Shown: in pieces, positions 1-64,000 of the stretch
Layout of the letters: the number at the start of each line of letters is the position of its first letter
How positions within the stretch are numbered: the stretch's first letter is position 1
From: Capsulimonas corticalis
Lineage (GTDB): Bacteria; Armatimonadota; Armatimonadia; Armatimonadales; Capsulimonadaceae
DNA: 64,000 bases
Assembly (NCBI RefSeq): GCF_003574315.2
Contig: NZ_AP025739.1
Location: forward strand, 1,984,001-2,048,000
Reading direction: 5' to 3'
The notes under the pieces: generated by a model
The model's input: the letters and a program-made list of their open reading frames with translations, nothing else
Told to the model about the DNA's origin: nothing
Databases searched by the model: none
Program-made: the position numbers and the translations under genes

Positions 1-500
1 GCGTAGTTGCCGGGGTAGGCGCGGGCGGTGTAGCGGACCTTGCCGGCGCGGTCGACGATCACGACGGTGGGGACGTGGGCGATGTGATACTGGGCGGAGA
101 CCTGTTTTTGGTCGTCCAGCAGGACGGGGAAGGGGACGCCGCCGTGGGCGCTTCGCTGAAACTCGGGGAGGCGCGCTCCATCGACGCTGACGGCGACCAG
201 GCGGAATCCGAGCTCGTCCTGCCGCGGAGCGAGCTCGCGGAGCTGGGGCGTCTCGGCCTTCCAGGTGTCGCACCAGAAAGCCCAGAAGTTCAGGACGAGG
301 ATCTGGCCGCGATAATCGGCGCTGGAGACATGTTTGCCCTGCGTGTCGGCCAGCGTAAAGCCGGGCGCCTGGCTGCCGATGGCGGGCCCGTCGGCGGGAA
401 CGAGCGCGGCCGGAGCGGCGGCCCGGGCCGGGAGGACGCCGAAGGCGTAAAGCGCGGCGGCGACCGCCGCGAAGCGACGGGGCGAAAGAACGTGGTTCAT
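1..500 (-). CDS. TlpA/redoxin-like thioredoxin-fold protein, exported, C-terminus beyond window
   Basis: Read on the minus strand from the ATG at 500. It starts with a signal peptide (MNHVLSPRRFAAVAAALYAF, cleavage near PARA-AAP) followed by a TlpA-type fold: IGSQAPGFTLADTQGK, then LVLNFWAFWCDTWKAETPQL, then HVPTVVIVDRAGKVRY. In TlpA/ResA proteins the active site is WCxxC. Here it reads WCDTW, so the resolving cysteine is a tryptophan and only one cysteine remains. It is therefore unlikely to act as an ordinary disulfide reductase; a one-Cys peroxiredoxin-like or binding role is possible (inference). The start overlaps the stop of the macroglobulin gene by ATGA, so the two are translationally coupled. 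At least 166 codons are present; the end is outside the window. Confidence 0.85.
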   Translation of the reverse strand, partial: MNHVLSPRRFAAVAAALYAFGVLPARAAAPAALVPADGPAIGSQAPGFTLADTQGKHVSSADYRGQILVLNFWAFWCDTWKAETPQLRELAPRQDELGFRLVAVSVDGARLPEFQRSAHGGVPFPVLLDDQKQVSAQYHIAHVPTVVIVDRAGKVRYTARAYPGNY

Positions 501-3500
501 GGGGCTTCTCCAATCTGGACCGTCGCCAGGCCGCTGTTGCCGCGCACTTCGGGGAAGTACGTCAGGGAAGCGATGTCGGGCAGGATCCGGTAGCGGCCCG
601 GCGTTTCGGCGTCGAGACGATACGTCAGGCGCGTGCGCCCCTTGGGCAGGTTGTCGAAGAAGAAGACGACTTTGCTGTCGCGAATCTCCTGGCGCACATA
701 GCCGGCGTTTCCGCCTTCGCAGAAATCGACGGGGTAGGACTGCCGGCCGTCGCCCCCGCCGCTCTCGATCTGGCAGCCTGCCGGCACGGGATCCTCGATC
801 ACGACATAGCGATAGTCGGCGTCGGCGTTGATCTCCACCTCCACATCGATCACCTCGCCGGAGGCGATGCTGGCCGCCTGCGAGGGATCTTCCATGGCGA
901 ATCGGAACCGGCGGAGGACGGAGATCCCGTGCGCCTCGGCCTTCGCTTTGTCGGGCGGAGTCAGCGAAGCGACGACGCGCGAGAGATAAAGGACGCCGGC
1001 GCCCTGCTTGTCCACGGTCAGGGTCGTGTGATTCTGAAGGCGCTCGGGAGTGAGCGTCACGGTCAGCGGGGCGCCGAAGACGCTCGCCGGCGTTGCGGTC
1101 AGCTGCTGGACAAGATCGCCGTCCAGCAGCACATGCGCCGTGTAGTTCGGCGTCAGCTCCCGAGTCTGTCCCATAAACTGCGCGAGGGCGAGCAGCGCCT
1201 CGGCGCTGCTGCGGGTCGATCCCCAGGCGGCGCCGTTGCGGCTCGCCATCAGCCATCGAACGGCGCCGGGGATGCGCTCGTCGTGGGGACGAGCCGTCAG
1301 CAGGGCGCGCAGGACATGCGCGGTGACGGTCACATTATCGTTGCGCCAACTGTATCCGCCTTCGCCCGCCGTCCAGTAGGCGCTCCGCCCTCGGACGGTC
1401 GCCTTTTCGTCCAGCTCGGCCGCGATGGCGAGGGCCATGGCGCGCGAGGACGGATCGTCTATCCGGGCGAGGGCGAGGCAGAGCGAAGCCAGGCCGTAGG
1501 TATCCAGATGATCGCGCAGCGGGAAGAGGGCGGCGAGCGGTTTGGCCGCGTCGCCGGGCCGGGCCTCGGCGAGCGCCGCCAGCCAGTCGGCGCGGGTGGA
1601 GATATCCTGCTGCGTGCCGAGAAGGTGGATCAGCGCATCGGTCCCGCGCAGGATCCGCTGATTGTCCACGGTATATCCCGCCGTCTTCGCCCGAACCAGC
1701 GCCGAAAGGACATAGGCCGTCATATCGCCGTCGGTCTGGTCGAACTCCCACCAGTTCCAGCCGCCGTCGGGATGCTGGTAGCGGTAGACCTTCTGCAATC
1801 CCAGGCTGACATCGCGCATGACGCTGCTTGGGACCGCGCGCCCCGCCGGGAGCGAGCGCAGCGCCTGCGTGATGGCGATATCCGGGATCAGCGCGCTCGC
1901 CGTCTGCTCCGTGTCGCCGTACGGGTATGTCTTCAAGTATTCGAGGGCGTCCAGGGCGGCGGACGCGAGGGACGGCGACAGGGTCAGCGTGACCGTCGCG
2001 CCCTTCGGCAGGCCGGCGAGGTCCACCGTTTCCTTCGCGGAATCGTCGGCGAGCGCGGAGGCGCTCGCCGTGACGGTCTTCAGGCCATCCGGGAACGCCG
2101 GGACGGTGTTTTCCACGGCGTCCTGAGCATCGGCGCCGCCGTCGGCGGCAACCGTAAAGCGCACGGCGGCGCGATCCGTCACCCTGGCGCGCCAGTCTAG
2201 GCGTCGGGAGCTGGAGGGCGGAATCCGCACGGTCTGGTCCGCGTCGCCTGTCAGCACGGCGCCGTGCGCGTCGATATGGGCGCGCACCGTCCGCTCAGTG
2301 GCGGTGTAGTTCTGGACGATCGCGCTCACCACCGCCTCGTCCCCTTCCACATAGAAGCGGGGCAGCGCCAGGCGCGCCAGGAACGGCTGGGTGGCGGTTG
2401 CGTCTTCGGTCGTGCTCCCGACCGCTGTTTGATCCGAGATCGCCCGCGCCGTCGCCCGCCAGGTGGTCAGGTTGTCCGGAACCGTGAAGGAGACCTTCGC
2501 GGTCCCATCGGCGCCCGTGATGACCGTGGGGCTCCAGTACGCCGTGTCCGCGAACTGACGGCGCAGGCGGATATTGCCGGTTCCTGGAGTTCCCGCCATG
2601 GGAGCCGGAACGGTCTGGTACCCGCCGCCGCTGTACTGCGCGGCGAAGGAGAAATCCGTCTGGATCCGCACTTCCTGGGCGCCGTAAAAGAACGACTCCA
2701 TCTCCGGCGCGCCGTCCGCTTGAATGGCGTAGATCGAGGCGTCCACCACTCCCAATGACACGTTGGCGCTCGTGGGCCGTCCTTTGCTGTCCCGCGTGGA
2801 GACAGTGTAAGTCGCGGTGTCGCCGGGCCGGTACTGGGGTTTGTCCGAGGTGACCAAGACCGCCAGCTTCCGGTCGTCGCGCCGCACCGGCAGACGTGTC
2901 TGCTGCTCGTAAAGCTGATGGTCCTGGATGACCGCGACATTGACCGACACGCTGGGGTAGTCCGCGAGGGTTAGCGGTACGCGCAGCACGGTGCTTGCCC
3001 CCGTCCAATGCACGACCTGCGCGCGTCCCAATCGGTCTCCCTCCACCGTCACCAGCGCCCAGGCTTCGCGGTGCGCCGGCCGCGCGGGCGCGGTCTTGGT
3101 GGCGGCGATATAGGGCCGATGCGAGAGCGAGCCCGACATCGTGAGCAGCGCGACATCGCCGGGGCGGTATTGGTCGCGGTCGCAGTTCACCTCCAGCGTC
3201 GGCTCCTCAATGGGGATATGCTTGGGCGGCGTCGCGACCTCCACGTCGCTCTCGGCGGTGATCTTGTCATGCTCGGAGTCGAACGCTTCGGCGGTCAGCC
3301 GCAGCGACGCGGGGCGTGGCGAGGAGAAGTAAGCGACGCCGTGTCCTTTGGCGTCGGTGTCGATCTCTCGCGTCGTCACTTCTTCGTACGGCCGATGCTG
3401 ACGGTCTTCCTTGCTTTCGATGGCGCGGACTTTGACGTGCGTTTTGATGGGATTGTCGTCGTAATCCGTCGCCTCCACAACGGCGGCGATCCGCGCCCCG

Positions 3501-4957
3501 GGTTTGTACGTTTGCCGCTCCGGCTCGACGGTGATCTGAAAAAGGCCGCCGGTGACCTGTGTCTCCGCGAACGCCGTGATGGAGCGGCGGCTGAGATCGG
3601 TGACGGTCGCATTCACGCCCAGCATTCGGTTGGTCGGCAGCCGCTTGGTCGCGATATCGAGACGCAGCTGTCCCTGAGAGTTCGTGACGCCCTGCGCGCT
3701 GTAGGGAGGCTCGGCGTTTCCGCCGCCAAACGTGACGGAGTATTTGACGGTCGCGCCGGTGACCGGCTTGCCGTAGAAATACTGGGCGTCGATGGTCACG
3801 GGGATGGTTGCCCCGCCCAGATAATGCGTCTTGTCGATCTTGACGGCGGCCGTCATCTCCGGCTTTCGGTACGCCTCCACGGTAAACTGGCTGTAGGCGT
3901 GGAAGTCTCCGATCGAAACGTTCAGATGCCATTCGCCCAGCGCCGGTTCGGCCGCCAGTGGGAAGTCGCCGCTGAGCGCGCCGTGCGCGTCGGTCGTCAC
4001 ATCGCGCCGTTCGATCAGCGAGTCCGTGGCGTCGCGAATCTCCACGACGGCGGGCCGATGCGCGTAAACGCGATACGGGAGGCCGTCCGCGCCCGGCGTC
4101 TCCAGCCGCTCCCGAATGGTCGCTTTGTACTGGATTTGATGGCCCGGCCGGTAGATCGGACGATCCGTGACCGTGTAGATGGCGTAGGGCTCCGGCGCGG
4201 CCGGCTCGCTCGTGACCGCATAGACCGGCCCCATCGGCGCGGTCCCGTGGATCCAGAGATTGCCCTTCGCGTCGGCGATGGGGATGCGCAGCACGCCGTC
4301 GCCGTTCGTCACCCCGCCGGGGCGGGCGCCGTTTTCGTCGGTCAGCGCCAGCGCGACATTCGCCAGCGGCTTCCCGCTCGCGGCGTCGGTCGCGTACACC
4401 AGAAGCTCCCGGCGCGCGCGCTTCGCGAGCAGCGCGGCGCCAGTCACCACCAGCCACGTACGCTTCTCAACGCCGCCCGCGCGGGCCTGCATCAGATACG
4501 CGCCGGGCGCAAGCTTCGGCAGATTGACCGCGCGCTCCGCCCACTGGTCGGGAAACGTCTTTCCCATGGGAAACCGCCACGCCGCCGCCGGCGTCCGCCC
4601 GGACAGGTTCACCGCCTTCAGCGTCTTCCCAAAGTCCTCCAGCGTTTTGCTGCTCTTGACGATCGATTCCAAGTCCAGCCGGTACGCCGCGAACTGCACG
4701 GCGGGCGTATTGAATCCGCTCAGGCGCATCTGCGCCGGCTCGCCGGGCGTATAAGAGCGCCGGTAGACATAAAGGTCGATGTTCGGCTTCATAGCCTTCG
4801 CCTTCAGCGGATTGGCCTTCGCGGCGGAAGCCTTCGCCGCCGGGCGGGGAAGAGGCTTCTCCCCTGACGGCGTGTTCGCGGTCGCGGCGAATGCGCCGGC
4901 GAGGAGGGCCAGCCCGGTCAACAGGAGCGCTGGGCGGGGAGCGGGAAGATATCTCAT
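497..4957 (-). CDS. Bacterial alpha-2-macroglobulin family protein lacking the thioester cysteine
   Basis: 1486 aa with an N-terminal signal peptide (LLLTGLALLAGAFAATA). Macroglobulin beta-domains are visible: an MG2-type YTVTDRPIYRPGHQIQYKA, a second YKPGARIAAVVEATDYDDNP, and ANVSLGVVDASIYAIQ plus WSPTVITGADGTAKVSFTVP typical of the A2M core, then the alpha-helical thioester domain (HPDGGWNWWEFDQTDGDMTA) and a C-terminal receptor-like domain. Family members trap proteases in the periplasm through a CxEQ thioester in YPYGCTEQ. Here residue about 1009 gives YPYGDTEQ, so the bait may still be present but covalent trapping is not possible. Some natural family members (YfaS type) also lack the thioester. 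No PBP1C gene, the usual neighbour, is present. It lies between AMMECR1 and TlpA-like genes with ATGA overlaps on both sides. Confidence 0.93.
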   Translation of the reverse strand: MRYLPAPRPALLLTGLALLAGAFAATANTPSGEKPLPRPAAKASAAKANPLKAKAMKPNIDLYVYRRSYTPGEPAQMRLSGFNTPAVQFAAYRLDLESIVKSSKTLEDFGKTLKAVNLSGRTPAAAWRFPMGKTFPDQWAERAVNLPKLAPGAYLMQARAGGVEKRTWLVVTGAALLAKRARRELLVYATDAASGKPLANVALALTDENGARPGGVTNGDGVLRIPIADAKGNLWIHGTAPMGPVYAVTSEPAAPEPYAIYTVTDRPIYRPGHQIQYKATIRERLETPGADGLPYRVYAHRPAVVEIRDATDSLIERRDVTTDAHGALSGDFPLAAEPALGEWHLNVSIGDFHAYSQFTVEAYRKPEMTAAVKIDKTHYLGGATIPVTIDAQYFYGKPVTGATVKYSVTFGGGNAEPPYSAQGVTNSQGQLRLDIATKRLPTNRMLGVNATVTDLSRRSITAFAETQVTGGLFQITVEPERQTYKPGARIAAVVEATDYDDNPIKTHVKVRAIESKEDRQHRPYEEVTTREIDTDAKGHGVAYFSSPRPASLRLTAEAFDSEHDKITAESDVEVATPPKHIPIEEPTLEVNCDRDQYRPGDVALLTMSGSLSHRPYIAATKTAPARPAHREAWALVTVEGDRLGRAQVVHWTGASTVLRVPLTLADYPSVSVNVAVIQDHQLYEQQTRLPVRRDDRKLAVLVTSDKPQYRPGDTATYTVSTRDSKGRPTSANVSLGVVDASIYAIQADGAPEMESFFYGAQEVRIQTDFSFAAQYSGGGYQTVPAPMAGTPGTGNIRLRRQFADTAYWSPTVITGADGTAKVSFTVPDNLTTWRATARAISDQTAVGSTTEDATATQPFLARLALPRFYVEGDEAVVSAIVQNYTATERTVRAHIDAHGAVLTGDADQTVRIPPSSSRRLDWRARVTDRAAVRFTVAADGGADAQDAVENTVPAFPDGLKTVTASASALADDSAKETVDLAGLPKGATVTLTLSPSLASAALDALEYLKTYPYGDTEQTASALIPDIAITQALRSLPAGRAVPSSVMRDVSLGLQKVYRYQHPDGGWNWWEFDQTDGDMTAYVLSALVRAKTAGYTVDNQRILRGTDALIHLLGTQQDISTRADWLAALAEARPGDAAKPLAALFPLRDHLDTYGLASLCLALARIDDPSSRAMALAIAAELDEKATVRGRSAYWTAGEGGYSWRNDNVTVTAHVLRALLTARPHDERIPGAVRWLMASRNGAAWGSTRSSAEALLALAQFMGQTRELTPNYTAHVLLDGDLVQQLTATPASVFGAPLTVTLTPERLQNHTTLTVDKQGAGVLYLSRVVASLTPPDKAKAEAHGISVLRRFRFAMEDPSQAASIASGEVIDVEVEINADADYRYVVIEDPVPAGCQIESGGGDGRQSYPVDFCEGGNAGYVRQEIRDSKVVFFFDNLPKGRTRLTYRLDAETPGRYRILPDIASLTYFPEVRGNSGLATVQIGEAP

Positions 4958-5607
4958 GGGAACTGGCTCTCCATAAAACGCAAATCGTGGATCTGGAAGA
5001 ACTCAACGGCGGCGTTCGGCTCCGCTCCGGCGCGGGCGCGCCCCCAGGCGATCATGTTCTCGCGGTGCGGCGATTCTCCGGAAAGCACCACGCCGTAGCG
5101 ATCCTCATACTTCACCGCCAGCCCGTCCGTCACCGGATCGAGCCGCTCCGCCGCGCTCTGGGAAATCGCGCGCGGCGTTCCGACGATGCTCACAATCAAA
5201 TTCAATCCCGCCAGCTCCTTCACGGAGACGGGCGGGAACCGCCGGTCCCGCCCCGCCGAAGCCGCCGCGTTCTCCACGATCTCCTCCGCCAGCGTCGGCT
5301 GCGTGGGATAAAGAGTCCCCATGCACGTGCGCGGCGCCCCGCTCGGGAGCATCGTGCTCACGAACACGCCGCCGCGCGCGCGCAGAAACGCTGGGATGGG
5401 CGATGGCGGATCGATCACTGTCCGCGTCGCCGCATACGCATCAAACGCCCGCCGCGCCAGCGCCAGAACGTAACGCCGCGCGGCGGGATCGGCCAGGGTC
5501 GCGTTCGCGGGAACAGGCGGCAGGGGAGCGGCAGGCGCAATTGTTTGTATCGCAATTATCGTAAATAAGGCGCATACTGCTTGCTGAAGTGGCCGAGTAC
5601 ATCTCAT
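4954..5607 (-). CDS. Exported AMMECR1-domain protein
   Basis: 217 aa. After a hydrophobic leader (ALFTIIAIQTIAPAAPLPP) the whole protein is an AMMECR1 domain: GGVFVSTMLPSGAPRTCMGT, then AEEIVENAAASAGRDRRFPP and LAGLNLIVSIVG. The family is widespread, of unknown chemistry, and usually cytosolic next to MEMO and radical-SAM genes; neither partner is here. Predicted export is unusual. The conserved LRGCIG motif is changed to RTCMGT but keeps the cysteine. It is the first gene of a three-gene operon; its stop overlaps the macroglobulin ATG (4954-4957). The start codon lies about 7 nt from the candidate -10 box, so the mRNA may be leaderless, and there is no Shine-Dalgarno sequence. Confidence 0.85.
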   Translation of the reverse strand: MRCTRPLQQAVCALFTIIAIQTIAPAAPLPPVPANATLADPAARRYVLALARRAFDAYAATRTVIDPPSPIPAFLRARGGVFVSTMLPSGAPRTCMGTLYPTQPTLAEEIVENAAASAGRDRRFPPVSVKELAGLNLIVSIVGTPRAISQSAAERLDPVTDGLAVKYEDRYGVVLSGESPHRENMIAWGRARAGAEPNAAVEFFQIHDLRFMESQFP

Positions 5608-5613
5608 AACAGC

Positions 5614-5643
5614 ATCATATCATGAAACTACGACTGTAGTCAA
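5614..5643 (-). promoter_or_regulatory. Promoter of the AMMECR1-macroglobulin-TlpA operon, apparently leaderless
   Basis: On the minus strand TTGACT (5643-5638), an 18-nt spacer and TATGAT (5619-5614). A start site 7 nt after the -10 box falls on the ATG at 5607, and no ribosome-binding site precedes that ATG. Confidence 0.6.
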
Positions 5644-5654
5644 TAGGTGCGTTC

Positions 5655-5684
5655 TTGACATCTCCGTTCCGAAACAAGTACCAT
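5655..5684 (+). promoter_or_regulatory. Promoter of bioBW
   Basis: Perfect -35 TTGACA (5655-5660), an 18-nt spacer and TACCAT (5679-5684). It is back-to-back with the minus-strand promoter, the two -35 boxes being 11 bp apart. No BirA-like operator was recognised. The TTG that could start a longer bioB frame lies inside this -35 box, which argues for the ATG at 5727. Confidence 0.6.
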
Positions 5685-5726
5685 ACAGGCATTCGAAGCC
5701 TCGGACCACGGAGAGAAATTCATTCC

Positions 5727-6761
5727 ATGCAGATCATCGAACGCCTGAAGCCGCTGTCGCCCACGACGCCGACAAATATCGATTGGAGCGCGGTTGCGGC
5801 GCGCGTGCTGGCGGGGGAGCCGATCGACCGCGCGACGGCGCTGGCGGCGCTGCAAGCGCCGGACGCCGAGCTGCTGCCGCTGCTGGCGGCGGCGTATGAG
5901 GTGCGCCGGGCGGCGTTCGGGAACACCGTCCAGCTTTACTATCTGATGAACGTCAAGAGCGGCCTCTGCCCCGAGGACTGCCACTACTGTTCGCAGTCCA
6001 AGATCTCCCACGCGGAGATTGAGAAATATCCGATGGTGTCGCGCGAGGAGATCCTCGCGGGCGCGCAGCGGGCGGTGGACAGCAAGGCCTGCACGTTCTG
6101 TATCGTCGCCAGCGGGCGCGGCCCGACCGAGCGCGATCTGGAGCATGTCGCCGACGCCGTGCGTGAGATCAAGGAAACCATGAACATTCGCGTCTGCGCG
6201 TGTCTGGGCATCTTGAAAGACGGGCAGGCCGAGCAGCTGCGCGACGCCGGCGCGGACCGCTACAACCACAACCTCAACACCAGTGAGGACTTCCACGGCA
6301 GCATCTGCACCACGCACACCCACGCGGACCGCGTGCGGACGGTGGAGGAGATCAAGGACGCGGGGATCTCGCCGTGCAGCGGCGGCATCATCGGCATGGG
6401 CGAAAGCGACGAGGATGTCGTGTCCATGGCCTTCGCCCTGCGCGATCTGGAGATCGAATCGATCCCGCTCAACTTCTACATCCCGATCCCCGGCGTTCCG
6501 TTCGCGAATAAATGGAACCTGAACCCGCGCTACTGCCTCAAAGCGCTCGCGATGTTCCGCTTCGTGAACCCCACGCGCGAAATCCGCATCGCCGGCGGCC
6601 GCGAGCTGCACCTGGGAACCTTGCAGCCGATGGGCCTCTACGCTGCGAACTCGATCTTCGTCAGCGACTACCTGACCACCAAAGGCCAGTCCGCCGAGGA
6701 CGACTACAAAATGATCGAAGACCTCGGCTTCACGATCGTCGCGCCGCCATCGCGCACGTGA
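5727..6761 (+). CDS. bioB: Biotin synthase BioB (radical SAM)
   Basis: 344 aa. Inserts sulfur into dethiobiotin, the last step of biotin synthesis. The radical-SAM cluster motif is C81-P-E-D-C85-H-Y-C88; other family blocks are YNHNLNTSEDFHGSICTTHT, GIIGMGESDEDVV, PLNFYIPIPGVPF and IRIAGGRELHLG, which carry the 2Fe-2S ligands and substrate contacts known for BioB. Length is normal. The ATG at 5727 has GGAGAG upstream (5710-5715) and starts MQIIERLKPL; an upstream TTG at 5655 would place the start inside the promoter. The stop codon overlaps the GTG of bioW. No bioF, bioA or bioD is in the window. Confidence 0.97.
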   Translation: MQIIERLKPLSPTTPTNIDWSAVAARVLAGEPIDRATALAALQAPDAELLPLLAAAYEVRRAAFGNTVQLYYLMNVKSGLCPEDCHYCSQSKISHAEIEKYPMVSREEILAGAQRAVDSKACTFCIVASGRGPTERDLEHVADAVREIKETMNIRVCACLGILKDGQAEQLRDAGADRYNHNLNTSEDFHGSICTTHTHADRVRTVEEIKDAGISPCSGGIIGMGESDEDVVSMAFALRDLEIESIPLNFYIPIPGVPFANKWNLNPRYCLKALAMFRFVNPTREIRIAGGRELHLGTLQPMGLYAANSIFVSDYLTTKGQSAEDDYKMIEDLGFTIVAPPSRT

Positions 6762-7528
6762 GCGGGGAAATCCTCTACAGCGTGCGCATGCGGGCGGCGC
6801 TGGGCGGCGCGCATGAGGACGGCGGCGCGCATCTTTCGGGCGCGGAGCGATTGGTCTTCGCATCGGAAACGGAAGCCGCCGCCGCCGCGCTGATCGCCCG
6901 CGCTCTCTCGCGCGGTGTTCCGCCCGACTTTGTGCGCCTGACCGTGGAGCGTGTGGACGCGGTCGCGCTCGCCCGCGTCCCCGTACTTCCGCTGACGACC
7001 ATCCCCGCGCCCGATCCCACGCAGGCGCGCCGCGTCGCCGAGGGCTTGCTGCGGGACGCAGGCGTGTCGCCCAGCGCTGTCGCCTGTGCCTTCCATAGCC
7101 TGCAAAACGGCTTCGGGGCTGAGAACGCCTCCCTGCGCGGCGCCGCGATCTTCGATCTCTTGACCGGCGACAGGCTCGACCCGCCGACGGCCCGAGGCGT
7201 CCGCGCCACCCACTTCGACTATGCGCCCGGCGCGCGCGACGCCGTCGCCGCCCGGCTCGCCGCGCGGGGCCTCACCCATTTCCGCACGCTCGACGCCCTT
7301 GCCGTCGCCACCAAAGTCCTCTGGTCCGGAGCGCGGGCCGAGCTCTGCTGGTCCGACGAACCCGAATACGTCGCCGGCTACGTCGCCGCTCCGGCCTGCG
7401 GTTACACGCGCTTCCCCTACTTCAAGCCCACCGGCGCTCGCGGCGGCCGCGTATTCTTCGTGGACCGCGATCGCTGGGAAGACGTACGCGACTGCCTGGA
7501 GCGCGCGCCGGTCTGGGTAGAGGCGTGA
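6758..7528 (+). CDS. bioW: 6-carboxyhexanoate-CoA ligase BioW (pimeloyl-CoA synthetase)
   Basis: 256 aa from the GTG at 6758, overlapping the bioB TGA (GTGA). BioW activates pimelate with ATP and CoA to pimeloyl-CoA, the entry to the biotin ring pathway. Family blocks seen: YSVRMRAALGGAHEDGGAHL then SGAERLVFAS, LQNGFGAENASLRGAAIFDL, TGDRLDPPTARGVRATHFDY, and the C-terminal CGYTRFPYFKPTGARGGRVF. Typical BioW starts MYSVRMRASK.GKHISGAER; here the N-terminal loop is a few residues longer. Its coupling to bioB implies pimelate rather than the BioC/BioH fatty-acid route as precursor. Confidence 0.94.
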   Translation: MSGEILYSVRMRAALGGAHEDGGAHLSGAERLVFASETEAAAAALIARALSRGVPPDFVRLTVERVDAVALARVPVLPLTTIPAPDPTQARRVAEGLLRDAGVSPSAVACAFHSLQNGFGAENASLRGAAIFDLLTGDRLDPPTARGVRATHFDYAPGARDAVAARLAARGLTHFRTLDALAVATKVLWSGARAELCWSDEPEYVAGYVAAPACGYTRFPYFKPTGARGGRVFFVDRDRWEDVRDCLERAPVWVEA

Positions 7529-7608
7529 GGGGCGCTGTGAAGGGCTATTTTCGATGAGCGCGAAGATTTTCGTGAGCGCATCAACACGCCTCGCGAATGC
7601 CGCCTCGT

Positions 7609-8421
7609 TTACGCCTCCTGAAAAAACTCATCCAGCCGCCGAGCAATCTCCTGCGGAGCCTCCACCGGCAGCCAGTGGCTGTACTCCTGGAAGTGCTCCA
7701 CGCGCTCCGCGCCGAACTTCTCGGCGTAGCGCGGCTCGATGAATGGGTCCTGGTCGCCCCAGAGCACCATCGTCGGCGTGCGCGCGATCGCGGCGCGCAG
7801 TTTGTTTTCCCAGCCTCGGAAGTTTTTCGGATCGGTGGCGCGGTACAGGCGCAGGATATGCCGGCGCACGGCGGGCGTGTAAAGCCGGAACGTTTCGGCG
7901 ATATGCTCCGCCGGCAGGCGCGGCGCGGTTTTGGCGATTGTCTGCGTAAATACTTTCTCGCTGTTGATCGCCATCATCGCCTCGCCCACGATCGGCGCGC
8001 GCATCATTTGCGCCCACGAATGCCAGTGATAATCTGAGAAGAAATTGGTGTTGAAGATGACGATCCGCCGGACCTTCTCGGGATAGGTCGCCGCCCACGC
8101 CAGGCCGAACGGGCCGCCAAAGTCGTGGACGACGAGGTTGACCGGGGTCTCGATCTCCAGGGCCGCCACCAGACCGTCCACCCATTTCGTTTGACTTTCC
8201 AGCGAATAATCGAAATCCTCGGGGGCCGTGGACAGGCCGTAGCCTGGCAGGTCTGGAGCGATGTATCGGCGCCCGCTGGGCAGCGCTTCGATCAAAGGAC
8301 GCCACATATGCGAGGAATCGGGACTGCCATGGAGCAAGAGCGTCGGCGCGCCGGCTCCGCGATCCATGAGAAATGTCTGTGTCTCCCCAACTTGCACCGT
8401 CATCCCGTCTCTCTCATCCAT
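7609..8421 (-). CDS. Alpha/beta hydrolase with aspartate nucleophile (haloalkane dehalogenase/epoxide hydrolase type)
   Basis: 270 aa single-domain alpha/beta hydrolase. The oxyanion-hole motif is LLLHGSPDSSHMW (about residue 28), followed by IAPDLPGYGLS. The nucleophile elbow is VVHDFGG with D100 instead of the serine of esterases, as in haloalkane dehalogenases and epoxide hydrolases. The acid region is MVLWGDQDPFI and the histidine is in EYSHWLP. Substrate is not predictable: haloalkanes, epoxides or fluoroacetate-like compounds are all possible. The 3' end converges with bioW (80 bp between stops). A second ATG seven codons in (MTVQVGETQ) is an alternative start. Confidence 0.88.
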   Translation of the reverse strand: MDERDGMTVQVGETQTFLMDRGAGAPTLLLHGSPDSSHMWRPLIEALPSGRRYIAPDLPGYGLSTAPEDFDYSLESQTKWVDGLVAALEIETPVNLVVHDFGGPFGLAWAATYPEKVRRIVIFNTNFFSDYHWHSWAQMMRAPIVGEAMMAINSEKVFTQTIAKTAPRLPAEHIAETFRLYTPAVRRHILRLYRATDPKNFRGWENKLRAAIARTPTMVLWGDQDPFIEPRYAEKFGAERVEHFQEYSHWLPVEAPQEIARRLDEFFQEA

Positions 8422-8499
8422 GGAACAAACCTCTTCGGACTGTAATCTCCCAGTAATTTACCCCGCAATCAGTGATTTCTGGCGAAGAGGGAAGTCATA

Positions 8500-8508
8500 T
8501 GGTATAGT
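8500..8508 (+). promoter_or_regulatory. Extended -10 promoter
   Basis: TGG-TATAGT (8500-8508) is an extended -10 element about 75 bp before the next gene. No clear -35 box. The same TGGTATAnT form occurs before two other genes (12158 and 48823). Confidence 0.45.
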
Positions 8509-8583
8509 GAGTGACTGCGCGTCGACGCAGAGATTTGCTAATGTATTGTAGGGTTACTTTTCTTTGTTGATGGAGGTTTAGTT

Positions 8584-9255
8584 ATGATGCCAGGGAATGC
8601 GCTCAGCGCGCAAAAGGCTTCTGCGCTGGCCCGGATTGGGAACGGCTCCAGCTGGTTCTTGTGGATCGCCGGAATGTCTCTGGTCAACGCGGTGATTGCG
8701 ATGACCGGGGCCCAGTGGCATTTTATTCTGGGACTTGGGCTGACGGAACTCATCGATGACATGCCGACGACCGCGGTGGGACACGCCATCGCATTCGGTT
8801 TTGACCTGATCGTCGCCGCCGTTTGGGTGCTTTTCAATATGCAGGCGAAACAAGGCAGGAAGTGGGCCTTTATCGTCGGCATAACGCTGTATGTGGTGGA
8901 CGCCCTGCTGCTGCTTGTCTTCCAAAGCTGGCTCTCGGTTGCGTTCCACGTCTATGCGCTCTTCCGCATCTTCCCAGGATTGCAGGCGATCTCGGAACTG
9001 CGGCGCATCGAGCAGGCGGAGCGTCAGCAGGCGGCGATGGCGTCCGCCCAGTTCGGCTACTCTCCCGCTCCGGCCGGAGTGTGGCCGCCCCCGCCGGTCG
9101 CCGAAACGGCTCCGCCGGCCGCCTGGCCGGCGCCCGCCGCAAACACGGCTCAGCCGGCCTGGCCTCCTCCGGCCTCCGACGCCGCCCAGCCTCCCGCCTG
9201 GCAGCCGTCGGCCGGCGAACCCGAACAGCCGGGCGTTTATCCGCCGAACAGATAA
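8584..9255 (+). CDS. Four-TM membrane protein with proline-rich cytoplasmic tail
   Basis: 223 aa. About four hydrophobic segments (WFLWIAGMSLVNAVIAMTG; AIAFGFDLIVAAVWVLF; WAFIVGITLYVVDALLLLVF; SVAFHVYALFRIF) in the first 145 residues, then about 70 residues rich in Pro, Ala and Trp (repeats of AWPAPA, AWPPPA, AWQPSA). Such tails are common in unassigned bacterial membrane proteins. The fold suggests a small integral sensor or scaffold, but I recognise no family with certainty. Start chosen from GGAGG at 8572-8576, seven bases before the ATG. Monocistronic: promoter before, strong terminator after. Confidence 0.85.
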   Translation: MMPGNALSAQKASALARIGNGSSWFLWIAGMSLVNAVIAMTGAQWHFILGLGLTELIDDMPTTAVGHAIAFGFDLIVAAVWVLFNMQAKQGRKWAFIVGITLYVVDALLLLVFQSWLSVAFHVYALFRIFPGLQAISELRRIEQAERQQAAMASAQFGYSPAPAGVWPPPPVAETAPPAAWPAPAANTAQPAWPPPASDAAQPPAWQPSAGEPEQPGVYPPNR

Positions 9256-9278
9256 TCGCGTTCGGCAAGCCTCGCGAT

Positions 9279-9317
9279 AAAAAAAGACCATCACAATTTC
9301 TGTGATGGTCTTTTTTT
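9279..9317. terminator. Bidirectional rho-independent terminator
   Basis: Perfect 10-bp stem GACCATCACA/TGTGATGGTC (9286-9295, 9301-9310), 5-nt loop, flanked by A-tract and T-tract. It serves the converging genes on both sides. Confidence 0.93.
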
Positions 9318-9327
9318 CGCCGCGATC

Positions 9328-9903
9328 TTACTTGATCGCGACTAGTTCCACTTCGAAGTCGAGGGTGGCGTTCGGGGGAATGGTTGGGGGCGAGCCGGCC
9401 GGGCCATAGGCGAGATCTCCGGGGATGATCAGTTTGCGCTTGCCGCCGACTTTCATGCCCGCGACGCCTTCGTCCCATCCGGGAATGACCTGCCCCGCGC
9501 CGAGCGGGAATTCGAAGGGGGTGTCGCCGTGGTCGCGAGAAGCGTCGAACTTCGTGCCGTCGGTGAGCTTGCCGATGTAGTGGACGGCGACGGTGTCGCC
9601 GGCCTTCGCCGCCGGGCCGGTCCCCACGACGATATCCTGGTACTTAAGGCCGCTCTTGGTCGTGATCGTCGCGCCGGGTTTATAGACGATGGCGGGCGGA
9701 CCTGCGGGAGCCTTGGCCGCGGGAGCTGTCTTTGGGCCGGCCGGTTCGGGAGTGGTGGTCACCGTCGGCGCGGCGGGCGCCGGCGTGGGCGCGGTGGTCA
9801 CGACCGTTGTGGTTGGCGGGGGCGGCGGCGTTTCGTCTTTGTGACAGCCGGCGAGCGCGCCGATTGCGGCGGCGGCGGAAAGAATGGGCAGAAATTTCTT
9901 CAT
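9328..9903 (-). CDS. FKBP-type peptidyl-prolyl cis-trans isomerase, lipoprotein
   Basis: 191 aa from ATG 9903 (AAGGA upstream). The signal peptide ends in a lipobox ([11 protein letters not shown]), so the protein is probably membrane-anchored on the outer side. A Thr/Pro/Ala-rich linker (residues about 25-75) leads to one FKBP domain: [66 protein letters not shown] and [13 protein letters not shown]. Catalyses proline isomerisation and assists folding of exported proteins. A longer reading frame upstream to 9987 has no signal peptide in the right place and is less likely. Confidence 0.95.
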
Positions 9904-9999
9904 GGTGTGTGATCGTCCTTGTCGGCGCATGGCGCACGCCATGCGGTGATGCGCTATCAGTATAGCGAATCCGCGCGGAAAGTACACCTTCCCGCGCCG

Positions 10000-11079
10000 T
10001 TACTCGGACGTGACGGTGTAAATGGAATCGTGGTCCACAAAGCTCAGCGTTTTGCCGTCCGGCAGCCAGCGCACGAAGTGGATCGTCGTGAGTTCTTCCT
10101 TGCTCACTGAATCCCCGGCGGCGATCCGGTGCATTTTGCCGCCGTCGAGGTCGCTGACCCAGAGCTGCTGGTCGATGTCCGGGGTGGAGGATTTGAAAAA
10201 AGGCAGTCGAAGACCGTGCCGGCGATGATTTGGAACGACGAACACCCACGCCAGCCTCCGCCCGTCGGGCGACAGTTCGATCTCCATAAAATCCGCCTGG
10301 CGGGGAAGCAAGACTTTTGTGCGGACGGAAGGGATGCTGGAGCTTCCCGGATGAATGATGTGCATCGGCACCCGGTGCCGTTCGTCTTCCGCCCATGTTG
10401 CGATAACGATCCCGTTGTCGATGGTTCCGCCCAGCGGCACGGGCCGGCCGTAGTATCCTTCGTGATTGGTCGCCAGGGGCGTGAGCGAGGGCGTGGGGGC
10501 GTTCGCCGCGACGCTGTACGACGCGGCGGTGGGACCGGCGCTACCCAGGAACAGCTCCACCCAGCCGGAGCTGTCGCCTTTCCAGCAAACCAGCGGCCGG
10601 AAGCCGAAGCGCGCCGGATACGTTCGGCGCTGCTTTCCATCCAGGGAGATCGCCGCCCAGCGGCGTTTGCCGGGAACGCCCAGGTATGTCAGCAGCCAGC
10701 GGCGATCCGGCGACAGCATCCAGTCCGCCGGCCCGGTCGGTCCCGTGTCCTCCAAATCGCCGCCGATCGATTGCCACGAGCGCAGCACGGCGCCGGTGAC
10801 ATCATGCTCGCCGCGCGAGACGGTGGCCGCTCCCAGCGAGTGATCGTAGCGGCAGTAAAGAAAGGAGCTCTGCGAGTACCACTGATAGGGGATGTTTCCC
10901 GACAGCGGCGTCTCGGCCCATTGCGGCGCGGCGCTCACGCGCGTCGCCGCCACGAGAGGGATATGACTGGGCTCCGGCGGCGCAGTCTTCGGCTTGATGA
11001 TACAAAAGATGGCGATGAGGGGACACGCCAGCACAAACATGCCGGCAATGACTCGCTTCGCTGTTGTGGGTGACGCCAT
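10000..11079 (-). CDS. Membrane-anchored beta-propeller-like protein, unknown function
   Basis: About 359 aa. N-terminal TM anchor (VIAGMFVLACPLIAIFCII) and a large extracytoplasmic part with TolB/WD40-like repeats: WMLSPDRRWLLTYLG, IELSPDGRRLAWVFV, LWVSDLDGGKMHRIA and VRWLPDGKTLSFVDHDSIYT. These SPDG/WxPDG turns mark propeller blades. No catalytic motif. It is the third gene of an operon with the two genes upstream on the minus strand; the gap to the preceding stop is short (28 bp). The exact start is uncertain: a GTG at 11094 is possible. Confidence 0.75.
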   Translation of the reverse strand: MASPTTAKRVIAGMFVLACPLIAIFCIIKPKTAPPEPSHIPLVAATRVSAAPQWAETPLSGNIPYQWYSQSSFLYCRYDHSLGAATVSRGEHDVTGAVLRSWQSIGGDLEDTGPTGPADWMLSPDRRWLLTYLGVPGKRRWAAISLDGKQRRTYPARFGFRPLVCWKGDSSGWVELFLGSAGPTAASYSVAANAPTPSLTPLATNHEGYYGRPVPLGGTIDNGIVIATWAEDERHRVPMHIIHPGSSSIPSVRTKVLLPRQADFMEIELSPDGRRLAWVFVVPNHRRHGLRLPFFKSSTPDIDQQLWVSDLDGGKMHRIAAGDSVSKEELTTIHFVRWLPDGKTLSFVDHDSIYTVTSE

Positions 11080-11106
11080 GGAGTATTGTATCACATGCGA
11101 GCATGT

Positions 11107-11754
11107 TCACGCGCCGGAGCGCCCCCGATGCAGCGCATCGTATGTGGCGGCGCCGTCAAGGCTATGGGCGCCATGGACGCTTTCGTAGATTTCCCGCACC
11201 TTTGCCCGCTCGTCGTCCTGAATGGAAGGGTCGATCCACTGGGCGCGCGGCCGGCTCGCGTCGGCCAGCCCCCGGTACCCATGGACAAAGCTGCTGATCT
11301 GCTCGATGTTCTGCCCGTTCGTCGTTGGCGCGCCGGGCCAGACGCAATGGATATGCGGACCCAGTCCCGCCGGTCCCCCGGGCGCGCCCGGCCCGCGCCG
11401 CCATGCGGCGACGCCCTGGAGCCGAAGCGCCCGCGTATCGGCGTCGGGATCCTCCCCGGGCGCGATCATGAGATCGAACGCCAGGCCGTACGGCTGTCCA
11501 TCGATCGTTCCCGACGACTTATGCGTCCCCGCGCTGGCGGCGCTGTCCGCGTCTCCCGGCGAGATCACCTGCACCAGACGCCGCTCCCCATTGTCCCCCA
11601 GCGCCCGTCGAATCGCATCCGCCGCGCCCGGCGCGAGCTGCGCGCTCATGACGGAATGCCTCCACGAGCCAAAGATCGCGATCAGAATGGCGGCGACGAG
11701 CAGCGATAACAGTACGATCCGTCGCCGCCGGGTCTTACCTGGGGAGGTGGTCAT
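11107..11754 (-). CDS. Single-pass membrane protein, unknown function
   Basis: 215 aa with an N-terminal anchor (IVLLSLLVAAILIAIFGSW) preceded by a basic stretch (KTRRRR), so the bulk is outside the cytoplasm. The C-terminal half has LGPHIHCVWPGAPTTNGQNI and ISSFVHGYRGLADA, a His/Cys-rich patch that could bind a ligand or metal; I do not recognise a family. Its start overlaps the stop of the gene upstream (ATGA, 11751-11754), so the two are translated together. Confidence 0.7.
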   Translation of the reverse strand: MTTSPGKTRRRRIVLLSLLVAAILIAIFGSWRHSVMSAQLAPGAADAIRRALGDNGERRLVQVISPGDADSAASAGTHKSSGTIDGQPYGLAFDLMIAPGEDPDADTRALRLQGVAAWRRGPGAPGGPAGLGPHIHCVWPGAPTTNGQNIEQISSFVHGYRGLADASRPRAQWIDPSIQDDERAKVREIYESVHGAHSLDGAATYDALHRGRSGA

Positions 11755-12116
11755 GGCTCTGCGTGAAATTCCTGGACGACTTCGATGAGTCCGACAATGT
11801 TTTGATTGAACGTTTCCAAATCTCCGGCGGGAATCCAGTACTCCGCATGCTGAGAGCCGCCGACGATCTGCGCTTCGTAACGCGCCAGATACTCGGAATC
11901 GACCTGAAACCGCGTGACATACCCCGCGTACCCCGACGCCTCATCCCGCGTGTTCCAGTCCCGCGCAATCTGCGCCGCGTACTCCTCGTTGAGAACCGGA
12001 TAAAAGATCGGCTGAAACGAAAGACGCGGCGGAAACGCCCGAAATCCGCTCTCCCGAATAAGCTCCAGCTCCTTTACTCCTACCGGCCGAAACAGCTCAA
12101 TTGTTCCGTGATTCAT
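11751..12116 (-). CDS. Small conserved protein of the group often annotated ADP-ribosylation/crystallin J1
   Basis: 121 aa, soluble. The pattern RPVGVKELELIRESGFRAFP, PPRLSFQPIFYPVLNEEYA, IARDWN and EYWIPAGDLETFNQNIVG, ending in IEVVQEF, matches a widespread family of about 120 residues. Databases often name this group ADP-ribosylation/crystallin J1, but no ADP-ribosylhydrolase activity has been shown that I know of. First gene of a three-gene minus-strand operon with two membrane-anchored unknowns; the divergent ankyrin gene starts 77 bp away. Confidence 0.75.
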   Translation of the reverse strand: MNHGTIELFRPVGVKELELIRESGFRAFPPRLSFQPIFYPVLNEEYAAQIARDWNTRDEASGYAGYVTRFQVDSEYLARYEAQIVGGSQHAEYWIPAGDLETFNQNIVGLIEVVQEFHAEP

Positions 12117-12157
12117 CTGTGCCTCCTTATGTTAGTGTACCTTTTACGTTTACAATT

Positions 12158-12166
12158 TGGTATAAT
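12158..12166 (+). promoter_or_regulatory. Extended -10 promoter of the ankyrin gene
   Basis: TGG-TATAAT with a perfect -10 hexamer (12161-12166), about 28 bp before the ATG. No clear -35 box, as expected for an extended -10 promoter. Confidence 0.65.
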
Positions 12167-12193
12167 ATCCGTGAACAACTTTGGAGAGAATTC

Positions 12194-13585
12194 ATGACGA
12201 CATTGATCGACGCAATTTACGCGAAAAACATCGAGCAAGTCCGGGCCTTGCTGGAAGGCGGCGCGGACGTGAACGTGGGCGATCAATTCGGATGGACGCC
12301 GCTCATGTTCGCCGCTTCGCGTGGCGATCACGAGATAGCGCGTCTGCTGCTCGAATGCGGCGCGCGGATCGATATTGTCGGGACCGATGGCAAGACCGCG
12401 CTGACGCTCGCCAGCGGCCGTCGCTCAAATCCTCAATGCAAGGGTCTCCTCCGGGAAGTGTGCGGCAAGCAGATCGCGCTCGTGCAGTCAGCCGAGCGTG
12501 GGGAAATGGATCGGGTCCGCGCGCTTCTGGGGGAAGGAGTGGATGTCAATGCGCGAGGCGATGACAGTCGCACCGCGCTGATGGGCGCGGCGTTTGGCGG
12601 TCATGCAGAAATGGCGGTTCTGCTTTTGGAACACGGCGCCGACACCGAAGCAGTCGCCTGCGGGACGGACGAGCTTTACTACACGGCGCTGTCACTGGCC
12701 GCCGCGCTCGGTCATGTTTCGGTTGTCAAACTGCTGATTAACCACGGCGCCTCCACAGACGCCGTCAAAACTCCGCGCGTTCGAATGGATGATGTGGCCT
12801 GCCCAATTGAGGCGGCGTCCAGCGCCGGGCAAACCAGCGTGCTCGCTCTTTTCTACGAGCACCGATCTCAAATCAAGAATTTCGACCGAGATGGGTACGG
12901 AATTGCCGTCGCCGTCGAATGCGGGCATCTTACGACGGTTCAGTGGTGGCTGGTCCACATGGAATATGTCGAAGAAGAAGAGCCCCATTTTGCGCTGCTG
13001 GTGGTTGCGGCCTCGCATGGTTACACCGAAATCGTTCGTCTGCTGCTTGCGCATTCCGCCATTGATCGCTCCCCGCATACATTGTTCGAGGCGCTCAGTC
13101 ATACGATGTCAAAACGGCGATCGCAAATGGCGTGGATGCTGCTTGACGCCGGCGCCCTCTTGGTATATGAAGAGGCGCAAGACGCCGCCTTGGCGTGCGC
13201 CGCCGGAGGAGGAGCTAACGACATTATTCTTTACCTGCTGAGCCGAGGCGCCAACATAGAAGCGCACGATAGTAATGAGACGACTCCGCTGATGGAAGCG
13301 GCGTTCGCGGGTCACGCCGACACGGTCCAATTGCTGCTTGAGCATGGGGCGGATCCGAATGGCGCAAGCGATTCACAATGGACGGCGCTGATGGCGGCGT
13401 CGGCGATGGGGCGTCTCGAAGCCGCGCGGGCGCTGATCGAGGGTGGGGCGGATGTCTATATTCTCGACTGCCGGGGCGATTCGGCGCTGACTCAGGCTGT
13501 CGAAGGCGGACATAGGGATCTCATTGCGCTGCTGGACGGAAAACTCCGTGATGGAGATGATGTTGTAAAGCGAATGCAGCAATAA
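12194..13585 (+). CDS. Ankyrin-repeat protein
   Basis: 463 aa made almost wholly of ankyrin repeats, at least ten by eye: VRALLEGGADVNVGDQFGWT, MFAASRGDHEIARLLLECGA, RALLGEGVDVNARGDDSRTA, LLLEHGADTEAVACGTDELY, VVKLLINHGASTDAVK, YLLSRGANIEAHDSNETTPL, TVQLLLEHGADPNGASDSQW and ARALIEGGADVYILDCRGDS. Ankyrin arrays bind protein partners; no other domain, signal or TM segment is seen. The start is the ATG after GGAGAG (12183-12188). A longer frame from 12101 would begin before the promoter and is rejected. Base composition is slightly less GC-rich than the neighbours. Confidence 0.93.
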   Translation: MTTLIDAIYAKNIEQVRALLEGGADVNVGDQFGWTPLMFAASRGDHEIARLLLECGARIDIVGTDGKTALTLASGRRSNPQCKGLLREVCGKQIALVQSAERGEMDRVRALLGEGVDVNARGDDSRTALMGAAFGGHAEMAVLLLEHGADTEAVACGTDELYYTALSLAAALGHVSVVKLLINHGASTDAVKTPRVRMDDVACPIEAASSAGQTSVLALFYEHRSQIKNFDRDGYGIAVAVECGHLTTVQWWLVHMEYVEEEEPHFALLVVAASHGYTEIVRLLLAHSAIDRSPHTLFEALSHTMSKRRSQMAWMLLDAGALLVYEEAQDAALACAAGGGANDIILYLLSRGANIEAHDSNETTPLMEAAFAGHADTVQLLLEHGADPNGASDSQWTALMAASAMGRLEAARALIEGGADVYILDCRGDSALTQAVEGGHRDLIALLDGKLRDGDDVVKRMQQ

Positions 13586-13747
13586 GATTCTTAGAAAAAA
13601 TGATTATGGATGTTTAGCTGCTTTTTGATTTGGTTATATGTCAAACGTAGCGGGGAATTTTCAATTCTCCAAATTATGCCGTAAGCTTGCGGGTTGCACT
13701 ACCAAGCCACATCGTCCCTGAGTTTTCCAAACAAGGAGTGTTTACCA

Positions 13748-14629
13748 ATGTCAGCTCACAAATGGATTGTCGCTAACTCTGTCGCCGTTGTCCTTGCCGT
13801 TGTTTCCGGCGCTCACGCGCAAACGAGCGCCACCGCGCCGATGGAGCCGACCACCAATACGCCGGCCATAACCACCGCGCCGACGCCGACAGGCGTGCAG
13901 GCTTCGGATAGCGCGATGTCGACGACGACCACTCAGTCCACCTGGACCGCATCCTCGCCGGCCAATTACAGCATCCTGCTGAATAAGCCTTATGACTATA
14001 CCGACCTGATGGCGGCCAAGGCCCAGGGATGGGACGACAGCCATATCGCCATGTTCGCCAACATTGCGGAGAAGGCCGGCGTGCCGTTCAACCAGATCGT
14101 GGAGGACGCCAACCGGGGATGGTCATTCGCCGCCATGGGCCAGAAGTATGGCCTGACGGATAGCCAGATCTACGACGCGCAGAACAACATCACCGAAATC
14201 AAAGAGTACAAGACGGCGTATCTGGGCGTTCCGCCTCCGGATTCGAACCTGTACGCGCAGGCTGTCTCCCGCCGCGATAACGATCTGATGGCGCGCGCTC
14301 TGGCTCCGTCCCCGCTTCCGACCCTGTCGCCCATCGCGACTTCGTCCAGCAGCGAGGTGGCGCAGACCACGACGACCACGGTCACCCCGGCCCCGGCGCC
14401 CACCCAGACCGCCGAAGCGACTCCCGCGCCCGCCCCGGCCCCGCAGCCGGTCCTGGCGCATCGCACGATGACCAAGACTGTCCGGATCGCCGCGCCTATC
14501 CATCACCGCCGCTATGCGCGCATCACGCGCCACCATCGGTATAGCTCCTGGCGCCGACTGAGCCACCGCATGCATCGCTATCACAGCCATCGCGCGCCGG
14601 CCGCCGAAGTCTACCATCGCGGCAGCTAA
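13748..14629 (+). CDS. Secreted protein with His/Arg-rich C-terminus, unknown function
   Basis: 293 aa from an ATG with AAGGAG nine bases upstream. Signal peptide WIVANSVAVVLAVVSGAHAQ. A Thr/Ala/Pro-rich linker (residues about 25-75) is followed by a compact segment (YSILLNKPYDYTDLMAAKAQ to EYKTAYLGVP), helical by pattern with conserved-looking WDDSHIAMFANIAEKAG and GLTDSQIYDAQN. A second Thr/Pro/Ala linker leads to a C-terminus very rich in His, Arg and Tyr (IHHRRYARITRHHRYSSWRR). The basic end may bind metal, nucleic acid or acidic polymers (inference). Monocistronic, with a terminator after it. Confidence 0.8.
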   Translation: MSAHKWIVANSVAVVLAVVSGAHAQTSATAPMEPTTNTPAITTAPTPTGVQASDSAMSTTTTQSTWTASSPANYSILLNKPYDYTDLMAAKAQGWDDSHIAMFANIAEKAGVPFNQIVEDANRGWSFAAMGQKYGLTDSQIYDAQNNITEIKEYKTAYLGVPPPDSNLYAQAVSRRDNDLMARALAPSPLPTLSPIATSSSSEVAQTTTTTVTPAPAPTQTAEATPAPAPAPQPVLAHRTMTKTVRIAAPIHHRRYARITRHHRYSSWRRLSHRMHRYHSHRAPAAEVYHRGS

Positions 14630-14657
14630 CAGAAACGCCGTCATTCGAATATCACCA

Positions 14658-14710
14658 GAACGCTCTCGCCGCGCGCATGCCAAGGATGGCGCCGCGCGGC
14701 GGGAGCGTTC
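14658..14710 (+). terminator. Rho-independent terminator
   Basis: An 18-bp stem (GAACGCTC...GAGCGTTC outside, GCCGCGCG...CGCGCGGC inside, one T-G wobble) with GTTTT a few bases downstream. Ends the secreted-protein gene. Confidence 0.7.
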
Positions 14711-14762
14711 GCCGTTTTGCTTGCGTTTCCGGAACAAAACGCGCCGGATCATTCCAAGCCCT

Positions 14763-17015
14763 ATGAAAACTTCGAGGCGTTACGCGACGATGCTGTCGAT
14801 TGCGGCGCTGTGCTTGGTGGTGAGCGGTGGATGCGCTCGTCTGCGCGCGGACAATCTTGCCGCCGCCGCTTCGTACAGTGTTGCGCTGTCCGGGTATATC
14901 TATCCGGGCCAAGTGATTCCCGGCGCCGGCGTCGCGGCGATCCGTGAAGGGTATGCGGACGGTCCGCCATGGCGGGATACCTCCACGGCGCTGACGGATG
15001 GACGGCGTGACGGTAAGGCGGTCCAGTCATGGTTCTGGTCGAATATGACCAAGCGGATCACGGTGCGATTCGATTTGCGCCGCTCCGCGCGTGTGACGAG
15101 CCTGGCCGTCTGGCCCTTGGCAGGCTCACAGACGGATTTCGATCGAGTCGAAGCTCATGTCTCCGATACCGAGGCCGGGCTAAGCGCCTCCGCCGCCATT
15201 CCGCTGGATGTGAGCGGCGGGGCGGCTTACCATGGTCCGCCGCTCACCGGGCGTTATGTGCTGCTGGTGTGCGAAAGCGCGAAGCCATGGATGAGTTTGT
15301 CGGAGGTGGAGATTACCGGCGATCCGCTCGGCGCCATCGCGGCGGGCGCGCCTCCGCCTGGGCTTGTTCCGCCGCCTGTCCGTGATCCGCGCCAGCTGGC
15401 CGAACTCCCGGCGCGCGCCAGAGGCGCGGTCGATCTGGCGCGCAAGCCCGGCGTTCGCATCGCCGTCTCGGCGCCCCCCACGGGTAATAACGGCGCGACA
15501 GCCGGATCCCCAATTCCCGCCGGCGTCGCGCGCGCCTTGATCGGCGGCGGACATCCGCAAACCGTCCGATCCGCCGATGGGTTTTACGCCGACAAATTCC
15601 TTATCCTCGATCTGGACCTTGGGGGCGTTCGCCAGGTCGACCGGGTGATCGTCCGGAGCGCGGCGAGCGATCCCGCGAAGCGCTCCTATTTTAACGGATA
15701 TCGCGTTTCCTTGAAGTCGAGCGCCGGCTTCTGGGAACCGGTGGGGGACGCCGACAATCCGCTCCTGCCGGGAGAAAGCGTGGACGGCGGATATTCCGTG
15801 ACATCGCCTTCGATCGAGAAGCCGGCGCGCTACGTCCGAGTGCGCCTGCGCTGCGCGCCGCAAAGCGGCGACCGGATCGAGATCGGCGGCGTTGAGGTCT
15901 GGGGACGAACCATAGCGGGCGTCGTCGTCCAGGCTTCACCCCGTCCCGTTCTCAAGCCGCGAATCTCTCCGGCGCAGCCTCGCGGCGCCGTCGCGTCCGA
16001 CTATGATTGGATCCTGCGCGACCGTATCCGGGCCATGTATGCGATGACGGGCGATGAAACCAACGGCGCGCTGCTTGACCGAATCACGCAATCGGGCTTC
16101 AACACTGTGCTCATGCACACGATGGGCGCCGCTCACTCGGCGGATGGGTGGCCCAGGATGGCGCAGACTCTGGCGAAGATCCAGAAGCAGCATGGATTGC
16201 GCGTGATCGTGAGCTGGCCTTACGGCTCGGACGAACGTTACGCGAACGCGCAGTTCGGCGAATATCAGCCTGGAGGCAAGGCGCGCTGGACACATGCTCC
16301 GTGCCCTTTGTCGGCGCCGTATTGGAATGCGGTCGTTGGCGACCGGGCGGAGATCGCGGCGCGCGCCGGATTGACGGGATTGGTCGTGGATGTGGAGATG
16401 TACGGCGCCGACGCCACGCGTTATCCCGGGCCATGCTACTGCGATGACTGCTGGCGCCGATTCGTCAGCGCCCGTCTTGGAGGGGCGCCGGCGGCGGCTA
16501 AAGTCGATCTGGACAATCGCCCCGCATGGATCGCGGAGAACGGCTTGGAGGGCGACTACGCCCGGTGGCAGGCGCAGGGAGTTTCCGATATCTTGCGCGG
16601 AATCCGAAAGCGCGTGGCGGCGGTTGCGCCGCACTTTCTGTTTGGGAACCTGCTGGATCTGGAGGCGATCCCCGGTCTCGCCGCTGGATTTGGAACTCCT
16701 CAGCGGCCGGCGCTCGTCTTTTCCGAGACGGAGTATTCGGGAGACTTCTCCAAGACCTCGGGACAGATCGCCAACATCAGAACGAGCGCGCTGCCGGCGC
16801 TCTACATTCCCGGACTATGGGTAAAGCCGATCACGCCGCCGCAGATCCCTGACCTGGCCGCCAGAGCCGCCGGCGAGGGAGCGGGATATTGGATCTGGAG
16901 CGCGAGCGCTTTCACCGATGGACATTATCCGCACGCCTCCGGCTATACGAACGATGAATACTGGAAGGCTTTCCGTGACGCCAACAACGCCCTCGACACT
17001 CGCCTCAAACACTGA
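14763..17015 (+). CDS. Lipoprotein with discoidin-like domains and a TIM-barrel glycosidase-like domain
   Basis: About 750 aa from ATG 14763. Signal peptide with probable lipobox (LCLVVSGGC). Two beta-sandwich, F5/8 type C-like regions (residues about 40-190, and about 250-390, with VDRVIVRSAASDP, ARYVRVRLRCAPQSGD and RIEIGGVEVWG) suggest carbohydrate binding. They are followed by a TIM-barrel-like region with NTVLMHTMGAAHSADGWPRM, LRVIVSWPYG, GLTGLVVDVEMYG and a CYCDDCW cysteine cluster. A glycoside-hydrolase role is plausible, but no family could be fixed. No strong ribosome-binding site was found, so the start may differ by a few codons. Confidence 0.8.
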   Translation: MKTSRRYATMLSIAALCLVVSGGCARLRADNLAAAASYSVALSGYIYPGQVIPGAGVAAIREGYADGPPWRDTSTALTDGRRDGKAVQSWFWSNMTKRITVRFDLRRSARVTSLAVWPLAGSQTDFDRVEAHVSDTEAGLSASAAIPLDVSGGAAYHGPPLTGRYVLLVCESAKPWMSLSEVEITGDPLGAIAAGAPPPGLVPPPVRDPRQLAELPARARGAVDLARKPGVRIAVSAPPTGNNGATAGSPIPAGVARALIGGGHPQTVRSADGFYADKFLILDLDLGGVRQVDRVIVRSAASDPAKRSYFNGYRVSLKSSAGFWEPVGDADNPLLPGESVDGGYSVTSPSIEKPARYVRVRLRCAPQSGDRIEIGGVEVWGRTIAGVVVQASPRPVLKPRISPAQPRGAVASDYDWILRDRIRAMYAMTGDETNGALLDRITQSGFNTVLMHTMGAAHSADGWPRMAQTLAKIQKQHGLRVIVSWPYGSDERYANAQFGEYQPGGKARWTHAPCPLSAPYWNAVVGDRAEIAARAGLTGLVVDVEMYGADATRYPGPCYCDDCWRRFVSARLGGAPAAAKVDLDNRPAWIAENGLEGDYARWQAQGVSDILRGIRKRVAAVAPHFLFGNLLDLEAIPGLAAGFGTPQRPALVFSETEYSGDFSKTSGQIANIRTSALPALYIPGLWVKPITPPQIPDLAARAAGEGAGYWIWSASAFTDGHYPHASGYTNDEYWKAFRDANNALDTRLKH

Positions 17016-17397
17016 TCACCCCGCAGGGCGCGTCGCGCGTCGTATTTTGCGCGTCGTTCTCGCCGGCGTCATGATCTGGGTGGGATGCCTGCATTTTCTG
17101 CATCCGGAGCCGTTTATCAGCATTGTGCCGAGCTATCTGCCGGCGCACCGGGCGCTGGTGCTGATCAGCGGATTCTTTGAAGCGCTGGGCGGCCTTGGAC
17201 TGCTCGTCCCGCGCGTGCGGCGCGCGGCGGCGGTCGGTTTGATCGCGCTGTATCTCGCCGTATTTCCCGCCAACGTTTTTATGGCGACCCACCACGTTCC
17301 GATCAACGGACAGCATTTTTCCTCGCTGCTGCTCTGGCTGCGTCTCCCTCTCCAATTCGTGCTGATCGCCTGGGCCTGGTGGGTCCGGCGCGATTGA
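16954..17397 (+). CDS. DoxX-like small membrane protein
   Basis: About 147 aa with four hydrophobic helices: ILRVVLAGVMIWVGCLHFLH, PAHRALVLISGFFEALGGLG, AVGLIALYLAVFPANVFMA and FVLIAWAWWV. The pattern of the second helix followed by GLGLLVPRVRRAAAVGL and HFSSLLLWLRLPLQ is that of the DoxX/DoxD-like small membrane family, some of which take part in thiosulfate or quinone-linked redox chemistry. The frame overlaps the 3' end of the preceding gene in another frame. The start is uncertain: 16918, 16954 and a TTG at 17047 are all possible. Confidence 0.8.
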   Translation: MNTGRLSVTPTTPSTLASNTDHPAGRVARRILRVVLAGVMIWVGCLHFLHPEPFISIVPSYLPAHRALVLISGFFEALGGLGLLVPRVRRAAAVGLIALYLAVFPANVFMATHHVPINGQHFSSLLLWLRLPLQFVLIAWAWWVRRD

Positions 17398-17503
17398 TCG
17401 ACGATCCCCGCGAAATTAGTGATAGAGAGCGAGCGCCCGCCCGCCGATAATCCGAGTAAGACAGGTTACTTTCACGTCAGTGATTGAACGAGAGGTTACT
17501 CTT

Positions 17504-18247
17504 ATGGCGGTTATGGTGCGAGAGCGCAGCTCGGACAAGACGACTCCACGCGATTCCGAGGAGCATTCTGAGATTTCTCTGGATGCGCTCAGCGCGATGG
17601 TGGAGGAGTACGCGCGTCACGTGGAAAGCCTTCTGGACCCACGCTCCAACCCTCAGCGGCTGGAGTACGCGTACAGCCGGCTGCTGGGCGTGCGTGGAAA
17701 TCTTTGCCGGATTTGCCCGCGCTCGGAAACGACGGTGCTTCCGCGCCGCATCGTGCGGCGGTGGGAGTGGGCGGAGACGCACCTGCGCGCTCACCTCGAG
17801 CACGAGGGCAATATGGATGAGCTTTCCGCAGTGGCGCGGAAGGTGGAGGAAGGGTGGGCGGACAGCATTGAGCGCTATGTGATGACGCTGACGACGCGGC
17901 TTCCCGAAGCGGATATCTCGGATAAGCTGGGCATCCTGAAGGGCATCGACACCGTGGGAATGCACCTGGCGCAGCGCGAGGTGTTCGAGCTCTCCCAAAC
18001 CCTTTCGATTCCGCAGGAGAACGCCAGCGCCGTGAAGCTGCGCGTCCGCCTCCTCGCGCTGTTTCTCACACTGCACCGCAGCGGCTTTACGCCCGCGTTT
18101 CCCGCCATCCAGAACTATCGCCGGACATTTCGCATCATCGACCCCGTGGCGTATCCCTGGTGGTTCGTCGATCGCCGGCTGACCGAGCGGCAGCTCAACT
18201 GGACCCACCGCCGAATGCCGGTCGAAGATCTGGAGTGGCGGTTTTAG
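17504..18247 (+). CDS. Cytoplasmic helical protein, unknown function
   Basis: 247 aa, no signal or TM segment. Mostly alpha-helical by sequence with a short acidic N-terminus. Motif-like stretches are LLGVRGNLCRICPRSETTVL, with a CxxC pair, and HRSGFTPAFPAIQNYRRTFR. I do not recognise a family. Start chosen at the ATG with AGAGG eight bases upstream (17491-17495); a GTG at 17480 gives a longer frame. The 3' end converges with the frameshifted isomerase-like gene only five bases away. The phrase AGGTTACT occurs twice just upstream (17464, 17493). Confidence 0.7.
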   Translation: MAVMVRERSSDKTTPRDSEEHSEISLDALSAMVEEYARHVESLLDPRSNPQRLEYAYSRLLGVRGNLCRICPRSETTVLPRRIVRRWEWAETHLRAHLEHEGNMDELSAVARKVEEGWADSIERYVMTLTTRLPEADISDKLGILKGIDTVGMHLAQREVFELSQTLSIPQENASAVKLRVRLLALFLTLHRSGFTPAFPAIQNYRRTFRIIDPVAYPWWFVDRRLTERQLNWTHRRMPVEDLEWRF

Positions 18248-18251
18248 AGAT

Positions 18252-19087
18252 CTATAGCGCCGCGAGCACGAAGTCGCGCAGTTTGGCGATTTCGGTCCAT
18301 TCGTCGCCCGCCGAGTCGAAGATCAGTGAGTGCGGACCCTGGAATCCGGCGTCGGCGCAGATCTTGAGGCAGTGGGCGTAATCGGCGGTTTGCAGATTGC
18401 CGTCGGCGTCGTAGTTGGCTTTGGCGTGCGTGGATTCCGCGAGGCGCGCGATTTGCGCCAGATCCGCGTACTTGCGCTCGCCGGTCCAGTTGCCGAAATC
18501 GAGCAGCAGGCCGACTTCGCCGTCGAGCGCCTCCAGCAGATGGAGCACTTCGGCGGGGCGGTCAAGCAGGGCGAACCAGTTTTCCGTCACCACGCGGACG
18601 CCGTGGTCGCCGGCGTACTGGGCCAGTTCGTGCAGATGCTGGGCGCTGAGTCGCAGCATGTCGCCGCTTGCGTCCGGCGCGGATTTTCCCGCGATCACGC
18701 GGACGCGCGCCGCGCCAAGCTCGCCGGCGACCGCGATCCATCGCCGGACCGTCTCGATGTCCGTCTGGCGGGCCTGCGGGCTGGGATGGGTCAGATCGCC
18801 TTCATCGATCAGCAGAGTCAGGCACTGAATGTTCGATGCGGCGAGCGACGCTTTGAGTTCGCCAAGATACGCGGCGTCCGTGCTGGGGATATGAAAATGA
18901 CAGATCTCAATCTGGCCGATCCCGCGCGCGGCGGCCTGTGCGGGAATGTCCAGAAGCGCCGCCGCGCCCGGCCCCAGCCAGGCGTGGGAACACGACGCCC
19001 GTCGGCGTCGTCAAAACGAAGGCCCAGGAGACGGTGCAGACTCCATGTCGAGACGGCGAGACGAGGGGACGGGGAAAGCGGGTTCAT
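18252..19087 (-). pseudogene. Sugar-phosphate isomerase/epimerase-like TIM-barrel gene broken by a frameshift
   Basis: Read on the minus strand from ATG 19087: MNPLSPSPRLAVSTWSLHRL, then LGLRFDDADGRR, and the frame is lost near 18985-18990. A different frame continues as AWLGPGAAALLDIPAQAAAR, GIGQIEICHFHIPSTDAAYL, DEGDLTHPSPQARQ and VVTENWFALLDRPAEVLH to the stop. Together they make a complete AP-endonuclease-2/xylose-isomerase-like protein of about 279 aa. Inserting one base (for instance C in the GTTCCCACG run on the minus strand) restores VPHAWLGPG. This is either a real inactivating deletion or a sequencing or assembly error in a C homopolymer. Every other part reads cleanly. Substrate unknown. 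Confidence 0.8.
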
Positions 19088-19253
19088 TGGGTGTGCTCCT
19101 CTGGCGTCGATGCTGCCCTATTATCCGCCGATCCACGCGCAAAGTCAACCGGGAGAACCGAAAGCCTGAGTGTCAAAATAGGCTGAAAATGGGTAATATC
19201 TAGCTGTTCTCTACGCTCGACAATCCACGATGTAAAAACGCCGCGAAGTAACC

Positions 19254-19691
19254 ATGAAACCTCTATTCCAGCCACTGCTGCATTTGTTTTCGCCGCTTGC
19301 TCCGCTAGAGCGCGCCCTTCTGGGCGCGCTGGACGAAGCGCTGCCTGGCGAAGCCGGCTCGATCTTTCGGGACCAGGTCCGCGCGATCAATCACGTGCAG
19401 CGCAGCCCCGGATACCGCGAGATCCGGCTCTACACGCGCGCCCACGGCAAGACCACCCGAAACGCCGGCCCCTGCTTTCCATTGCAGGACGACGACTACC
19501 ACCTGGCGACGATCCGGTTCACCATTCCCGGCCGTTCCGGCAGCTGGAAAGCGCGCTTCGATTGCGTGAAGGGCAGCCTCTTCGCCATCGACGTCACGCC
19601 CAGTCCGCAGGATATTTGCCGGCATGGCGCGATCCATGTGTCCAAGGTCGACATCGCCAACGATCCCATGATGAGCCGAACCGCACGGTAG
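19254..19691 (+). CDS. Conserved-looking soluble protein, unknown function
   Basis: 145 aa. No signal or TM segment. Sequence features: a helical N-terminus (LFSPLAPLERALLGALDEAL), then IFRDQVRAINHVQRSPGYRE and IRLYTRAHGKT, then a beta-rich end with LATIRFTIPGRSGSWKARFD and CVKGSLFAIDVTP. The pattern is that of a small alpha+beta domain; I do not recognise it. A hairpin terminator follows. Confidence 0.65.
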   Translation: MKPLFQPLLHLFSPLAPLERALLGALDEALPGEAGSIFRDQVRAINHVQRSPGYREIRLYTRAHGKTTRNAGPCFPLQDDDYHLATIRFTIPGRSGSWKARFDCVKGSLFAIDVTPSPQDICRHGAIHVSKVDIANDPMMSRTAR

Positions 19692-19720
19692 GTTTCCATA
19701 TTTCACATCACCAGCCTAAG

Positions 19721-19757
19721 AATATCCCCGGTCCTTTTCAGGACCGGGAGTATTCCT
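19721..19757. terminator. Hairpin terminator between converging genes
   Basis: CCCGGTCC-TTTTCA-GGACCGGG hairpin (arms of 8-9 bp, extended imperfectly by AATA/TATT). No long T-tract on either side, so termination strength is uncertain. Confidence 0.5.
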
Positions 19758-19781
19758 TAGACCGAATGTGTCCGTCCGATC

Positions 19782-20975
19782 TTACGGCTCCAGATTCACC
19801 GAGACCGATTTGGCGTTCAGCACATCGCTGCTGAAGCTGCCGGTGGCGAAGACACGATCGCCTTTCTTGATGTCGCCCAGGGATTCGGAGACGATCTTGG
19901 TGACGTGAGTTTTGGCGTCGGTTTTGATCACGAGCGAGAGGCTGTCGCTGACGGCGATAGTCAGCGGGCTGAGCGAGACGATCTTGCCGGACAGATGCGC
20001 GTGTCCGCCCATCCCGCCGCCGCCAGGTCCGCCCATGAGGCGCTCGCCGCGTGGGCCGCCGCCCATTCGGCCCTGTCCGCGCGGGCCGCCGCGCATCTCG
20101 CCGCCCATTGGGCCTTCGCCGCGCGGGCCGTCCTGCATTCCCATTTCGCCGCGTGGGCCGTCGCCCATCGGATCGTCGCCGACACGGCCGGCCAAAGGCG
20201 GCGGGGGCGCTCCCGCGATGTCGAAGTCGTCGGGACCGCCGGGGCGGTTATCGCGATCCAAGCCACCCGGGCCGCCGGGCTGGCCGGGGCCTTCATCCGC
20301 GATGGTGCGGGCGCTGGAAGCGACATGCCGTCCGCGAATGCGGGGCGTGGCCTGGTCGCCGAACTCCGCGCCCTGGTCCGGCGGCGGAGGGCCGTCTTCG
20401 CCGGGACCGCCAGGTCCACCCGGTCCGCCGTCCATCGCGTCTGGGCCGCCGGGGCCGCCTCGCATGCCGCGAGCGCCCGGTCCATCCATGAAGCCCGAGG
20501 CTCCGGGAGCCCCGGGGCCGCCCATCATGTCGGGACCGCCGAAGGCGTCCGCGCCGCCGGGGCCGCGCCGATTGTTCGGACCGCCGAGTCCACGGCGGCC
20601 GGCGCCCATCGGCGGAGGCGGCATGTCGGGCAGATCGCCCGCCTGGATGGACGAGGCGGTGAGCTGTGAGAACACGCCGTTGACCTGGATCGTGTCGCCG
20701 ACTTTGAGGCCGCCGACAGTGGTGTCTTTGCGGGCGAGGATCTTGGCGCCGGCGCCGATCTTCACGGTCTGCGTTTCATCCCAGCGGCTGGCGATGGAGA
20801 TCGTTCCCGCTTTTGTGTCCACGTCGGTGACCTGGCCGCCGACGCCTCGTCCGTGGCCGGCTCGCGGCGGCGGCGGCGCGCCGTTTCCGCCGACATTGTT
20901 TTGTGAGACCGCCGCGACGGTCGTCATCGCCATCAGCCCCGCGGCTCCGAGAAGAGAAATCATTTTGCGTTGCAT
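19782..20975 (-). CDS. Secreted DUF5666-type protein with collagen-like Gly/Pro/Met-rich centre
   Basis: 397 aa with signal peptide (LLGAAGLMAMTTVAAVS). Two small OB-like DUF5666 domains (VGGQVTDVDTKAGTISIASR and KVGDTIQVNGVFSQLTASSI at residues about 45-115; HLSGKIVSLSPLTIAVSDSL and IKKGDRVFATGSFSSDVLNA at the end) flank about 210 residues of low-complexity GPGG/GGPGGPD and MGDGPRGE repeats. The repeats are not strict Gly-X-Y collagen but have that character. Localised outside the membrane; role unknown. It lies about 98 bp after the histidine kinase on the same strand, so it is probably in that operon and may be its output or the sensed surface component. Confidence 0.85.
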   Translation of the reverse strand: MQRKMISLLGAAGLMAMTTVAAVSQNNVGGNGAPPPPRAGHGRGVGGQVTDVDTKAGTISIASRWDETQTVKIGAGAKILARKDTTVGGLKVGDTIQVNGVFSQLTASSIQAGDLPDMPPPPMGAGRRGLGGPNNRRGPGGADAFGGPDMMGGPGAPGASGFMDGPGARGMRGGPGGPDAMDGGPGGPGGPGEDGPPPPDQGAEFGDQATPRIRGRHVASSARTIADEGPGQPGGPGGLDRDNRPGGPDDFDIAGAPPPPLAGRVGDDPMGDGPRGEMGMQDGPRGEGPMGGEMRGGPRGQGRMGGGPRGERLMGGPGGGGMGGHAHLSGKIVSLSPLTIAVSDSLSLVIKTDAKTHVTKIVSESLGDIKKGDRVFATGSFSSDVLNAKSVSVNLEP

Positions 20976-21073
20976 GGTCCGGCTCCTTCTTCGCTCATTT
21001 CATGATGTTCGCTGCGAAGACATCGTTGTCTCCGAGCGGCTTGTCTCTATCATATCCGTGTTAGATGAAGCGA

Positions 21074-22696
21074 TCATGAAGAAATACGCGGGGGAGTGCG
21101 CGCGTGAATTTTTGTGGGGTTCGCCGCCTTGGGGGCCGCCGGAAGGGTGAGCGTGACCGTCGTCCCCGCGCCGAGCTTGCTGTCGATCGCGAGCGAGCCG
21201 CCGCTGGCCTGTGCGATCGCCTCGCAGATCGCCAGGCCCAGGCCCGTACCGCCGCGCGCGGACCCACGGGCGGCGTCCACGCGGTAGAAACGCTCGAAGA
21301 TGTGCGGGAGATGTTCGGGAGCGATTCCCTCGCCGGTGTCCGTGATGGAGATCTTCGCCTGCCGGTTTTCGACGCGGGCGGCGATGGTGATGGAGCCGTC
21401 CGGGGGCGTGTGGCGCACGGCGTTGTCCAGCAGGTTGCGCAGGAGGCGCGTCAGATCGTCGGGACGCGCGCGCACGCTCAGATCGGGCGCGAGATCGGTA
21501 TGCAGCATCGGCGGACAATCCACCGCGCCCCGCGCCAACTCCCAGGCGGCGTCCATCGCGTCCTCCACCGGCGTCGGCGCCTGATCGGCCCGGATCTGGC
21601 CGGTGTCGGCGCGCGCCAGCAGCAGCAGGTCCTGGACGATCCCCGTGGTCTGGTCCGCCGCTTTGTCCACGGTTTCCAATGCTTCGCGGTACTCCTCGGC
21701 GGTGCGCTGTCCGCGCAGGGCGAGGCTGGTGTTGAGCTTGATGACCGCGAGCGGCGTGCGCAGTTCATGCGAGGCGTCGCCGGTGAACCGTCGCTGCTGC
21801 GCGAAGGCGCGCTCGATCCGCTCCAGCATGGCGTTGAATGTCCCGGCGAGGCGCGAGAACTCGTCGCGTCCCGTCACGGGCAGGCGGCGAGAGAGGTCCT
21901 GCGCGCCGATGCGCTCCGCCGCTTTCGTGATCTGCTGCACCGGATGCAGCGCCCGGTTCGCCAGAAACGCGCCGCCGAGCGCCGTGATGATCAGGCCCAG
22001 CGGGATCAGCGTCATCAGCGTCCGGGTCAGGTCGCCGACTTCCTGGTTGACATCCGTGAGCGGCTGCGCCATTTGCAGGACGCCCACGACCGGGCCGGAG
22101 CCGGGGGGCGCACTGGAGCCGGGCGACCCGTCCTCCCGGATGACCGTCGAGTAAACGCGCAGTTCTTCTCCGTCCTGAAATACCGTGGTGTGTAAGCTTT
22201 CCCCCTGCGTCGAGCGCAGGAAGCTGGCGAGATCGTAGGGCGTGACCGTCGCGTGCGAGAAAAAGTCATGGCGCTGGAAGTCCATCGAACGCTCCATGGG
22301 AGGCCGGCCGACGTTCGGCCGGCGCGGCCCTTGCGCGTCCATCAGATGAAGGACGCCTCGCTCCAGCCATTGTGGGGGCTGTCCGCCCTGCGCCTGACCC
22401 GGCTGCCCCGCCCGGCCTTGCGCTTCGCCAAAGCCCAACTGCATGGGAGCGGCGTCGTTGGGCGGTCCGGGCGGCGGACCGCCGCCGAAGCCCAGCGCGC
22501 GCTGATCGGGGGGCGGAATATGGTTTCGCCCCATCGACCGGTTGGTCATCTCCCGGTCGACGCCGGCGATCAGGCTGGCGTGCAGCGTGTACCGCAGGGT
22601 GACGCCGAGCAGCGCGAGGATGAGGGCCAGGACGCAGACGTTCCACAGGATGATCTGGATTCGGATCGAGCCGCCGATCCACCGCACAGGGTTCAT
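21074..22696 (-). CDS. Sensor histidine kinase (HAMP-HisKA-HATPase)
   Basis: 540 aa. First TM (IILWNVCVLALILALLGVTL), a large periplasmic loop with Pro/Gly-rich stretches (residues about 35-205), second TM (LMTLIPLGLIITALGGAFLA), HAMP (LHPVQQITKAAERIGAQDLS), a HisKA dimerisation motif with the phospho-acceptor His about residue 309 (ASHELRTPLAVIKL), then ATP-binding N box (LRNLLDNAVRHTPPDG), G1 box (ITDTGEGIAPEHLPHIFERF) and G2 (GGTGLGLAICEAIAQASGG). All catalytic boxes look intact. The start overlaps the regulator's stop by ATGA (22693-22696), so the two form a classic pair. The signal is unknown. Confidence 0.96.
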   Translation of the reverse strand: MNPVRWIGGSIRIQIILWNVCVLALILALLGVTLRYTLHASLIAGVDREMTNRSMGRNHIPPPDQRALGFGGGPPPGPPNDAAPMQLGFGEAQGRAGQPGQAQGGQPPQWLERGVLHLMDAQGPRRPNVGRPPMERSMDFQRHDFFSHATVTPYDLASFLRSTQGESLHTTVFQDGEELRVYSTVIREDGSPGSSAPPGSGPVVGVLQMAQPLTDVNQEVGDLTRTLMTLIPLGLIITALGGAFLANRALHPVQQITKAAERIGAQDLSRRLPVTGRDEFSRLAGTFNAMLERIERAFAQQRRFTGDASHELRTPLAVIKLNTSLALRGQRTAEEYREALETVDKAADQTTGIVQDLLLLARADTGQIRADQAPTPVEDAMDAAWELARGAVDCPPMLHTDLAPDLSVRARPDDLTRLLRNLLDNAVRHTPPDGSITIAARVENRQAKISITDTGEGIAPEHLPHIFERFYRVDAARGSARGGTGLGLAICEAIAQASGGSLAIDSKLGAGTTVTLTLPAAPKAANPTKIHARTPPRISS

Positions 22697-23373
22697 GCGT
22701 CGCCGCTTTCCCGCCGCAGCGTGTAACCCATGCCGCGCACCGTATGGATCAGCTTGACGGTCTGATCCTGATCGATCTTCTTGCGCAGCAGCCCGATGTG
22801 GACATCCACGGTATTCGAGTAGCTGTCCTCATCCAGCCATACGCGCTCCTGAATGGCTTCGCGGCTGAGCACGCGGCCTTCATGTGTGGCGAGCGCCTCC
22901 AGCAGCGTATATTCGCGCTCGGTCAGGGTGATCGGGCGCCCTCCGCGCGTCACCGTCCGCGCGCCGGTGTCCATGCGCAAGTCGGCGATGGTGATGACGC
23001 GCTCTTTGTGGATCTTGTCCCGTCGCAGCAGCGATCGGATACGCGCGAGCATCTCGCTGAAGTCGAAGGGCTTGGGCAGGTAATCGTCGGCGCCCATCTC
23101 CAGGCCGCGCACCCGGTCATCCACGGCGTCGCGCGCCGTGAGCATCAAAATCGGCGTCGAATCGCGCGATTCGCGCAGTTCCTGACAGATCGTCCACCCA
23201 TCCATGCTCGGCAGCATTACATCCAGCACGATCGCCGAATAGCGCCGCGACCGCGCCATCTCCAGCCCCTCGCGCCCATCCAGCGCGGCGTCCACTTCGT
23301 AGTGTTCTTCCTCCAGACCGCGCTTGATGCCTGCGGACAGGGCGGCTTCGTCTTCAATGAGCAGTATTCGCAT
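22693..23373 (-). CDS. OmpR/PhoB-family response regulator
   Basis: 226 aa. Receiver with E7-D8 acidic pair, D51 phospho-site (SAIVLDVMLPSMDGW), the T/S residue in LMLTARD and K101 (DDYLPKPFD), all conserved, then a winged-helix DNA-binding domain (REYTLLEALATHEGRVLSRE and SNTVDVHIGLLRKKID). First gene of the two-component operon. Two ATGAA direct repeats 11 bp apart lie 67-82 bp before the start (23440-23455), the spacing OmpR-type dimers bind, which suggests autoregulation. A similar pair precedes the paralogous orphan regulator near 38.7 kb. Confidence 0.96.
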   Translation of the reverse strand: MRILLIEDEAALSAGIKRGLEEEHYEVDAALDGREGLEMARSRRYSAIVLDVMLPSMDGWTICQELRESRDSTPILMLTARDAVDDRVRGLEMGADDYLPKPFDFSEMLARIRSLLRRDKIHKERVITIADLRMDTGARTVTRGGRPITLTEREYTLLEALATHEGRVLSREAIQERVWLDEDSYSNTVDVHIGLLRKKIDQDQTVKLIHTVRGMGYTLRRESGDA

Positions 23374-23439
23374 ACGATCCTCCGCGCGAGAAATTCTCAG
23401 GGACGGAATCCATCCTTAGGGAAACAATACCACACCCTC

Positions 23440-23455
23440 ATGAAGGGTTGATGAA
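23440..23455 (-). promoter_or_regulatory. Candidate OmpR-type binding site: 11-bp direct repeats
   Basis: Read on the plus strand, ATGAAGGGTTGATGAA: two ATGAA words 11 bp apart (23440 and 23451). The same arrangement, ATGAAAAATTAATGAA, occurs before the other OmpR-type gene at 38710-38725. Confidence 0.5.
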
Positions 23456-23522
23456 GAAATCTATCCCGCGTCCTGTTCAAACCTAACCCCAGCATGCGGG
23501 GTCCCCGTGCAAACCCACGCCC

Positions 23523-23709
23523 GCGCTTCGCGTGCTCCCCTGCAAACCCACCCCGGCCTTCGGCCGACCCCTCCCGCCGACGGGAAGGGTTATTTCAGAG
23601 TGTGTTATTGCAGGCGGTTTCTGTAAGAGGCAATCTTACTCGCCCTTCCCGCCCGAGGGAGGGGTCGGCCGAAGGCCGGGGGTGGGTTTGCAGGGGAGCA
23701 CGCGAAGCG
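23523..23709. repeat. 187-bp inverted repeat element
   Basis: Two arms of about 68 bp (23523-23590 and 23642-23709) are reverse complements with one 1-base indel and a few mismatches near the centre; the spacer is about 51 bp. The outer arm reads GCGCTTCGCGTGCTCCCC and TGCAAACCCA. Inside each arm is a smaller palindrome, GGCCTTCGGCC. The element contains no gene and no transposase. It fits a MITE-like or palindromic mobile unit, or a large hairpin structure. Confidence 0.85.
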
Positions 23710-23719
23710 CCAGGGTAGG

Positions 23720-24928
23720 TCACCCAGGGCTGGGTTTGCCAGAGCTAGCTTTGACCAAAAACCGCCGCTCGACGGCGTGATAGAATCCCCAGGTCGCCAG
23801 CGCGATCGAAGGGAGGCCGAGTATCGTCAAGGCGGCGGCGCGGGACAGCGGCGCGCGCAGCCATGGGAGGGCGAGCATGTTCAGTATGTGGCTGAGCAGC
23901 AGGAGAAGGGGTATGTGGATGAGATAGAGCGAGTAGGACCGCTGCCCAATGCGTACGAGCGGCGGGAAGGAGAGCGCTTGTCTCAGGCGGGATTCGGGAC
24001 GCTGATGCAGGGCGATGAGGGCCGCCGCGATGGCGGCTCCGGTGACGGTGTCGATCATCGGCATGTGGCGGCCGAAATCCGCGCCGCCCGCCGCCGTAAT
24101 GGGATTGCGGCCGAGGAGGAGGGCGGTCAGCAGGAGGAGCGTCCAGGACGCGAGGTCCCAGCGCGCGCCGCTTCGGGGCGCAGCCCATCCGGCGCAGACG
24201 CCCAGGGCGAAGAGAAAGAGATACCAGGGGCAGGAAAGCAAAAAATCCATACGCCATGCGAAGATGGCGGCTGTTAGCGCGCCGCTGAGCGCCGCCGATG
24301 CGGCGAGAACGGCCCATGGGCCGTGGCGTTTCAGCAGCCCGACAATCGCGGGAAAGAGAAAGTAGATCCGCCATTCCACGGCGACGCTCCAGAGAGGGCC
24401 GTCGAAGATATTCCACTTGAGGAACGCGTCCTGCACGAGAAAGATGTTGCTGAGCAGCGCGAGCCAGGGAAATGGTTTGCCGTGATGTCCCACGAGGTAA
24501 ATGAGAATTGCAAGAGCCAGGGCGGCGTAACAGGGGGGAAGGATACGCCGGGCGCGCCGCCGGAAGAAGTCGAGGGCGCCGCCGCGCAGCTCGCCGGCGC
24601 GAACGACGGGCAGGATCAGGCAGTAACCCGAAAGCACGATGAAGATATCGACGGCGAGGTGGCTGTAAAGCGCCCAGTTGGTGAGGAAGCCCAGGAGCCC
24701 TGAATGGGCGTTCATGCCCCGCAGCAGGATCCAGAGATGGGAAAGGACGACCCAGATCGCCGCCAGTGCGCGCAGCCCGTCGAGAAAATCCAAACGCCGC
24801 GCCGCCGGAGCGGCGTTTGTGAGTTGTGAGGGAAGGGTGGACAGAGAAGTGCGCCTCGCGCGAGCGCTAAAGCGGCCGATACCAGCCGGATGGGCGCGGG
24901 CGGGACGCCGCTTCCTCATCGTCCTCAT
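23720..24928 (-). CDS. Acyltransferase 3 family membrane protein
   Basis: About 402 aa (start uncertain). Ten or so TM helices typical of acyltransferase family 3, which O-acylates lipids, polysaccharides or other surface molecules. Family blocks: RLDFLDGLRALAAIWVVLSH at the first TM with the catalytic His, then HLAVDIFIVLSGYCLILPVV, FFRRRARRILPPCYAALALA, FDGPLWSVAVEWRIYFLFPA and GQRSYSLYLIHIPLLLLLSH. The frame continues upstream to a GTG at 24967, overlapping the small gene before it in another frame; the ATGs at 24928 and 24919 and a TTG just before the domain are possible starts. Confidence 0.88.
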   Translation of the reverse strand: MRTMRKRRPARAHPAGIGRFSARARRTSLSTLPSQLTNAAPAARRLDFLDGLRALAAIWVVLSHLWILLRGMNAHSGLLGFLTNWALYSHLAVDIFIVLSGYCLILPVVRAGELRGGALDFFRRRARRILPPCYAALALAILIYLVGHHGKPFPWLALLSNIFLVQDAFLKWNIFDGPLWSVAVEWRIYFLFPAIVGLLKRHGPWAVLAASAALSGALTAAIFAWRMDFLLSCPWYLFLFALGVCAGWAAPRSGARWDLASWTLLLLTALLLGRNPITAAGGADFGRHMPMIDTVTGAAIAAALIALHQRPESRLRQALSFPPLVRIGQRSYSLYLIHIPLLLLLSHILNMLALPWLRAPLSRAAALTILGLPSIALATWGFYHAVERRFLVKASSGKPSPG

Positions 24929-25136
24929 CCGAGGATCCGCCGAGCGCCGCCGTCGCCGTGACCTCACGCGCGGCCACCTGGAACTGAAGGATATCGCACG
25001 AGCCCGGCATCGCCAGGTCCGCGATCTCCAGCTCCGTCGCCGCCAGACGCGCGGCTTCCGCGCTCTCCGCCTCGATCTCCACCGACGCCGACCCGGTGAA
25101 ACGCAGGTTTACTTTGTATAAGTTCTTTGCTCGCAA
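24867..25136 (-). CDS. Small acidic protein, unknown function
   Basis: 89 aa, no signal. N-terminal beta-alpha unit (YKVNLRFTGSASVEIEAESA, then EAARLAATELEIADL) followed by beta strands and an acidic tail (GGSSDEDDEEAASRPRP). The strand with alternating residues and an AESAEAA helix resembles small binding domains, but I cannot name a family. The 3' end overlaps the acyltransferase frame, so the two may be co-translated. Confidence 0.6.
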   Translation of the reverse strand: MRAKNLYKVNLRFTGSASVEIEAESAEAARLAATELEIADLAMPGSCDILQFQVAAREVTATAALGGSSDEDDEEAASRPRPSGWYRPL

Positions 25137-25197
25137 AAGATTGATCGCTCCCGGACTTTAGTGTACCGCATTTGCGTTCCAGATGGCGCCATGCGCC

Positions 25198-25593
25198 TCA
25201 CGCCTTTCCCCGCAGCGCGGCGATCCCGCGCCGGACTTTGTCCAGCAGTCCGAACAGATCCGTCTCCCCGTCCCAGTGTTCGCGCACGATCTCGGCGGGG
25301 ACGGCTTTCACCACCCACGTCAGCGTGAGCGCGGCGAGAATCAGATCGTCCGCCACGCCCAGCACCGGGATGAAATCGGGAATCAGATCGATCGGCGACG
25401 CCAGATACCCCGCAAGCAGGGCCAGCCCCGCCTTCCGCGAGCGCGGAACGCGCGGATCGCGCAAAAGCCGTGCGGCGAGCTTGATCAAATTCGGCAGAAA
25501 CCGCGCCGCTTCCTTGATCTGCGCGCGGCCCGCCGCGCGTCGTTCCGGGGTTGGCAATGTGGGGTGTTTCCTTTGCAGAATGTTCCCGGCCAT
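25198..25593 (-). CDS. DUF1232 (YkvA-type) small membrane protein
   Basis: 131 aa. Core sequence LIKLAARLLRDPRVPRSRKA, then LLAGYLASPIDLIPDFIPVL and GVADDLILAALTLTWVV, the YkvA/DUF1232 signature of one hydrophobic hairpin with the SPIDLIPDFIP motif. Function unknown. The ATG at 25593 sets a normal family length; the frame stays open upstream for another 290 codons but that part runs antisense to the helicase gene. It is divergent from the helicase, whose ATG is 54 bp away. Confidence 0.88.
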   Translation of the reverse strand: MAGNILQRKHPTLPTPERRAAGRAQIKEAARFLPNLIKLAARLLRDPRVPRSRKAGLALLAGYLASPIDLIPDFIPVLGVADDLILAALTLTWVVKAVPAEIVREHWDGETDLFGLLDKVRRGIAALRGKA

Positions 25594-25647
25594 GGTGTGA
25601 AGGTTGTTGGCGTTTCCCGCCAAAACCGCGTACAATAACAATACCCT

Positions 25648-28600
25648 ATGAGCACGACCCTTCAAGACATTCGCCGCAAAGCCTGCGCCCGCCGCGTCGC
25701 GCTTGGCTTCTCCCTCGACACGGCGCACACGGCGGTCGAGATCGCCGCCGTGCTGGCTGTTCCCGCCGAGTCCCCCGCGCCGGCCGCGCACGCCGAGGCG
25801 CATCGGGCGCTGCATGGCGACCATGAATGCACGGCGGGACAGGAGGCCGATGTGCAGGGCGCGGCGCTGGCCCGTGTGGACGATTTGCCAGAGGATCTGC
25901 GCCGTGAAGGCGAGGCCGACGCCTACGCCGCCGAGATCTTGCTGCCGACTCCGCTGATGGCCCGCCTGTTCTGGGAGGAGCGCTGCACGGCGTCGGAGGC
26001 TGCCGCGCGGGTGGGGGTAGACTCCGCGCTCGTTCAGGGACAGATGGCGCACGCCGTGCTGCTGCCGGCGGTTTCGGAGGAGCCGTCGCAGGAAACGGCG
26101 GCGAACCGGGAAGTGACCCTGGACCCGTCGCAGCGCGCGGCGGCGGAGGCCGTGCGCGGCCCGCTGCTGCTGGGCGCCGGGCCGGGAACGGGAAAGACCA
26201 AGACGCTGGTGGGGCGCTGTCAGTTTCTCACGCGGACGCAGGGAGTGAAGCCCGAGCAGATCCTGGCGCTGACGTTTTCGCGCGACGCCGCGCGGGAGAT
26301 GCGCGAGCGGCTGATCAGCGGCGACGTGGGGACCGAACGCTGCGGCCCGTGGGTCGGCACGTTCCACAGCTTTGGCCTGGAGATCCTCCGCCGTTATGGC
26401 TCGGAAATCGGCCTTCCCGAGCAAGTGAAGCTGCTCGGGACTCTGGACGCCGTGACGCTGCTGGAGAACCATCTCGATCGATTAGAATTGGATGTGCTGG
26501 ATAACCTGCGCAATCCCGCCTATCATCTGCGCGGCGTATTAAGGCAAATCTCGCGGGCCAAGGACGAACTCTGCGCGCCGCTGGAGTACGACAAGCACGT
26601 CGCCGCGATGCAGGCGGACGCTGAGGCGGCGGCGCTGGCGCTGGCGGCGAAGGGCGGCAAGAAGGTCCTGAAGAAGGATCAGGAAGTCGTGGAAAGGCAG
26701 GAAGCGGCGGCGGCGAAGGCGCGCGAGGTGGCGCGCTGCTACCATGTGTACGAAGCGCTGCTCGCCGAGAACGGCTATCTGGACTTCGCCGACCTGATCT
26801 CCCGCGCCGTAGGGCTTTTGGAGCATGCGCCTCATGTCCTCGCCGATCTGCGCGGGCGTTATCCGCATGTGCTGGCCGACGAATATCAGGACGTCAACCG
26901 TGGCTGCGCGCGTCTGGTGCGGCTGCTGGCGGGCGACGAGGCGCATGGATTATGGGCGGTCGGAGATCACCGTCAGAGTATTTATCGATTTCGCGGCGCC
27001 TCCCCCGCGAATGTCGCCGCCTTCGGCCGCGATTATCCCGGCGGAAGCCGCTTGGAATTGGGCGTGAACTATCGCTCGCGCCGGCCGATCGTGGAGTGCT
27101 TCGCCGTCGCGGCGCGCGGCATGGGCGGCGAGGGCGCGCAGGAGTTTCCCGGCTGGGACGCGGCGCGCGGCGCGGCGGCTTCATCTGAGCATCCGGCGGT
27201 TCTTTACGCCTCTGCGCCTGACGATGAGGGGCAGGTCGATGGCGTCGCGCGGTCCATCACCGCCTTGCGGGAGCAGGGGTGGGCGTATCGCGATCAGGCC
27301 ATCCTGTGCCGCACGCATGCCCAGGCGCAGTCGCTCGTGGACCGGCTGACCGAGCGCGGCGTTCCCATCTTATATCTTGGCGCGCTGCTGGAGCGTCCCG
27401 AGATCAAAGACCTGATCTGCCTGCTCTCGCTGTACGGCGGCGGCCCGAGCACGGGGCTGGTCCGTATCGCCGCCCTGCCGGAATATTCCGTGCCGCGCGA
27501 GGATATTTTGATGCTGCTGCGCCGCGCGATGCGCGACGAGCGGCCGTTTTTCGAAGCGCTCGCCGATGTCGTTCTGTGGGACGGCCTCAGCCCCGCCGCC
27601 ATCCCCGGCCTCGGACGTCTCACGGCGCAGCTCGCCGCCCTGGACGCATCAGAGCGCGACCCCGTGGCGATCCTCGGCGCGTATTTGTTCGATCAATCCC
27701 AGTTCATACGCCATTTGGAGGACGCGGACACGCCGGCCTTCGCGGCAATGCAGAAGCGCATGGCGGTTTACCAGCTCTGGGAACTGGCGCGGGACTACGA
27801 TGGCGGCATTGTCCGATCGTCGGTCGCGCCCACCGGCCCGCCGAACCGGGTGCGCGACTTTCTGGCGCATCTCCAGCGCCTCGACGCCGTGGGAGAAAGC
27901 CCGCAGGGCGCCACGCCGCCTGGCGCGGAGTCGCTGGACGCCGTCCGCATCATGACCGCGCACAAGGCGAAGGGGCTGGAGTATCCGGTCGTTTACGTTC
28001 CCAACCTCGGCCACGGCCAATTCCCCTCGCGCGGCCGCCACGACGGCATCCCCGAGCCGCCCGGACTCACGGGCGCGTCCGACGATGAGACTGAAGAAGA
28101 CAACTGCCTCTTTTTCGTCGCCCTGTCCCGCGCCCGCGATCACCTCATTCTCAGCCGCTCCGCCGCCAACGCGAAGGGAAAAGAGATCGAGCCATCGCCG
28201 CTCATAAACTTAATCAGCCCATGGCTGATCGCGAACAGCGCGGCGCTAGTCGAGTGGCCGTCCGGGCGCTCCGAAACATCTGAGGAATCGGACGTCTCAC
28301 CCAACGCGCCGCCTGCGCTGCCGCATCACAGCGCATCGTCATTGGAACAATACGGGCGCTGCCCGCGTCAGTATTACTACGAGCGCGAGCTGCAATTACC
28401 CGCCGAGCCGCCATCGGGCGCGTACCCGAAGTTCGCCGCCGCCGTGCGCCAAACCCTGCGCTGGCTGGACGACGAATGCGCCGCCGGCCGGCTCCCCGCC
28501 TCCGAAGCGCTGACCGCCCAGTTTGAGACTGTGTGGATTGAGCATGGCCCGGTCGGCCGCCTGCACGAAGCCCGTTACCGCGCGCACGCCCAACGCCTTC

Positions 28601-29046
28601 TCGCCACCGCCTTGCAATTCGCCACCACCGACCGCGCGGCGCTGGAGAACCCGTCCCTGCGCGCCACCCTCGCCACATGTCATATCAGCACCAGGCCCGA
28701 AGTCGTCTACGAGCGGCCCAGCGACGGCGCCCTTGTCATCGCGCGCTATTTCAACACAAAACCGGCCCCCACGGATATGACCGACAAGCGCCTCGCCCTG
28801 CTGCGCAAAGCCGCCGCCGACTCGCACCCGGACCGGCCGATCCTGCTCGAGCTGCGCTACCTCGAAGACGGATCCACCGCCGAAGTCGCGGCCCCCGCCA
28901 CCGAATACAAAGCCAAGCTCGAAGCCGACCGCCTGCTCAAATACGAACGCGCCGCCCAGGGCATCGCCCGCCGCGACTTCGCCCCCGCCCCCGAGACACA
29001 GGACACTTGCTCGGGCTGCGGATACCGGTGGGTGTGTCCAAGCTGA
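25648..29046 (+). CDS. UvrD-type helicase fused to a degenerate ImmA/IrrE-like domain and a C-terminal Cys-rich nuclease-like domain
   Basis: 1132 aa. Residues 1-140 resemble an ImmA/IrrE zinc-peptidase: H48-A-E-A-H52 with H56, where the family has HExxH, and REGEADAYAAEILLP, where the family has EREAxxFAAELLMP; the catalytic Glu is Ala, so it is probably inactive. Then helicase superfamily 1: Walker A GAGPGTGKTKTLV (about 176-188), LADEYQDVNR, VGDHRQSIYRFRGA, GVNYRSRRPIV, VRIMTAHKAKGLEYPVVYV and NCLFFVALSRARDHLI. The C-terminal part has a first cysteine in EQYGRCPRQYYYE and CSGCGYRWVC at the end, the AddB/Cas4 Fe-S pattern, but no clear D-x(n)-ExK nuclease triad. Probable DNA repair or defence helicase. 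Monocistronic or with the small gene after it. Confidence 0.92.
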   Translation: MSTTLQDIRRKACARRVALGFSLDTAHTAVEIAAVLAVPAESPAPAAHAEAHRALHGDHECTAGQEADVQGAALARVDDLPEDLRREGEADAYAAEILLPTPLMARLFWEERCTASEAAARVGVDSALVQGQMAHAVLLPAVSEEPSQETAANREVTLDPSQRAAAEAVRGPLLLGAGPGTGKTKTLVGRCQFLTRTQGVKPEQILALTFSRDAAREMRERLISGDVGTERCGPWVGTFHSFGLEILRRYGSEIGLPEQVKLLGTLDAVTLLENHLDRLELDVLDNLRNPAYHLRGVLRQISRAKDELCAPLEYDKHVAAMQADAEAAALALAAKGGKKVLKKDQEVVERQEAAAAKAREVARCYHVYEALLAENGYLDFADLISRAVGLLEHAPHVLADLRGRYPHVLADEYQDVNRGCARLVRLLAGDEAHGLWAVGDHRQSIYRFRGASPANVAAFGRDYPGGSRLELGVNYRSRRPIVECFAVAARGMGGEGAQEFPGWDAARGAAASSEHPAVLYASAPDDEGQVDGVARSITALREQGWAYRDQAILCRTHAQAQSLVDRLTERGVPILYLGALLERPEIKDLICLLSLYGGGPSTGLVRIAALPEYSVPREDILMLLRRAMRDERPFFEALADVVLWDGLSPAAIPGLGRLTAQLAALDASERDPVAILGAYLFDQSQFIRHLEDADTPAFAAMQKRMAVYQLWELARDYDGGIVRSSVAPTGPPNRVRDFLAHLQRLDAVGESPQGATPPGAESLDAVRIMTAHKAKGLEYPVVYVPNLGHGQFPSRGRHDGIPEPPGLTGASDDETEEDNCLFFVALSRARDHLILSRSAANAKGKEIEPSPLINLISPWLIANSAALVEWPSGRSETSEESDVSPNAPPALPHHSASSLEQYGRCPRQYYYERELQLPAEPPSGAYPKFAAAVRQTLRWLDDECAAGRLPASEALTAQFETVWIEHGPVGRLHEARYRAHAQRLLATALQFATTDRAALENPSLRATLATCHISTRPEVVYERPSDGALVIARYFNTKPAPTDMTDKRLALLRKAAADSHPDRPILLELRYLEDGSTAEVAAPATEYKAKLEADRLLKYERAAQGIARRDFAPAPETQDTCSGCGYRWVCPS

Positions 29047-29051
29047 GACCC

Positions 29052-29678
29052 ATGGAAAACAAAAGCGAAACCCTCGAAGCCGGCGACAAGAGCCAGTGGC
29101 CGCCGCAGCCTGATCGCGATTACCGCGTTTTACAAATGGGGATATCGAAGATCGAGTTCGACGGACATTTGCTCAAAGTTTGCTGGAAGACGTTGCATCC
29201 GCTCGCCGCGTCCATGATTGGCTTGCCTGCGGTATGGCTGTTCATGACCGCGAAAGAGCTTTGGGGAATACAGCCGTTCGCCACCCTGAAGTCTCATAAA
29301 ATGCTGATTTTGCTGCATTATCATCCCCTGACTGTCATTGCAATCTTCGCGCTCATCGGGGCGCAGGTGGCGATTGGCGTCGCCATGTGCTACTGGGTGT
29401 TTCGTGTCGCCGAACGAGAAACGCTGTCGATTGATCTCAATCGGCGGACAGTGAAGCTGGCGAATCAAAAAGAACTACCCATGACGGCGATCGCCGGCAT
29501 CCGTGTGCGAGTGGCGTCAACGACTAAGAAAAAGCTGGCGTTCGTGGACATCGGGGTGGCGGCCGGCGGCCGCAAAAAGGTGAACTGGCGGGGCGTTGCG
29601 CTTATGAATACCCAGGAGGATGCGGCGATTGCCGCTCATGAGATTTCGGAGTTTACCGGGATCCCGATTGTCGTTTAA
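29052..29678 (+). CDS. Two-TM membrane protein with cytoplasmic PH-like end
   Basis: 208 aa starting five bases after the helicase stop, so probably co-transcribed. Two hydrophobic segments (AASMIGLPAVWLFMT; LTVIAIFALIGAQVAIGVAM) and a C-terminal half with alternating beta strands (TLSIDLNRRTVKLANQKELP, then MTAIAGIRVRV), like bacterial PH-domain membrane proteins. Unknown role. Confidence 0.75.
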   Translation: MENKSETLEAGDKSQWPPQPDRDYRVLQMGISKIEFDGHLLKVCWKTLHPLAASMIGLPAVWLFMTAKELWGIQPFATLKSHKMLILLHYHPLTVIAIFALIGAQVAIGVAMCYWVFRVAERETLSIDLNRRTVKLANQKELPMTAIAGIRVRVASTTKKKLAFVDIGVAAGGRKKVNWRGVALMNTQEDAAIAAHEISEFTGIPIVV

Positions 29679-29734
29679 CCGCTTGGGTGACCGGCGGTCC
29701 GGGTGCGTGTGACTGATTTTTGTGAAACGTCCTA

Positions 29735-29817
29735 CCGCTGGAAGCAGTGGTCTACACAAAGGGAAGTCGGCTAAAGCAGACTCTCGGATGGTGCAGAACG
29801 CTGCTTCCAGCTGCGGG
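29735..29817. repeat. Dispersed hairpin repeat, copy 1
   Basis: An 83-bp element. It begins CCGCTGGAAGCAGTGG and ends CTGCTTCCAGCTGCGG, imperfect inverted termini, with AGGGAAGTCGGCTAAAGCAG followed by ACTCTCGG inside. Its 5' half is about 80 percent identical by eye to the copy at 46954. It sits between the converging 3' ends of the membrane-protein and sigma-factor genes. Confidence 0.75.
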
Positions 29818-29851
29818 AGACAGCCGTGAGAACGGCCGTAACGAAAATCCG

Positions 29852-31543
29852 TCACGCCCGGTCCAGCTTTTTGTGAAGGTCCTTCGACTCGGTCACCACA
29901 TCATGAATAATCTCCAGACCCTGGCGTTCCGTGTCAAACTGCGCCAGGGCGGCTCGCGCTTCGGAGCGGCGCCCCAGCTGCATCTGGGCGGAAGCAAGCG
30001 ACTCCAGCGCCATGCAGCGCTCGGAGGGCCAGGCGTTGGGGTCGGCGAGAATTTGGTGCGCCGCCGCTGCTTCCTTCTGGTATCGATGCTCGATTCCAAG
30101 CTCCCACAGATCGATTACGCGGTCGGTGTCGCCGTGCGCCGCCTCCGAAATATCCGGTGTCGCCGGCGTGCTTTCGGGCACGACTTCCAGCTGCACATCC
30201 GCCAGCCAAACCTTTCCCGTCCCCGTCAGATCGCAGCCGTACGCCATGCCCTGCGCGTCTGCGGGAACATCCAGCACATAGGAGTATCGGCGCCAGGGCG
30301 TTGTTCCCCGGATCGGGCGCTGGGCCATGTTCCAGGCGCGGATATCTTTCGGCGCGTCCAGCCGGATCCAGAGCCCGGCTTCTCCAGGGACATTCGCCGT
30401 ACGCAGCTGGGCGCTCAGCCGCACGCGTTTGCCGCGATACCGGTCGGCGCGGACGCCCTGCATCAATGTCCCGTAGCTGTAGGGATGCGCCACGCGTGCG
30501 GTGAGGAAGGCGCTGGCCTGGTGCGGCGCCGGGCCGCTGGGGTCGGCTTGAATTGCATAGTCTGGAGCGCTGCTGTTCGGCGCCGCCTTGTACCAGCCGG
30601 TCAGCCCCTGCTGGAAGTTGAGATTGACGCCGGATGTGCTCGAATCGGTCCAGTCGACCTCGGAGAGGCGATTGTAATAGCTGGTGGCGGCCACGGCGGT
30701 CGCGACGGCGGCGACCGCGAACACGGAAGCGCAGGCAGTAACGGTTTTCATCCACATCGTATGAAGCGCTCCTTGCGCAAGCTGAATAGCGTTCGCCGCC
30801 GCCAGTCCCATCGCCAAATGCCCCACCTGGGTGGCGGCGATGGGCAGGGCGGCGGCGAGTGTGGCGGCCGGCGCGGCTTCCGCCGCGTGATCGGTGAGCA
30901 GGACGGCGAGGGCGGCCCCTCCGAGAATGGCGCCCTCGCGGGCAAGATGACGGCGCATCCGCTCCACGGCGCGGGCGACGCGCATTCGGGCGGTGTTTTC
31001 GGACACTCCCAGTTGCGCTCCGACTTCCGCCAGGTTACGCCCTTCGAAGAATCGGAGTAATACGGCCTCCCGGTCGGCGGGACGCAGCCGCGCCACGGCG
31101 GCGTTAATATGCGGCTCGATGGCTTCCCAGGAATGGTCGTCCTTTCCGGGGTCTCCGGGCGGAGGCTCTTCGCGGCGCAGCGCGTCCGCCGCCGCCTGCT
31201 CGCGCCGCAGGCGGCTTCGCTCCTGACGGACGGCGTTGCGCGCGGTGAGCCGCGCGGTTTGGAACAGCCACCCCGCCAGCCCGTCGCCGCCTCGCAGCCG
31301 GGGGGCCTTCTTCGCCAGGATGAGAAAGACCGCCTGCGCGGCGTCCTCGGCGAGATCGAGGTCGCCGGCTTCCCGCCGGCATGTGGCGTAGACCAGGCCA
31401 AGGTGCCGATGGATAATCCGCGCAAAGGCGGCCTCGGAGTTTTGCGTGACATAGCGGCGCAGCAGCGTCCGGTCGGGCAGATCGTCCTCGATCCTCTCGT
31501 CCGCCGCCGGCGCGTCCTCCCGGAGTGAATGACGCGAGATCAT
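29852..31543 (-). CDS. ECF sigma factor with transmembrane and jelly-roll C-terminal extension
   Basis: About 563 aa. Residues 1-190 are a sigma70 ECF factor (region 2: IIHRHLGLVYATCRREAGDL, DLAEDAAQAVFLILAKKAP; region 4: RLRPADREAVLLRFFEGRNL, VGAQLGVSENTARMRVARAV). An Ala-rich hinge leads to a TM helix (VTACASVFAVAAVATAVAA), then a beta-sandwich, carbohydrate-binding-like domain (LNFQQGLTGWYKAAPNSSAP, GLWIRLDAPKDIRAWNMAQR, LDVPADAQGMAYGCDLTGTG) and a helical tail. So the sigma module is cytoplasmic and tethered to an outside sensor. GAGGAG precedes the ATG at 31543. No anti-sigma gene is adjacent. Confidence 0.9.
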   Translation of the reverse strand: MISRHSLREDAPAADERIEDDLPDRTLLRRYVTQNSEAAFARIIHRHLGLVYATCRREAGDLDLAEDAAQAVFLILAKKAPRLRGGDGLAGWLFQTARLTARNAVRQERSRLRREQAAADALRREEPPPGDPGKDDHSWEAIEPHINAAVARLRPADREAVLLRFFEGRNLAEVGAQLGVSENTARMRVARAVERMRRHLAREGAILGGAALAVLLTDHAAEAAPAATLAAALPIAATQVGHLAMGLAAANAIQLAQGALHTMWMKTVTACASVFAVAAVATAVAATSYYNRLSEVDWTDSSTSGVNLNFQQGLTGWYKAAPNSSAPDYAIQADPSGPAPHQASAFLTARVAHPYSYGTLMQGVRADRYRGKRVRLSAQLRTANVPGEAGLWIRLDAPKDIRAWNMAQRPIRGTTPWRRYSYVLDVPADAQGMAYGCDLTGTGKVWLADVQLEVVPESTPATPDISEAAHGDTDRVIDLWELGIEHRYQKEAAAAHQILADPNAWPSERCMALESLASAQMQLGRRSEARAALAQFDTERQGLEIIHDVVTESKDLHKKLDRA

Positions 31544-31722
31544 GGCGCTCCTCAACTTGCGAACCTCCTCGGTTTAACCTGGAAGACCCAAACTTTTGTT
31601 GGTTTTCGCGTGGCCTTCTATTATAGACTGTGCTCAGGCGCCGCCGACCGCACAGTTTTTATCAATCCAAGAGAAAAATCTCTAAACCCCGCCCCGATCG
31701 CGCCGCGCATCGTCACTGTTCG

Positions 31723-32208
31723 TCACTCGGAGTACCATGTGCGTATGTCTCGCGCGGCATGCCAGGCGAGGAAAGCGGCGACCAGAGAGGGGACGACATC
31801 ATATAGATAATTCGGCGTCCACCAAGGCTGAGAGCCATAATCAAACTGTGGCCCAACAATGAGTCGGAAGAGAAGGTAGCAAGCCGCCAGTGTCAGAGGC
31901 GGCGCGACCTGGGACGCCGTTTGAAGGAAATGCGGCTGCTGGCGGACCGCTTTTCTCTGAACAGCGTTGATGATCGACAGCGCCGCGCCGTTCAAAAGCC
32001 CCGCCGCCATTCCGGCGATCAATCCATAAACGCAGCCAAAGAGGGCGCCGACGAGAAAGAAGAATACGCCGTAGGCCGCCCCGTACAGAAACCCCAGCCG
32101 TGCGCCTTCCTTGAAGCAATACCAGAGCAGAGCGCGCGTCATCGCTTGCGCATCCAGCTCCTCCACCGTACGACGTTCGTGGCGCTCCGCGTCATCTGGG
32201 ATTTCCAT
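31723..32208 (-). CDS. Four-TM membrane protein, tandem paralogue A
   Basis: About 161 aa from ATG 32208; a TTG at 32241 gives a longer frame that would overlap the upstream gene. Hydrophobic hairpins: LGFLYGAAYGVFFFLVGALF, GCVYGLIAGMAAGLLNGAAL, APPLTLAACYLLFRLIVG and VVPSLVAAFLAWHAARDI. It shares the GFLYGAAYG and ALFGC-YGLIAGMAAGLLNG blocks with the gene next to it, so the two are a tandem duplication. Unknown role. Confidence 0.75.
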   Translation of the reverse strand: MEIPDDAERHERRTVEELDAQAMTRALLWYCFKEGARLGFLYGAAYGVFFFLVGALFGCVYGLIAGMAAGLLNGAALSIINAVQRKAVRQQPHFLQTASQVAPPLTLAACYLLFRLIVGPQFDYGSQPWWTPNYLYDVVPSLVAAFLAWHAARDIRTWYSE

Positions 32209-32233
32209 CAATAACTTCTCTCTTGGTCCGCAA

Positions 32234-32737
32234 TCACTCAAAGTACCAATCTTCCATCTTCCGCGCCGCCTGCCAGGCCGCGAAGGCGGCGATGAGGGAT
32301 GGGATGAGATCGTAGAAGAAATTTGGCTCTAGCCAGGGATGGTCGGGGCCGTCAAATCCTGGGCTTATAAGAAGCCGGAATATTAGGTAGCAGGAGAGGA
32401 ATGTTACCCAGGGGCCGGTATAAACGGCGGTCCATAGGAAATAGCGCTCTTCTCTCGGTGTGTTTCTCTGTATCGCATTAATAGCAGATAGGATGACGCC
32501 GTTCAATAATCCCGCCGCCATGCCTGCGATCAACCCATAAAGACATCCGAAGAGCGCGCCGAGAAGAAAACAGAATATGGCGCCATACGCCGCGCCGTAG
32601 AGAAATCCGCGCACCGCTCCCTGCTGGAAGCAGTATCTGAGTAAAGCGCGAGTCATCTCGCTTATGCCCATCTCATCCACCGTTCGGCGGCGTTTGCGGT
32701 ATTGTGTTCGATCGAAGCCCATTTCCTCAATTCCCAT
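32234..32737 (-). CDS. Four-TM membrane protein, tandem paralogue B
   Basis: 167 aa; start fixed by AAGGAG seven bases upstream. The blocks GFLYGAAYGAIFCFLLGALF, GCLYGLIAGMAAGLLNGVIL, SCYLIFRLLISPG and LIPSLIAAFAAWQAAR closely match the downstream gene, about half identical. Unknown function; two-gene operon. Confidence 0.78.
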   Translation of the reverse strand: MGIEEMGFDRTQYRKRRRTVDEMGISEMTRALLRYCFQQGAVRGFLYGAAYGAIFCFLLGALFGCLYGLIAGMAAGLLNGVILSAINAIQRNTPREERYFLWTAVYTGPWVTFLSCYLIFRLLISPGFDGPDHPWLEPNFFYDLIPSLIAAFAAWQAARKMEDWYFE

Positions 32738-33143
32738 GGATTTGCTCCTTATGTGGATGCGTGAAATCTTTGATGAACGTGTTCACTTTTTAAATATACC
32801 CGATATTGTGAAAAATATCGCAATCTCGGAAAGGAATTATCATGAACTTTTACGGCCTTTAAGTCCAAGGCTGGAGTATGTCAATTGTTTAATTCCTAGT
32901 AAATGCAAATAAGCATGATATATAAAACCTATTGACATTTACCATAAGACCTGATATAGTTACTCTCGGCCCTGAGGACAGCGTCACGGATCTCTTGTTT
33001 TGGTTTCTTTTCTAGTTTTGCTATATTAATGGCTTGTCCCGTGCGAAGATCGCCCCTGTGTACGGCGGACGGAGGACGGCTAGCATAAATGCGCCGCTAA
33101 ATTTCAGCCCGGCGGCGTATTCGAAGTCAACGGAGGATTTTCG
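32738..33143 (+). other. AT-rich intergenic region with promoter and long leader
   Basis: About 400 bp without a supported gene and clearly more AT-rich than its surroundings between 32760 and 33000. It holds the promoter of the GH12-like gene (separate entry) and, downstream of the predicted start site, a leader of about 175 nt. The leader contains a CGCCGC/GGCGGCG hairpin (about 33090-33118) whose role is unknown. A small open frame (32664-32912) has no ribosome-binding site or recognisable protein. Confidence 0.6.
32932..32960 (+). promoter_or_regulatory. Strong sigma70-type promoter of the GH12-like gene
   Basis: TTGACA (32932-32937), a 17-nt spacer and TATAGT (32955-32960), near consensus. 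AT-rich sequence upstream of the -35 could act as an UP element. Confidence 0.75.
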
Positions 33144-33905
33144 ATGTCACTCACCATGGGTAAGACACTGCGCGCCGTGAGCGCACTCGGCGCGGCCGCC
33201 GCAATTGCAGGAACGATGGGCGTCTCCCAGCCCGCGAACGCCGGCTGGTGCAACACCAACGGCTGTACCTTGACCTTGACCGGTCATATCACCGTGAGAA
33301 ACAACTGGTGGGGCGTCGCCTCCACCGGCGCGTCGGGCTGGCAGGATGTTTGGACGAACGGCAGCGCCAACTGGGGCTCCGATTTTAGCTGGAACGCGGG
33401 CAACAACCAGTACGGCGTCAAAACGTTCGCCGACACCCATGACGGATGGGCCTGGGGCGGGTTTAACGGCTCTCCGTTTCCGCAGCAAATTAACTGGGGC
33501 GGATCTTCCTGGATCAAATCCACCGCCAATAACTACTGGTGCAACGGCACGCAGGATACGATCTGGGATTGCTTCTATAGCTACAGTAGCAATCCTGGGA
33601 GCAGCAACCCGAACACCGAGCTTGAAGTGTGGCTCACGGCCAGCATTAACCCCTCCGGCTGGATCTATAACACCACGGTGGACGGGGTTTTCTACAACGT
33701 CTACTATCAGCATGGAAACTGGGATATCCTGGCGTATGTGCCCTCCTATGCGAGCAGCCGAACGGTCAACATCTACGATATCTCCAAGGACGCCTGTAAC
33801 CATGGACGGATGTCGACGAACGAGTATCTGCTCAATATCGACTTCGGTCCGGAAATCTATCAGGGGTCGGGAAGTATGAACTGCGGACAGTTCTACGCGC
33901 CATAA
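33144..33905 (+). CDS. Secreted glycoside hydrolase family 12-like endoglucanase
   Basis: 253 aa with signal peptide (AAAAIAGTMGVSQPANA). The mature protein is a beta-jelly-roll with GH12 landmarks: NNWWGVASTGASGWQDVWTN near the N-terminus, a nucleophile region ELEVWLTASINPSG with E159, and an acid/base region IDFGPEIYQGSG with E237; both match the GH12 E-x-x-x-W and G-x-E-x-x-x-G patterns. Cysteines at about 36, 41, 133, 143, 218 and 247 may form disulfides. Predicted to cut beta-1,4-glucan or xyloglucan. GGAGG seven bases before the ATG. Own promoter and terminator. Family assignment is moderately sure. Confidence 0.8.
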   Translation: MSLTMGKTLRAVSALGAAAAIAGTMGVSQPANAGWCNTNGCTLTLTGHITVRNNWWGVASTGASGWQDVWTNGSANWGSDFSWNAGNNQYGVKTFADTHDGWAWGGFNGSPFPQQINWGGSSWIKSTANNYWCNGTQDTIWDCFYSYSSNPGSSNPNTELEVWLTASINPSGWIYNTTVDGVFYNVYYQHGNWDILAYVPSYASSRTVNIYDISKDACNHGRMSTNEYLLNIDFGPEIYQGSGSMNCGQFYAP

Positions 33906-33924
33906 ACACTCCTGATGAGGCGTG

Positions 33925-33966
33925 TCCGTAAAAGGCTTAGCGGTATCGAGCCTTTTACGGATTTTA
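33925..33966 (+). terminator. Rho-independent terminator of the GH12-like gene
   Basis: 12-bp stem CCGTAAAAGGCT/AGCCTTTTACGG (33926-33937, 33949-33960), 11-nt loop, followed by ATTTTAT. Confidence 0.9.
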
Positions 33967-34009
33967 TGCAACTATTGCTATATAATGCTTGTTCGGAGAG
34001 ATGGGAACG

Positions 34010-35014
34010 ATGATGCCTTTGCTGCGGAATAAGAATCTCTTACCGATGGCGTCCCTTTCAGCGGTCGTTGTCGCGGGCGCCGCCATCGCCGGGCATTTTT
34101 GGGCGGCGCGCCATGCCGCCCCGGCGCGCGCGGCCGCAAATCCGGTCGTCGCTAGCGTCAATGCGACTTTGCTGCGCCAATCCGATGTGGCGAGGATGTC
34201 GCCGCCGATGGACTCCTCGGAAGCGGTGGCGCTGCTGGTCGATTTCACCCTGCTCGATCAAGCGGCCGCGCGCAAGCACGTCACCGTTTCCGACGCCGAG
34301 TTGACCAGTCTGCGGGGCCGGATGACGGACGGGGGAGGGGAGGCGGCGTATGCGGACGCGGCGAAGAAGCTGCATCGGAATACGTTCGGACTGGACCAGC
34401 AGCTCCAGCACAGTCAGATTCTGGAGAAGCTCGCGGCGCTGGAGCTGTCCGCGCCTCCCGACCGCATGGTCCACGCCCGGGGAATCCTCATTCAACCGAG
34501 AGGGAAAAATGCGTCGAGCGACCGTCAGGCGCGGCGATTGGCGTCCCAGCTCTCCCAGCGGATCGCCGCTGGCGCGGACTTCGCGGCGCTGGTGAAGCAG
34601 TACTCGGAGGACGCCATCTCCAAACGGAATGGCGGCGATCTTGGGGTCATTCAGGACGCCATGCCAAGCGTCCCAAGGTATGGGCTGGACAACCACTTTA
34701 CCAACGCCGTGATGGCGGCGTCCGGCGCTGGTAACGTCGCCAATCCCATCCAGGGAGATCTGGGATACTGGGTCGTCCAAATCATCAGCACCGCCAGGCG
34801 TCCCGCCCAGGACCGAGGTCTCTATGCCGCGCAGCTAGCCATGTGGCGCGGATACTGGATCAAAAAGCTGGAGCCCGGCGTCATGGGGCGGCTTCGCTCC
34901 GCCGCGACGATTGAACCGCCGCTGCAGGACGCTCCCGATGCGCGCGCCAGCCGCGCCGCCGCCCTTCCCGCCGGCCCGGCGCCTGCGGGCGTCCGGCAAA
35001 GCGCGGCCAATTGA
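34010..35014 (+). CDS. Parvulin-type peptidyl-prolyl isomerase, membrane-anchored
   Basis: About 334 aa. N-terminal signal anchor (LLPMASLSAVVVAGAAIAGH). SurA-like N domain (NPVVASVNATLLRQSDVARM) followed by a parvulin domain (VHARGILIQPRGKNASSDRQ, AGADFAALVKQYSEDAISKR, NGGDLGVIQDAMP and GNVANPIQGDLGYWVVQI). Helps fold secreted proteins. Start at one of the adjacent ATGs 34010/34013, nine to twelve bases after GGAGAG; the in-frame TTG at 33989 lies in the promoter region. A TATAAT stands at 33981-33986 just upstream. Confidence 0.88.
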   Translation: MMPLLRNKNLLPMASLSAVVVAGAAIAGHFWAARHAAPARAAANPVVASVNATLLRQSDVARMSPPMDSSEAVALLVDFTLLDQAAARKHVTVSDAELTSLRGRMTDGGGEAAYADAAKKLHRNTFGLDQQLQHSQILEKLAALELSAPPDRMVHARGILIQPRGKNASSDRQARRLASQLSQRIAAGADFAALVKQYSEDAISKRNGGDLGVIQDAMPSVPRYGLDNHFTNAVMAASGAGNVANPIQGDLGYWVVQIISTARRPAQDRGLYAAQLAMWRGYWIKKLEPGVMGRLRSAATIEPPLQDAPDARASRAAALPAGPAPAGVRQSAAN

Positions 35015-35059
35015 CGCTTTCCATCGATACTTTGAGATCTCCAAGGGGAGCGGGAAAGA

Positions 35060-36064
35060 TCAGGCGGTGTCGCCGCGAATGAACTCGACGGGGAGGATGG
35101 TTTCGTCGGGAATCGCGGCGCCTTCATGCCGGGAGAGCACCAGGGCGACGGCGTCGCGGGCCATTTGGCGCCAGGGCGCGCGGATGGTGGTCAGACGGTA
35201 GGCGGGAGGAATGGGGGACGTGGACCCGTCGAAGCCGACGACGGCGAGGTCTTCCGGAACACGGACGCCCGCCGAGCGAAAGTGCTCGATCATCTGATAG
35301 GCGAACACGTCGTTCCAGCAGACGGCGGCGGTGGGGCGCTTGCCGGGCGCGATTTCGAGGTAATGGCGTTCGACGCCGCTGACCACATCGTCGTTCGTGC
35401 GCGCGGCGCCGGCGGTGACGGTCATGCCCAGCGCATAGGCGGCGGCGCAAAAGGCTTCGTAGCGGCGGACGGTGGAGCTCAGACGATAGGGGCAGACGCC
35501 GTAAAGGACATGGCGGTGGCCGGACTGCGCGAGGTATTCGGCCTGAAGACGCCCGCCCGCGACGTCGTCCACGCAGATCGAAGGCAGTCCGGCGATCGGG
35601 TCGGTGATGGCGATCACGGGAAGGTGCGACGCGGCGAGGCGGGGCGCGAGCGCGCTGTCGCTGAAGGCGTGCAGGATCAGGCCGTCCACTTTGCCGTTGA
35701 CGAGCTCCGTGTAGATCTCATCGGTAGAGTCGCCGCGAAATGTCCCGTGCATCAGAAAGTCGCGTCGCTGCTGCTCGCACGCCTGCTGGATGCCGCTGAC
35801 GACATCGGCGAGAAATAAGCTGCGCGTATCGATATACCCGCCCATATAAAAGCCGATCGCCTGTGTCTCCCGCCGCCGCAGCGAGCGGGCGATCGCGCTC
35901 GGCTCATAACGCAGCTCCGCCGCCGCCGCAATGATCCGTTCCCGAGTCGCCTCGGAAACCCGCGTATTGCTGCGCCCGCCGCTGAGGACGACGGACGCCG
36001 TGATCTTATTCACCCCGGCCCGCAGGGCGACATCGGTCAGGGTCGGTGCTTCGTTTCGGCGCAT
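35060..36064 (-). CDS. LacI-family transcriptional regulator
   Basis: About 334 aa. Helix-turn-helix TLTDVALRAGVNKITASVVL and SEATRERIIAAAAELRYEPS, then the periplasmic-binding-like sensor domain (AIGFYMGGYIDTRSLFLADV, VDGLILHAFSDSALAPRLAA, PEDLAVVGFDGSTSPIPPAY). Probable repressor of nearby sugar genes. The start is taken at ATG 36064; a longer form begins at 36109 with its GGAGG directly against the ATG. It lies 58 bp after the GH16 gene on the same strand, so both may be one transcript. A palindromic site (37760-37777) before the GH16 start is the likely target. Confidence 0.92.
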   Translation of the reverse strand: MRRNEAPTLTDVALRAGVNKITASVVLSGGRSNTRVSEATRERIIAAAAELRYEPSAIARSLRRRETQAIGFYMGGYIDTRSLFLADVVSGIQQACEQQRRDFLMHGTFRGDSTDEIYTELVNGKVDGLILHAFSDSALAPRLAASHLPVIAITDPIAGLPSICVDDVAGGRLQAEYLAQSGHRHVLYGVCPYRLSSTVRRYEAFCAAAYALGMTVTAGAARTNDDVVSGVERHYLEIAPGKRPTAAVCWNDVFAYQMIEHFRSAGVRVPEDLAVVGFDGSTSPIPPAYRLTTIRAPWRQMARDAVALVLSRHEGAAIPDETILPVEFIRGDTA

Positions 36065-36122
36065 GGGCGGGAGTCCAAATGCTCCTGGAGGCTCCCCCCG
36101 CAGGGGCATCCTCCAGCGCGAT

Positions 36123-37718
36123 CTACAAACGGGTAAACGTCATCGAGTTGAGATTATACCCGGCCTGATCCTCGACGAGCTTAAGCGTTTGGGTTCCGGC
36201 GGGCAGCGTCGCCTGCGCCGTCACGGAGACCCATTTTTCCCACCCGCCGGTGTCGCCCACCGTGATCGGCCCGGTGAGATCGTTGCCTGCGGCGTCCTCC
36301 AGATGAAAGACGCCGCCTTTGCCGGCGGCGGCCGCGCGGATGGCGATTGCGTACTTGCCCGCCGAGGCGATATGGACCGTGTACTTTAGCCACTCCCCGT
36401 CCGCGGTCCAGGCGATGCAGTATCCGCCGCCGGTGTCGGAGCAGGCTTCGAGGTCCACGCCCTGGAAGGGGCGGTAAAGGGCGTCGTGGTTGACGGCGTC
36501 CGTGTCATGGTACGCAACGCCCTCGCCGCCTTTGTCATAGTCTTCCAGTTGGACAACTCCCGGGATCGGCGCGGGGGCGTCATGGTAGGGCGCTTCGACG
36601 ACCGGCGGCGCGGTCATTGCGATCTCCTCCGACGGCTTCGAGACGCCCGCGCCGTTCACGGCGGCGATCCGGTAATAGTATTTGGCGCGGGGCGTCAGAT
36701 CCGTATCCATAAATGTCTCGGCGGCGATCCCCGTCGCGATCGGCTTCCCCAGCGGCTCCCCGCGCTTCTCGTTTCGGTAGATATTGTACGAGGTCGCATT
36801 GATGTCGCTTGTCCAGGTCAGCGCGATCTGGCGGCTGTCGCCCGGCGCGGCGCTCGGTCCTTTCGGCGCGGGAGGAGCGGCCGGCGCGCCTTTGTAGACG
36901 CGCACGTAATCGACGAGCATCTTTTGCGGGAAAATCGTCGTCTTGTCTGGATAGCCGGGCCACTCGCCGCCGACGGCGGTGTTAATCAAAAAGAAGAACG
37001 GCGCGTTGAACGGGTAGGGATTGTCGCCATACTCCGCCGCCGTACGCGTCTCGTAGAGGTGGCCGTCCACATAGAACGAGATCGAATCCTTGACCCACTG
37101 CATCTGGAACAGATGGTAGGAGTCCGTAAAGCGCTGTCCTTTGGGAAGCACGTACGGCGCGTTCTTCGTGAGGTCCCCATGCGGCGGCGCGGCGCCCGCG
37201 CTGTGCAGGCTGCTCAGGTTCCGGTCCTCCCACGATTTCAGGCCGATGTTCTCCATGATATCGATCTCGCCGCACGCCGGCCAGCCGACCTGCCCGATGT
37301 TCTCGCCGAGCATCCAGAACGCCGGCCAGATCCCCTGCCCGTACGGCAATTGGATGCGCGCTTCGACAAACCCATACTGAAACGGCTTCTTATGCGCCGT
37401 GGACATACGAACGGACTCGAACCCATTCGTATTGGTCGAAAGGATCTGAAACGCGCGCCCATCCGTCGCCCTCGGGTCCGCCGCCACATGCCCATGCGCC
37501 TGATCGTTCACATAAATCTCGGACTCGCCATTGGCGTGGTTCGGCCCGGTCTCGAAGTTCCAGCTCGAATCGTCCGCCCGCGCGCCGGGATCTTGATGAA
37601 ACTCATCGCTCCAGGAGAGCGTGTATCCCGCCGGCGGCGCGGCCTGCGCCGCCGGACAAGCCATAATGCAAACGCCGGCGGCTGTGGCGGCGGCGAAGAA
37701 ACGAGGAAGCGAAGTCAT
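36123..37718 (-). CDS. Secreted GH16 beta-glucanase (laminarinase-type) with Fn3 and CBM6-like domains
   Basis: About 531 aa. Signal peptide (FFAAATAAGVCIMACPAAQA), then GH16 catalytic domain (YTLSWSDEFHQDPG; the ExDxxE site GEIDIMENIG with E151, D153, E156; GIWPAFWMLGENIGQVGWPA; LVDYVRVYKG). A Pro linker leads to a fibronectin type III domain (QIALTWTSDINATSYNIYRN, AKYYYRIAAVNGAG) and a CBM6-like domain (IPGVVQLEDYDKGGEGVAYH, GEWLKYTVHIASAGKYAIAI, GTQTLKLVEDQAGYNLNSM). Likely degrades beta-1,3 or mixed-linked glucan. AAGGAA lies ten bases before the ATG at 37718. A LacI regulator follows, and a matching operator candidate lies upstream. Confidence 0.95.
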   Translation of the reverse strand: MTSLPRFFAAATAAGVCIMACPAAQAAPPAGYTLSWSDEFHQDPGARADDSSWNFETGPNHANGESEIYVNDQAHGHVAADPRATDGRAFQILSTNTNGFESVRMSTAHKKPFQYGFVEARIQLPYGQGIWPAFWMLGENIGQVGWPACGEIDIMENIGLKSWEDRNLSSLHSAGAAPPHGDLTKNAPYVLPKGQRFTDSYHLFQMQWVKDSISFYVDGHLYETRTAAEYGDNPYPFNAPFFFLINTAVGGEWPGYPDKTTIFPQKMLVDYVRVYKGAPAAPPAPKGPSAAPGDSRQIALTWTSDINATSYNIYRNEKRGEPLGKPIATGIAAETFMDTDLTPRAKYYYRIAAVNGAGVSKPSEEIAMTAPPVVEAPYHDAPAPIPGVVQLEDYDKGGEGVAYHDTDAVNHDALYRPFQGVDLEACSDTGGGYCIAWTADGEWLKYTVHIASAGKYAIAIRAAAAGKGGVFHLEDAAGNDLTGPITVGDTGGWEKWVSVTAQATLPAGTQTLKLVEDQAGYNLNSMTFTRL

Positions 37719-37759
37719 GGGAGGCATTTCCTTATCGACATTGAGTGATGAAAATCGTT

Positions 37760-37777
37760 TGACTTAACGTTATGTCA
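37760..37777. promoter_or_regulatory. Candidate LacI-type operator of the GH16 gene
   Basis: TGACTTAACGTTATGTCA: an 18-bp palindrome with a single mismatched pair and an AACGTT centre, typical of LacI-family operators. It lies 42-59 bp before the GH16 ATG. On the minus strand it overlaps a TTGACA, so binding there would block a promoter. Confidence 0.65.
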
Positions 37778-37852
37778 AAATACTTCTTTACGATATCATC
37801 GATTGCGGCGGGTGTCAAGAGGATTGTCTGTTTGGGGAAAGACGGAAGAGAT

Positions 37853-37912
37853 CAGTCGCTGGCGAATGGGGGAAAGCCAGCGACTGCGCACGGCGCTGGC
37901 AGTCTCTCGGAG
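37853..37912. repeat. Hairpin with partial likeness to the dispersed repeat family
   Basis: 11-bp perfect stem CAGTCGCTGGC/GCCAGCGACTG (37853-37863, 37876-37886), followed by GCGCTGGCAGTCTCTCGGAG. The GCAGNCTCTCGGA word also ends the conserved half of the repeats at 29735 and 46954. It stands about 60 bp downstream of the response-regulator stop and may act as its terminator. Confidence 0.4.
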
Positions 37913-37948
37913 TTATGATAGACAGGCCATAGTAGACAGGACGTGGGA

Positions 37949-38665
37949 CTAGTGATGGGCGAGCTGCGTGTGTTCGACGCCGTCCATTCCCACGCCGCCC
38001 CGGCGCAGGACGTAGCCTAATCCCCGGACAGTGTGGATGAGCTTTTCGGCGTGGCCCTGATCGATTTTTTTGCGCAGGACGCCGATGTGGACGTCGACGG
38101 TGTTGGAGTAGCTGTCTTCATCGAGCCAGACGCGCTCCTGGATGGCTTCTCGGTCGAGGACGCGGCCTTCCTGGGCGGCGAGAGCTTCGAGCAGCGTGTA
38201 TTCGCGGCCGGTGAGCGCGACCGTGCGCCCGGCGCGGGTGACTTCGTGGCTGTCGGTATCGATCGTGAGATCCGAGATCCGGATGATCGGCTCCTTGTGG
38301 ATCCGATTTCGGCGCAGCAGAAGGCGTAGGCGGGTCAGAAGATCCGAGGCGTCGAACGGGCGGGGCAGAAAGTCGTCGGCTCCGGTTCCTTCGGCGGAGG
38401 GGGAGGGAGCGCTTTCCGCGCCGACGCCGGTCAGCATCAGCACGGGAGAGTGGGCGCCGTCTTCACGCAGCGTTCGGCAGATCTCTTCGCCGCCCAGATC
38501 CGGCAGCGCCTGGTCCACGACGATGGCGGAATAAGGGCGCACAAAGGCGCGCGCGAGGCCCGATCGGCCGTCCAGTGCGACATCCACTTTGAACCGATTT
38601 TCCCGCAGGCTGCGCCTGATGGTCGCCGCAAGCGCCACTTCACTCTCGATAATTAAAACTCTCAT
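37949..38665 (-). CDS. Orphan OmpR-type response regulator with altered receiver pocket
   Basis: 238 aa, close paralogue of the regulator at 22693-23373 (DNA-binding half nearly identical: REYTLLEALAAQEGRVLDRE, SNTVDVHIGVLRKKIDQ). D51 is kept (SAIVVDQALPDLGG), but the acidic pair is E7-S8 instead of E-D, and the conserved Lys of KPF is Arg (DDFLPRPFD). The segment before it also has extra Ser/Pro (VGAESAPSPSAEG). Phosphorylation is therefore probably weak or absent. No kinase gene is adjacent. ATGAA direct repeats 11 bp apart lie 45-60 bp upstream (38710-38725), as at the paralogue. Confidence 0.9.
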   Translation of the reverse strand: MRVLIIESEVALAATIRRSLRENRFKVDVALDGRSGLARAFVRPYSAIVVDQALPDLGGEEICRTLREDGAHSPVLMLTGVGAESAPSPSAEGTGADDFLPRPFDASDLLTRLRLLLRRNRIHKEPIIRISDLTIDTDSHEVTRAGRTVALTGREYTLLEALAAQEGRVLDREAIQERVWLDEDSYSNTVDVHIGVLRKKIDQGHAEKLIHTVRGLGYVLRRGGVGMDGVEHTQLAHH

Positions 38666-38709
38666 GTGTTCCCCTCCGCCACTTACTGCTTATGGGATAC
38701 CCGGCGTTT

Positions 38710-38725
38710 ATGAAAAATTAATGAA
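38710..38725 (-). promoter_or_regulatory. Candidate OmpR-type binding site: 11-bp direct repeats
   Basis: On the plus strand ATGAAAAATTAATGAA; ATGAA at 38710 and 38721. Same design as at 23440-23455. Confidence 0.5.
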
Positions 38726-38782
38726 CCCCACGGGCAGGCGTTTTCTCTTTTGTGCGTGATTTTGCTCGCGAATCCGGCAATT

Positions 38783-39304
38783 TTAGTAGGCGGAGACCCC
38801 GCGCCGCTCCAATTGGCCGACCATCAGGCGGCACCAGAGCAGGGGAAAGAAGCCGACGACGCCGAACGCGCAGTCGATCAGGCGCCAATAAAACGGTATT
38901 CCTCGCAGGGGGCCAAAAACCAGGGCGTAGGGGATGACGAGGACGCAGGCGATCATGCCGAAGGTGATCACCCACACATTGCGGACCGGATCGCGCCAGG
39001 GGCCAAGGAACGCGATGGCGATCACGAAGTGGCCGAAAGCGAGCCAGTCGGTCCCGTAAAAGAGGAACGGCCAGCGCGTGTCCACGTCGCGCAGCGCCGC
39101 GCGGACGGTCAGCAGCCACCCGGGCAGCCCCGCATAGGCGTGCGGGCTTGCGCCCGCGGGCAGGCCCATCCACTGCGTCAGAAGGTCCAGTTCATCGGCA
39201 AGCGGAATCGCCGTCGCGCCGCTGACCGCCAGACCCAGCATAAACAGCGCGAGCACGAACCGAATCCGGGCGTAGAGCTTGCGAATGTGGGTGGAATTGT
39301 TCAT
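38783..39304 (-). CDS. Four-TM membrane protein, unknown function
   Basis: 173 aa. Hydrophobic stretches FVLALFMLGLAVSGATAI, LAFGHFVIAIAFLG, VWVITFGMIACVLVIPYALV and LIDCAFGVVGFFPLLWCRLM. Loop between the first two with GLPAGASPHAYAGLPGWLLT and VDTRWPFLFYGTDW. No family recognised. Separated from the neighbours by about 100 bp or more. Confidence 0.75.
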   Translation of the reverse strand: MNNSTHIRKLYARIRFVLALFMLGLAVSGATAIPLADELDLLTQWMGLPAGASPHAYAGLPGWLLTVRAALRDVDTRWPFLFYGTDWLAFGHFVIAIAFLGPWRDPVRNVWVITFGMIACVLVIPYALVFGPLRGIPFYWRLIDCAFGVVGFFPLLWCRLMVGQLERRGVSAY

Positions 39305-39511
39305 TTACGGCGGCCTCATGTCAGTTTCGCATGAAACGCCGTAGGTGTCAAGCGTGGAATTGCGCCGGCCGCCGGGAAAGTGAAATACGGAGAATCGGGG
39401 ACGCGCGGAAAATTGATGTAGGATTTTCGCGGGGATTGGGTAAACGTGCAATGCGGCCGGCGATTGAGCCGAAACTTGGCCGTCCTAATTACGGACATCG
39501 GAGGAACATCA

Positions 39512-39937
39512 ATGAGCGTGAACACCCATTCTTCCAGCGATTTCGATACGGTGGATGAAGAAGACGATGAGGACGCCGGCCATGTGATGGAGGCGCAGGA
39601 GGTGCCCGCGCATCAGTGGGCGGACTTCTTCACGGACTTCAGCCAGCGGTTCGCCGGCCAGTCTGTGACGGTGGAGGCGGGCGCATCGTATGGCGACCCG
39701 AGCGCGGAAGAAGCGGAGACGATCGCTCAGGGATTGACCCTCACCGGCGTATCCGTGGATTTCAAGGACGGGGAAGAAGGAACGATTCAGATCTTCCTCG
39801 GCGACGAGACGGAAGATCATATCACGCACGTCGTGACGGAGCCGACTTATGTCTGGCGTTATCAGGACAGTGAGGGAGAAGATTCGGTTCTGGAGATCGA
39901 ATCGGCGGACGGACCCACGACCTTGATCCATTTGTAA
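39512..39937 (+). CDS. DUF5335-like soluble protein
   Basis: 141 aa from ATG 39512 with GGAGGA upstream. An acidic N-terminal stretch (VDEEDDEDAG) precedes VPAHQWADFFTDFSQRFAGQ, TVEAGASYGDPSAEEAETIA, VDFKDGEEGTIQIFLGDETE and DSVLEIESADGPTTLIHL, a pattern I associate with DUF5335 (moderately sure). Role unknown. Own terminator follows. Confidence 0.78.
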   Translation: MSVNTHSSSDFDTVDEEDDEDAGHVMEAQEVPAHQWADFFTDFSQRFAGQSVTVEAGASYGDPSAEEAETIAQGLTLTGVSVDFKDGEEGTIQIFLGDETEDHITHVVTEPTYVWRYQDSEGEDSVLEIESADGPTTLIHL

Positions 39938-39963
39938 CGAGAACGACGGAGCGAAATACCGCG

Positions 39964-39999
39964 ACGCTTCGGGATCCATCCATCCCGGAGCGTTTTGTT
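39964..39999 (+). terminator. Rho-independent terminator
   Basis: 12-bp stem ACGCTTCGGGAT/ATCCCGGAGCGT with one T-G wobble, loop CCATCC, then TTTTGTT. Confidence 0.8.
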
Positions 40000-40034
40000 A
40001 TGGGACACAATCGGCCGGATTTGATCGACGGGAC

Positions 40035-40439
40035 TCAATCACCGCCTCCGCCTCCACCCCCGCCGTCTCCGCCTCCGCCGCCATCACACCCTCCGCCTCC
40101 GCCGCTATCGCCGCCGAAGCTGCCGCCGCTGTCCCCGCCCCAGCCGCCTCCGCCGTCGTGACCACCCGCGCTGTGCCCGCCGTCAAATCCGCCGTGGTGG
40201 CTCGACCCGCCCCCGTCATGGTGTCCATGCGAAGAGTGGTGACTGGAGCTGCCTGCGTAAGAATTACCCGCATCCCCGGAGGACGAGCTGACATAAGAGT
40301 CGCCTCCGTCTCCTCCGCTTTCCGAGCCAGACCCTCGCCGTTCCTGCCGGCGCCGATCGTTCGGCTTCGGACTTTGCAGCGCGGACGCCACGAAAATCAT
40401 CAGCGCGACGATCAAGATCACGATCACCAGTCCATCCAT
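40035..40439 (-). CDS. Membrane-anchored Gly/Ser/His-rich protein
   Basis: 134 aa. One N-terminal TM (LVIVILIVALMIFVASAL), a charged linker (PNDRRRQERRG) and about 95 residues of Gly/Ser/His/Asp (HHSSHGHHDGGGSSHHGGFD and GGWGGDSGG), ending in poly-Gly. A metal-binding or adhesive surface tail is possible. Such tails resemble small TM-Gly-rich proteins of many bacteria; no family. The antisense frame is a shadow. Confidence 0.65.
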   Translation of the reverse strand: MDGLVIVILIVALMIFVASALQSPKPNDRRRQERRGSGSESGGDGGDSYVSSSSGDAGNSYAGSSSHHSSHGHHDGGGSSHHGGFDGGHSAGGHDGGGGWGGDSGGSFGGDSGGGGGCDGGGGGDGGGGGGGGD

Positions 40440-40523
40440 AAGCGCGTGTCTCCTTTGTTTTATACCTTCTACTCAGTGAGACACGGACCTCCAGGAATGG
40501 TTGCGCCAGCTTTTTTGTGGATT

Positions 40524-41540
40524 TTATGGGCTTGGCGACGGAGTCTCCAGCAGGGCTTCAATCTCTGCCTGCGCGGCCTGCGTCTCAAGGTCCGGGGATG
40601 ATAGCCGGCGAAGGCTCCAGCGCACTGTCTGCGCGTGGCGGTCGCCCTTTCGGAAGAGATACAGCGGCGAAAGGAGCTCCATTTCGTCGTAAACCCCGCC
40701 TCCGCCGCCTTGGTTGTAGAAGCAGGCGGGAAAGCCCGCACCATCCGCGCCGTCGGGATAGGGGCTGAAACGGACGTTCTGGATCGGGGAGCGCATCAGG
40801 AACGCGGTCCCGTCTTTGACGCTCACCAGGGCGGCGATTGGGGCGTCCACGCCGACTTTGTAGGATTTGGCGGGGACGGGCTTCAGGCGCAGCAGGGTTG
40901 GGGATAGCGTCGTGGCGGCGTCGGCGTATTCCGGGGCGGGACCGCCGAAGAACCAGTAGAAGCCGTTGTGGTAAGCGCTTCGATCGCTCATCGGCAGGAA
41001 GACGGCGTCCGGGTAGGCGATCTGCGTGTTCTGCCAGATGCTGATGCGCCGGGCCTCCCCCTTCACTTTCTCCAAGGTTTGGGTGATCTTCAATTCGCCG
41101 ACCGCCGTCCAATCGAAGTCCAGCGTCAGACGCGTTCCCCAGCCTTCCCAAACGGGGCCGGTCAGCCGCAGATGGTCCGATTCCGCTTTGGCGGCGAGGG
41201 GAGCGCCGTCCCACGAGGGATGCGGCGGGTACAGGTCGCCGGCGAACAGGGGCCATTCGCTCTGGGGCGCGGGCCAGGTCTTAGCGCCGCCCCGGTTCTT
41301 GTAGCCGTTTCCTTGCAGTGGATCGGGCTCCGCGTTCCAAAGCACGTTCAGGCCGCCGACAAACCCATAACGCATGACGCGTCCCCACGCGGGCGCGATG
41401 ATCGCCTCGGTTTTGCCGTCGCTCAGGCGGTAGGCGTCCTGTCCTTGCCATGTCGTCCGGGTCAGCGTCGCCGCCATGGCGGGAGTGGACAGGGGCAGGC
41501 CGCACAAGATCAGGAGCAGCGCCTTTGGAAGAATGTTCAT
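40524..41540 (-). CDS. Secreted DUF4380/aldose-epimerase-like protein
   Basis: 338 aa with signal peptide (ALLLILCGLPLSTPAMA). A beta-sandwich with TEAIIAPAWGRVMRYGFVGG, NVLWNAEPDPLQGNGYKNRG, WPLFAGDLYPPHPSWDG and YHNGFYWFFGGPAPEYADA, as in DUF4380 and galactose-mutarotase-like folds. Binds a sugar or polysaccharide, possibly catalysing mutarotation or hydrolysis; unproven. It faces the ArsR regulator and GH39 gene across a 269-bp intergenic region. Confidence 0.75.
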   Translation of the reverse strand: MNILPKALLLILCGLPLSTPAMAATLTRTTWQGQDAYRLSDGKTEAIIAPAWGRVMRYGFVGGLNVLWNAEPDPLQGNGYKNRGGAKTWPAPQSEWPLFAGDLYPPHPSWDGAPLAAKAESDHLRLTGPVWEGWGTRLTLDFDWTAVGELKITQTLEKVKGEARRISIWQNTQIAYPDAVFLPMSDRSAYHNGFYWFFGGPAPEYADAATTLSPTLLRLKPVPAKSYKVGVDAPIAALVSVKDGTAFLMRSPIQNVRFSPYPDGADGAGFPACFYNQGGGGGVYDEMELLSPLYLFRKGDRHAQTVRWSLRRLSSPDLETQAAQAEIEALLETPSPSP

Positions 41541-41706
41541 TGGGATACCTGCTTTGCTATCGATGATCGTTCCGTTTTTAGAGCGTGTTAAGCGTAGTCA
41601 ATTGGCTAATATATTACCCATAGTGCTATAAATCCGCGCAATTTCGCTTAAGATCGTATGGAAAATGGCAACAGTTCTCAGCCTGCAAAAGAAAATTCGG
41701 AAAATA

Positions 41707-41735
41707 TTGCAATTATGTTCTTAGTATGTTACACT
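41707..41735 (+). promoter_or_regulatory. Promoter of the ArsR-type gene
   Basis: TTGCAA (41707-41712), 17-nt spacer, TACACT (41730-41735) in an AT-rich intergenic stretch (41580-41760). Predicted start is about 68 bp before the ATG. Confidence 0.55.
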
Positions 41736-41809
41736 ATTAACCAAGACGATTCAGAGCGTGAAAGATGCTTTGCGTACGACGTTTTGACGGTCCGGAAGAA
41801 AGAACGGTT

Positions 41810-42802
41810 ATGACATCGCGTATCCTGGAACAGCGCGGCAGCCAAAGCGAAGAACTCTTTAAGGCGCTCGCCTCCGATACCCGGCTCAAGATCATCGATC
41901 TGCTGGCCGAGCGCGAGATGAATATCAACGAGCTGCGGCAGGCGCTGGGGATCGCCCCCCCGAGCGTCTCCAAGCACGTTCAGATCCTGGAGCAGGCGGG
42001 CCTGGTCACCAGTGAATATATGTCCGGGGAGCAGGGGACACAGAAGCGATGCAAGCTGCGCTATGACCGCCTGATCATCTCTCTGGACTCGATGGAGGTT
42101 CCGGACGGGCAGATCGAAGAGTCGGAGATGCCGATTGGAATGTATACATTCGCGCACCCGACCTCGACTTGCGGCATCGCCAGCCGGGAGAAAATGATCG
42201 GCTTCTACGATGAGCCGCAGTCATTCCTGCTGCCCGAGCGGGCGCAGGCGCAGATCTTGTGGATGGCGGAGGGGTTTGTCGAGTACGTGTTTCCCAACAC
42301 CGTGCCCTCGACCATGGAGATCCAGCGCGTCGACCTGACCATGGAAATCTGCTCCGAGTGCCCGGACTATAACAACGATTACCCCTCCGACATCACGCTT
42401 TGGATCAACGGCGTGGAGATCGGCGATTGGACGTCGCCCGGCGATCTGGGCGGCAAGCGGGGACGTCTCAACCCGGCCTGGTGGAACGACCACGACACCC
42501 AGCACGGACTGCTCAAGGTGTGGTCGGTGGACAACCAGGGCTCCTCGGTGGACGGAATGGCGGTCTCGGATAAGTCGATCAAGGAGCTGATGATCGGCCT
42601 GCGCCAGCCCGTCACGGTGCGCATCGGGATCAAGCCCGACGCCGAGCATGTCGGCGGCTTCAACCTGTTCGGACGCGGCTTCGGCAATTACGAGCAGGAT
42701 CTGACGCTGCGCCTGCATTACAAACCGAAGGAAGCGCTCAAAGAAAAGAAGGCTATCAAAGAAGAGGAATCTCCCGCAAAGCAGTCGGGTGACGTAAAAT
42801 GA
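41810..42802 (+). CDS. ArsR-type HTH regulator with C-terminal sensor-like domain
   Basis: 330 aa from ATG 41810. Residues about 10-90 are an ArsR-type winged helix (LFKALASDTRLKIIDLLAER, INELRQALGIAPPSVSKHVQ). The rest is a beta-rich domain (FVEYVFPNTVPSTMEIQRVD, LTMEICSECPDYNNDYPSDI, TLWINGVEIGDWTSPGDLGG, FNLFGRGFGNYEQDL) found in regulators encoded beside arabinofuranosidase or xylosidase genes in other bacteria (recalled, not searched). Probably senses a sugar or cell-wall product and controls the genes that follow. The basic, Lys-rich end (KEALKEKKAIKEEES) is disordered. Confidence 0.88.
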   Translation: MTSRILEQRGSQSEELFKALASDTRLKIIDLLAEREMNINELRQALGIAPPSVSKHVQILEQAGLVTSEYMSGEQGTQKRCKLRYDRLIISLDSMEVPDGQIEESEMPIGMYTFAHPTSTCGIASREKMIGFYDEPQSFLLPERAQAQILWMAEGFVEYVFPNTVPSTMEIQRVDLTMEICSECPDYNNDYPSDITLWINGVEIGDWTSPGDLGGKRGRLNPAWWNDHDTQHGLLKVWSVDNQGSSVDGMAVSDKSIKELMIGLRQPVTVRIGIKPDAEHVGGFNLFGRGFGNYEQDLTLRLHYKPKEALKEKKAIKEEESPAKQSGDVK

Positions 42803-42812
42803 AAGGAGTGAG

Positions 42813-43001
42813 ATGATTAATACAGAGCCAAGGCGCTCCGCGCCGCCCTGGGTCGCCGCCGCGGTCATTGTCGTTGCCCTTTTGGCGATCGTTCTCTATG
42901 CGGTCCATGTGCTGCGCCCTCAGGCGCCGAACAGCGATCTGAAGACGCCGAGTTCCTATCCCAAGCAAGGGGCCGCCCCATCTGCGCCCGTAGCTCATTG
43001 A
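42813..43001 (+). CDS. Small single-TM protein
   Basis: 62 aa, ATG with AAAGGAG four bases upstream and only ten bases after the regulator stop, so translation in an operon is likely. One TM helix (WVAAAVIVVALLAIVLYAVH) after a short basic, Pro-rich N-terminus; outside tail rich in Pro and Ser. Unknown role. Confidence 0.75.
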   Translation: MINTEPRRSAPPWVAAAVIVVALLAIVLYAVHVLRPQAPNSDLKTPSSYPKQGAAPSAPVAH

Positions 43002-43043
43002 GCTCGGAAAGGAGGCCGTTCCGCGCCGGAACGGATCTCATCC

Positions 43044-43175
43044 ATGAAAATCTCGCCAAAAACCCTCCATGGTTTGACATGGATTGAGCCCATCATTACT
43101 GTTGCTTCCGTTGCGATCTTTACAAAGCGTCCGGTCGCCATGGCGATGGCGCATCTGGGCCAGAGGTATCAATGA
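43044..43175 (+). CDS. Short upstream ORF of 43 aa coupled to the GH39 gene
   Basis: Begins MKISPKTLHGLTWIEP and ends QRYQ; its TGA overlaps the GH39 ATG (ATGA, 43172-43175). Below the usual length limit for gene callers. A strong AAAGGAGG (43008-43015) lies 28 nt before its ATG, but an 8-bp hairpin (CCGTTCCG/CGGAACGG, 43016-43034) stands between, so if the hairpin forms the spacing becomes about 9 nt. It may be a leader peptide that controls or couples GH39 translation; no family. Confidence 0.45.
   Translation: MKISPKTLHGLTWIEPIITVASVAIFTKRPVAMAMAHLGQRYQ
43074..43102 (+). promoter_or_regulatory. Internal promoter before the GH39 gene
   Basis: TTGACA (43074-43079), 17-nt spacer, TACTGT (43097-43102), within the short ORF. 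Predicted start near 43109 gives a leader of about 63 nt before the GH39 ATG. Confidence 0.5.
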
Positions 43176-43231
43176 ACACGCGTCCTTGGTCGCGGGGACT
43201 GCGGACGCTTTCAGCGTCCGCAGTCCTTTTT
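43126..43231 (+). promoter_or_regulatory. Candidate attenuator across the GH39 start: antiterminator and intragenic terminator
   Basis: A 14-bp perfect stem, GGACTGCGGACGCT/AGCGTCCGCAGTCC (43196-43209, 43213-43226), 3-nt loop, with TTTTT directly after it (43227-43231): a textbook terminator 24 nt inside the GH39 coding sequence, in the signal-peptide codons. The leader word AGCGTCCG at 43126-43133 is the exact complement of the terminator's 5' arm (CGGACGCT, 43202-43209), so it could form an antiterminator. GCGTCC at 43180-43185 is a second, shorter competitor. Confidence 0.55.
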
Positions 43232-45061
43232 CTGGCGTCGATGTCTGCGCACGCGCAGACATTTCACGTGGACTTCTCAAAAGAAAGCGGCCCGCCGCTG
43301 CTCAAGACCAAGTTCGGCGTCTATCAAACGCCGTTCTTTTTTAAGACCAGCCCGCCGTCGGCGTTCGATATGACCGGACTGCTTCGAGAGGCGGGAGTTC
43401 AGGATCTGCGCTATGAGATGGCCTGGGGCAAGTCCGACGCCTACGCCTACGACCAGATCAGCGGCTCGGCGGCGGATCCACGGATCGACTTCTCGCGCCT
43501 CGATCCGTTTCTCGGGCAGCTCGCGCGCGCAGGCGTCACGCCCCTTCTGGCGATGACTTACGATCCGCTGCCCCTCAAGACGGGGACGGATTGGCAGCGC
43601 TGGAAGGATGCGCCGAGCGATCTGGCCGCCTGGGGCCAGATCAACCGTCGCTACGCGGAGCACTACCGGGGGCTGGGGCTGCGAGCGCCCTTTTACGAGA
43701 TGTGGAACGAGCCTGACCTGCCCGGCGACGGCGGCAAAGTCTTCTTCAACGGCGGTCCGGAGGATTATGGCCGCGTGGCCCGCGCCGGCCTGGCGGGCGT
43801 TCACGCGGGCGATCCAGACGCGCACGCCGGCGGCCCGGCCATGGCGTACGATGCAGGCTACGCCCGGTCGATCCTCTCGGATCCCATCGACTTCATCTCC
43901 GTTCACGCCTACAACAACTTTCCCATCCAGGTCGGCGCCATCGCGCGGGGCGCGGTCAAAGACCGCCCGGACCTGCCGATCCTGCTGACCGAGTATGCGT
44001 CCTTTACGGAGTTCGGTCTCCAAAAGCCCAACAGCCGAAGCGTGGCCGCCGAACGCTTTTTCCGAGATGCCCGGGGCCTGCTGACGTATTCGGACACGCC
44101 GAAAGTCTACTGGGCGCAGTGGATCGACGACGACCTGGGCATGGTCACCCACGATCTGCACCGGAAAGCGCTCTTCCATGCATTCCAGATTTATCAGACG
44201 ATGCTGCCCGTGGACCGCAGCCCGGTCAGCCCGGACGGGCGGGATGGAGTTGGGCTCCTGGCGGCCTCGGACGATCACAATGCTGGGGTGGTCCTCTGGA
44301 ACGAGAATACGTCTCCCAAGACCGTCACGGCGATCCTGGACAAGCTTCCCTTTGCGAAGGGCGCGCTCCGCGTGTACCGAATCGACGCCGCCCATGCGAG
44401 TTATGTCGACGACCCCGCGCACGAAGCGCTGGCCGTCGAAACCACTCAGTCGCTCACGTCTTCAGGCGCGTCATGGACCGGGGAGATCCCCGGAGAAGGC
44501 GTCGTCTTCCTGCGAATTTCGGACGGCGCCGGTCAATCCCTGCTTCGCCCGGCGTCCCTCGGGACGTTCGTCAAAAGCCTGTACTGGTTCCCGGACCGGA
44601 CGACCGATGGCTGGGCGGATTTTGACCCACAGACATCGATTGCGCGTCTGGGCATGGGCGGCCGCGCCATGGGGATCCAGCAGATCGGCGCCGTGATCGA
44701 CCGGCCCGCTCCTCGGTGGCGCGTCCAGGTCCGCCGTCGCGGCCCGTTCGTCCCGCAGAGCGGCAACGCCTTATTCGCCTTGCGGCTGGATTACGGCTCA
44801 AAGCGCGGCGGCTACAGCAAAAGCATTCTGTGGCGCGACGACTCCCGCCAAACCGTCCGGACTTCGGCGTTTCCCTGGGGCCGGAAAACGACGACGCCAG
44901 ACGTGCTGCATGTGGAGAAGGCCCTGCGTACGGGCAAGGCCTTCGAGATCAGTGTCGCCCGGGAAGCCCCAGCAGACTGGAGCCACCGCGTTCTGGTGAC
45001 GCCGATTCTGGAGGACATGGGAGCCGGCTCGCAAGTCAGGATCATTTTGAAGGCGATGTGA
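43172..45061 (+). CDS. Secreted GH39-type glycosidase (xylosidase-like)
   Basis: 629 aa. Signal peptide LRTLSASAVLFLASMSAHAQ. A (beta/alpha)8 catalytic domain: LLREAGVQDLRYEMAWG, YEMWNEPDLPGDGGKVFFNG with acid/base E180, DFISVHAYNNFPIQVG, and LPILLTEYASFTEFG with nucleophile E274; a C-terminal beta-sandwich follows. Matches GH39 beta-xylosidase/iduronidase-like enzymes, which release xylose or related sugars from the ends of xylan side chains. Last of the regulator, small TM, short ORF, GH39 set. The reading frame runs through the hairpin described as an attenuator. Confidence 0.88.
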   Translation: MNTRPWSRGLRTLSASAVLFLASMSAHAQTFHVDFSKESGPPLLKTKFGVYQTPFFFKTSPPSAFDMTGLLREAGVQDLRYEMAWGKSDAYAYDQISGSAADPRIDFSRLDPFLGQLARAGVTPLLAMTYDPLPLKTGTDWQRWKDAPSDLAAWGQINRRYAEHYRGLGLRAPFYEMWNEPDLPGDGGKVFFNGGPEDYGRVARAGLAGVHAGDPDAHAGGPAMAYDAGYARSILSDPIDFISVHAYNNFPIQVGAIARGAVKDRPDLPILLTEYASFTEFGLQKPNSRSVAAERFFRDARGLLTYSDTPKVYWAQWIDDDLGMVTHDLHRKALFHAFQIYQTMLPVDRSPVSPDGRDGVGLLAASDDHNAGVVLWNENTSPKTVTAILDKLPFAKGALRVYRIDAAHASYVDDPAHEALAVETTQSLTSSGASWTGEIPGEGVVFLRISDGAGQSLLRPASLGTFVKSLYWFPDRTTDGWADFDPQTSIARLGMGGRAMGIQQIGAVIDRPAPRWRVQVRRRGPFVPQSGNALFALRLDYGSKRGGYSKSILWRDDSRQTVRTSAFPWGRKTTTPDVLHVEKALRTGKAFEISVAREAPADWSHRVLVTPILEDMGAGSQVRIILKAM

Positions 45062-45147
45062 GTGGCTCATCCGGATAGGTTTGTGTTCGGCAATTTTCAC
45101 CAGGTGGCATGCCACCCAATAACACGATGCTGGCGTTTACAGGGCGC

Positions 45148-46863
45148 CTATCCATTCGCCATAATTGCCTGCACGGCGTCGGCGGGGCCGCAGAGGATGA
45201 TTTCGTCGCCGGTCTGGAGGGCGTCACCGAGGTCGGAGGGTGGCTGGATCGTTCCTCCGTGGGCGCGAAAGGCGAGGATGCGGACGCCGCGCGCGCGCCA
45301 TTCGTGGACGTCGGAGGCGGCGAGCGGATTGGCGACGGTGTAGCGGCAGGCGATGAGTTCGAGCGAGCCGACGTGCAGGGGGCGCAGAGCGCGCTCGTCG
45401 GTGGCGGCGCCGACAAACGCGCCGACCGCGCACTGCGAGGCGCTGAGCGCCTGATCGATCGCGAAGGCTTCGGTGAGCCGCTCGGCGAGGGCGTCGTCGA
45501 ACACGCGGGCGATGATCGTGGCGTCGGGGTTGACGCGGCGCACGTGCAGACACGCCTGGATATTGGCGAGGTCGTCATTGGTGCAGCCAAGAAAGGCGGC
45601 GGCCTCGCGCACGGAGGCGCGCTCCAGGTTTTCCGGCAGGCGGGCGTCGCCGGTCAGCACCGGCGCCAGGGACCGGACGGCTTCCGCGAACCGGGCGTTC
45701 GCCGCCATCTCCAGCACGACTACCTCCATGCCCTGCTCCGTCAGCAGCCGCGCCACGCGGTAGCCGAGATTTCCCAGACCCGCCAGCACCACGTGCCCGC
45801 TCATCCGGCCGGCGCGCCGGCCCATCGTCTCGTCCAGTCGCTCCGCCGTGGCGAGCGCCGCCAGATAGGAAAAGAGGATGCCGAGCAGGGCGCCGCCGCT
45901 CAGCATCACGACACAGCCGAAGAGCTTCAGCCAGTCCGGCCCGTCTTTGAGGCTGATATCGCCGTACCCCGTGGTGGTCGCCGTGGTGATCACGAAGTAA
46001 ATGGCGTCGACCGGACGCAGATGCAGCGCGTGTGAGAAGACCGCGATGGAGAGGAGCAGCACCGCGCTGAGCGAAGCGGCGACCACGGGCAGCAGCGTGC
46101 GACGCCGAAGATGCGGGACACGCGCGGCCGGGCGCGCGGCGCGCCGGCGTTTGTGTTTGCCGTCGCGCAGCCAGCCGGCGTTGCGGCAGATCACACGCAG
46201 CACGTGGGAGAGGGGGCCGCCGACCAGCACGGATTCGCCTTCGGCCAGCGGCGCGTCCACGCCCGTTCCCAGCACCGGCCGCCAATCGCTTGCGTCCGCC
46301 GCCGCCCGGCCCAGCACGCCGCAGCCGAAGCGAGATTTGACCTGCGCGGGCGTGCATCCCAGCAGCGGCGAGCCGGCGCGCACGGCCAGACGGCAGACCG
46401 GGACCTCGCTGTCGCCCAGCCGCAGGGTTTCCAAAACCTCGTCCCCGCAGGCGGCGGCGATAAACGCGGGCGCCGCCAGCGCGGACATACTGTACGCGCG
46501 CCGGATATTCAGCCCCTGCTCCAGTTGATCCGCGAGCCCCGGGTCGAAGGTACGCAGCACCACCGGAAGATCCGGCGCGGCGGTGTGCGCCGCCACCGCC
46601 GCGCGCAGATTGTCCAGATCGTCATCGCCCAGCGCCAGCAGACACGTCGCCTCCGCCGCGCCCGCGTCCAGGAGCCGGCGGATATCCTCATCGGCGTGCG
46701 ACTCCAGCACCCGCGTGTCCGGCGGCAGCAGGCGCACAAACGCCTCCGAATCGCCCGGACGCCGCAGCACCACCACCTCGGCGTTCAACACCGCGAGCGC
46801 CCGCGCCACCCGCACCGCCAATCGACTAATCCCGCAGATGACAAACCGTTTGCCCTGAAGCAT
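45148..46863 (-). CDS. RCK-domain potassium channel with unusual N-terminal RCK
   Basis: 571 aa. N-terminal Rossmann/TrkA-type domain (VICGISRLAVRVARALAVLN) and TrkA-C-like part (residues about 1-220), then two TM helices with a K+ pore between them: LSAVLLLSIAVFSHALHL, filter TTATTTGYGD, and LFGCVVMLSGGALLGILFSY, then a second TrkA-N (HVVLAGLGNLGYRVARLLTE) and TrkA-C. The TxGYGD filter marks K+ selectivity. In most such channels the RCK domains follow the pore; here one precedes it, as in a fused regulator. Divergent from the ECF sigma factor gene. Confidence 0.92.
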   Translation of the reverse strand: MLQGKRFVICGISRLAVRVARALAVLNAEVVVLRRPGDSEAFVRLLPPDTRVLESHADEDIRRLLDAGAAEATCLLALGDDDLDNLRAAVAAHTAAPDLPVVLRTFDPGLADQLEQGLNIRRAYSMSALAAPAFIAAACGDEVLETLRLGDSEVPVCRLAVRAGSPLLGCTPAQVKSRFGCGVLGRAAADASDWRPVLGTGVDAPLAEGESVLVGGPLSHVLRVICRNAGWLRDGKHKRRRAARPAARVPHLRRRTLLPVVAASLSAVLLLSIAVFSHALHLRPVDAIYFVITTATTTGYGDISLKDGPDWLKLFGCVVMLSGGALLGILFSYLAALATAERLDETMGRRAGRMSGHVVLAGLGNLGYRVARLLTEQGMEVVVLEMAANARFAEAVRSLAPVLTGDARLPENLERASVREAAAFLGCTNDDLANIQACLHVRRVNPDATIIARVFDDALAERLTEAFAIDQALSASQCAVGAFVGAATDERALRPLHVGSLELIACRYTVANPLAASDVHEWRARGVRILAFRAHGGTIQPPSDLGDALQTGDEIILCGPADAVQAIMANG

Positions 46864-46953
46864 GGAAGCATATTCGGCTTGCCGCCGCCGCTTCCCTGCG
46901 TCGGAATATTTTCGGGGTGATGCCGGCCCTTGTTAAACGCGGGGGCTTTCTGC

Positions 46954-47087
46954 CCCACAGCTGAAGCAATGGGCTATACAGAGGGAAGTCAGCTGAAGCA
47001 GACTCTCGGAGGGTGGCAACCGCCTCTCTTCTCTTTAGTCTACTTTAGCTGGCTTACCCCTGACTAGACCATTGCTTCAGCTGTGGG
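46954..47087. repeat. Dispersed hairpin repeat, copy 2 (perfect 19-bp inverted termini)
   Basis: 134 bp. The termini CCCACAGCTGAAGCAATGG (46954-46972) and CCATTGCTTCAGCTGTGGG (47069-47087) are exact reverse complements, and the inner sequence is also palindromic (CTATACAGAGGGAAGTCAGC against CTAGTCAGGGGTAAGCCAGC read from the other end), so the whole folds into one long hairpin. The first half resembles the element at 29735. It lies between the divergent channel and sigma-factor genes. No ORF inside. Confidence 0.85.
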
Positions 47088-47196
47088 AACGGGAGCGGCA
47101 AAGCGATTGCAACTCCTATTCGCGGTAGCGCCATATAATTTTCCCAATCCGCCAACCAAACGCCCGCTTTCGGATACTATCCCTTTGAGGAACCCA

Positions 47197-47751
47197 ATGA
47201 TGTCCAGGGACGCGGACGAACGAGCGAAACAATTGGAGGCGCTGTATGCGGAGTACGGAGGCCGGATCTATCGATTTTGCCATCGACTGAGCGGGAATCC
47301 GTCCGACGCCGAGGATCTGACGCAAGAGGTGTTTCTGGCGGCGTATCGCGGCATGGAGGGTTTTCAGGGCCGGGCGTCCGTGCAGACCTGGCTCTTTCGC
47401 ATCGCGGTCTTCCGATGGCGGGCGATGCGCCGGACGGAATTGCCGTCTCTTGGGGAAGAAAACTGGACCGAGGCGAGCGCGCCGGATCCGGCGATCGCGG
47501 GGACCGATCGAATCTCGATGGACGGCGCGATGGCCTCCATCCCTTCGCTCTTCCGCGAGGCGTTTCTGCTGGTGAAGCTGGAAGGATTGACCTGCCGCGA
47601 AGCGGCCGAGGCGCTGGGCGTTCCGCAAGGGACCGTGAAGTTTCGTGTCTACCGCGCGACCCACTTGCTGCGGGGGCTGCTGCGCGCGGAGGGGTGGGAG
47701 CCGGGCCTGACGGCGCGCCCTGCGGGAAAGGAGACATGCGATGAAGTGTGA
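47197..47751 (+). CDS. ECF sigma factor
   Basis: 184 aa from ATG 47197 (or 47200), with GAGGAA upstream; a longer open frame from 47083 runs into the repeat and is not preferred. Region 2 LYAEYGGRIYRFCHRLSGNP, DAEDLTQEVFLAAYRGMEG and VQTWLFRIAVFRWRAMRRTE; region 4 IPSLFREAFLLVKLEGLTCR and EAAEALGVPQGTVKFRVYRA. Binds core RNA polymerase to read stress or surface-stimulus promoters. Its 3' end overlaps the next gene by 11 bp, the usual sigma/anti-sigma arrangement. Confidence 0.95.
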   Translation: MMSRDADERAKQLEALYAEYGGRIYRFCHRLSGNPSDAEDLTQEVFLAAYRGMEGFQGRASVQTWLFRIAVFRWRAMRRTELPSLGEENWTEASAPDPAIAGTDRISMDGAMASIPSLFREAFLLVKLEGLTCREAAEALGVPQGTVKFRVYRATHLLRGLLRAEGWEPGLTARPAGKETCDEV

Positions 47752-48793
47752 GGATGCGCTGCGCGAACTCAGCGTCACGCCCGCCGGTTCGCCGGCGAAT
47801 ATCTTGGGATGGCGCGTGCGCCGGCATCTTCGCGGCTGCCCCGTCTGTACGAACGAATGGAGGGAAATGAACCGTTTGGAGCACGCGGCGCGGGGATGGC
47901 GCGCGGACGCGCCGCCGGCGGATCTGGGGGAGCGCATCCTTGCCGCCGCGAGGCGCACAGAGGCCGCTCCGCCTCTCAGTCTGCCCGAAGCGCCCAAGCG
48001 CCGGCAGTCGTGGACGAATCGACACACGGAGAGCGGGGCGCCGCTCCGGGAGAACCACAAAATGCAGCGCAGACTCTTTCTCACAATCGCCGTCGCCGCC
48101 GGAGCGAGCTTCATCTTCGGACTCTACAGCCATCCCATCGTGGCGGATGCTCAGATCATACGGCGCATGGACGCCGCCGTCGCCAAGGTTCGGAACGCGC
48201 ATGTCGTGATCTGGACGACTGATTATACTACGGACAACGGCGCGGTCGCCCACCATTTCGAGACACTGCAAAAGACCGAGGAATCCTGGTATCAAGATGG
48301 GAAGACCCGCAAGGAGGGGCTATGGGGCTCCCGGCTGATCGTCGGCGCCACCGAATCCGTAACGGACGCGCAGGGAAATAAGACGCTTCGGACGCCCGGG
48401 CTTTACTACCGGTATGACCCCAAGGCCGGAAAGGTGAGGGCCGTTCCGGAGCTGGGCCTCCAGTGGTCGCGCTTTACCCTGGACGAAGTGGCGGGAAATT
48501 TGATGTCGCGACCGCCGAGCGCCATGGAGACGCTGAGCGTCGATACCCTGAACGGTCGGACGACGCGGGAGATCTCCATTGCGACTTCCCGCGATTCCGC
48601 ATCGATGAACCATCACCCAGCAGACGGTGACCGGCGCACGCTTTGCTGGGTGGACGTAGATACCGGCCTGCCCGAACGGATCCTGGACGAACAGTACGCC
48701 GGCGCGGCCTGGCGCGGGAAGTCAAAGATCGAATTGGAGTTCAATCAAAATCTGGATCCCGCGCTCTTCGATCCGTCGACTCTGAGTCGATAA
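47741..48793 (+). CDS. Probable anti-sigma factor with zinc-finger N-terminus and sorting-like C-terminal domain
   Basis: 350 aa. N-terminal putative ZAS/zf-HC2 region with C3 and H29-L-R-G-C33-P-V-C36, the Cys/His pattern that binds the cognate sigma. One TM (LFLTIAVAAGASFIFGLY) in the middle. The part after it is beta-rich (IIRRMDAAVAKVRNAHVVIW, FETLQKTEESWYQDGKTRKE, CWVDVDTGLPERILDEQYAG), similar in style to LolA/outer-membrane lipoprotein-sorting domains, so it may sense an envelope component. AAAGGAG before the ATG, which lies inside the sigma gene. Confidence 0.88.
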   Translation: MKCEDALRELSVTPAGSPANILGWRVRRHLRGCPVCTNEWREMNRLEHAARGWRADAPPADLGERILAAARRTEAAPPLSLPEAPKRRQSWTNRHTESGAPLRENHKMQRRLFLTIAVAAGASFIFGLYSHPIVADAQIIRRMDAAVAKVRNAHVVIWTTDYTTDNGAVAHHFETLQKTEESWYQDGKTRKEGLWGSRLIVGATESVTDAQGNKTLRTPGLYYRYDPKAGKVRAVPELGLQWSRFTLDEVAGNLMSRPPSAMETLSVDTLNGRTTREISIATSRDSASMNHHPADGDRRTLCWVDVDTGLPERILDEQYAGAAWRGKSKIELEFNQNLDPALFDPSTLSR

Positions 48794-48822
48794 CTCGGGA
48801 TGGATTGGAATCCGCACACTCA

Positions 48823-48866
48823 TGGTATACTATCGCCATATTGTGAAATAATTCACAATATGGCGA
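48823..48866 (+). promoter_or_regulatory. Extended -10 promoter with Rex/CRP-like palindromic operator
   Basis: TGG-TATACT extended -10 at 48823-48831 and then a perfect 34-bp palindrome (15-bp arms TCGCCATATTGTGAA/TTCACAATATGGCGA, 48833-48866, centre ATAA). The core TTGTGAAATAATTCACAA (48841-48858) equals the known Rex operator consensus TTGTGAAWWWWTTCACAA, and also matches the CRP consensus TGTGAnnnnnnTCACA. It covers the predicted start region, so a bound repressor would block transcription. About 40 bp before the CrtI-like ATG. Confidence 0.75.
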
Positions 48867-48905
48867 CCCCGGACGTAAGACGTAACCGGAAGGAGCGTGC
48901 GTGCG

Positions 48906-50468
48906 ATGATGGACGTAGCAGTGATCGGCGGCGGCGTCGCCGGCATGGCGGCCGCCGCACGGCTCCAGGCGATGGGCTTCTCGACGACCGTCTTCGAAGC
49001 GCATGGCAAGCCGGGAGGGTGCGCGGGCTATTTCCGCCGCGATGGATTTTCGTTCGATGTGGGCGCGACGACGCTCGTGGATTTCGGCAGCGAGGGGCTG
49101 GGAGGCGAACTGCTTGCGCGAATTGGGCTTGCGCCGTTCGATGGGGATGTGCTGCCTGGGTATGTGGCGTGGCTGCCGGACCGGACCGTGACGCTGCATC
49201 GCGATTCCCGCCTGTGGGCTCATGAGCGGCTGCGTGCTTTAGGCGACACGGACGTGCATCGCCGCTTTTGGGCATTTTTAGACCGCCTGGTCTGCGTCTT
49301 CTGGGCGGCGAGCCGCAATGGTGCGCGGCTGCCGCTGCGTAATGTCCACGATGTCGTGACGGCGGTCCGAAGCACCGGGCTTCGCAACGTCCCCATGGCG
49401 CGCCATCTTGGCCGGACGATGGGCGATGCGCTGCGCGCTTACGGGCTGCGGGAGGATCGAGCGCTTGTCGGTCTTCTCTCCATGTTGATTGAGGATACCG
49501 TCCACAGTACGATCGACAACGCACCACTGATCAACGCCGCGCTCGGCGTGACGATACGCGGCGCGGGCTTGACGCGCGCCCGAGGCGGAATGGGCGGCTT
49601 CTGGACGCGCTTTTTGAAGCGCTACGGCAGCCTTGGCGGCGAATTTCGGGGTGGCTGCTGCGTGGAGCGAATTCAGCGTCGGGGAGACGCTTTTCTGATC
49701 GAGACGCGGACCGAGACCTACGAAGCGCGCCGAATCGTCTGCGCCGTTCCCGCCGCGCTCGCGGCGCGGCTGGGACCGTGTGAAGTCACACGCGCCCTGG
49801 CGCCCTATCTCGAACGTGACGCCGGGGCGCACGGAGGCGCGGTCGCTCTGTATTTGGGGGTTCCGGAGGCGCAGCTCGCAAACCAGGAATTCACGCACCA
49901 TCAATTGCTGCACGACTATTCTGGTAAACTCGGCAACGGAAACAATATGTTTATTTCCGTATCGGCTCCGGGGGATATGGAAAGCGCGCCGATGGGATGT
50001 CAGGCCGTCATGATTTCGACGCACTGCGATCTGGAGGAGTGGAGCGGCCTTTGCCCGGAGGATTATCAGCGGCGCAAGACGGAAACTGGCGAGACGCTGC
50101 TCTCGCTCGCCCGCAGGGTCTATCCCAATCTGGGTGAGCAGGCGCGAATAATGGAAATTGGAACGCCTCGGACATTCGCGCGCTTCACGCGCCGCCCTCA
50201 AGGCTCCGTCGGCGGGTTTCGTCTGTCGCGCGCCAACGCCAATCAAAACGCGATTCCCCACGATCTTGGCGCGTCCGGCTATCGGCTTGTGGGAGACACG
50301 ACATGGCCGGGATTGGGAACGGTTGCTTGTCTGCTGGGCGCGAAGATCGTGGCGGACGACATCGCGGCGCAGCTGCATTCGAAACGCCGCCCGACCAATG
50401 CTACGACCGCTCAGGAGGAACTCCATGGAGACGCACACTCTTCCCTCGCCCCCGATACCACGGCTTGA
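48906..50468 (+). CDS. FAD-dependent CrtI/CrtD-like phytoene desaturase or carotenoid isomerase family protein
   Basis: 520 aa. N-terminal FAD-binding motif VAVIGGGVAGMAAAARLQAM (GxGxxG) with PGGCAGYFRRDGFSFDVGAT, the typical CrtI/CrtISO lid. A glycine-rich RARGGMGGFW and a C-terminal SGYRLVGDTTWPGLGTVACL complete the family. No phytoene synthase gene is in the window, so the substrate (carotenoid or apocarotenoid) is inferred. Start taken at ATG 48906, ten bases after GAAGGAG. It overlaps the desaturase gene by 44 bp and both probably share the palindrome-controlled promoter. Confidence 0.88.
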   Translation: MMDVAVIGGGVAGMAAAARLQAMGFSTTVFEAHGKPGGCAGYFRRDGFSFDVGATTLVDFGSEGLGGELLARIGLAPFDGDVLPGYVAWLPDRTVTLHRDSRLWAHERLRALGDTDVHRRFWAFLDRLVCVFWAASRNGARLPLRNVHDVVTAVRSTGLRNVPMARHLGRTMGDALRAYGLREDRALVGLLSMLIEDTVHSTIDNAPLINAALGVTIRGAGLTRARGGMGGFWTRFLKRYGSLGGEFRGGCCVERIQRRGDAFLIETRTETYEARRIVCAVPAALAARLGPCEVTRALAPYLERDAGAHGGAVALYLGVPEAQLANQEFTHHQLLHDYSGKLGNGNNMFISVSAPGDMESAPMGCQAVMISTHCDLEEWSGLCPEDYQRRKTETGETLLSLARRVYPNLGEQARIMEIGTPRTFARFTRRPQGSVGGFRLSRANANQNAIPHDLGASGYRLVGDTTWPGLGTVACLLGAKIVADDIAAQLHSKRRPTNATTAQEELHGDAHSSLAPDTTA

Positions 50469-51246
50469 AGATTTGGGTCTGGACCTTCTGACAACGTCAG
50501 CGCGCCAGCGCGCCGTGGCGCTCGCGCGTCCTTTAATCGGCGTGCTTGTGTACGCCATCGCCGTTCAGTTTGGCTTGTGGTATGTGACACCGCTGATCGT
50601 CTTCTGGATCTTTGTCGCCGTCGTCACCGTGACGCACGATGTTGTGCACGGCGGCATCGGGCTGAGTGCGCGCCAGACGGATCTCTGGCTGTTCCTGCTC
50701 GGCGCCGTGCTGCTGGAAAGCGGCCACGCCTATCGCCTCACGCACCACCAGCACCACCGGGTCTTTCCCGGTCCTGACGATCCCGAAGGCGATCCGGCTC
50801 GTCTGACATTCTGGGGATCCGTCCTGCAAGGGCCGTTCTTCCTGCCCAAACTCTGGCTATGGTCTCTGCGCCGTACACGGGATCGTCAAGCCCAGCGCCG
50901 GTGGCTGATCGCGGAAGCTGGCGTGCATATCGCCGTCATCGCCGCGAGCCTTCTGCTATGGAAGACCGCACCTGCGCTGCTCGCTTATGTAGTGATGGTC
51001 GTTTGCGGCAGCTGGGTCTATCCCCTGCTCACCGTACACTTGCCGCATCGCGATTACGGCGAAACGCCGCTGACCCAAACCCGGACACTGCGCGGCCGGA
51101 TCATACCCGCGATCTTCCTGGAGCTGACCTACCATCTGGAGCATCATCTTTATCCACAAGTCCCCAGCCACCATCTTGCCCGGCTCGTGCAGCGCCTGGA
51201 TCCCTTCTTTCGTGAAGCGGGCGTGGAGGTCTGGCGCGTGCCGTAG
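50425..51246 (+). CDS. Membrane fatty-acid-desaturase/carotenoid-hydroxylase-like di-iron enzyme
   Basis: 273 aa. The three histidine clusters of this superfamily are present: THDVVHGGIG (HDxxH), THHQHHRVF (HxxHH) and YHLEHHLYPQ (HxxHH), which bind two irons. TM helices LIGVLVYAIAVQFGLWY, TPLIVFWIFVAVVTVT and LWLFLLGAVLLESG. HDVVHG and HLEHHLYP also recall CrtR/CrtW-type carotenoid oxygenases, and the partner CrtI-like gene supports that reading, but lipid desaturation remains possible. AGGAGGAA precedes the ATG, which lies inside the previous gene. Confidence 0.85.
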   Translation: METHTLPSPPIPRLEDLGLDLLTTSARQRAVALARPLIGVLVYAIAVQFGLWYVTPLIVFWIFVAVVTVTHDVVHGGIGLSARQTDLWLFLLGAVLLESGHAYRLTHHQHHRVFPGPDDPEGDPARLTFWGSVLQGPFFLPKLWLWSLRRTRDRQAQRRWLIAEAGVHIAVIAASLLLWKTAPALLAYVVMVVCGSWVYPLLTVHLPHRDYGETPLTQTRTLRGRIIPAIFLELTYHLEHHLYPQVPSHHLARLVQRLDPFFREAGVEVWRVP

Positions 51247-51379
51247 ATGAGAACAAGAAAAAAGAATGTCGAACTTTCGGCGCGGCTTTTTCGTTATTGG
51301 AGTATAGACGGGTCTGCGAATGGGACGTCTGCAATGAAATGCGTGCCCCTGTCGGCCATAGATGAGGAAGTCAAAGCCA

Positions 51380-52063
51380 ATGAATGAATTTTTTCGCCGC
51401 AATGCGCTCTGGGTGATCCTGGCGGTGGGGATCGCCGGATGGTTTGTCGCCGGGTCCGTGGCGAAGTCGGCGCCGCGCGCGATTCCGCCGACGCCGCAAA
51501 ATCTGATCCAGGCGGCGCCGAAGCCGCCGGCGGGCCAGGAGATCGCCACGCTCGCCGCCGGATGTTTCTGGTCGAACCAGGCGATGTATCAGAAGCTGAA
51601 GGGCGTCTCGAAGGTCGAACCTGGCTACGCGGGCGGCCATACGCCCAATCCGACCTACGATGAGGTCTGCACCGATCAGACCGGCTACGCCGAGAGTGTG
51701 CAGATCACCTTCGATCCAAAGGTCATCTCGTACCACGATCTGCTCACCGTCTTCTTCGGCGCGCACGATCCGACGACTCTGAATCGCCAGGGACCCGACG
51801 AGGGGACGCAGTACCGCTCGGCGATCTTCTATCAGACGCCCGAGCAGAAAGCGACGGCCCTGCAAGTCAAGGCCGAATATCAGAAATCGCATCCCAGCAT
51901 GGCGCCGATCGTGACGCAGATTGGGCCGTTCACTAACTTCTACCGGGCCGAATCGTATCACTACGACTACTACGCCAAGCATCCGGATCAGCCGTACTGC
52001 GCGGCCGTCGTCGCCCCTGAGATTGCGCGCTTCGAAGAGCGCTTCCATTCGCGGCTCAAGTAA
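51380..52063 (+). CDS. msrA: Membrane-anchored peptide methionine sulfoxide reductase MsrA
   Basis: 227 aa. N-terminal anchor (LWVILAVGIAGWFVAGSVA), then MsrA: ATLAAGCFWSNQAMYQKLKG with catalytic C62 in GCFW, YAGGHTPNPTYDEVC, DEGTQYRSAIFY and ESYHYDYYAKHPD. Repairs methionine-S-sulfoxide in exported proteins using C62. In many MsrA enzymes the fourth residue after the W of GCFW region is Glu (GCFWxxE); here it is Gln (GCFWSNQ), a change also known in some MsrA proteins. Probably monocistronic, with a terminator after the stop. Confidence 0.93.
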   Translation: MNEFFRRNALWVILAVGIAGWFVAGSVAKSAPRAIPPTPQNLIQAAPKPPAGQEIATLAAGCFWSNQAMYQKLKGVSKVEPGYAGGHTPNPTYDEVCTDQTGYAESVQITFDPKVISYHDLLTVFFGAHDPTTLNRQGPDEGTQYRSAIFYQTPEQKATALQVKAEYQKSHPSMAPIVTQIGPFTNFYRAESYHYDYYAKHPDQPYCAAVVAPEIARFEERFHSRLK

Positions 52064-52083
52064 ATTTCGCGCGAGATCAAAGG

Positions 52084-52119
52084 AAAAATCCCGGCGGGCA
52101 TATGTCCTTCGGGATTTTT
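52084..52119. terminator. Terminator between converging genes
   Basis: 9-bp stem AAAAATCCC/GGGATTTTT (52084-52092, 52111-52119) flanked by A/T tracts; can serve msrA and the minus-strand gene opposite. Confidence 0.75.
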
Positions 52120-52540
52120 ATTTGCTCCACCCTACGCTGGGATCGAACTCGCCATGCTCCACGAAATAGCGTGCGATCTTGAGCACTTTTTCAATCTCGT
52201 AGCAGACATGCTTTTCCTCGGGATAAAACCCTTGATCGCTCGTCCATACGGGGATCTCGTGAGTGCTCCGCGTGTCGTCATAATAGCTCCAGAACGCATT
52301 GTCATCCAACGTCCCATTGAGCGAATAGGCGCCGTCGCCACCCACCACGGAAAGCCATGCATCCTCCGAATCCTCTCCAGGCAGCTTTAGGAAAATGAAC
52401 GGACGGCGAAATCGATCCAGCTGGCGAATACTGTTTTCAATATCCTCCCAGCTCGGTTCGGAGATCTCTTGGCTTTCCCAATGACGTCCCTGCTCGTCGT
52501 AAACAGTGATATCCAGCACCCTGATCCGTGAGTTATCCAT
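52118..52540 (-). CDS. Imm1/DUF6911-like small protein
   Basis: 140 aa from ATG 52540. Compact alpha+beta with RIRVLDITVYDEQGRHWESQ, WEDIENSIRQLDRFRRPFIF, LSVVGGDGAYSLNG, IPVWTSDQGFYPEE and KVLKIARYFVEHGEFDPSVG; the GGxGxY, SDQG and DPSxxW marks fit Imm1/DUF6911-type proteins, some of which are immunity proteins of contact toxins. No toxin gene is nearby, so immunity is unproven. The gap to the next gene is 8 bases, so the two form an operon. Confidence 0.6.
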   Translation of the reverse strand: MDNSRIRVLDITVYDEQGRHWESQEISEPSWEDIENSIRQLDRFRRPFIFLKLPGEDSEDAWLSVVGGDGAYSLNGTLDDNAFWSYYDDTRSTHEIPVWTSDQGFYPEEKHVCYEIEKVLKIARYFVEHGEFDPSVGWSK

Positions 52541-52548
52541 TTTTTCTT

Positions 52549-52770
52549 TCACTTGACGCTGCTGGCGTCCCACACGAATTTTCCATCGGGAGTGATGGCG
52601 ACGGCGTCCACGGGCAGCGTTGTTTTGAAAACGAGGGCCGGGATGATCATGGCGTGCTTCAGCGCTGGCTTCAGCGCGGCGTAGGCGATGGGGAGGAGGG
52701 CTCCCGCGCCGAGCGCGGCGATTACGGCGTACTTAAGGGGCCGTTTTAGCATGGATCTATTGTACGCCAT
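52549..52770 (-). CDS. Small single-TM protein
   Basis: 73 aa. One TM helix (YAVIAALGAGALLPIAYAAL) and a short outside tail (VFKTTLPVDAVAITPDGKFV). Starts just upstream of the DUF6911-like gene. An internal ATG six codons in (MLKRPLKY) is an alternative start. Unknown role. Confidence 0.6.
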   Translation of the reverse strand: MAYNRSMLKRPLKYAVIAALGAGALLPIAYAALKPALKHAMIIPALVFKTTLPVDAVAITPDGKFVWDASSVK

Positions 52771-52914
52771 CTTTCAAAGATTCGACGTCTGGGAACCGCA
52801 GGCAAAAAAGACTGCGTTATGATGGAGAGCCGCGGCGAACGCGGGGCGTGTTATTGCGCGTAGAGAGGGTATCAGCCGTCTCTTTTCGGGACGAAACGCC
52901 GGGACACCAGAAAT

Positions 52915-53721
52915 ATGCCGTTCACACTCTTTCAAAATCATCGCAAGAAGCTGCTCGCGGAGCCGTTTCCCGCCGAATGGGTGGGTTTTCTCCAGCGCAA
53001 CGTCTGGCATTACCATACGCTGAGCGACCCCGAGCGGGCTTCGCTGCACGATATTCTGCGGGTGATCGTGGACGAAAAGAACTGGGAAGGCTGCAAGGGG
53101 CTGGTGATGACGCCCGAGATCCAGGTGACGATCGCGGCCCAGGCGGCGCTCTTGCTGCTGGGGGCGGAGCATGATTACTTTGCGAATGTCGAGGCGGTGC
53201 TCGTCTATCCTTACGATTATGTCGTGACCGAGCAGAAGGTCGGGCCGGGGCGAGTGGTGAGCGAGGAGCCGAGCTACCGGCTGGGCGAGGCGTGGAGCCA
53301 GGGGCCGGTGATTGTGTCCTGGCCGGAGGCGCTTTCGGGCGGGCGGATCGGCGGCGACGGGCGCAATGTCGTGCTGCATGAGTTCGCCCATAAGCTGGAC
53401 TTCCGGGACGGCCGCGCGGACGGCGTTCCGAAGCTGCGCGGGCGGGAAGCGCATGAGCGCTGGTCGGAGGTGATGAGCGCGGAGTTCCAGCATCTCGTCA
53501 ACGCCGCGCATGAGGGCGTTCCCACGCTGCTCAATCAATACGGCGCGACGAACCCCGCCGAGTTTTTCGCCGTCGCGACGGAATGCTTCTTCGAGCAGCC
53601 GCGCGAGATGCGTCACTTCCATCCGCAGCTCTACGTAGTCTTTCAGGACTTCTACGGACAGGACCCCGCCGTGCGTGTCGAAGCCTTCGCGCGGGCGCGC
53701 GCCGGATATCCCGCTACGTAA
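52915..53721 (+). CDS. mtfA: MtfA-family zinc metallopeptidase
   Basis: 268 aa cytosolic protein. HExxH zinc motif NVVLHEFAHKLDFRDG, with the third ligand region NPAEFFAVATECFFEQP, and an N-terminal FPAEWVGFLQRNVWHYHTLS as in MtfA (M90). In E. coli MtfA regulates the glucose PTS repressor Mlc; Mlc is not here, so the partner is unknown. Ends with an 8-bp overlap with the converging GGDEF-EAL gene. Confidence 0.92.
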   Translation: MPFTLFQNHRKKLLAEPFPAEWVGFLQRNVWHYHTLSDPERASLHDILRVIVDEKNWEGCKGLVMTPEIQVTIAAQAALLLLGAEHDYFANVEAVLVYPYDYVVTEQKVGPGRVVSEEPSYRLGEAWSQGPVIVSWPEALSGGRIGGDGRNVVLHEFAHKLDFRDGRADGVPKLRGREAHERWSEVMSAEFQHLVNAAHEGVPTLLNQYGATNPAEFFAVATECFFEQPREMRHFHPQLYVVFQDFYGQDPAVRVEAFARARAGYPAT

Positions 53722-56314
53722 CGCGCTCGCCGGAGAGGAGCCGCGCTTCGAATTGGTCTGGCGGCAGCGGGCGGCTGAACAGGTAGCCCTGCACGATCTC
53801 GCAGCCCAAATCCTTGAGGCACTGGCTTTGCGATTCTGTTTCGACGCCCTCCGCCACGACGGTCAGCTCCAATGCTCGCCCCAGGCCGATCAGCGTCTCC
53901 ACCAACGCGCGGTCCGTCCGGTCTTCGGCGACGCGCAAGACGAATGATCGGTCGATTTTCAGCACATCCAGTGGGAAGTCACGCAGGTACGCCAGCGATG
54001 AGTACCCCATCCCGAAGTCGTCCACCGACAGCTCCACTCCCAGCGCTTTCATGCCGTGCATGGTCTGCACGGACTGCGCCCGGTTGTGCATCAGCATCCC
54101 CTCCGTCAGCTCCAGTCCCAGCAGCGATGCGTCCAGCCCATGCGCGGCGAGGGTTTCCTGTACGCGCCGTGTCAGCGTTTCCTGAGCGAATTGGCGGGCG
54201 GAGACGTTGACGGCGATTCGCACCGGACGTTTCGCGTCGCTCCAGATCGCCGCCTGGCGGCACGCTTCCCCCAGAACCCAATCGCCGATCGATACGATCA
54301 GGCCCGTTTCCTCCGCGAGCGGGATAAAGCGGTCCGGAGGAATCAGGCCGTGCTGTGGGTGACGCCAGCGCACGAGGGCCTCCGCGCCCGTGATCTCTCC
54401 GGTTGTCAGGGAAATCTGCGGCTGGTAGTACAGGATCAGCTCGCCTCGCTCGGGGGCAAGACGCAGGTCGTGCTCCATCCGCAGGCGTTCCGATGCGCTC
54501 TCGTTCATGCTTTCGGCGTAGAACTGGAACCCGGACCGGCCCTCTTTTTTCGCGCGGAACATGGCGGTGTCGGCGTTGCGCACGAGGATGGAGACATCGC
54601 GCCCATCCTCGGGATAGACGCTGATGCCCAGGGAGGCGCCGACGAAAAACTCATGCCCGTCGACCTGGAACGACTCGGCCAGAACGCCGATGGCGCGCGA
54701 TGCGATCACGGAGGCGTCCTCGGAGTGCGCCAGGCCGCGCAGGAGAAAGGTGAATTCGTCGCCTCCCATGCGCGCCAGGGTGTCCTCGCCGCGCAGACAG
54801 GTCGAGAGCCGCTGCGCCACCTGCTTGAGCACGGCGTCGCCGGTCTGATGTCCAAGGCTGTCGTTGATCTGCTTGAACCGATCCAGGTCCAGAAATAAGA
54901 CGCCGAGCTTTTCCTGACGGCGCTCGGCGGCGGCAAGGCTCTGCTCCAGCCGGTCCATGAACAGCGTTCGGTTGGGCAAGTCGGTCAGATTGTCATGATA
55001 CGCCTGCCAGCGGATCCGCTCCTCGGACTGGCGCCGGTCCGTGATATCGATCGCGACGCCGATAATGCCGGTGATCTCCCCCGCGTCCCCGTGCATCGGC
55101 GTAATATGCGTGTCGAATGTGGACCCTCTCAGCTCAGCTTCCCAGTGCTGCGCTTCGTTGCGCAGGGCTCGCTCGATCGGCTCCGTGACATTGGGAGAGT
55201 CGCCGTAGATTTCGAACACCGAGCGGCCGACGGCCTCGCCGGGACGAAGCCCGAGCGCCTTCAGTCCGCGCCCGTCCGAAAACGTGAAGACGCCTTTGGC
55301 GTCCATGGCGAAGACAACGACCGGAGCGTTGGTGATAATCGTCCGGAAATGCTCCTCGGAGCGCCGCAGGGCCGACACCGCGTGCCTGCGCTCCCGAACG
55401 AGGGTGGCGAGCAGCAGGATCGGCGCCGCAATCGCGGCGAGAAACGCCTGGAGCGAGACGACATTCTCCGCGGGAGACTGCGTCACGAACGGCCCCAGCC
55501 CGCGCGCCGCGCCCCACACCGAGCAGAGCGAAACCATCATCAGCGCCGTCGTCGCCCCCACCGGACCAAAGCGCACCGCCGCCAGAATCAGAAACGGCAG
55601 CGGCTCATAGAGCATGGCCGGCAGGTTTCCCGATCCGGCGGTCCGGCCTTCAAAGACGATCACGCATACGGCGATGAGGCACGCCGCGAGTAGAATGCCC
55701 TCCCGAATGCGTTTCGGATTGATATCGCCGCGCCAGGTCCGCTCCGGCCCCAGCCAGAGCACCAGCAGCGGCACAAACAGCGCCAGGCTCAGCACGTTCG
55801 TCAGCGAGAGCAGCCCCCAAAACATGATGGCGTCCGCCGCGCTCGACCATGCGTGCCCCGGCGTCGCCATGGCCCGCGAGATCGGAATGGTCGCCGCGCG
55901 CGACAGCGGGACACAGATCACCGCCACGATGAAGAATGTGGAGACGCCGCGCACGCTGTTGAAATTTCGCCGAAAGCCGATCCGCTGCAAGACGGTCGCG
56001 ATCAATAGCGCCTGGGCGGCGTCTGTTGCGAATAAGATAATTCGATGCGGCACGGCGAAGTGCGTGGGGGAGAGGGCTTGCGCGAGCAGCGCGGCGAGAA
56101 CGCAGAGGGGCCAGTTTGCGGATTTTGTCAGCAGCAGGGCGGACAGCAGGACGGCGCTCGCAGGCCACAGCACCGACGGCCCCGAGACCCCGGACGGCAG
56201 CGTCACCCATTGCAGCGCAATGCCCACACGTGTCGCGACGAAGTAGGCCGCAAAGACCAGACCTGCTAAGCGCAGACGGCGAGACCAATCTATTCGATCA
56301 CCGGCGCGTCCCAT
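53714..56314 (-). CDS. MASE1-PAS-GGDEF-EAL c-di-GMP turnover protein
   Basis: 866 aa. Eight or so TM helices of a MASE1 sensor (residues about 15-310), a PAS domain (RRSEEHFRTIITNAPVVVFA to TDRRQSEE), GGDEF (ARMGGDEFTFLLRGL, active site intact), and EAL (AEALVRWRHPQHGLIPPDRF, LTEGMLMHNRAQS, DDFGMGYSSL, AEGVETESQSQ, with conserved metal ligands). So it can in principle both make and hydrolyse cyclic di-GMP; direction unknown. Monocistronic by appearance. Confidence 0.95.
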   Translation of the reverse strand: MGRAGDRIDWSRRLRLAGLVFAAYFVATRVGIALQWVTLPSGVSGPSVLWPASAVLLSALLLTKSANWPLCVLAALLAQALSPTHFAVPHRIILFATDAAQALLIATVLQRIGFRRNFNSVRGVSTFFIVAVICVPLSRAATIPISRAMATPGHAWSSAADAIMFWGLLSLTNVLSLALFVPLLVLWLGPERTWRGDINPKRIREGILLAACLIAVCVIVFEGRTAGSGNLPAMLYEPLPFLILAAVRFGPVGATTALMMVSLCSVWGAARGLGPFVTQSPAENVVSLQAFLAAIAAPILLLATLVRERRHAVSALRRSEEHFRTIITNAPVVVFAMDAKGVFTFSDGRGLKALGLRPGEAVGRSVFEIYGDSPNVTEPIERALRNEAQHWEAELRGSTFDTHITPMHGDAGEITGIIGVAIDITDRRQSEERIRWQAYHDNLTDLPNRTLFMDRLEQSLAAAERRQEKLGVLFLDLDRFKQINDSLGHQTGDAVLKQVAQRLSTCLRGEDTLARMGGDEFTFLLRGLAHSEDASVIASRAIGVLAESFQVDGHEFFVGASLGISVYPEDGRDVSILVRNADTAMFRAKKEGRSGFQFYAESMNESASERLRMEHDLRLAPERGELILYYQPQISLTTGEITGAEALVRWRHPQHGLIPPDRFIPLAEETGLIVSIGDWVLGEACRQAAIWSDAKRPVRIAVNVSARQFAQETLTRRVQETLAAHGLDASLLGLELTEGMLMHNRAQSVQTMHGMKALGVELSVDDFGMGYSSLAYLRDFPLDVLKIDRSFVLRVAEDRTDRALVETLIGLGRALELTVVAEGVETESQSQCLKDLGCEIVQGYLFSRPLPPDQFEARLLSGERVT

Positions 56315-56436
56315 GGCAGCGATTCATCGCCCTTCATCGGAGAGAATAAGAGATAATCCCCAACATTACGACTGTTGGAACGCTGGACACGCGTAGATTA
56401 ACCAGATCGTAATATATTTCCTCCGGCCTCCCAGAC

Positions 56437-56469
56437 AAAAGAGCGCTCCCGGCGCGGGAACGCTCTTTT
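56437..56469. terminator. Rho-independent terminator
   Basis: Stem AAAAGAGCG/CGCTCTTTT (56437-56445, 56461-56469) with an inner CCC/GGG pair, T-tract following in either direction. Ends the SDR gene. Confidence 0.8.
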
Positions 56470-56488
56470 CGCGGCGCAAACGGCGATC

Positions 56489-57241
56489 TTAGATCTGGAT
56501 CATGCCGCCGTCGACGAACAGTTCGACGCCGTTGACGAAGCTGCTGTCGTCGGACGCCAGGAAGACGACTGTTTTGGCGATTTCGTCCGGAGCGCCGACC
56601 CGGCCCAGCGGGATGTTGGCGGCTTGCCCGTCGACAAATCCCTGAAGCTGCTCGGCGGTCAGGCCGAGATTGTTGTAGGCCGGTGTGGGCACGACGCCGG
56701 GGCTGACGACGTTGACGCGGATTTTGCGCTCGCGCAGATCGTTGGCCCAGCTGCGCGCGAACGAGCGCACGGCCGCCTTGGTCGCGGCGTAGACGCTGAA
56801 CGCGGGCAGGCCCTTGCTGGAGACGATCGAGGCGTTCAGAACGATGGCCGCGCCGTCCGGCAGCAGCGGCAGCGCCTTCTGCACCGTAAAGAGCAGGCCC
56901 TTCACGTTGGTGTTGAACGTCTTGTCAAAGTGCTCCTCGGTGATCGATCCCAGCGGGACGAGCGAGCCGACGCCGGCGTTGGCGAAGAGGATATCGAGCT
57001 TGCCCTTTTCTTTCTCGATCACCGAATATAACCGATCGATATCGTCCAGATTGGAAGCGTCCGCCTGCACGGCGGTCACATTCTTACCGATTGTCTGCAC
57101 GGCGGCGTCCAGCTCGGCCTGGCGGCGTCCAGTGATGAACACATACGCGCCCTCCGCGACAAAGCGCTGCGCGGTGGCGAGGCCGATGCCGCTGCTTCCG
57201 CCGGTGATGAGCGCGATCTTACCTTCAAGCTTCGTGGACAT
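56489..57241 (-). CDS. Short-chain dehydrogenase/reductase (SDR)
   Basis: 250 aa classical SDR. NAD(P)-binding [18 protein letters not shown] motif [16 protein letters not shown], catalytic Ser/Tyr/Lys region [34 protein letters not shown], and a conserved C-terminal [20 protein letters not shown]. Substrate unknown. Divergent from a TetR gene; the intergenic palindrome and ACTTATYGGTA repeats (57272-57334) are the likely operators, a typical TetR-controlled SDR arrangement. Confidence 0.93.
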
Positions 57242-57271
57242 GAGGATTCTCCTTGAGCGAACGATATATTT

Positions 57272-57334
57272 ACTTATCGGTACATATATACCGTCTCTTG
57301 ACGGATCTTGTCAATAGTTATATACTTATTGGTA
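57272..57334. promoter_or_regulatory. Candidate TetR operator region between the divergent SDR and TetR genes
   Basis: ACTTATCGGTA (57272-57282) and ACTTATTGGTA (57324-57334) are nearly identical direct repeats 52 bp apart, about five helical turns. The first overlaps a palindrome-like CGGTACATATATACCG (57278-57293). The second touches the TetR ATG. Confidence 0.55.
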
Positions 57335-57969
57335 TGGAAATTAAAGAAAATTCTTCGGCCCGGGGGCGTCCCCGCGCTTTCGACGCCGATCGCGCGCTCG
57401 ATCTCGCCCTTCAAGTCTTCTGGCGCAAGGGGTATGAGGGAGCGTCGCTGTCGGATCTGACTCAGGCCATGGGCATCAACCGGCCCAGTCTGTACGCGGC
57501 GTTCGGGAATAAAGAAGAGCTGTTTCGCAAGGCGCTGGACCGTTACAACCAGGGGCCGGCGTCCTATGCCTGCGATGCGCTGAATGAGCCGACGGCGCGG
57601 GGGGCGGTGGAGAAGCTGCTGGCGGGCGTCGTGAACCTGCTGACCTCGCCCGAAAATCCGTGCGGATGCCTGCTGGTGCAGGGGGCGCTCGTTTCCGGTG
57701 ACGACGCGGACCCGATCCGGCGCAAGCTGATCGCCGAGCGCGCGTCGGGCGAGGCCCGGCTGCGCGAGCGTCTGGAGCGGGGCGTGGCGGAGGGCGATCT
57801 GCCGGCGGATGTCGACTGCGCCGATCTTGCCCGCTTCCTCTGCGCCGTCATTCAGGGGATGGATGTGCATGTGACCACGGGAACGAGCCGCGAGGAGCTA
57901 TGGCGTATCGCGCAGATGGCGATGCGCGCATGGCCGGAGGCCGAGCCTGTCGCCGCTCCCGCAGGGTAG
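57334..57969 (+). CDS. TetR-family regulator
   Basis: 211 aa from ATG 57334. HTH region GRPRAFDADRALDLALQVFW, KGYEGASLSDLTQAMGINRP and SLYAAFGNKEELFRKALD, then a ligand-binding C-terminal domain (CGCLLVQGALVSGDDADPIR). Belongs to the group that controls divergent reductases; probably represses the SDR gene and itself in response to an unidentified ligand. A longer frame from 57253 lies inside the promoter region and is rejected. Confidence 0.9.
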   Translation: MEIKENSSARGRPRAFDADRALDLALQVFWRKGYEGASLSDLTQAMGINRPSLYAAFGNKEELFRKALDRYNQGPASYACDALNEPTARGAVEKLLAGVVNLLTSPENPCGCLLVQGALVSGDDADPIRRKLIAERASGEARLRERLERGVAEGDLPADVDCADLARFLCAVIQGMDVHVTTGTSREELWRIAQMAMRAWPEAEPVAAPAG

Positions 57970-57989
57970 AATAGGCGGGGAGTTTTTCA

Positions 57990-58580
57990 ATGGCCGACAA
58001 AGACACGCGCGAGGCGGTGCTGGACCTGGCGCAGCAATTCGTGCAGACACGCGGATACAACGGCTTTAGCTATCGGGATCTGGCCGAGCGCATTGGGATC
58101 CGGGCGCCGAGCATCCATTACTACTTTCCTTCCAAAACCGATCTGGGTCTCGCGATGGTTGCCCGCTACCAGGACCGATTTCTGAGCCATCTGTCGCGGA
58201 TCGAGCGAGAAGAAAAGAATGATCCGAGGCGCTGCCTTCAGCGCTACGTGGATGTTTATCGCGATCTGATGGCGACCGGCGACCATCTCTGTCTTGGCGC
58301 GGCTCTGGCGGGGGAGCAGGAGTCGCTGCCGGAGGGGATCGCGCAGGCGGTCCGAGCGCTGTTTTCCGAGAACGTCGCCTGGCTGGAGAAAATCCTCGAC
58401 GCCGGGCGGGCGCAGGGCCAGTTCGCGTTCCAGGGCAGCGCGGCCATAGCCGCCGAGGCGCTCTTTTCATCTATCGAAGGCGTGATGCTGGTGGCCCGCG
58501 CGTTCAACGATGTTCAGCGCTACGAAACCGCGACTCGCTGGCTCCTGGCCGGTCTTCGCCCCGAGCCGGCCGCCATCTGA
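57990..58580 (+). CDS. TetR-family regulator, second copy
   Basis: 196 aa, 20 bp after the previous TetR gene and so possibly co-transcribed. HTH VLDLAQQFVQTRGYNGFSYR, DLAERIGIRAPSIHYYFPSK; C-terminal domain with LCLGAALAGEQESLPEGIAQ and EGVMLVARAFNDVQRYETAT. Two palindromes just after its stop (58609-58662) lie in the promoter of the HD-domain gene, the likely target. Confidence 0.92.
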   Translation: MADKDTREAVLDLAQQFVQTRGYNGFSYRDLAERIGIRAPSIHYYFPSKTDLGLAMVARYQDRFLSHLSRIEREEKNDPRRCLQRYVDVYRDLMATGDHLCLGAALAGEQESLPEGIAQAVRALFSENVAWLEKILDAGRAQGQFAFQGSAAIAAEALFSSIEGVMLVARAFNDVQRYETATRWLLAGLRPEPAAI

Positions 58581-58604
58581 TGCGAATCTGTTTCTTATGA
58601 TTGG

Positions 58605-58662
58605 TTGACAATTCTACCTATGTATAGGTAGAATTGATTTGTCTATCACTTGATAGACAAAT
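58605..58662 (+). promoter_or_regulatory. Promoter with two adjacent palindromic operators
   Basis: TTGACA (58605-58610), 18-nt spacer, TAGAAT (58629-58634). A perfect palindrome (12-bp arms CAATTCTACCTA/TAGGTAGAATTG, centre TGTA, 58609-58636) lies between and over the -35/-10; a second with 11-bp arms (ATTTGTCTATC/GATAGACAAAT, centre ACTT, 58637-58662) covers the predicted start. Two TetR-type dimers could bind side by side. Confidence 0.7.
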
Positions 58663-58688
58663 CGTTCATTTCCGAAAGGTGGAAATCC

Positions 58689-59324
58689 ATGACTGAGATT
58701 GCCGGAATTGTCGTACCCGACAGCAGGCTCGCGCGAGAAGCAACGGAGCTGATTCGCGATACGGAATCGACTCTTTTGTTCGATCACTCGCTGCGCGTCT
58801 ATCTCTTTGGCGCTCTGCGCGGTCAGCGGCGGGGAATGGCTTACGATCCGGAACTTCTCTACCTGGGCGCCATGTTCCACGATATCGGTTTGACGCCCCA
58901 GTACAGCAGTCCCAATCATCGTTTCGAAATCGACGGCGCCAACACCGCGCGTGACTTTCTCCGGACGCGCGGCGTCTCCGAAGGCGAGATCGATCTGGTC
59001 TGGGATGCGATCGCGCTGCACACGACGCCGGAAATCCCCTGGTTCAAGCCGCCCGTCGTGGCGCTGGTGACGGCGGGAGTGGAGATGGATGTGCTGGGCC
59101 TCGGATTCGAGGAAGTGACCGAAAATGCGCGCGCATTGGTGCTGGCGGCGCATCCCCGCCCGAACTTCAAAGAGGGGATCATCCAGGCGTTCGCCGATGG
59201 GATCAAGCACAAACCCGAAACCGCGTTCGGCAACGTCAAAGCCGACGTTCTGGAGCGCAAGCTGCCGGGCTACGTCCGCCCGAACTTCTGCCGGATGATC
59301 GACGCGGCGGGGTGGCGGGAATAG
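58689..59324 (+). CDS. HD-domain hydrolase, cyanamide hydratase-like
   Basis: 211 aa, ATG after AAAGGTGG. HD-type metal motif AMFHDIGLTPQYSSPNHRFE with H and D, after LFDHSLRVYLFGALRGQRRG; then DLVWDAIALHTTPEIPWFKP and AAHPRPNFKEGIIQAFADGI. The layout resembles fungal cyanamide hydratase (DDI2-like) and related HD proteins. Controlled by the palindromes before it; the upstream TetR suggests a detoxification role (inference). Confidence 0.85.
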   Translation: MTEIAGIVVPDSRLAREATELIRDTESTLLFDHSLRVYLFGALRGQRRGMAYDPELLYLGAMFHDIGLTPQYSSPNHRFEIDGANTARDFLRTRGVSEGEIDLVWDAIALHTTPEIPWFKPPVVALVTAGVEMDVLGLGFEEVTENARALVLAAHPRPNFKEGIIQAFADGIKHKPETAFGNVKADVLERKLPGYVRPNFCRMIDAAGWRE

Positions 59325-59360
59325 AGGAGAAGCGGCGCGGGGCCGAGAACATCGGAGATT

Positions 59361-60539
59361 ATGGCGATCACTCAGCTCAATGTCTCCGGCTATCGGTCCA
59401 TTCGTGATATCAGCGTGGAGTTCCAGCGAATCAACGTCCTGGTGGGGCCGAATGGGTGCGGCAAGAGCAATCTCTATCAGTCCATGTATCTGCTGGCTTC
59501 CGCCGCCAATGGGCGTCTCGCGCGGGCGTTGGCCGACGAAGGCGGGATGCCGTCGGCGCTTTGGGCCGGCCCACGCTCCAAAGGCGTGGTGGACATGACG
59601 CTGGGATTTACCAGTGGCTCTCTCGTGTACGAGCTCACATGCGGGCTTGCGCCGCCGAATCTCGTGCCGCGTCCATACGATACCAGCATCGATCCGGAAA
59701 CCGGCATGCCGTGCCTCTGGTTTGAACTGGATCCCCATATCAAATCAGAAAAGGTATGGTTCGTCGATCAAAAAAAGCGCACGCCGATGCTGGAGCGCGG
59801 CCCCGGATCGGTATGGCTGCGCGATGTTGAAGGCGCGCGCGCCCAATTTCCCATGGCGCTCTCCGCGTCGGAGTCCGTCCTATCGCAGCTGCGTGAACCG
59901 CATCGGTTTCCTCAGCTTTCGGCGCTGCATCAGGAGATGTGCAACTGGCGATTCTATCATGGCTTTCGCACGGATGCGCAAGCGCCTTTGAGGCATCCAC
60001 AGATCGGCGTCTTTACGCCGATTCTCTCACATGACGGCTCGGATTTAGCCGCCGCGCTCGCCACCATTCTTTCCATCGATTCTGTGGATTTGATCGGCGC
60101 CGTGACGCAGGCGTTTCCAGGCGGCAGGCTGATGGTCAAAGTTCGCAAGGGCCGTTATAGCCTGACGCTTCACATGCCGGGCCTGGCCCGCCCTTTCGAA
60201 GCGAGCGAACTGAGCGACGGCACGATCCGCTATCTCTGCCTTCTGGCCGCCCTGCTGACTCCCAGACCTCCGGGCGTGCTCGCGCTGAACGAACCGGAAA
60301 CCAGTCTTCATCCCGATCTATTGGAGCCGCTTGCCCATCTCATCGTGCGCGCTTCCCGCGACACGCAGCTCTGGATCACCACGCACTCCACGGCGCTTGC
60401 CGACCACATCGAACGCCTCTCCGGCGTCTCGCCGGTCCGTCTGGAGAAGGTCAACGGCGAGACGCAATTGGAGGGCGATCGATATCCCGAGTTTGTGGAC
60501 CGGTATCGCCCGGACGATCGAGAAGATCGGCGCGCTTAG
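59361..60539 (+). CDS. Predicted AAA-type ATPase (COG4637-like, AAA_21)
   Basis: 392 aa. Walker A VLVGPNGCGKSNLYQSMYLL near residue 26, ABC-like signature ELSDGTIRYLCLLAALLTPR, Walker B VLALNEPETSLHPDLLEPLA and H-loop WITTHSTALADHI. Small SMC/RecF-like ATPases of this group occur in defence or DNA-maintenance settings as well as alone; no nuclease partner is adjacent. The end overlaps the converging SnoaL gene by four bases. Confidence 0.88.
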   Translation: MAITQLNVSGYRSIRDISVEFQRINVLVGPNGCGKSNLYQSMYLLASAANGRLARALADEGGMPSALWAGPRSKGVVDMTLGFTSGSLVYELTCGLAPPNLVPRPYDTSIDPETGMPCLWFELDPHIKSEKVWFVDQKKRTPMLERGPGSVWLRDVEGARAQFPMALSASESVLSQLREPHRFPQLSALHQEMCNWRFYHGFRTDAQAPLRHPQIGVFTPILSHDGSDLAAALATILSIDSVDLIGAVTQAFPGGRLMVKVRKGRYSLTLHMPGLARPFEASELSDGTIRYLCLLAALLTPRPPGVLALNEPETSLHPDLLEPLAHLIVRASRDTQLWITTHSTALADHIERLSGVSPVRLEKVNGETQLEGDRYPEFVDRYRPDDREDRRA

Positions 60540-60997
60540 ATCGGGGAAAGCTCCTGAAGCTTCGCCGCCGCGATTTCGGCGATCTTGGGACTGGCGCCGA
60601 TCTGCTGCAAGAAGCCGAGCATGTCGATGACGTTGCGGCCTTCGAGGATTTGACCGTTGCGGATCAAGGCCGTACACATGCCGTCGATCCTTACCGCTTC
60701 ATTCGACGCCGGAATCCCCTGGAATGGGCCGCTGTTCACGCCGGTCGCGACAAACCGGACGGCGACCTGGTCGCCGCTGGAGATGATGCTCAGCAGCTCG
60801 ATGTGTAGGTCCGGAATGGCGGCGCAGAATGCGGCGTGGACTTGTTTCCAATGCTCGCGGCCGTAGGTTGGGACGCCGCCTTCCAGCATGCCGTAAGATA
60901 CGCCGTCGGGCGCGAAGATCTCGTCGATCGTCTCCACTCGCTTGTCATTCCAGAGTTGTTCGAACCAGCGCCGTATCAGGGTTTCGTTGTCTTCCAT
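60536..60997 (-). CDS. SnoaL-like ester cyclase/polyketide-cyclase fold protein
   Basis: 153 aa from ATG 60997, with GGAGA eight bases upstream; longer forms from 61012 or 61060 are possible. NTF2-like fold: IRRWFEQLWNDKRVETIDEI, FAPDGVSYGM, HAAFCAAIPDLHIELLSIIS, DQVAVRFVATGVNSGPFQGI and IRNGQILEGRNVIDMLGFLQ. Typical of SnoaL-type small enzymes of aldol or cyclase type; substrate unknown. Confidence 0.85.
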   Translation of the reverse strand: MEDNETLIRRWFEQLWNDKRVETIDEIFAPDGVSYGMLEGGVPTYGREHWKQVHAAFCAAIPDLHIELLSIISSGDQVAVRFVATGVNSGPFQGIPASNEAVRIDGMCTALIRNGQILEGRNVIDMLGFLQQIGASPKIAEIAAAKLQELSPI

Positions 60998-61155
60998 TAT
61001 TGCGTTCTCCATGGGGAATTGGCCGCCGGGCGGCGCGTTTGGGAATTTGGGAACGTGCATTGTCGAGCATCCCTACATTCCAAGCGTCCCTACGAGATTC
61101 CTGTCGGATTTCTGGGTAGATATGCCTGACGAGTAATATCGAAAGAGGCCCTGGA

Positions 61156-62880
61156 ATGTCCAAAAAAGTCGCGGAAGTGTTTGTCGAATCCCTGATCGCT
61201 GCGGGAGTGAAACGGGTCTACGGTCTGGTGGGCGATTCACTCAACGCCATCACGGACAGTATCCGTGTTCACGATGAGATCGACTGGATTCATGTGCGGC
61301 ATGAAGAAACGGCGGCGTTCGCGGCCGGGGCCGAGGCGCACTTGACGGGAACGCTCGCGGTCTGCGCGGGCAGCTGCGGCCCGGGCAACCTGCACCTGAT
61401 CAACGGTCTCTACGACTGCCACCGCAGCCGCGTTCCGGTGCTGGCGATCGCGGCCCAGATCCCGAGCGCCGAGATTGGCTCGGGATATTTTCAGGAGACG
61501 CGCCCGGAGCATCTCTTCCGTGAGTGCAGCCACTACTGCGAAACGATCTCGAGCCCCGAGCAGATGCCGCGCATCCTCGACATCGCCATGCGCACGGCCC
61601 TCGCCAAGCGCGGCGTCGCGGTCGTGATCATTCCCGGCGACATCGCGATGAAGGACGCCGTTTCCGACGAAGCGGGCTTCTCCTGGGAAGCCGAACCATC
61701 CGTATTACGCCCCGCCGATTCCGTCCTGCAAAAGGCCGCCGAGATTCTCAATGATGCGAAGAAAGTCACCCTTCTGGGCGGCGCCGGCTGCGCGGCCGCG
61801 CACGCCGAGCTGCTGGAAGCCGCCGAGAAGCTCAAATCTCCCATCGTGCACGCCCTGCGCGGCAAGGAGTTCATCGAATACGACAACCCCTACGATGTCG
61901 GCATGACAGGCTTGCTCGGCTTTGAATCCGGCTACCACGCCATGATGGACAGCGATGTCCTCTTGATGCTCGGCACGGACTTTCCCTACACCCAGTTCTA
62001 TCCGCCCAAGGCCAAAGTCATCCAGGTGGACCTTCGGGGCGAGCAGATCGGCCGCCGCCGCAAAGTCGACCTCGGCCTGGTGGGCGACGTCGGCGACACC
62101 CTTCGCGCCCTCACGCCTCTGCTCCACGCCAAGACGGACCGCGCGCATCTGGATTCCGCTCTGGCGCACTACCAGAAAGCGCGCAAGGGCCTCGACGATC
62201 TGGCGTCCGGCGAGCCCGGCCATAAGCCCATCCACCCACAGTTCGTCGCCAAAGCCATTGACGACGCCGCCGCGCCCGACGCCGTCTTCACCTGCGATGT
62301 CGGCACGCCCACGGTCTGGGCGGCGCGCTATCTCACGATGAACGGCCAGCGGCGCCTGATTGGCTCGTTCGTCCACGGCTCCATGGCGGGTGCGCTCCCG
62401 CAAGCCATCGGCGCGCAGTACGCCGCGCCGGGGCGCCAAATTATCACTCTCTCCGGCGACGGCGGCTTCGCCATGCTAATGGGCGACCTGCTTTCCCTGC
62501 GCCAGTTAAATTTGCCGATCAAAATTGTCGTCTTCAACAACGGCGCCCTCGCCTTTGTCGAACTGGAAATGAAAGCCGCCGGCATCCTCGACTTCGGCAC
62601 GGACCTGAGCAACCCCGACTTCGCCAAAATGGCCGAAGCCATCGGCATCCGAGGCTTCCGCGCCGAATCCCCCGAACAAGTCCGCCCCATGCTCGCCGAA
62701 GCCCTCGCCCACAACGGCCCCGCGCTGGTGGACGTGGTCGTGAACCGCCAGGAACTCTCCATGCCGCCGTCGCTCCAGGCGGAGCAGGTCAAAGGGTTCA
62801 GCGTGTATATGGCGAAGGCGATTATGAATGGGCGAGGGGATGAGATCCTGGATCTGGCGAAGTCGAATTTGCTGCGATAG
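61156..62880 (+). CDS. poxB: Pyruvate oxidase (ubiquinone), PoxB
   Basis: 574 aa, close to the length of E. coli PoxB. Oxidatively decarboxylates pyruvate to acetate and CO2, passing electrons to quinones. ThDP-enzyme blocks: YGLVGDSLNAITDSIRVHDE, HVRHEETAAFAAGAEAHLTG, VPVLAIAAQIPSAEIGSGYF and LSGDGGFAMLMGDLLSLRQL, then LPIKIVVFNNGALAFVELEM (thiamin diphosphate and Mg). The C-terminal VKGFSVYMAKAIMNGRGDEI and LDLAKSNLLR match the membrane-binding tail of PoxB. Probably used in stationary phase or low-growth redox balance. Confidence 0.95.
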   Translation: MSKKVAEVFVESLIAAGVKRVYGLVGDSLNAITDSIRVHDEIDWIHVRHEETAAFAAGAEAHLTGTLAVCAGSCGPGNLHLINGLYDCHRSRVPVLAIAAQIPSAEIGSGYFQETRPEHLFRECSHYCETISSPEQMPRILDIAMRTALAKRGVAVVIIPGDIAMKDAVSDEAGFSWEAEPSVLRPADSVLQKAAEILNDAKKVTLLGGAGCAAAHAELLEAAEKLKSPIVHALRGKEFIEYDNPYDVGMTGLLGFESGYHAMMDSDVLLMLGTDFPYTQFYPPKAKVIQVDLRGEQIGRRRKVDLGLVGDVGDTLRALTPLLHAKTDRAHLDSALAHYQKARKGLDDLASGEPGHKPIHPQFVAKAIDDAAAPDAVFTCDVGTPTVWAARYLTMNGQRRLIGSFVHGSMAGALPQAIGAQYAAPGRQIITLSGDGGFAMLMGDLLSLRQLNLPIKIVVFNNGALAFVELEMKAAGILDFGTDLSNPDFAKMAEAIGIRGFRAESPEQVRPMLAEALAHNGPALVDVVVNRQELSMPPSLQAEQVKGFSVYMAKAIMNGRGDEILDLAKSNLLR

Positions 62881-62896
62881 GTGTGTGGCTGGGATT

Positions 62897-62932
62897 AAGA
62901 GTCGCTGGCGGTTGAAACCGCCAGCGACTCTT
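62897..62932. terminator. Strong hairpin terminator between poxB and fetB
   Basis: Stem AAGAGTCGCTGGCGGTT/AACCGCCAGCGACTCTT, 15 or more base pairs with a tight loop. AGTCGCTGGC also begins the hairpin at 37853. Confidence 0.75.
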
Positions 62933-62945
62933 ATGCTGCGAATTC

Positions 62946-63743
62946 TCACGACCGCAAAATCTTCCTCTCCTCCAACTGCTGCGCCGCATTAAACAATCTT
63001 CGATACGCCAGCAGCGTAATCATCATACACCCCAGCGCGGTGGCGGCGGCGAGCATGAACATGACGACGATTTGATACTTGACAGCTTCGAGCGGGTCGG
63101 AGCCGGCGAGGATTTGGCCGGTCATCATGCCGGGGAGAGAGACGATGCCGACGACGACCATGCTGTTGATGGTGGGGATCATGCCTCGGCGGACGGCGTC
63201 GGCGAGCGGGCCGCGTGCGGCTTCCCAGGCGGAGGCGCCGTGGGCGAGCTCCATTTCGATGGTGTCGCGGTGGTCGGTGAGATCTCCGAGCAATTGATCG
63301 AGGGCGATCGAGACGCCGGTCAGGCTATTTCCCAGGATCATGCCGAGGAGGGGGATGACGTATTGGGGCCGGTACCAGGGGTGAATCTGGATGATGACGC
63401 CCGTCACGATGAAGCCGGTGATGATGCTGCTGGCGGTGAGCGTCAGGAAGGCGTCGAGCTGGACGCGGGCGTAGCGGCGTTTGGCGCGGCTGACGGAGGC
63501 GTGCGCGGCGAACCCGACCATAATCGCGATCAGGAGAAAGACCAGAACGGGGTGGTGGACCGCGAAGACGTATTTCAGGATGTAGCCGACGAGGAACAGC
63601 TGCGCGATGGTGCGCAGCGCGGCGACGGCGAGCTGCTTTTCGAGTTTCAAGCCGAAGAAAATGCTGACGAGGGCGCTGAACGCGACCAGCAAGGTGGCGA
63701 TGAGGATCTGCGCGAGCGTGAGGTGCTGGATACTGTCCGTCAT
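62946..63743 (-). CDS. fetB: FetB iron-export ABC permease
   Basis: 265 aa from ATG 63743 (overlapping the ATPase gene stop by ATGA). Seven or so TM helices in the order of FetB/YbbM: LAQILIATLLVAFSALVSIF, TIAQLFLVGYILKYVFAVHH, IIQIHPWYRPQYVIPLLGMI, LGNSLTGVSIALDQLL, VRRGMIPTINSMVVVGIVSL and PGMMTGQILAGSDPLEAVKY. With FetA it exports iron and raises tolerance to oxidative stress. A longer frame from 63788 reads into the ATPase gene. Confidence 0.93.
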   Translation of the reverse strand: MTDSIQHLTLAQILIATLLVAFSALVSIFFGLKLEKQLAVAALRTIAQLFLVGYILKYVFAVHHPVLVFLLIAIMVGFAAHASVSRAKRRYARVQLDAFLTLTASSIITGFIVTGVIIQIHPWYRPQYVIPLLGMILGNSLTGVSIALDQLLGDLTDHRDTIEMELAHGASAWEAARGPLADAVRRGMIPTINSMVVVGIVSLPGMMTGQILAGSDPLEAVKYQIVVMFMLAAATALGCMMITLLAYRRLFNAAQQLEERKILRS

Positions 63744-64000
63744 ACCGTAGCCTCCGCGCGGGGCATGAGGAACTGCCGCGTGCACCATTCGGCCGCCAGT
63801 CGGGGATCGTGAGTGACCACCAGGGCGGCGAGGCCGTCGTCCTGCGCCAGGCGTCGGATCAGGCGCTCGACCAGTCCGACGGCGTCGGGATCGAGCGCGC
63901 TCGTCGGCTCATCCAGGCAGAGGACGGGCGGGTCCATAAGCAGCGCCCGGATCAGGCAGACGCGCTGCTGCTGTCCGATCGAAAGCGTTCGCGCGGCCTG
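63740..64000 (-). CDS. fetA: FetA ABC ATPase, 5' part missing at window edge
   Basis: Only the C-terminal 87 codons are visible: signature RTLSIGQQQRVCLIRALLM (LSGGQ type), Walker B PPVLCLDEPTSALDPDAVGL and LAALVVTHDPRLAAEWC. The start lies beyond position 64000. Pairs with FetB by an ATGA overlap. Confidence 0.92.
   Translation of the reverse strand, partial: QAARTLSIGQQQRVCLIRALLMDPPVLCLDEPTSALDPDAVGLVERLIRRLAQDDGLAALVVTHDPRLAAEWCTRQFLMPRAEATV

Follow-up and report, generated by a model that had tools for sequence, protein, structure and literature searches.

Ribosome-sensitive terminators within the coding part of leader peptides are known. In the pil1 locus of Streptococcus gallolyticus, ribosomes translating the leader peptide melt a premature terminator; a leader peptide that ends 39 bp upstream permits termination, which is prevented if the peptide ends within the hairpin or beside it (PMC3894217). 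In pyrBI-type attenuation (cited in PMC4824070 and PMC5021804), the terminator likewise lies within translated codons and is relieved by a close ribosome. For the tR2 terminator placed 30 bp past an AUG (W48 construct), the nearest parallel in experiments to the locus described here, translation cuts termination efficiency by only ~10%; a new ribosome seldom catches the polymerase within 100 nt, and termination is repressed when a ribosome reaches a stop codon that lies less than ~27 nt upstream of the hairpin (PMC4824070). A terminator in the signal-peptide codons of a main gene appears to be undescribed in the open-access literature, where we found no direct precedent for terminators in signal-peptide codons, a weak negative. 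Here we describe a candidate of this kind at the start of a gene for a secreted glycoside hydrolase of the GH39 family.

The gene lies in a window of 64,000 nucleotides, the whole stretch of DNA that was analysed (G000:C1:1984001-2048000), taken from a single-contig genome of 7.65 Mb; the background sample covered 2.4 Mb, or 31% of that genome. The GH39-family gene (43172..45061, + strand) encodes a protein of 629 aa (Pfam Glyco_hydro_39, PF01229, 2.7e-9), whose signal peptide, MNTRPWSRGLRTLSASAVLFLASMSAHA, occupies codons 1-28 and is of the normal Sec type as judged by eye. The first gene caller had placed the start at ATG 43241, owing to the slightly negative score (-3.9) of the signal-peptide codons. 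This start was rejected: a homologue from Granulicella, 47% identical, also carries a signal peptide, which ends at the same junction (AQTF..SF....KFGVYQTP, common to both proteins), and a good Shine-Dalgarno sequence, AGAGG (43162..43166, + strand, from the sequence), stands 5 nt before the ATG at 43172. Between 43088 and 43172, the GH39 frame contains no start codon other than 43172. Given 43172 as the correct start, the hairpin described here lies in coding sequence.

The hairpin begins 24 nt past the GH39 ATG. Its 5' arm, GGACTGCGGACGCT (43196..43209, + strand; codons 9-13), and its 3' arm, AGCGTCCGCAGTCC (43213..43226, + strand; codons 14-19), are 100% complementary and form a perfect 14-bp stem around a TTC loop (43210..43212, + strand, from the sequence), directly followed by a T5 tract (43227..43231, + strand; codons 19-20, Leu-Phe), the predicted 3' end of an aborted RNA of ~122 nt. 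This is the structure that an earlier note on this DNA had reported, and all of its coordinates were right. Codons 9-20 read GGA CTG CGG ACG CTT TCA GCG TCC GCA GTC CTT TTT, of which TCA (4%) and GCA (5%), both in the hairpin arm, are rare. A T-tract is present on the + side only, with none on the opposite strand, so that the hairpin points only in the direction of GH39. A simple hairpin scan missed this structure, probably since G-T pairs extended the stem into the T-tract. A second, perfect hairpin of 9 bp with the loop CACG (43241..43262, + strand; -12.8 kcal/mol) follows directly 3' of the terminator, in the region of signal-peptide cleavage, and has no U-tract.

The GH39 hairpin is of terminator grade, matching the strong intergenic terminators of this genome. 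T-tailed hairpins were scored by a d'Aubenton-Carafa type formula, which gave the GH39 hairpin (-27.8 kcal/mol) a score of 43.1. It was the only coding-sense hairpin in 1.6 Mb to score above 40, the runner-up reaching 23.2, and it ranks about 47th when set among the 2,177 T-tailed non-CDS hairpins, of which 57 score above 40 and 47 score higher than it does. Strong T-tailed hairpins stand mostly just past the ends of same-strand genes (107 of the 138 non-CDS hairpins at or below -22 kcal/mol lie within 150 nt after such an end), and therefore evidently serve as terminators here. The GH39 hairpin resembles intrinsic (Rho-independent) terminators, including predicted ORF-internal ones, in its stable, GC-rich perfect stem, its immediate U-tract and its strong-terminator score, but differs from them in that it sits in codons 9-20 of a secreted enzyme and not past a gene. 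Sense purine content is 50.1%, with no sign of the purine bias that has been linked to runaway transcription (PMC13323073). A mobile or REP/MITE-like repeated hairpin was rejected, as there is no second copy in the genome: the only match of the hairpin is itself, and the other matches are chance ones of at most 20 nt. Elsewhere in the genome, a REP-like-looking palindrome, CCCCCTCTCCCA-ATTY-TGGGAGAGGGGG, with similar flanks (CCGGGGGG / AGCMAGAG), was observed upstream of or between several genes (G000:C1:2216615, 2527007, 2658327, 2765599 and 947862).

The hairpin is non-random, well beyond chance. When the protein was kept constant and codons were sampled according to genome usage, none of 20,000 synonymous recodings of the first 32 GH39 codons produced a 14-bp stem, and 13 bp was reached once. 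Codon resampling is a lenient null here, because gene starts carry 2-5-fold more long stems than it predicts (for stems of at least 9 bp, 13 observed vs 4.3 expected), and a survey of gene starts is therefore the better control. Among 1,657 gene starts (2.4 Mb), no stem of 12 bp or more other than the GH39 hairpin occurred within the first 110 nt; the best stem was 8 bp at 29 starts, 9 bp at 14, 10 bp at three and 11 bp at two, followed by GH39 with 14 bp. All other 21 top genes listed in this survey lacked a T-tract after the stem. By tail extrapolation, an estimated ~0.1-0.2 stems of at least 14 bp are expected per 1,657 gene starts, and far fewer with a T-tract. The recodings, the gene-start survey and the terminator scores thus bear out the earlier claim that 14 perfect bp with T5 are unlikely by chance. 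Perfect stems of at least 14 bp in 1.6 Mb lay outside called genes in 61 of 62 cases, the GH39 stem being then counted outside owing to the 43241 start. Longer perfect inverted repeats occur in the window at 62896-62933 (18 bp, 2-nt loop) and 48833-48866 (15 bp, 4-nt loop). A genome-wide class of signal-peptide terminators was rejected: there was a modest, two-fold excess of weak ones (18 vs 9 expected at -12 kcal/mol), none in the set went past -20 kcal/mol, and no second strong case was found. One signal-peptide start, MMIHPKRFGAALALTAGAFLCALHPAHAQ at G000:C1:2447059, has a weaker 9-bp hairpin with T5 (-17.3 kcal/mol).

Upstream of GH39, a putative promoter, TTGACA-N17-TACTGT (43074..43102, + strand; TTGACA at 43074-43079, TACTGT at 43097-43102), predicts a transcription start at ~43109 and thus a 63-nt leader; the terminator would begin at +87 of the predicted RNA, and the length of ~122 nt holds if that RNA ends at 43231. 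The default promoter scan rejected this site, whose second hexamer has 3/6 matches. The promoter, also proposed in the earlier note, is nevertheless credible because the pattern is strongly enriched upstream of starts: TTGACA-N16-18-TANNNT occurs at 0.45/kb there (n=96, 2.4 Mb) vs 0.0021/kb in CDS, a ~200-fold difference in density. Six of 121 such promoters near a gene have a terminator-like hairpin (score >12) between the transcription start and ATG+150, and that of GH39 alone has a strong one (score >40). In having a promoter upstream and a terminator ahead of the functional gene product, the locus is laid out like a ribosome-mediated attenuator of the trp, pyrBI or pil1 kind.

We then considered what might relieve termination. 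It had been suggested that the leader word AGCGTCCG (43126..43133, + strand) could form an antiterminator with the 5' arm. The word is indeed the exact complement of 43202-43209, and in this the locus is like a trp-type switch, but the match is probably fortuitous: 1.8-3.1% of random genomic stretches of equal length have such an 8-nt match, which is not clearly beyond chance. The competing fold did not hold up either. When forced, the antiterminator reached -44.4 vs -60.9 kcal/mol, a cost of 16.5 kcal/mol, and in the model its helix was populated solely in RNAs ending at ~43212-43216, with P falling to 0.000-0.001 by 43220; the terminator helix had P 0.87 at an RNA end of 43220 and 0.986 at 43228. 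The antiterminator would thus be transient and is not of a stability comparable to that of the terminator, as in the classical pair of mutually exclusive structures. Unlike a trp-type switch, GH39 has a word of only 8 nt, which is uncompetitive by 16 kcal/mol, and no regulatory codons.

Folding of the leader was ordinary when compared with shuffles (z -1.5 for 67 nt, -0.8 for 87 nt). The GH39 Shine-Dalgarno was paired in the modelled nascent leader, and paired with the U-tract in the modelled read-through RNA; the modelled occlusion of the Shine-Dalgarno and ATG was largely lost if the RNA started one base later. A structured sensor leader was rejected, as the folding z is ordinary and the occlusion model-dependent. 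A known riboswitch, T-box or Rfam leader was also rejected, since no Rfam match for the locus reached the curated score (best 17.5 bits vs a cut-off of 74).

A second proposed gate was a 43-aa ORF (43044..43175, + strand), through which ribosome progress was to choose between structures. Its stop does overlap the GH39 ATG at 43172 (ATGA). The gating role itself was not supported: the ATG at 43044 lies 65 nt upstream of the predicted transcription start, so that the ORF encloses the promoter and the two cannot cooperate in one transcript; the codon score is neutral (-0.6), and no convincing relative was found. The ORF could matter solely on RNA reading in from the genes upstream, which are an ArsR-type winged-helix regulator gene (41765..42802, + strand; Pfam HTH_5, 2.6e-12; the start may be 41810 according to the gene caller) and an ORF for a small membrane protein of 62 aa (42813..43001, + strand). 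The latter is probably a real gene: a paralogue with 59% identity (E 5e-17) is encoded elsewhere in the genome. The 62-aa protein (..VLYAVHVLRPQAPNSDLK..) and this paralogue (G000:C1:1873551-1873718), which adjoins a gene that is prepilin-like (DUF1559 type) by its sequence, possibly represent a small protein family of the lineage. The stretch 43008-43046 contains a strong Shine-Dalgarno-like AAAGGAGG and, after it, a hairpin of 7-8 bp, CCGTTCC-GCGCC-GGAACGG (-11.5 kcal/mol); the ATG of the 43-aa ORF lies 9 nt past this hairpin, folding of which would give the Shine-Dalgarno and ATG a normal spacing.

Our leading reading, tentative and held at somewhat less than even confidence, is that the GH39 hairpin is an intrinsic terminator placed early within the gene and works as an attenuator sensitive to translation. 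RNA polymerase would start at ~43109, transcribe the leader, the ATG and the first 24 nt of coding sequence, and on reaching the 14-bp hairpin and U-tract would usually free the short RNA, making premature termination the default. Full-length mRNA would be made when a ribosome trails the polymerase closely enough to cover the 5' arm. Such relief would be rare from fresh initiation on the local transcript and easier on RNA that extends from the upstream ArsR and 62-aa genes; there, a ribosome translating the 43-aa ORF would halt 20 nt short of the hairpin and could reinitiate at the overlapping ATG. The tR2 and pil1 distances, when set against the 24-nt and 20-nt gaps here, suggest that early termination is the default and is partly relieved by a nearby ribosome. 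The tR2 formula with a 20-nt gap predicts an efficiency of 0.47-0.84 instead of 0.9, these being E. coli numbers applied to an unrelated bacterium; the ribosome-relief model as a whole transfers E. coli and streptococcal numbers in this way. Termination in vivo, its relief by translation and its exploitation by the cell are what we infer from the locus.

GH39 would resemble pil1 in its promoter, short leader and premature terminator, and the distance from ribosome stop to hairpin would decide the outcome, with 20 nt at GH39 vs 39 nt in the low state of pil1 and a stop within or close to the hairpin in its high state. It differs in that the terminator is inside the structural gene, there is no repeat-length switch, and the 43-aa ORF is off the local transcript. 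Compared with pyrBI-type attenuation, the terminator would again lie within translated codons and be relieved by a close ribosome, but the codons are those of a leader peptide there and of the main gene here, and no pause site was identified at GH39. The broader claim of the earlier note, that expression is gated after initiation, is thus plausible given a good terminator and promoter; the antiterminator and the small-ORF gate are not supported.

Conservation bears on the attenuator reading and on its main rival. A full-length GH39 protein is present in two other genomes among 19 of the order (33-38% identity), and further homologues, from the phylum and from outside it, share 30-47% identity; neither the 19 genomes of the order nor 291 genomes from the phylum contained a close orthologue. 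In distant homologues (the nearest 38-47% identical), the protein and signal peptide are kept and the hairpin arms are absent; none of the four with readable starts has a stem of at least 7 bp around the start. By sequence comparison, this absence weakly favours a lineage-specific or accidental feature. It does not refute function, because cis-elements rarely persist at such distances. Against an attenuator, then, the hairpin is absent from all homologues, distant as these are; a strong terminator acting by default would, in the absence of a sensor, do no more than cripple GH39; and no conserved or identifiable sensor was found, with no Rfam match at threshold, a leader fold within chance (z -1.5) and no gene support for the 43-aa ORF.

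The rival that survives best is that the hairpin has no regulatory role. Chance, or a template-switch (quasi-palindrome) mutation, would have produced the repeat within a signal peptide specific to the lineage, and any termination would be tolerated leakage, an account that we consider rather unlikely yet one to be weighed seriously; T5 would, on the same estimate, simply reflect the codons CTT TTT for Leu-Phe in the hydrophobic core. The general excess of gene-start hairpins over codon expectation shows a tendency of this genome toward inverted repeats, T-runs suit the Leu and Phe codons of signal peptides, long perfect stems without T-tracts exist in called CDS (e.g. 19 bp at G000:C1:5211411), and the hairpin is in no homologue. 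However, 14 bp, a 3-nt loop, an immediate T5 and an own promoter make a combination that is unique in the sample, and selection should act against a strong terminator that arose fortuitously at codon 19, one that a synonymous change easily breaks.

The same promoter and terminator could instead delimit a gene for a small RNA that overlaps the start of GH39 (promoter 43074-43102, RNA of ~122 nt, terminator 43196-43231), with GH39 mRNA made by read-through or from upstream. Their spacing and architecture are typical of small RNAs, and ORF-internal small RNAs are documented in E. coli (PMC7815308); the lack of an Rfam match at threshold, the ordinary leader fold and the properly spaced Shine-Dalgarno and ATG, through which the promoter also serves mRNA, make this improbable. 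Quite improbable, too, is a role of the hairpin in translation, in which it would slow early elongation or hide the Shine-Dalgarno and so pace signal-peptide synthesis: read-through RNA models do pair AGAGG with the U-tract, and the second 9-bp hairpin is next downstream, but such a role has no need for a 14-bp stem abutting T5, and Shine-Dalgarno pairing in the nascent leader hinges on the modelled 5' end. We give very little credence to an export- or translation-proofread attenuator, in which signal-peptide codons would double as a terminator and transcription would depend on prompt translation, perhaps export, of the nascent signal peptide.

The attenuator reading concerns one locus, which has so far shown no conservation. 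Should the hairpin work, the same piece of DNA would encode an enzyme's export signal and also the signal that stops the enzyme's own message. The locus would then offer a natural test of the idea, suggested by plasmid experiments, that terminators located in the first 100 nt of a gene escape control by ribosomes, and would mean that attenuator searches confined to untranslated leaders miss intragenic cases.
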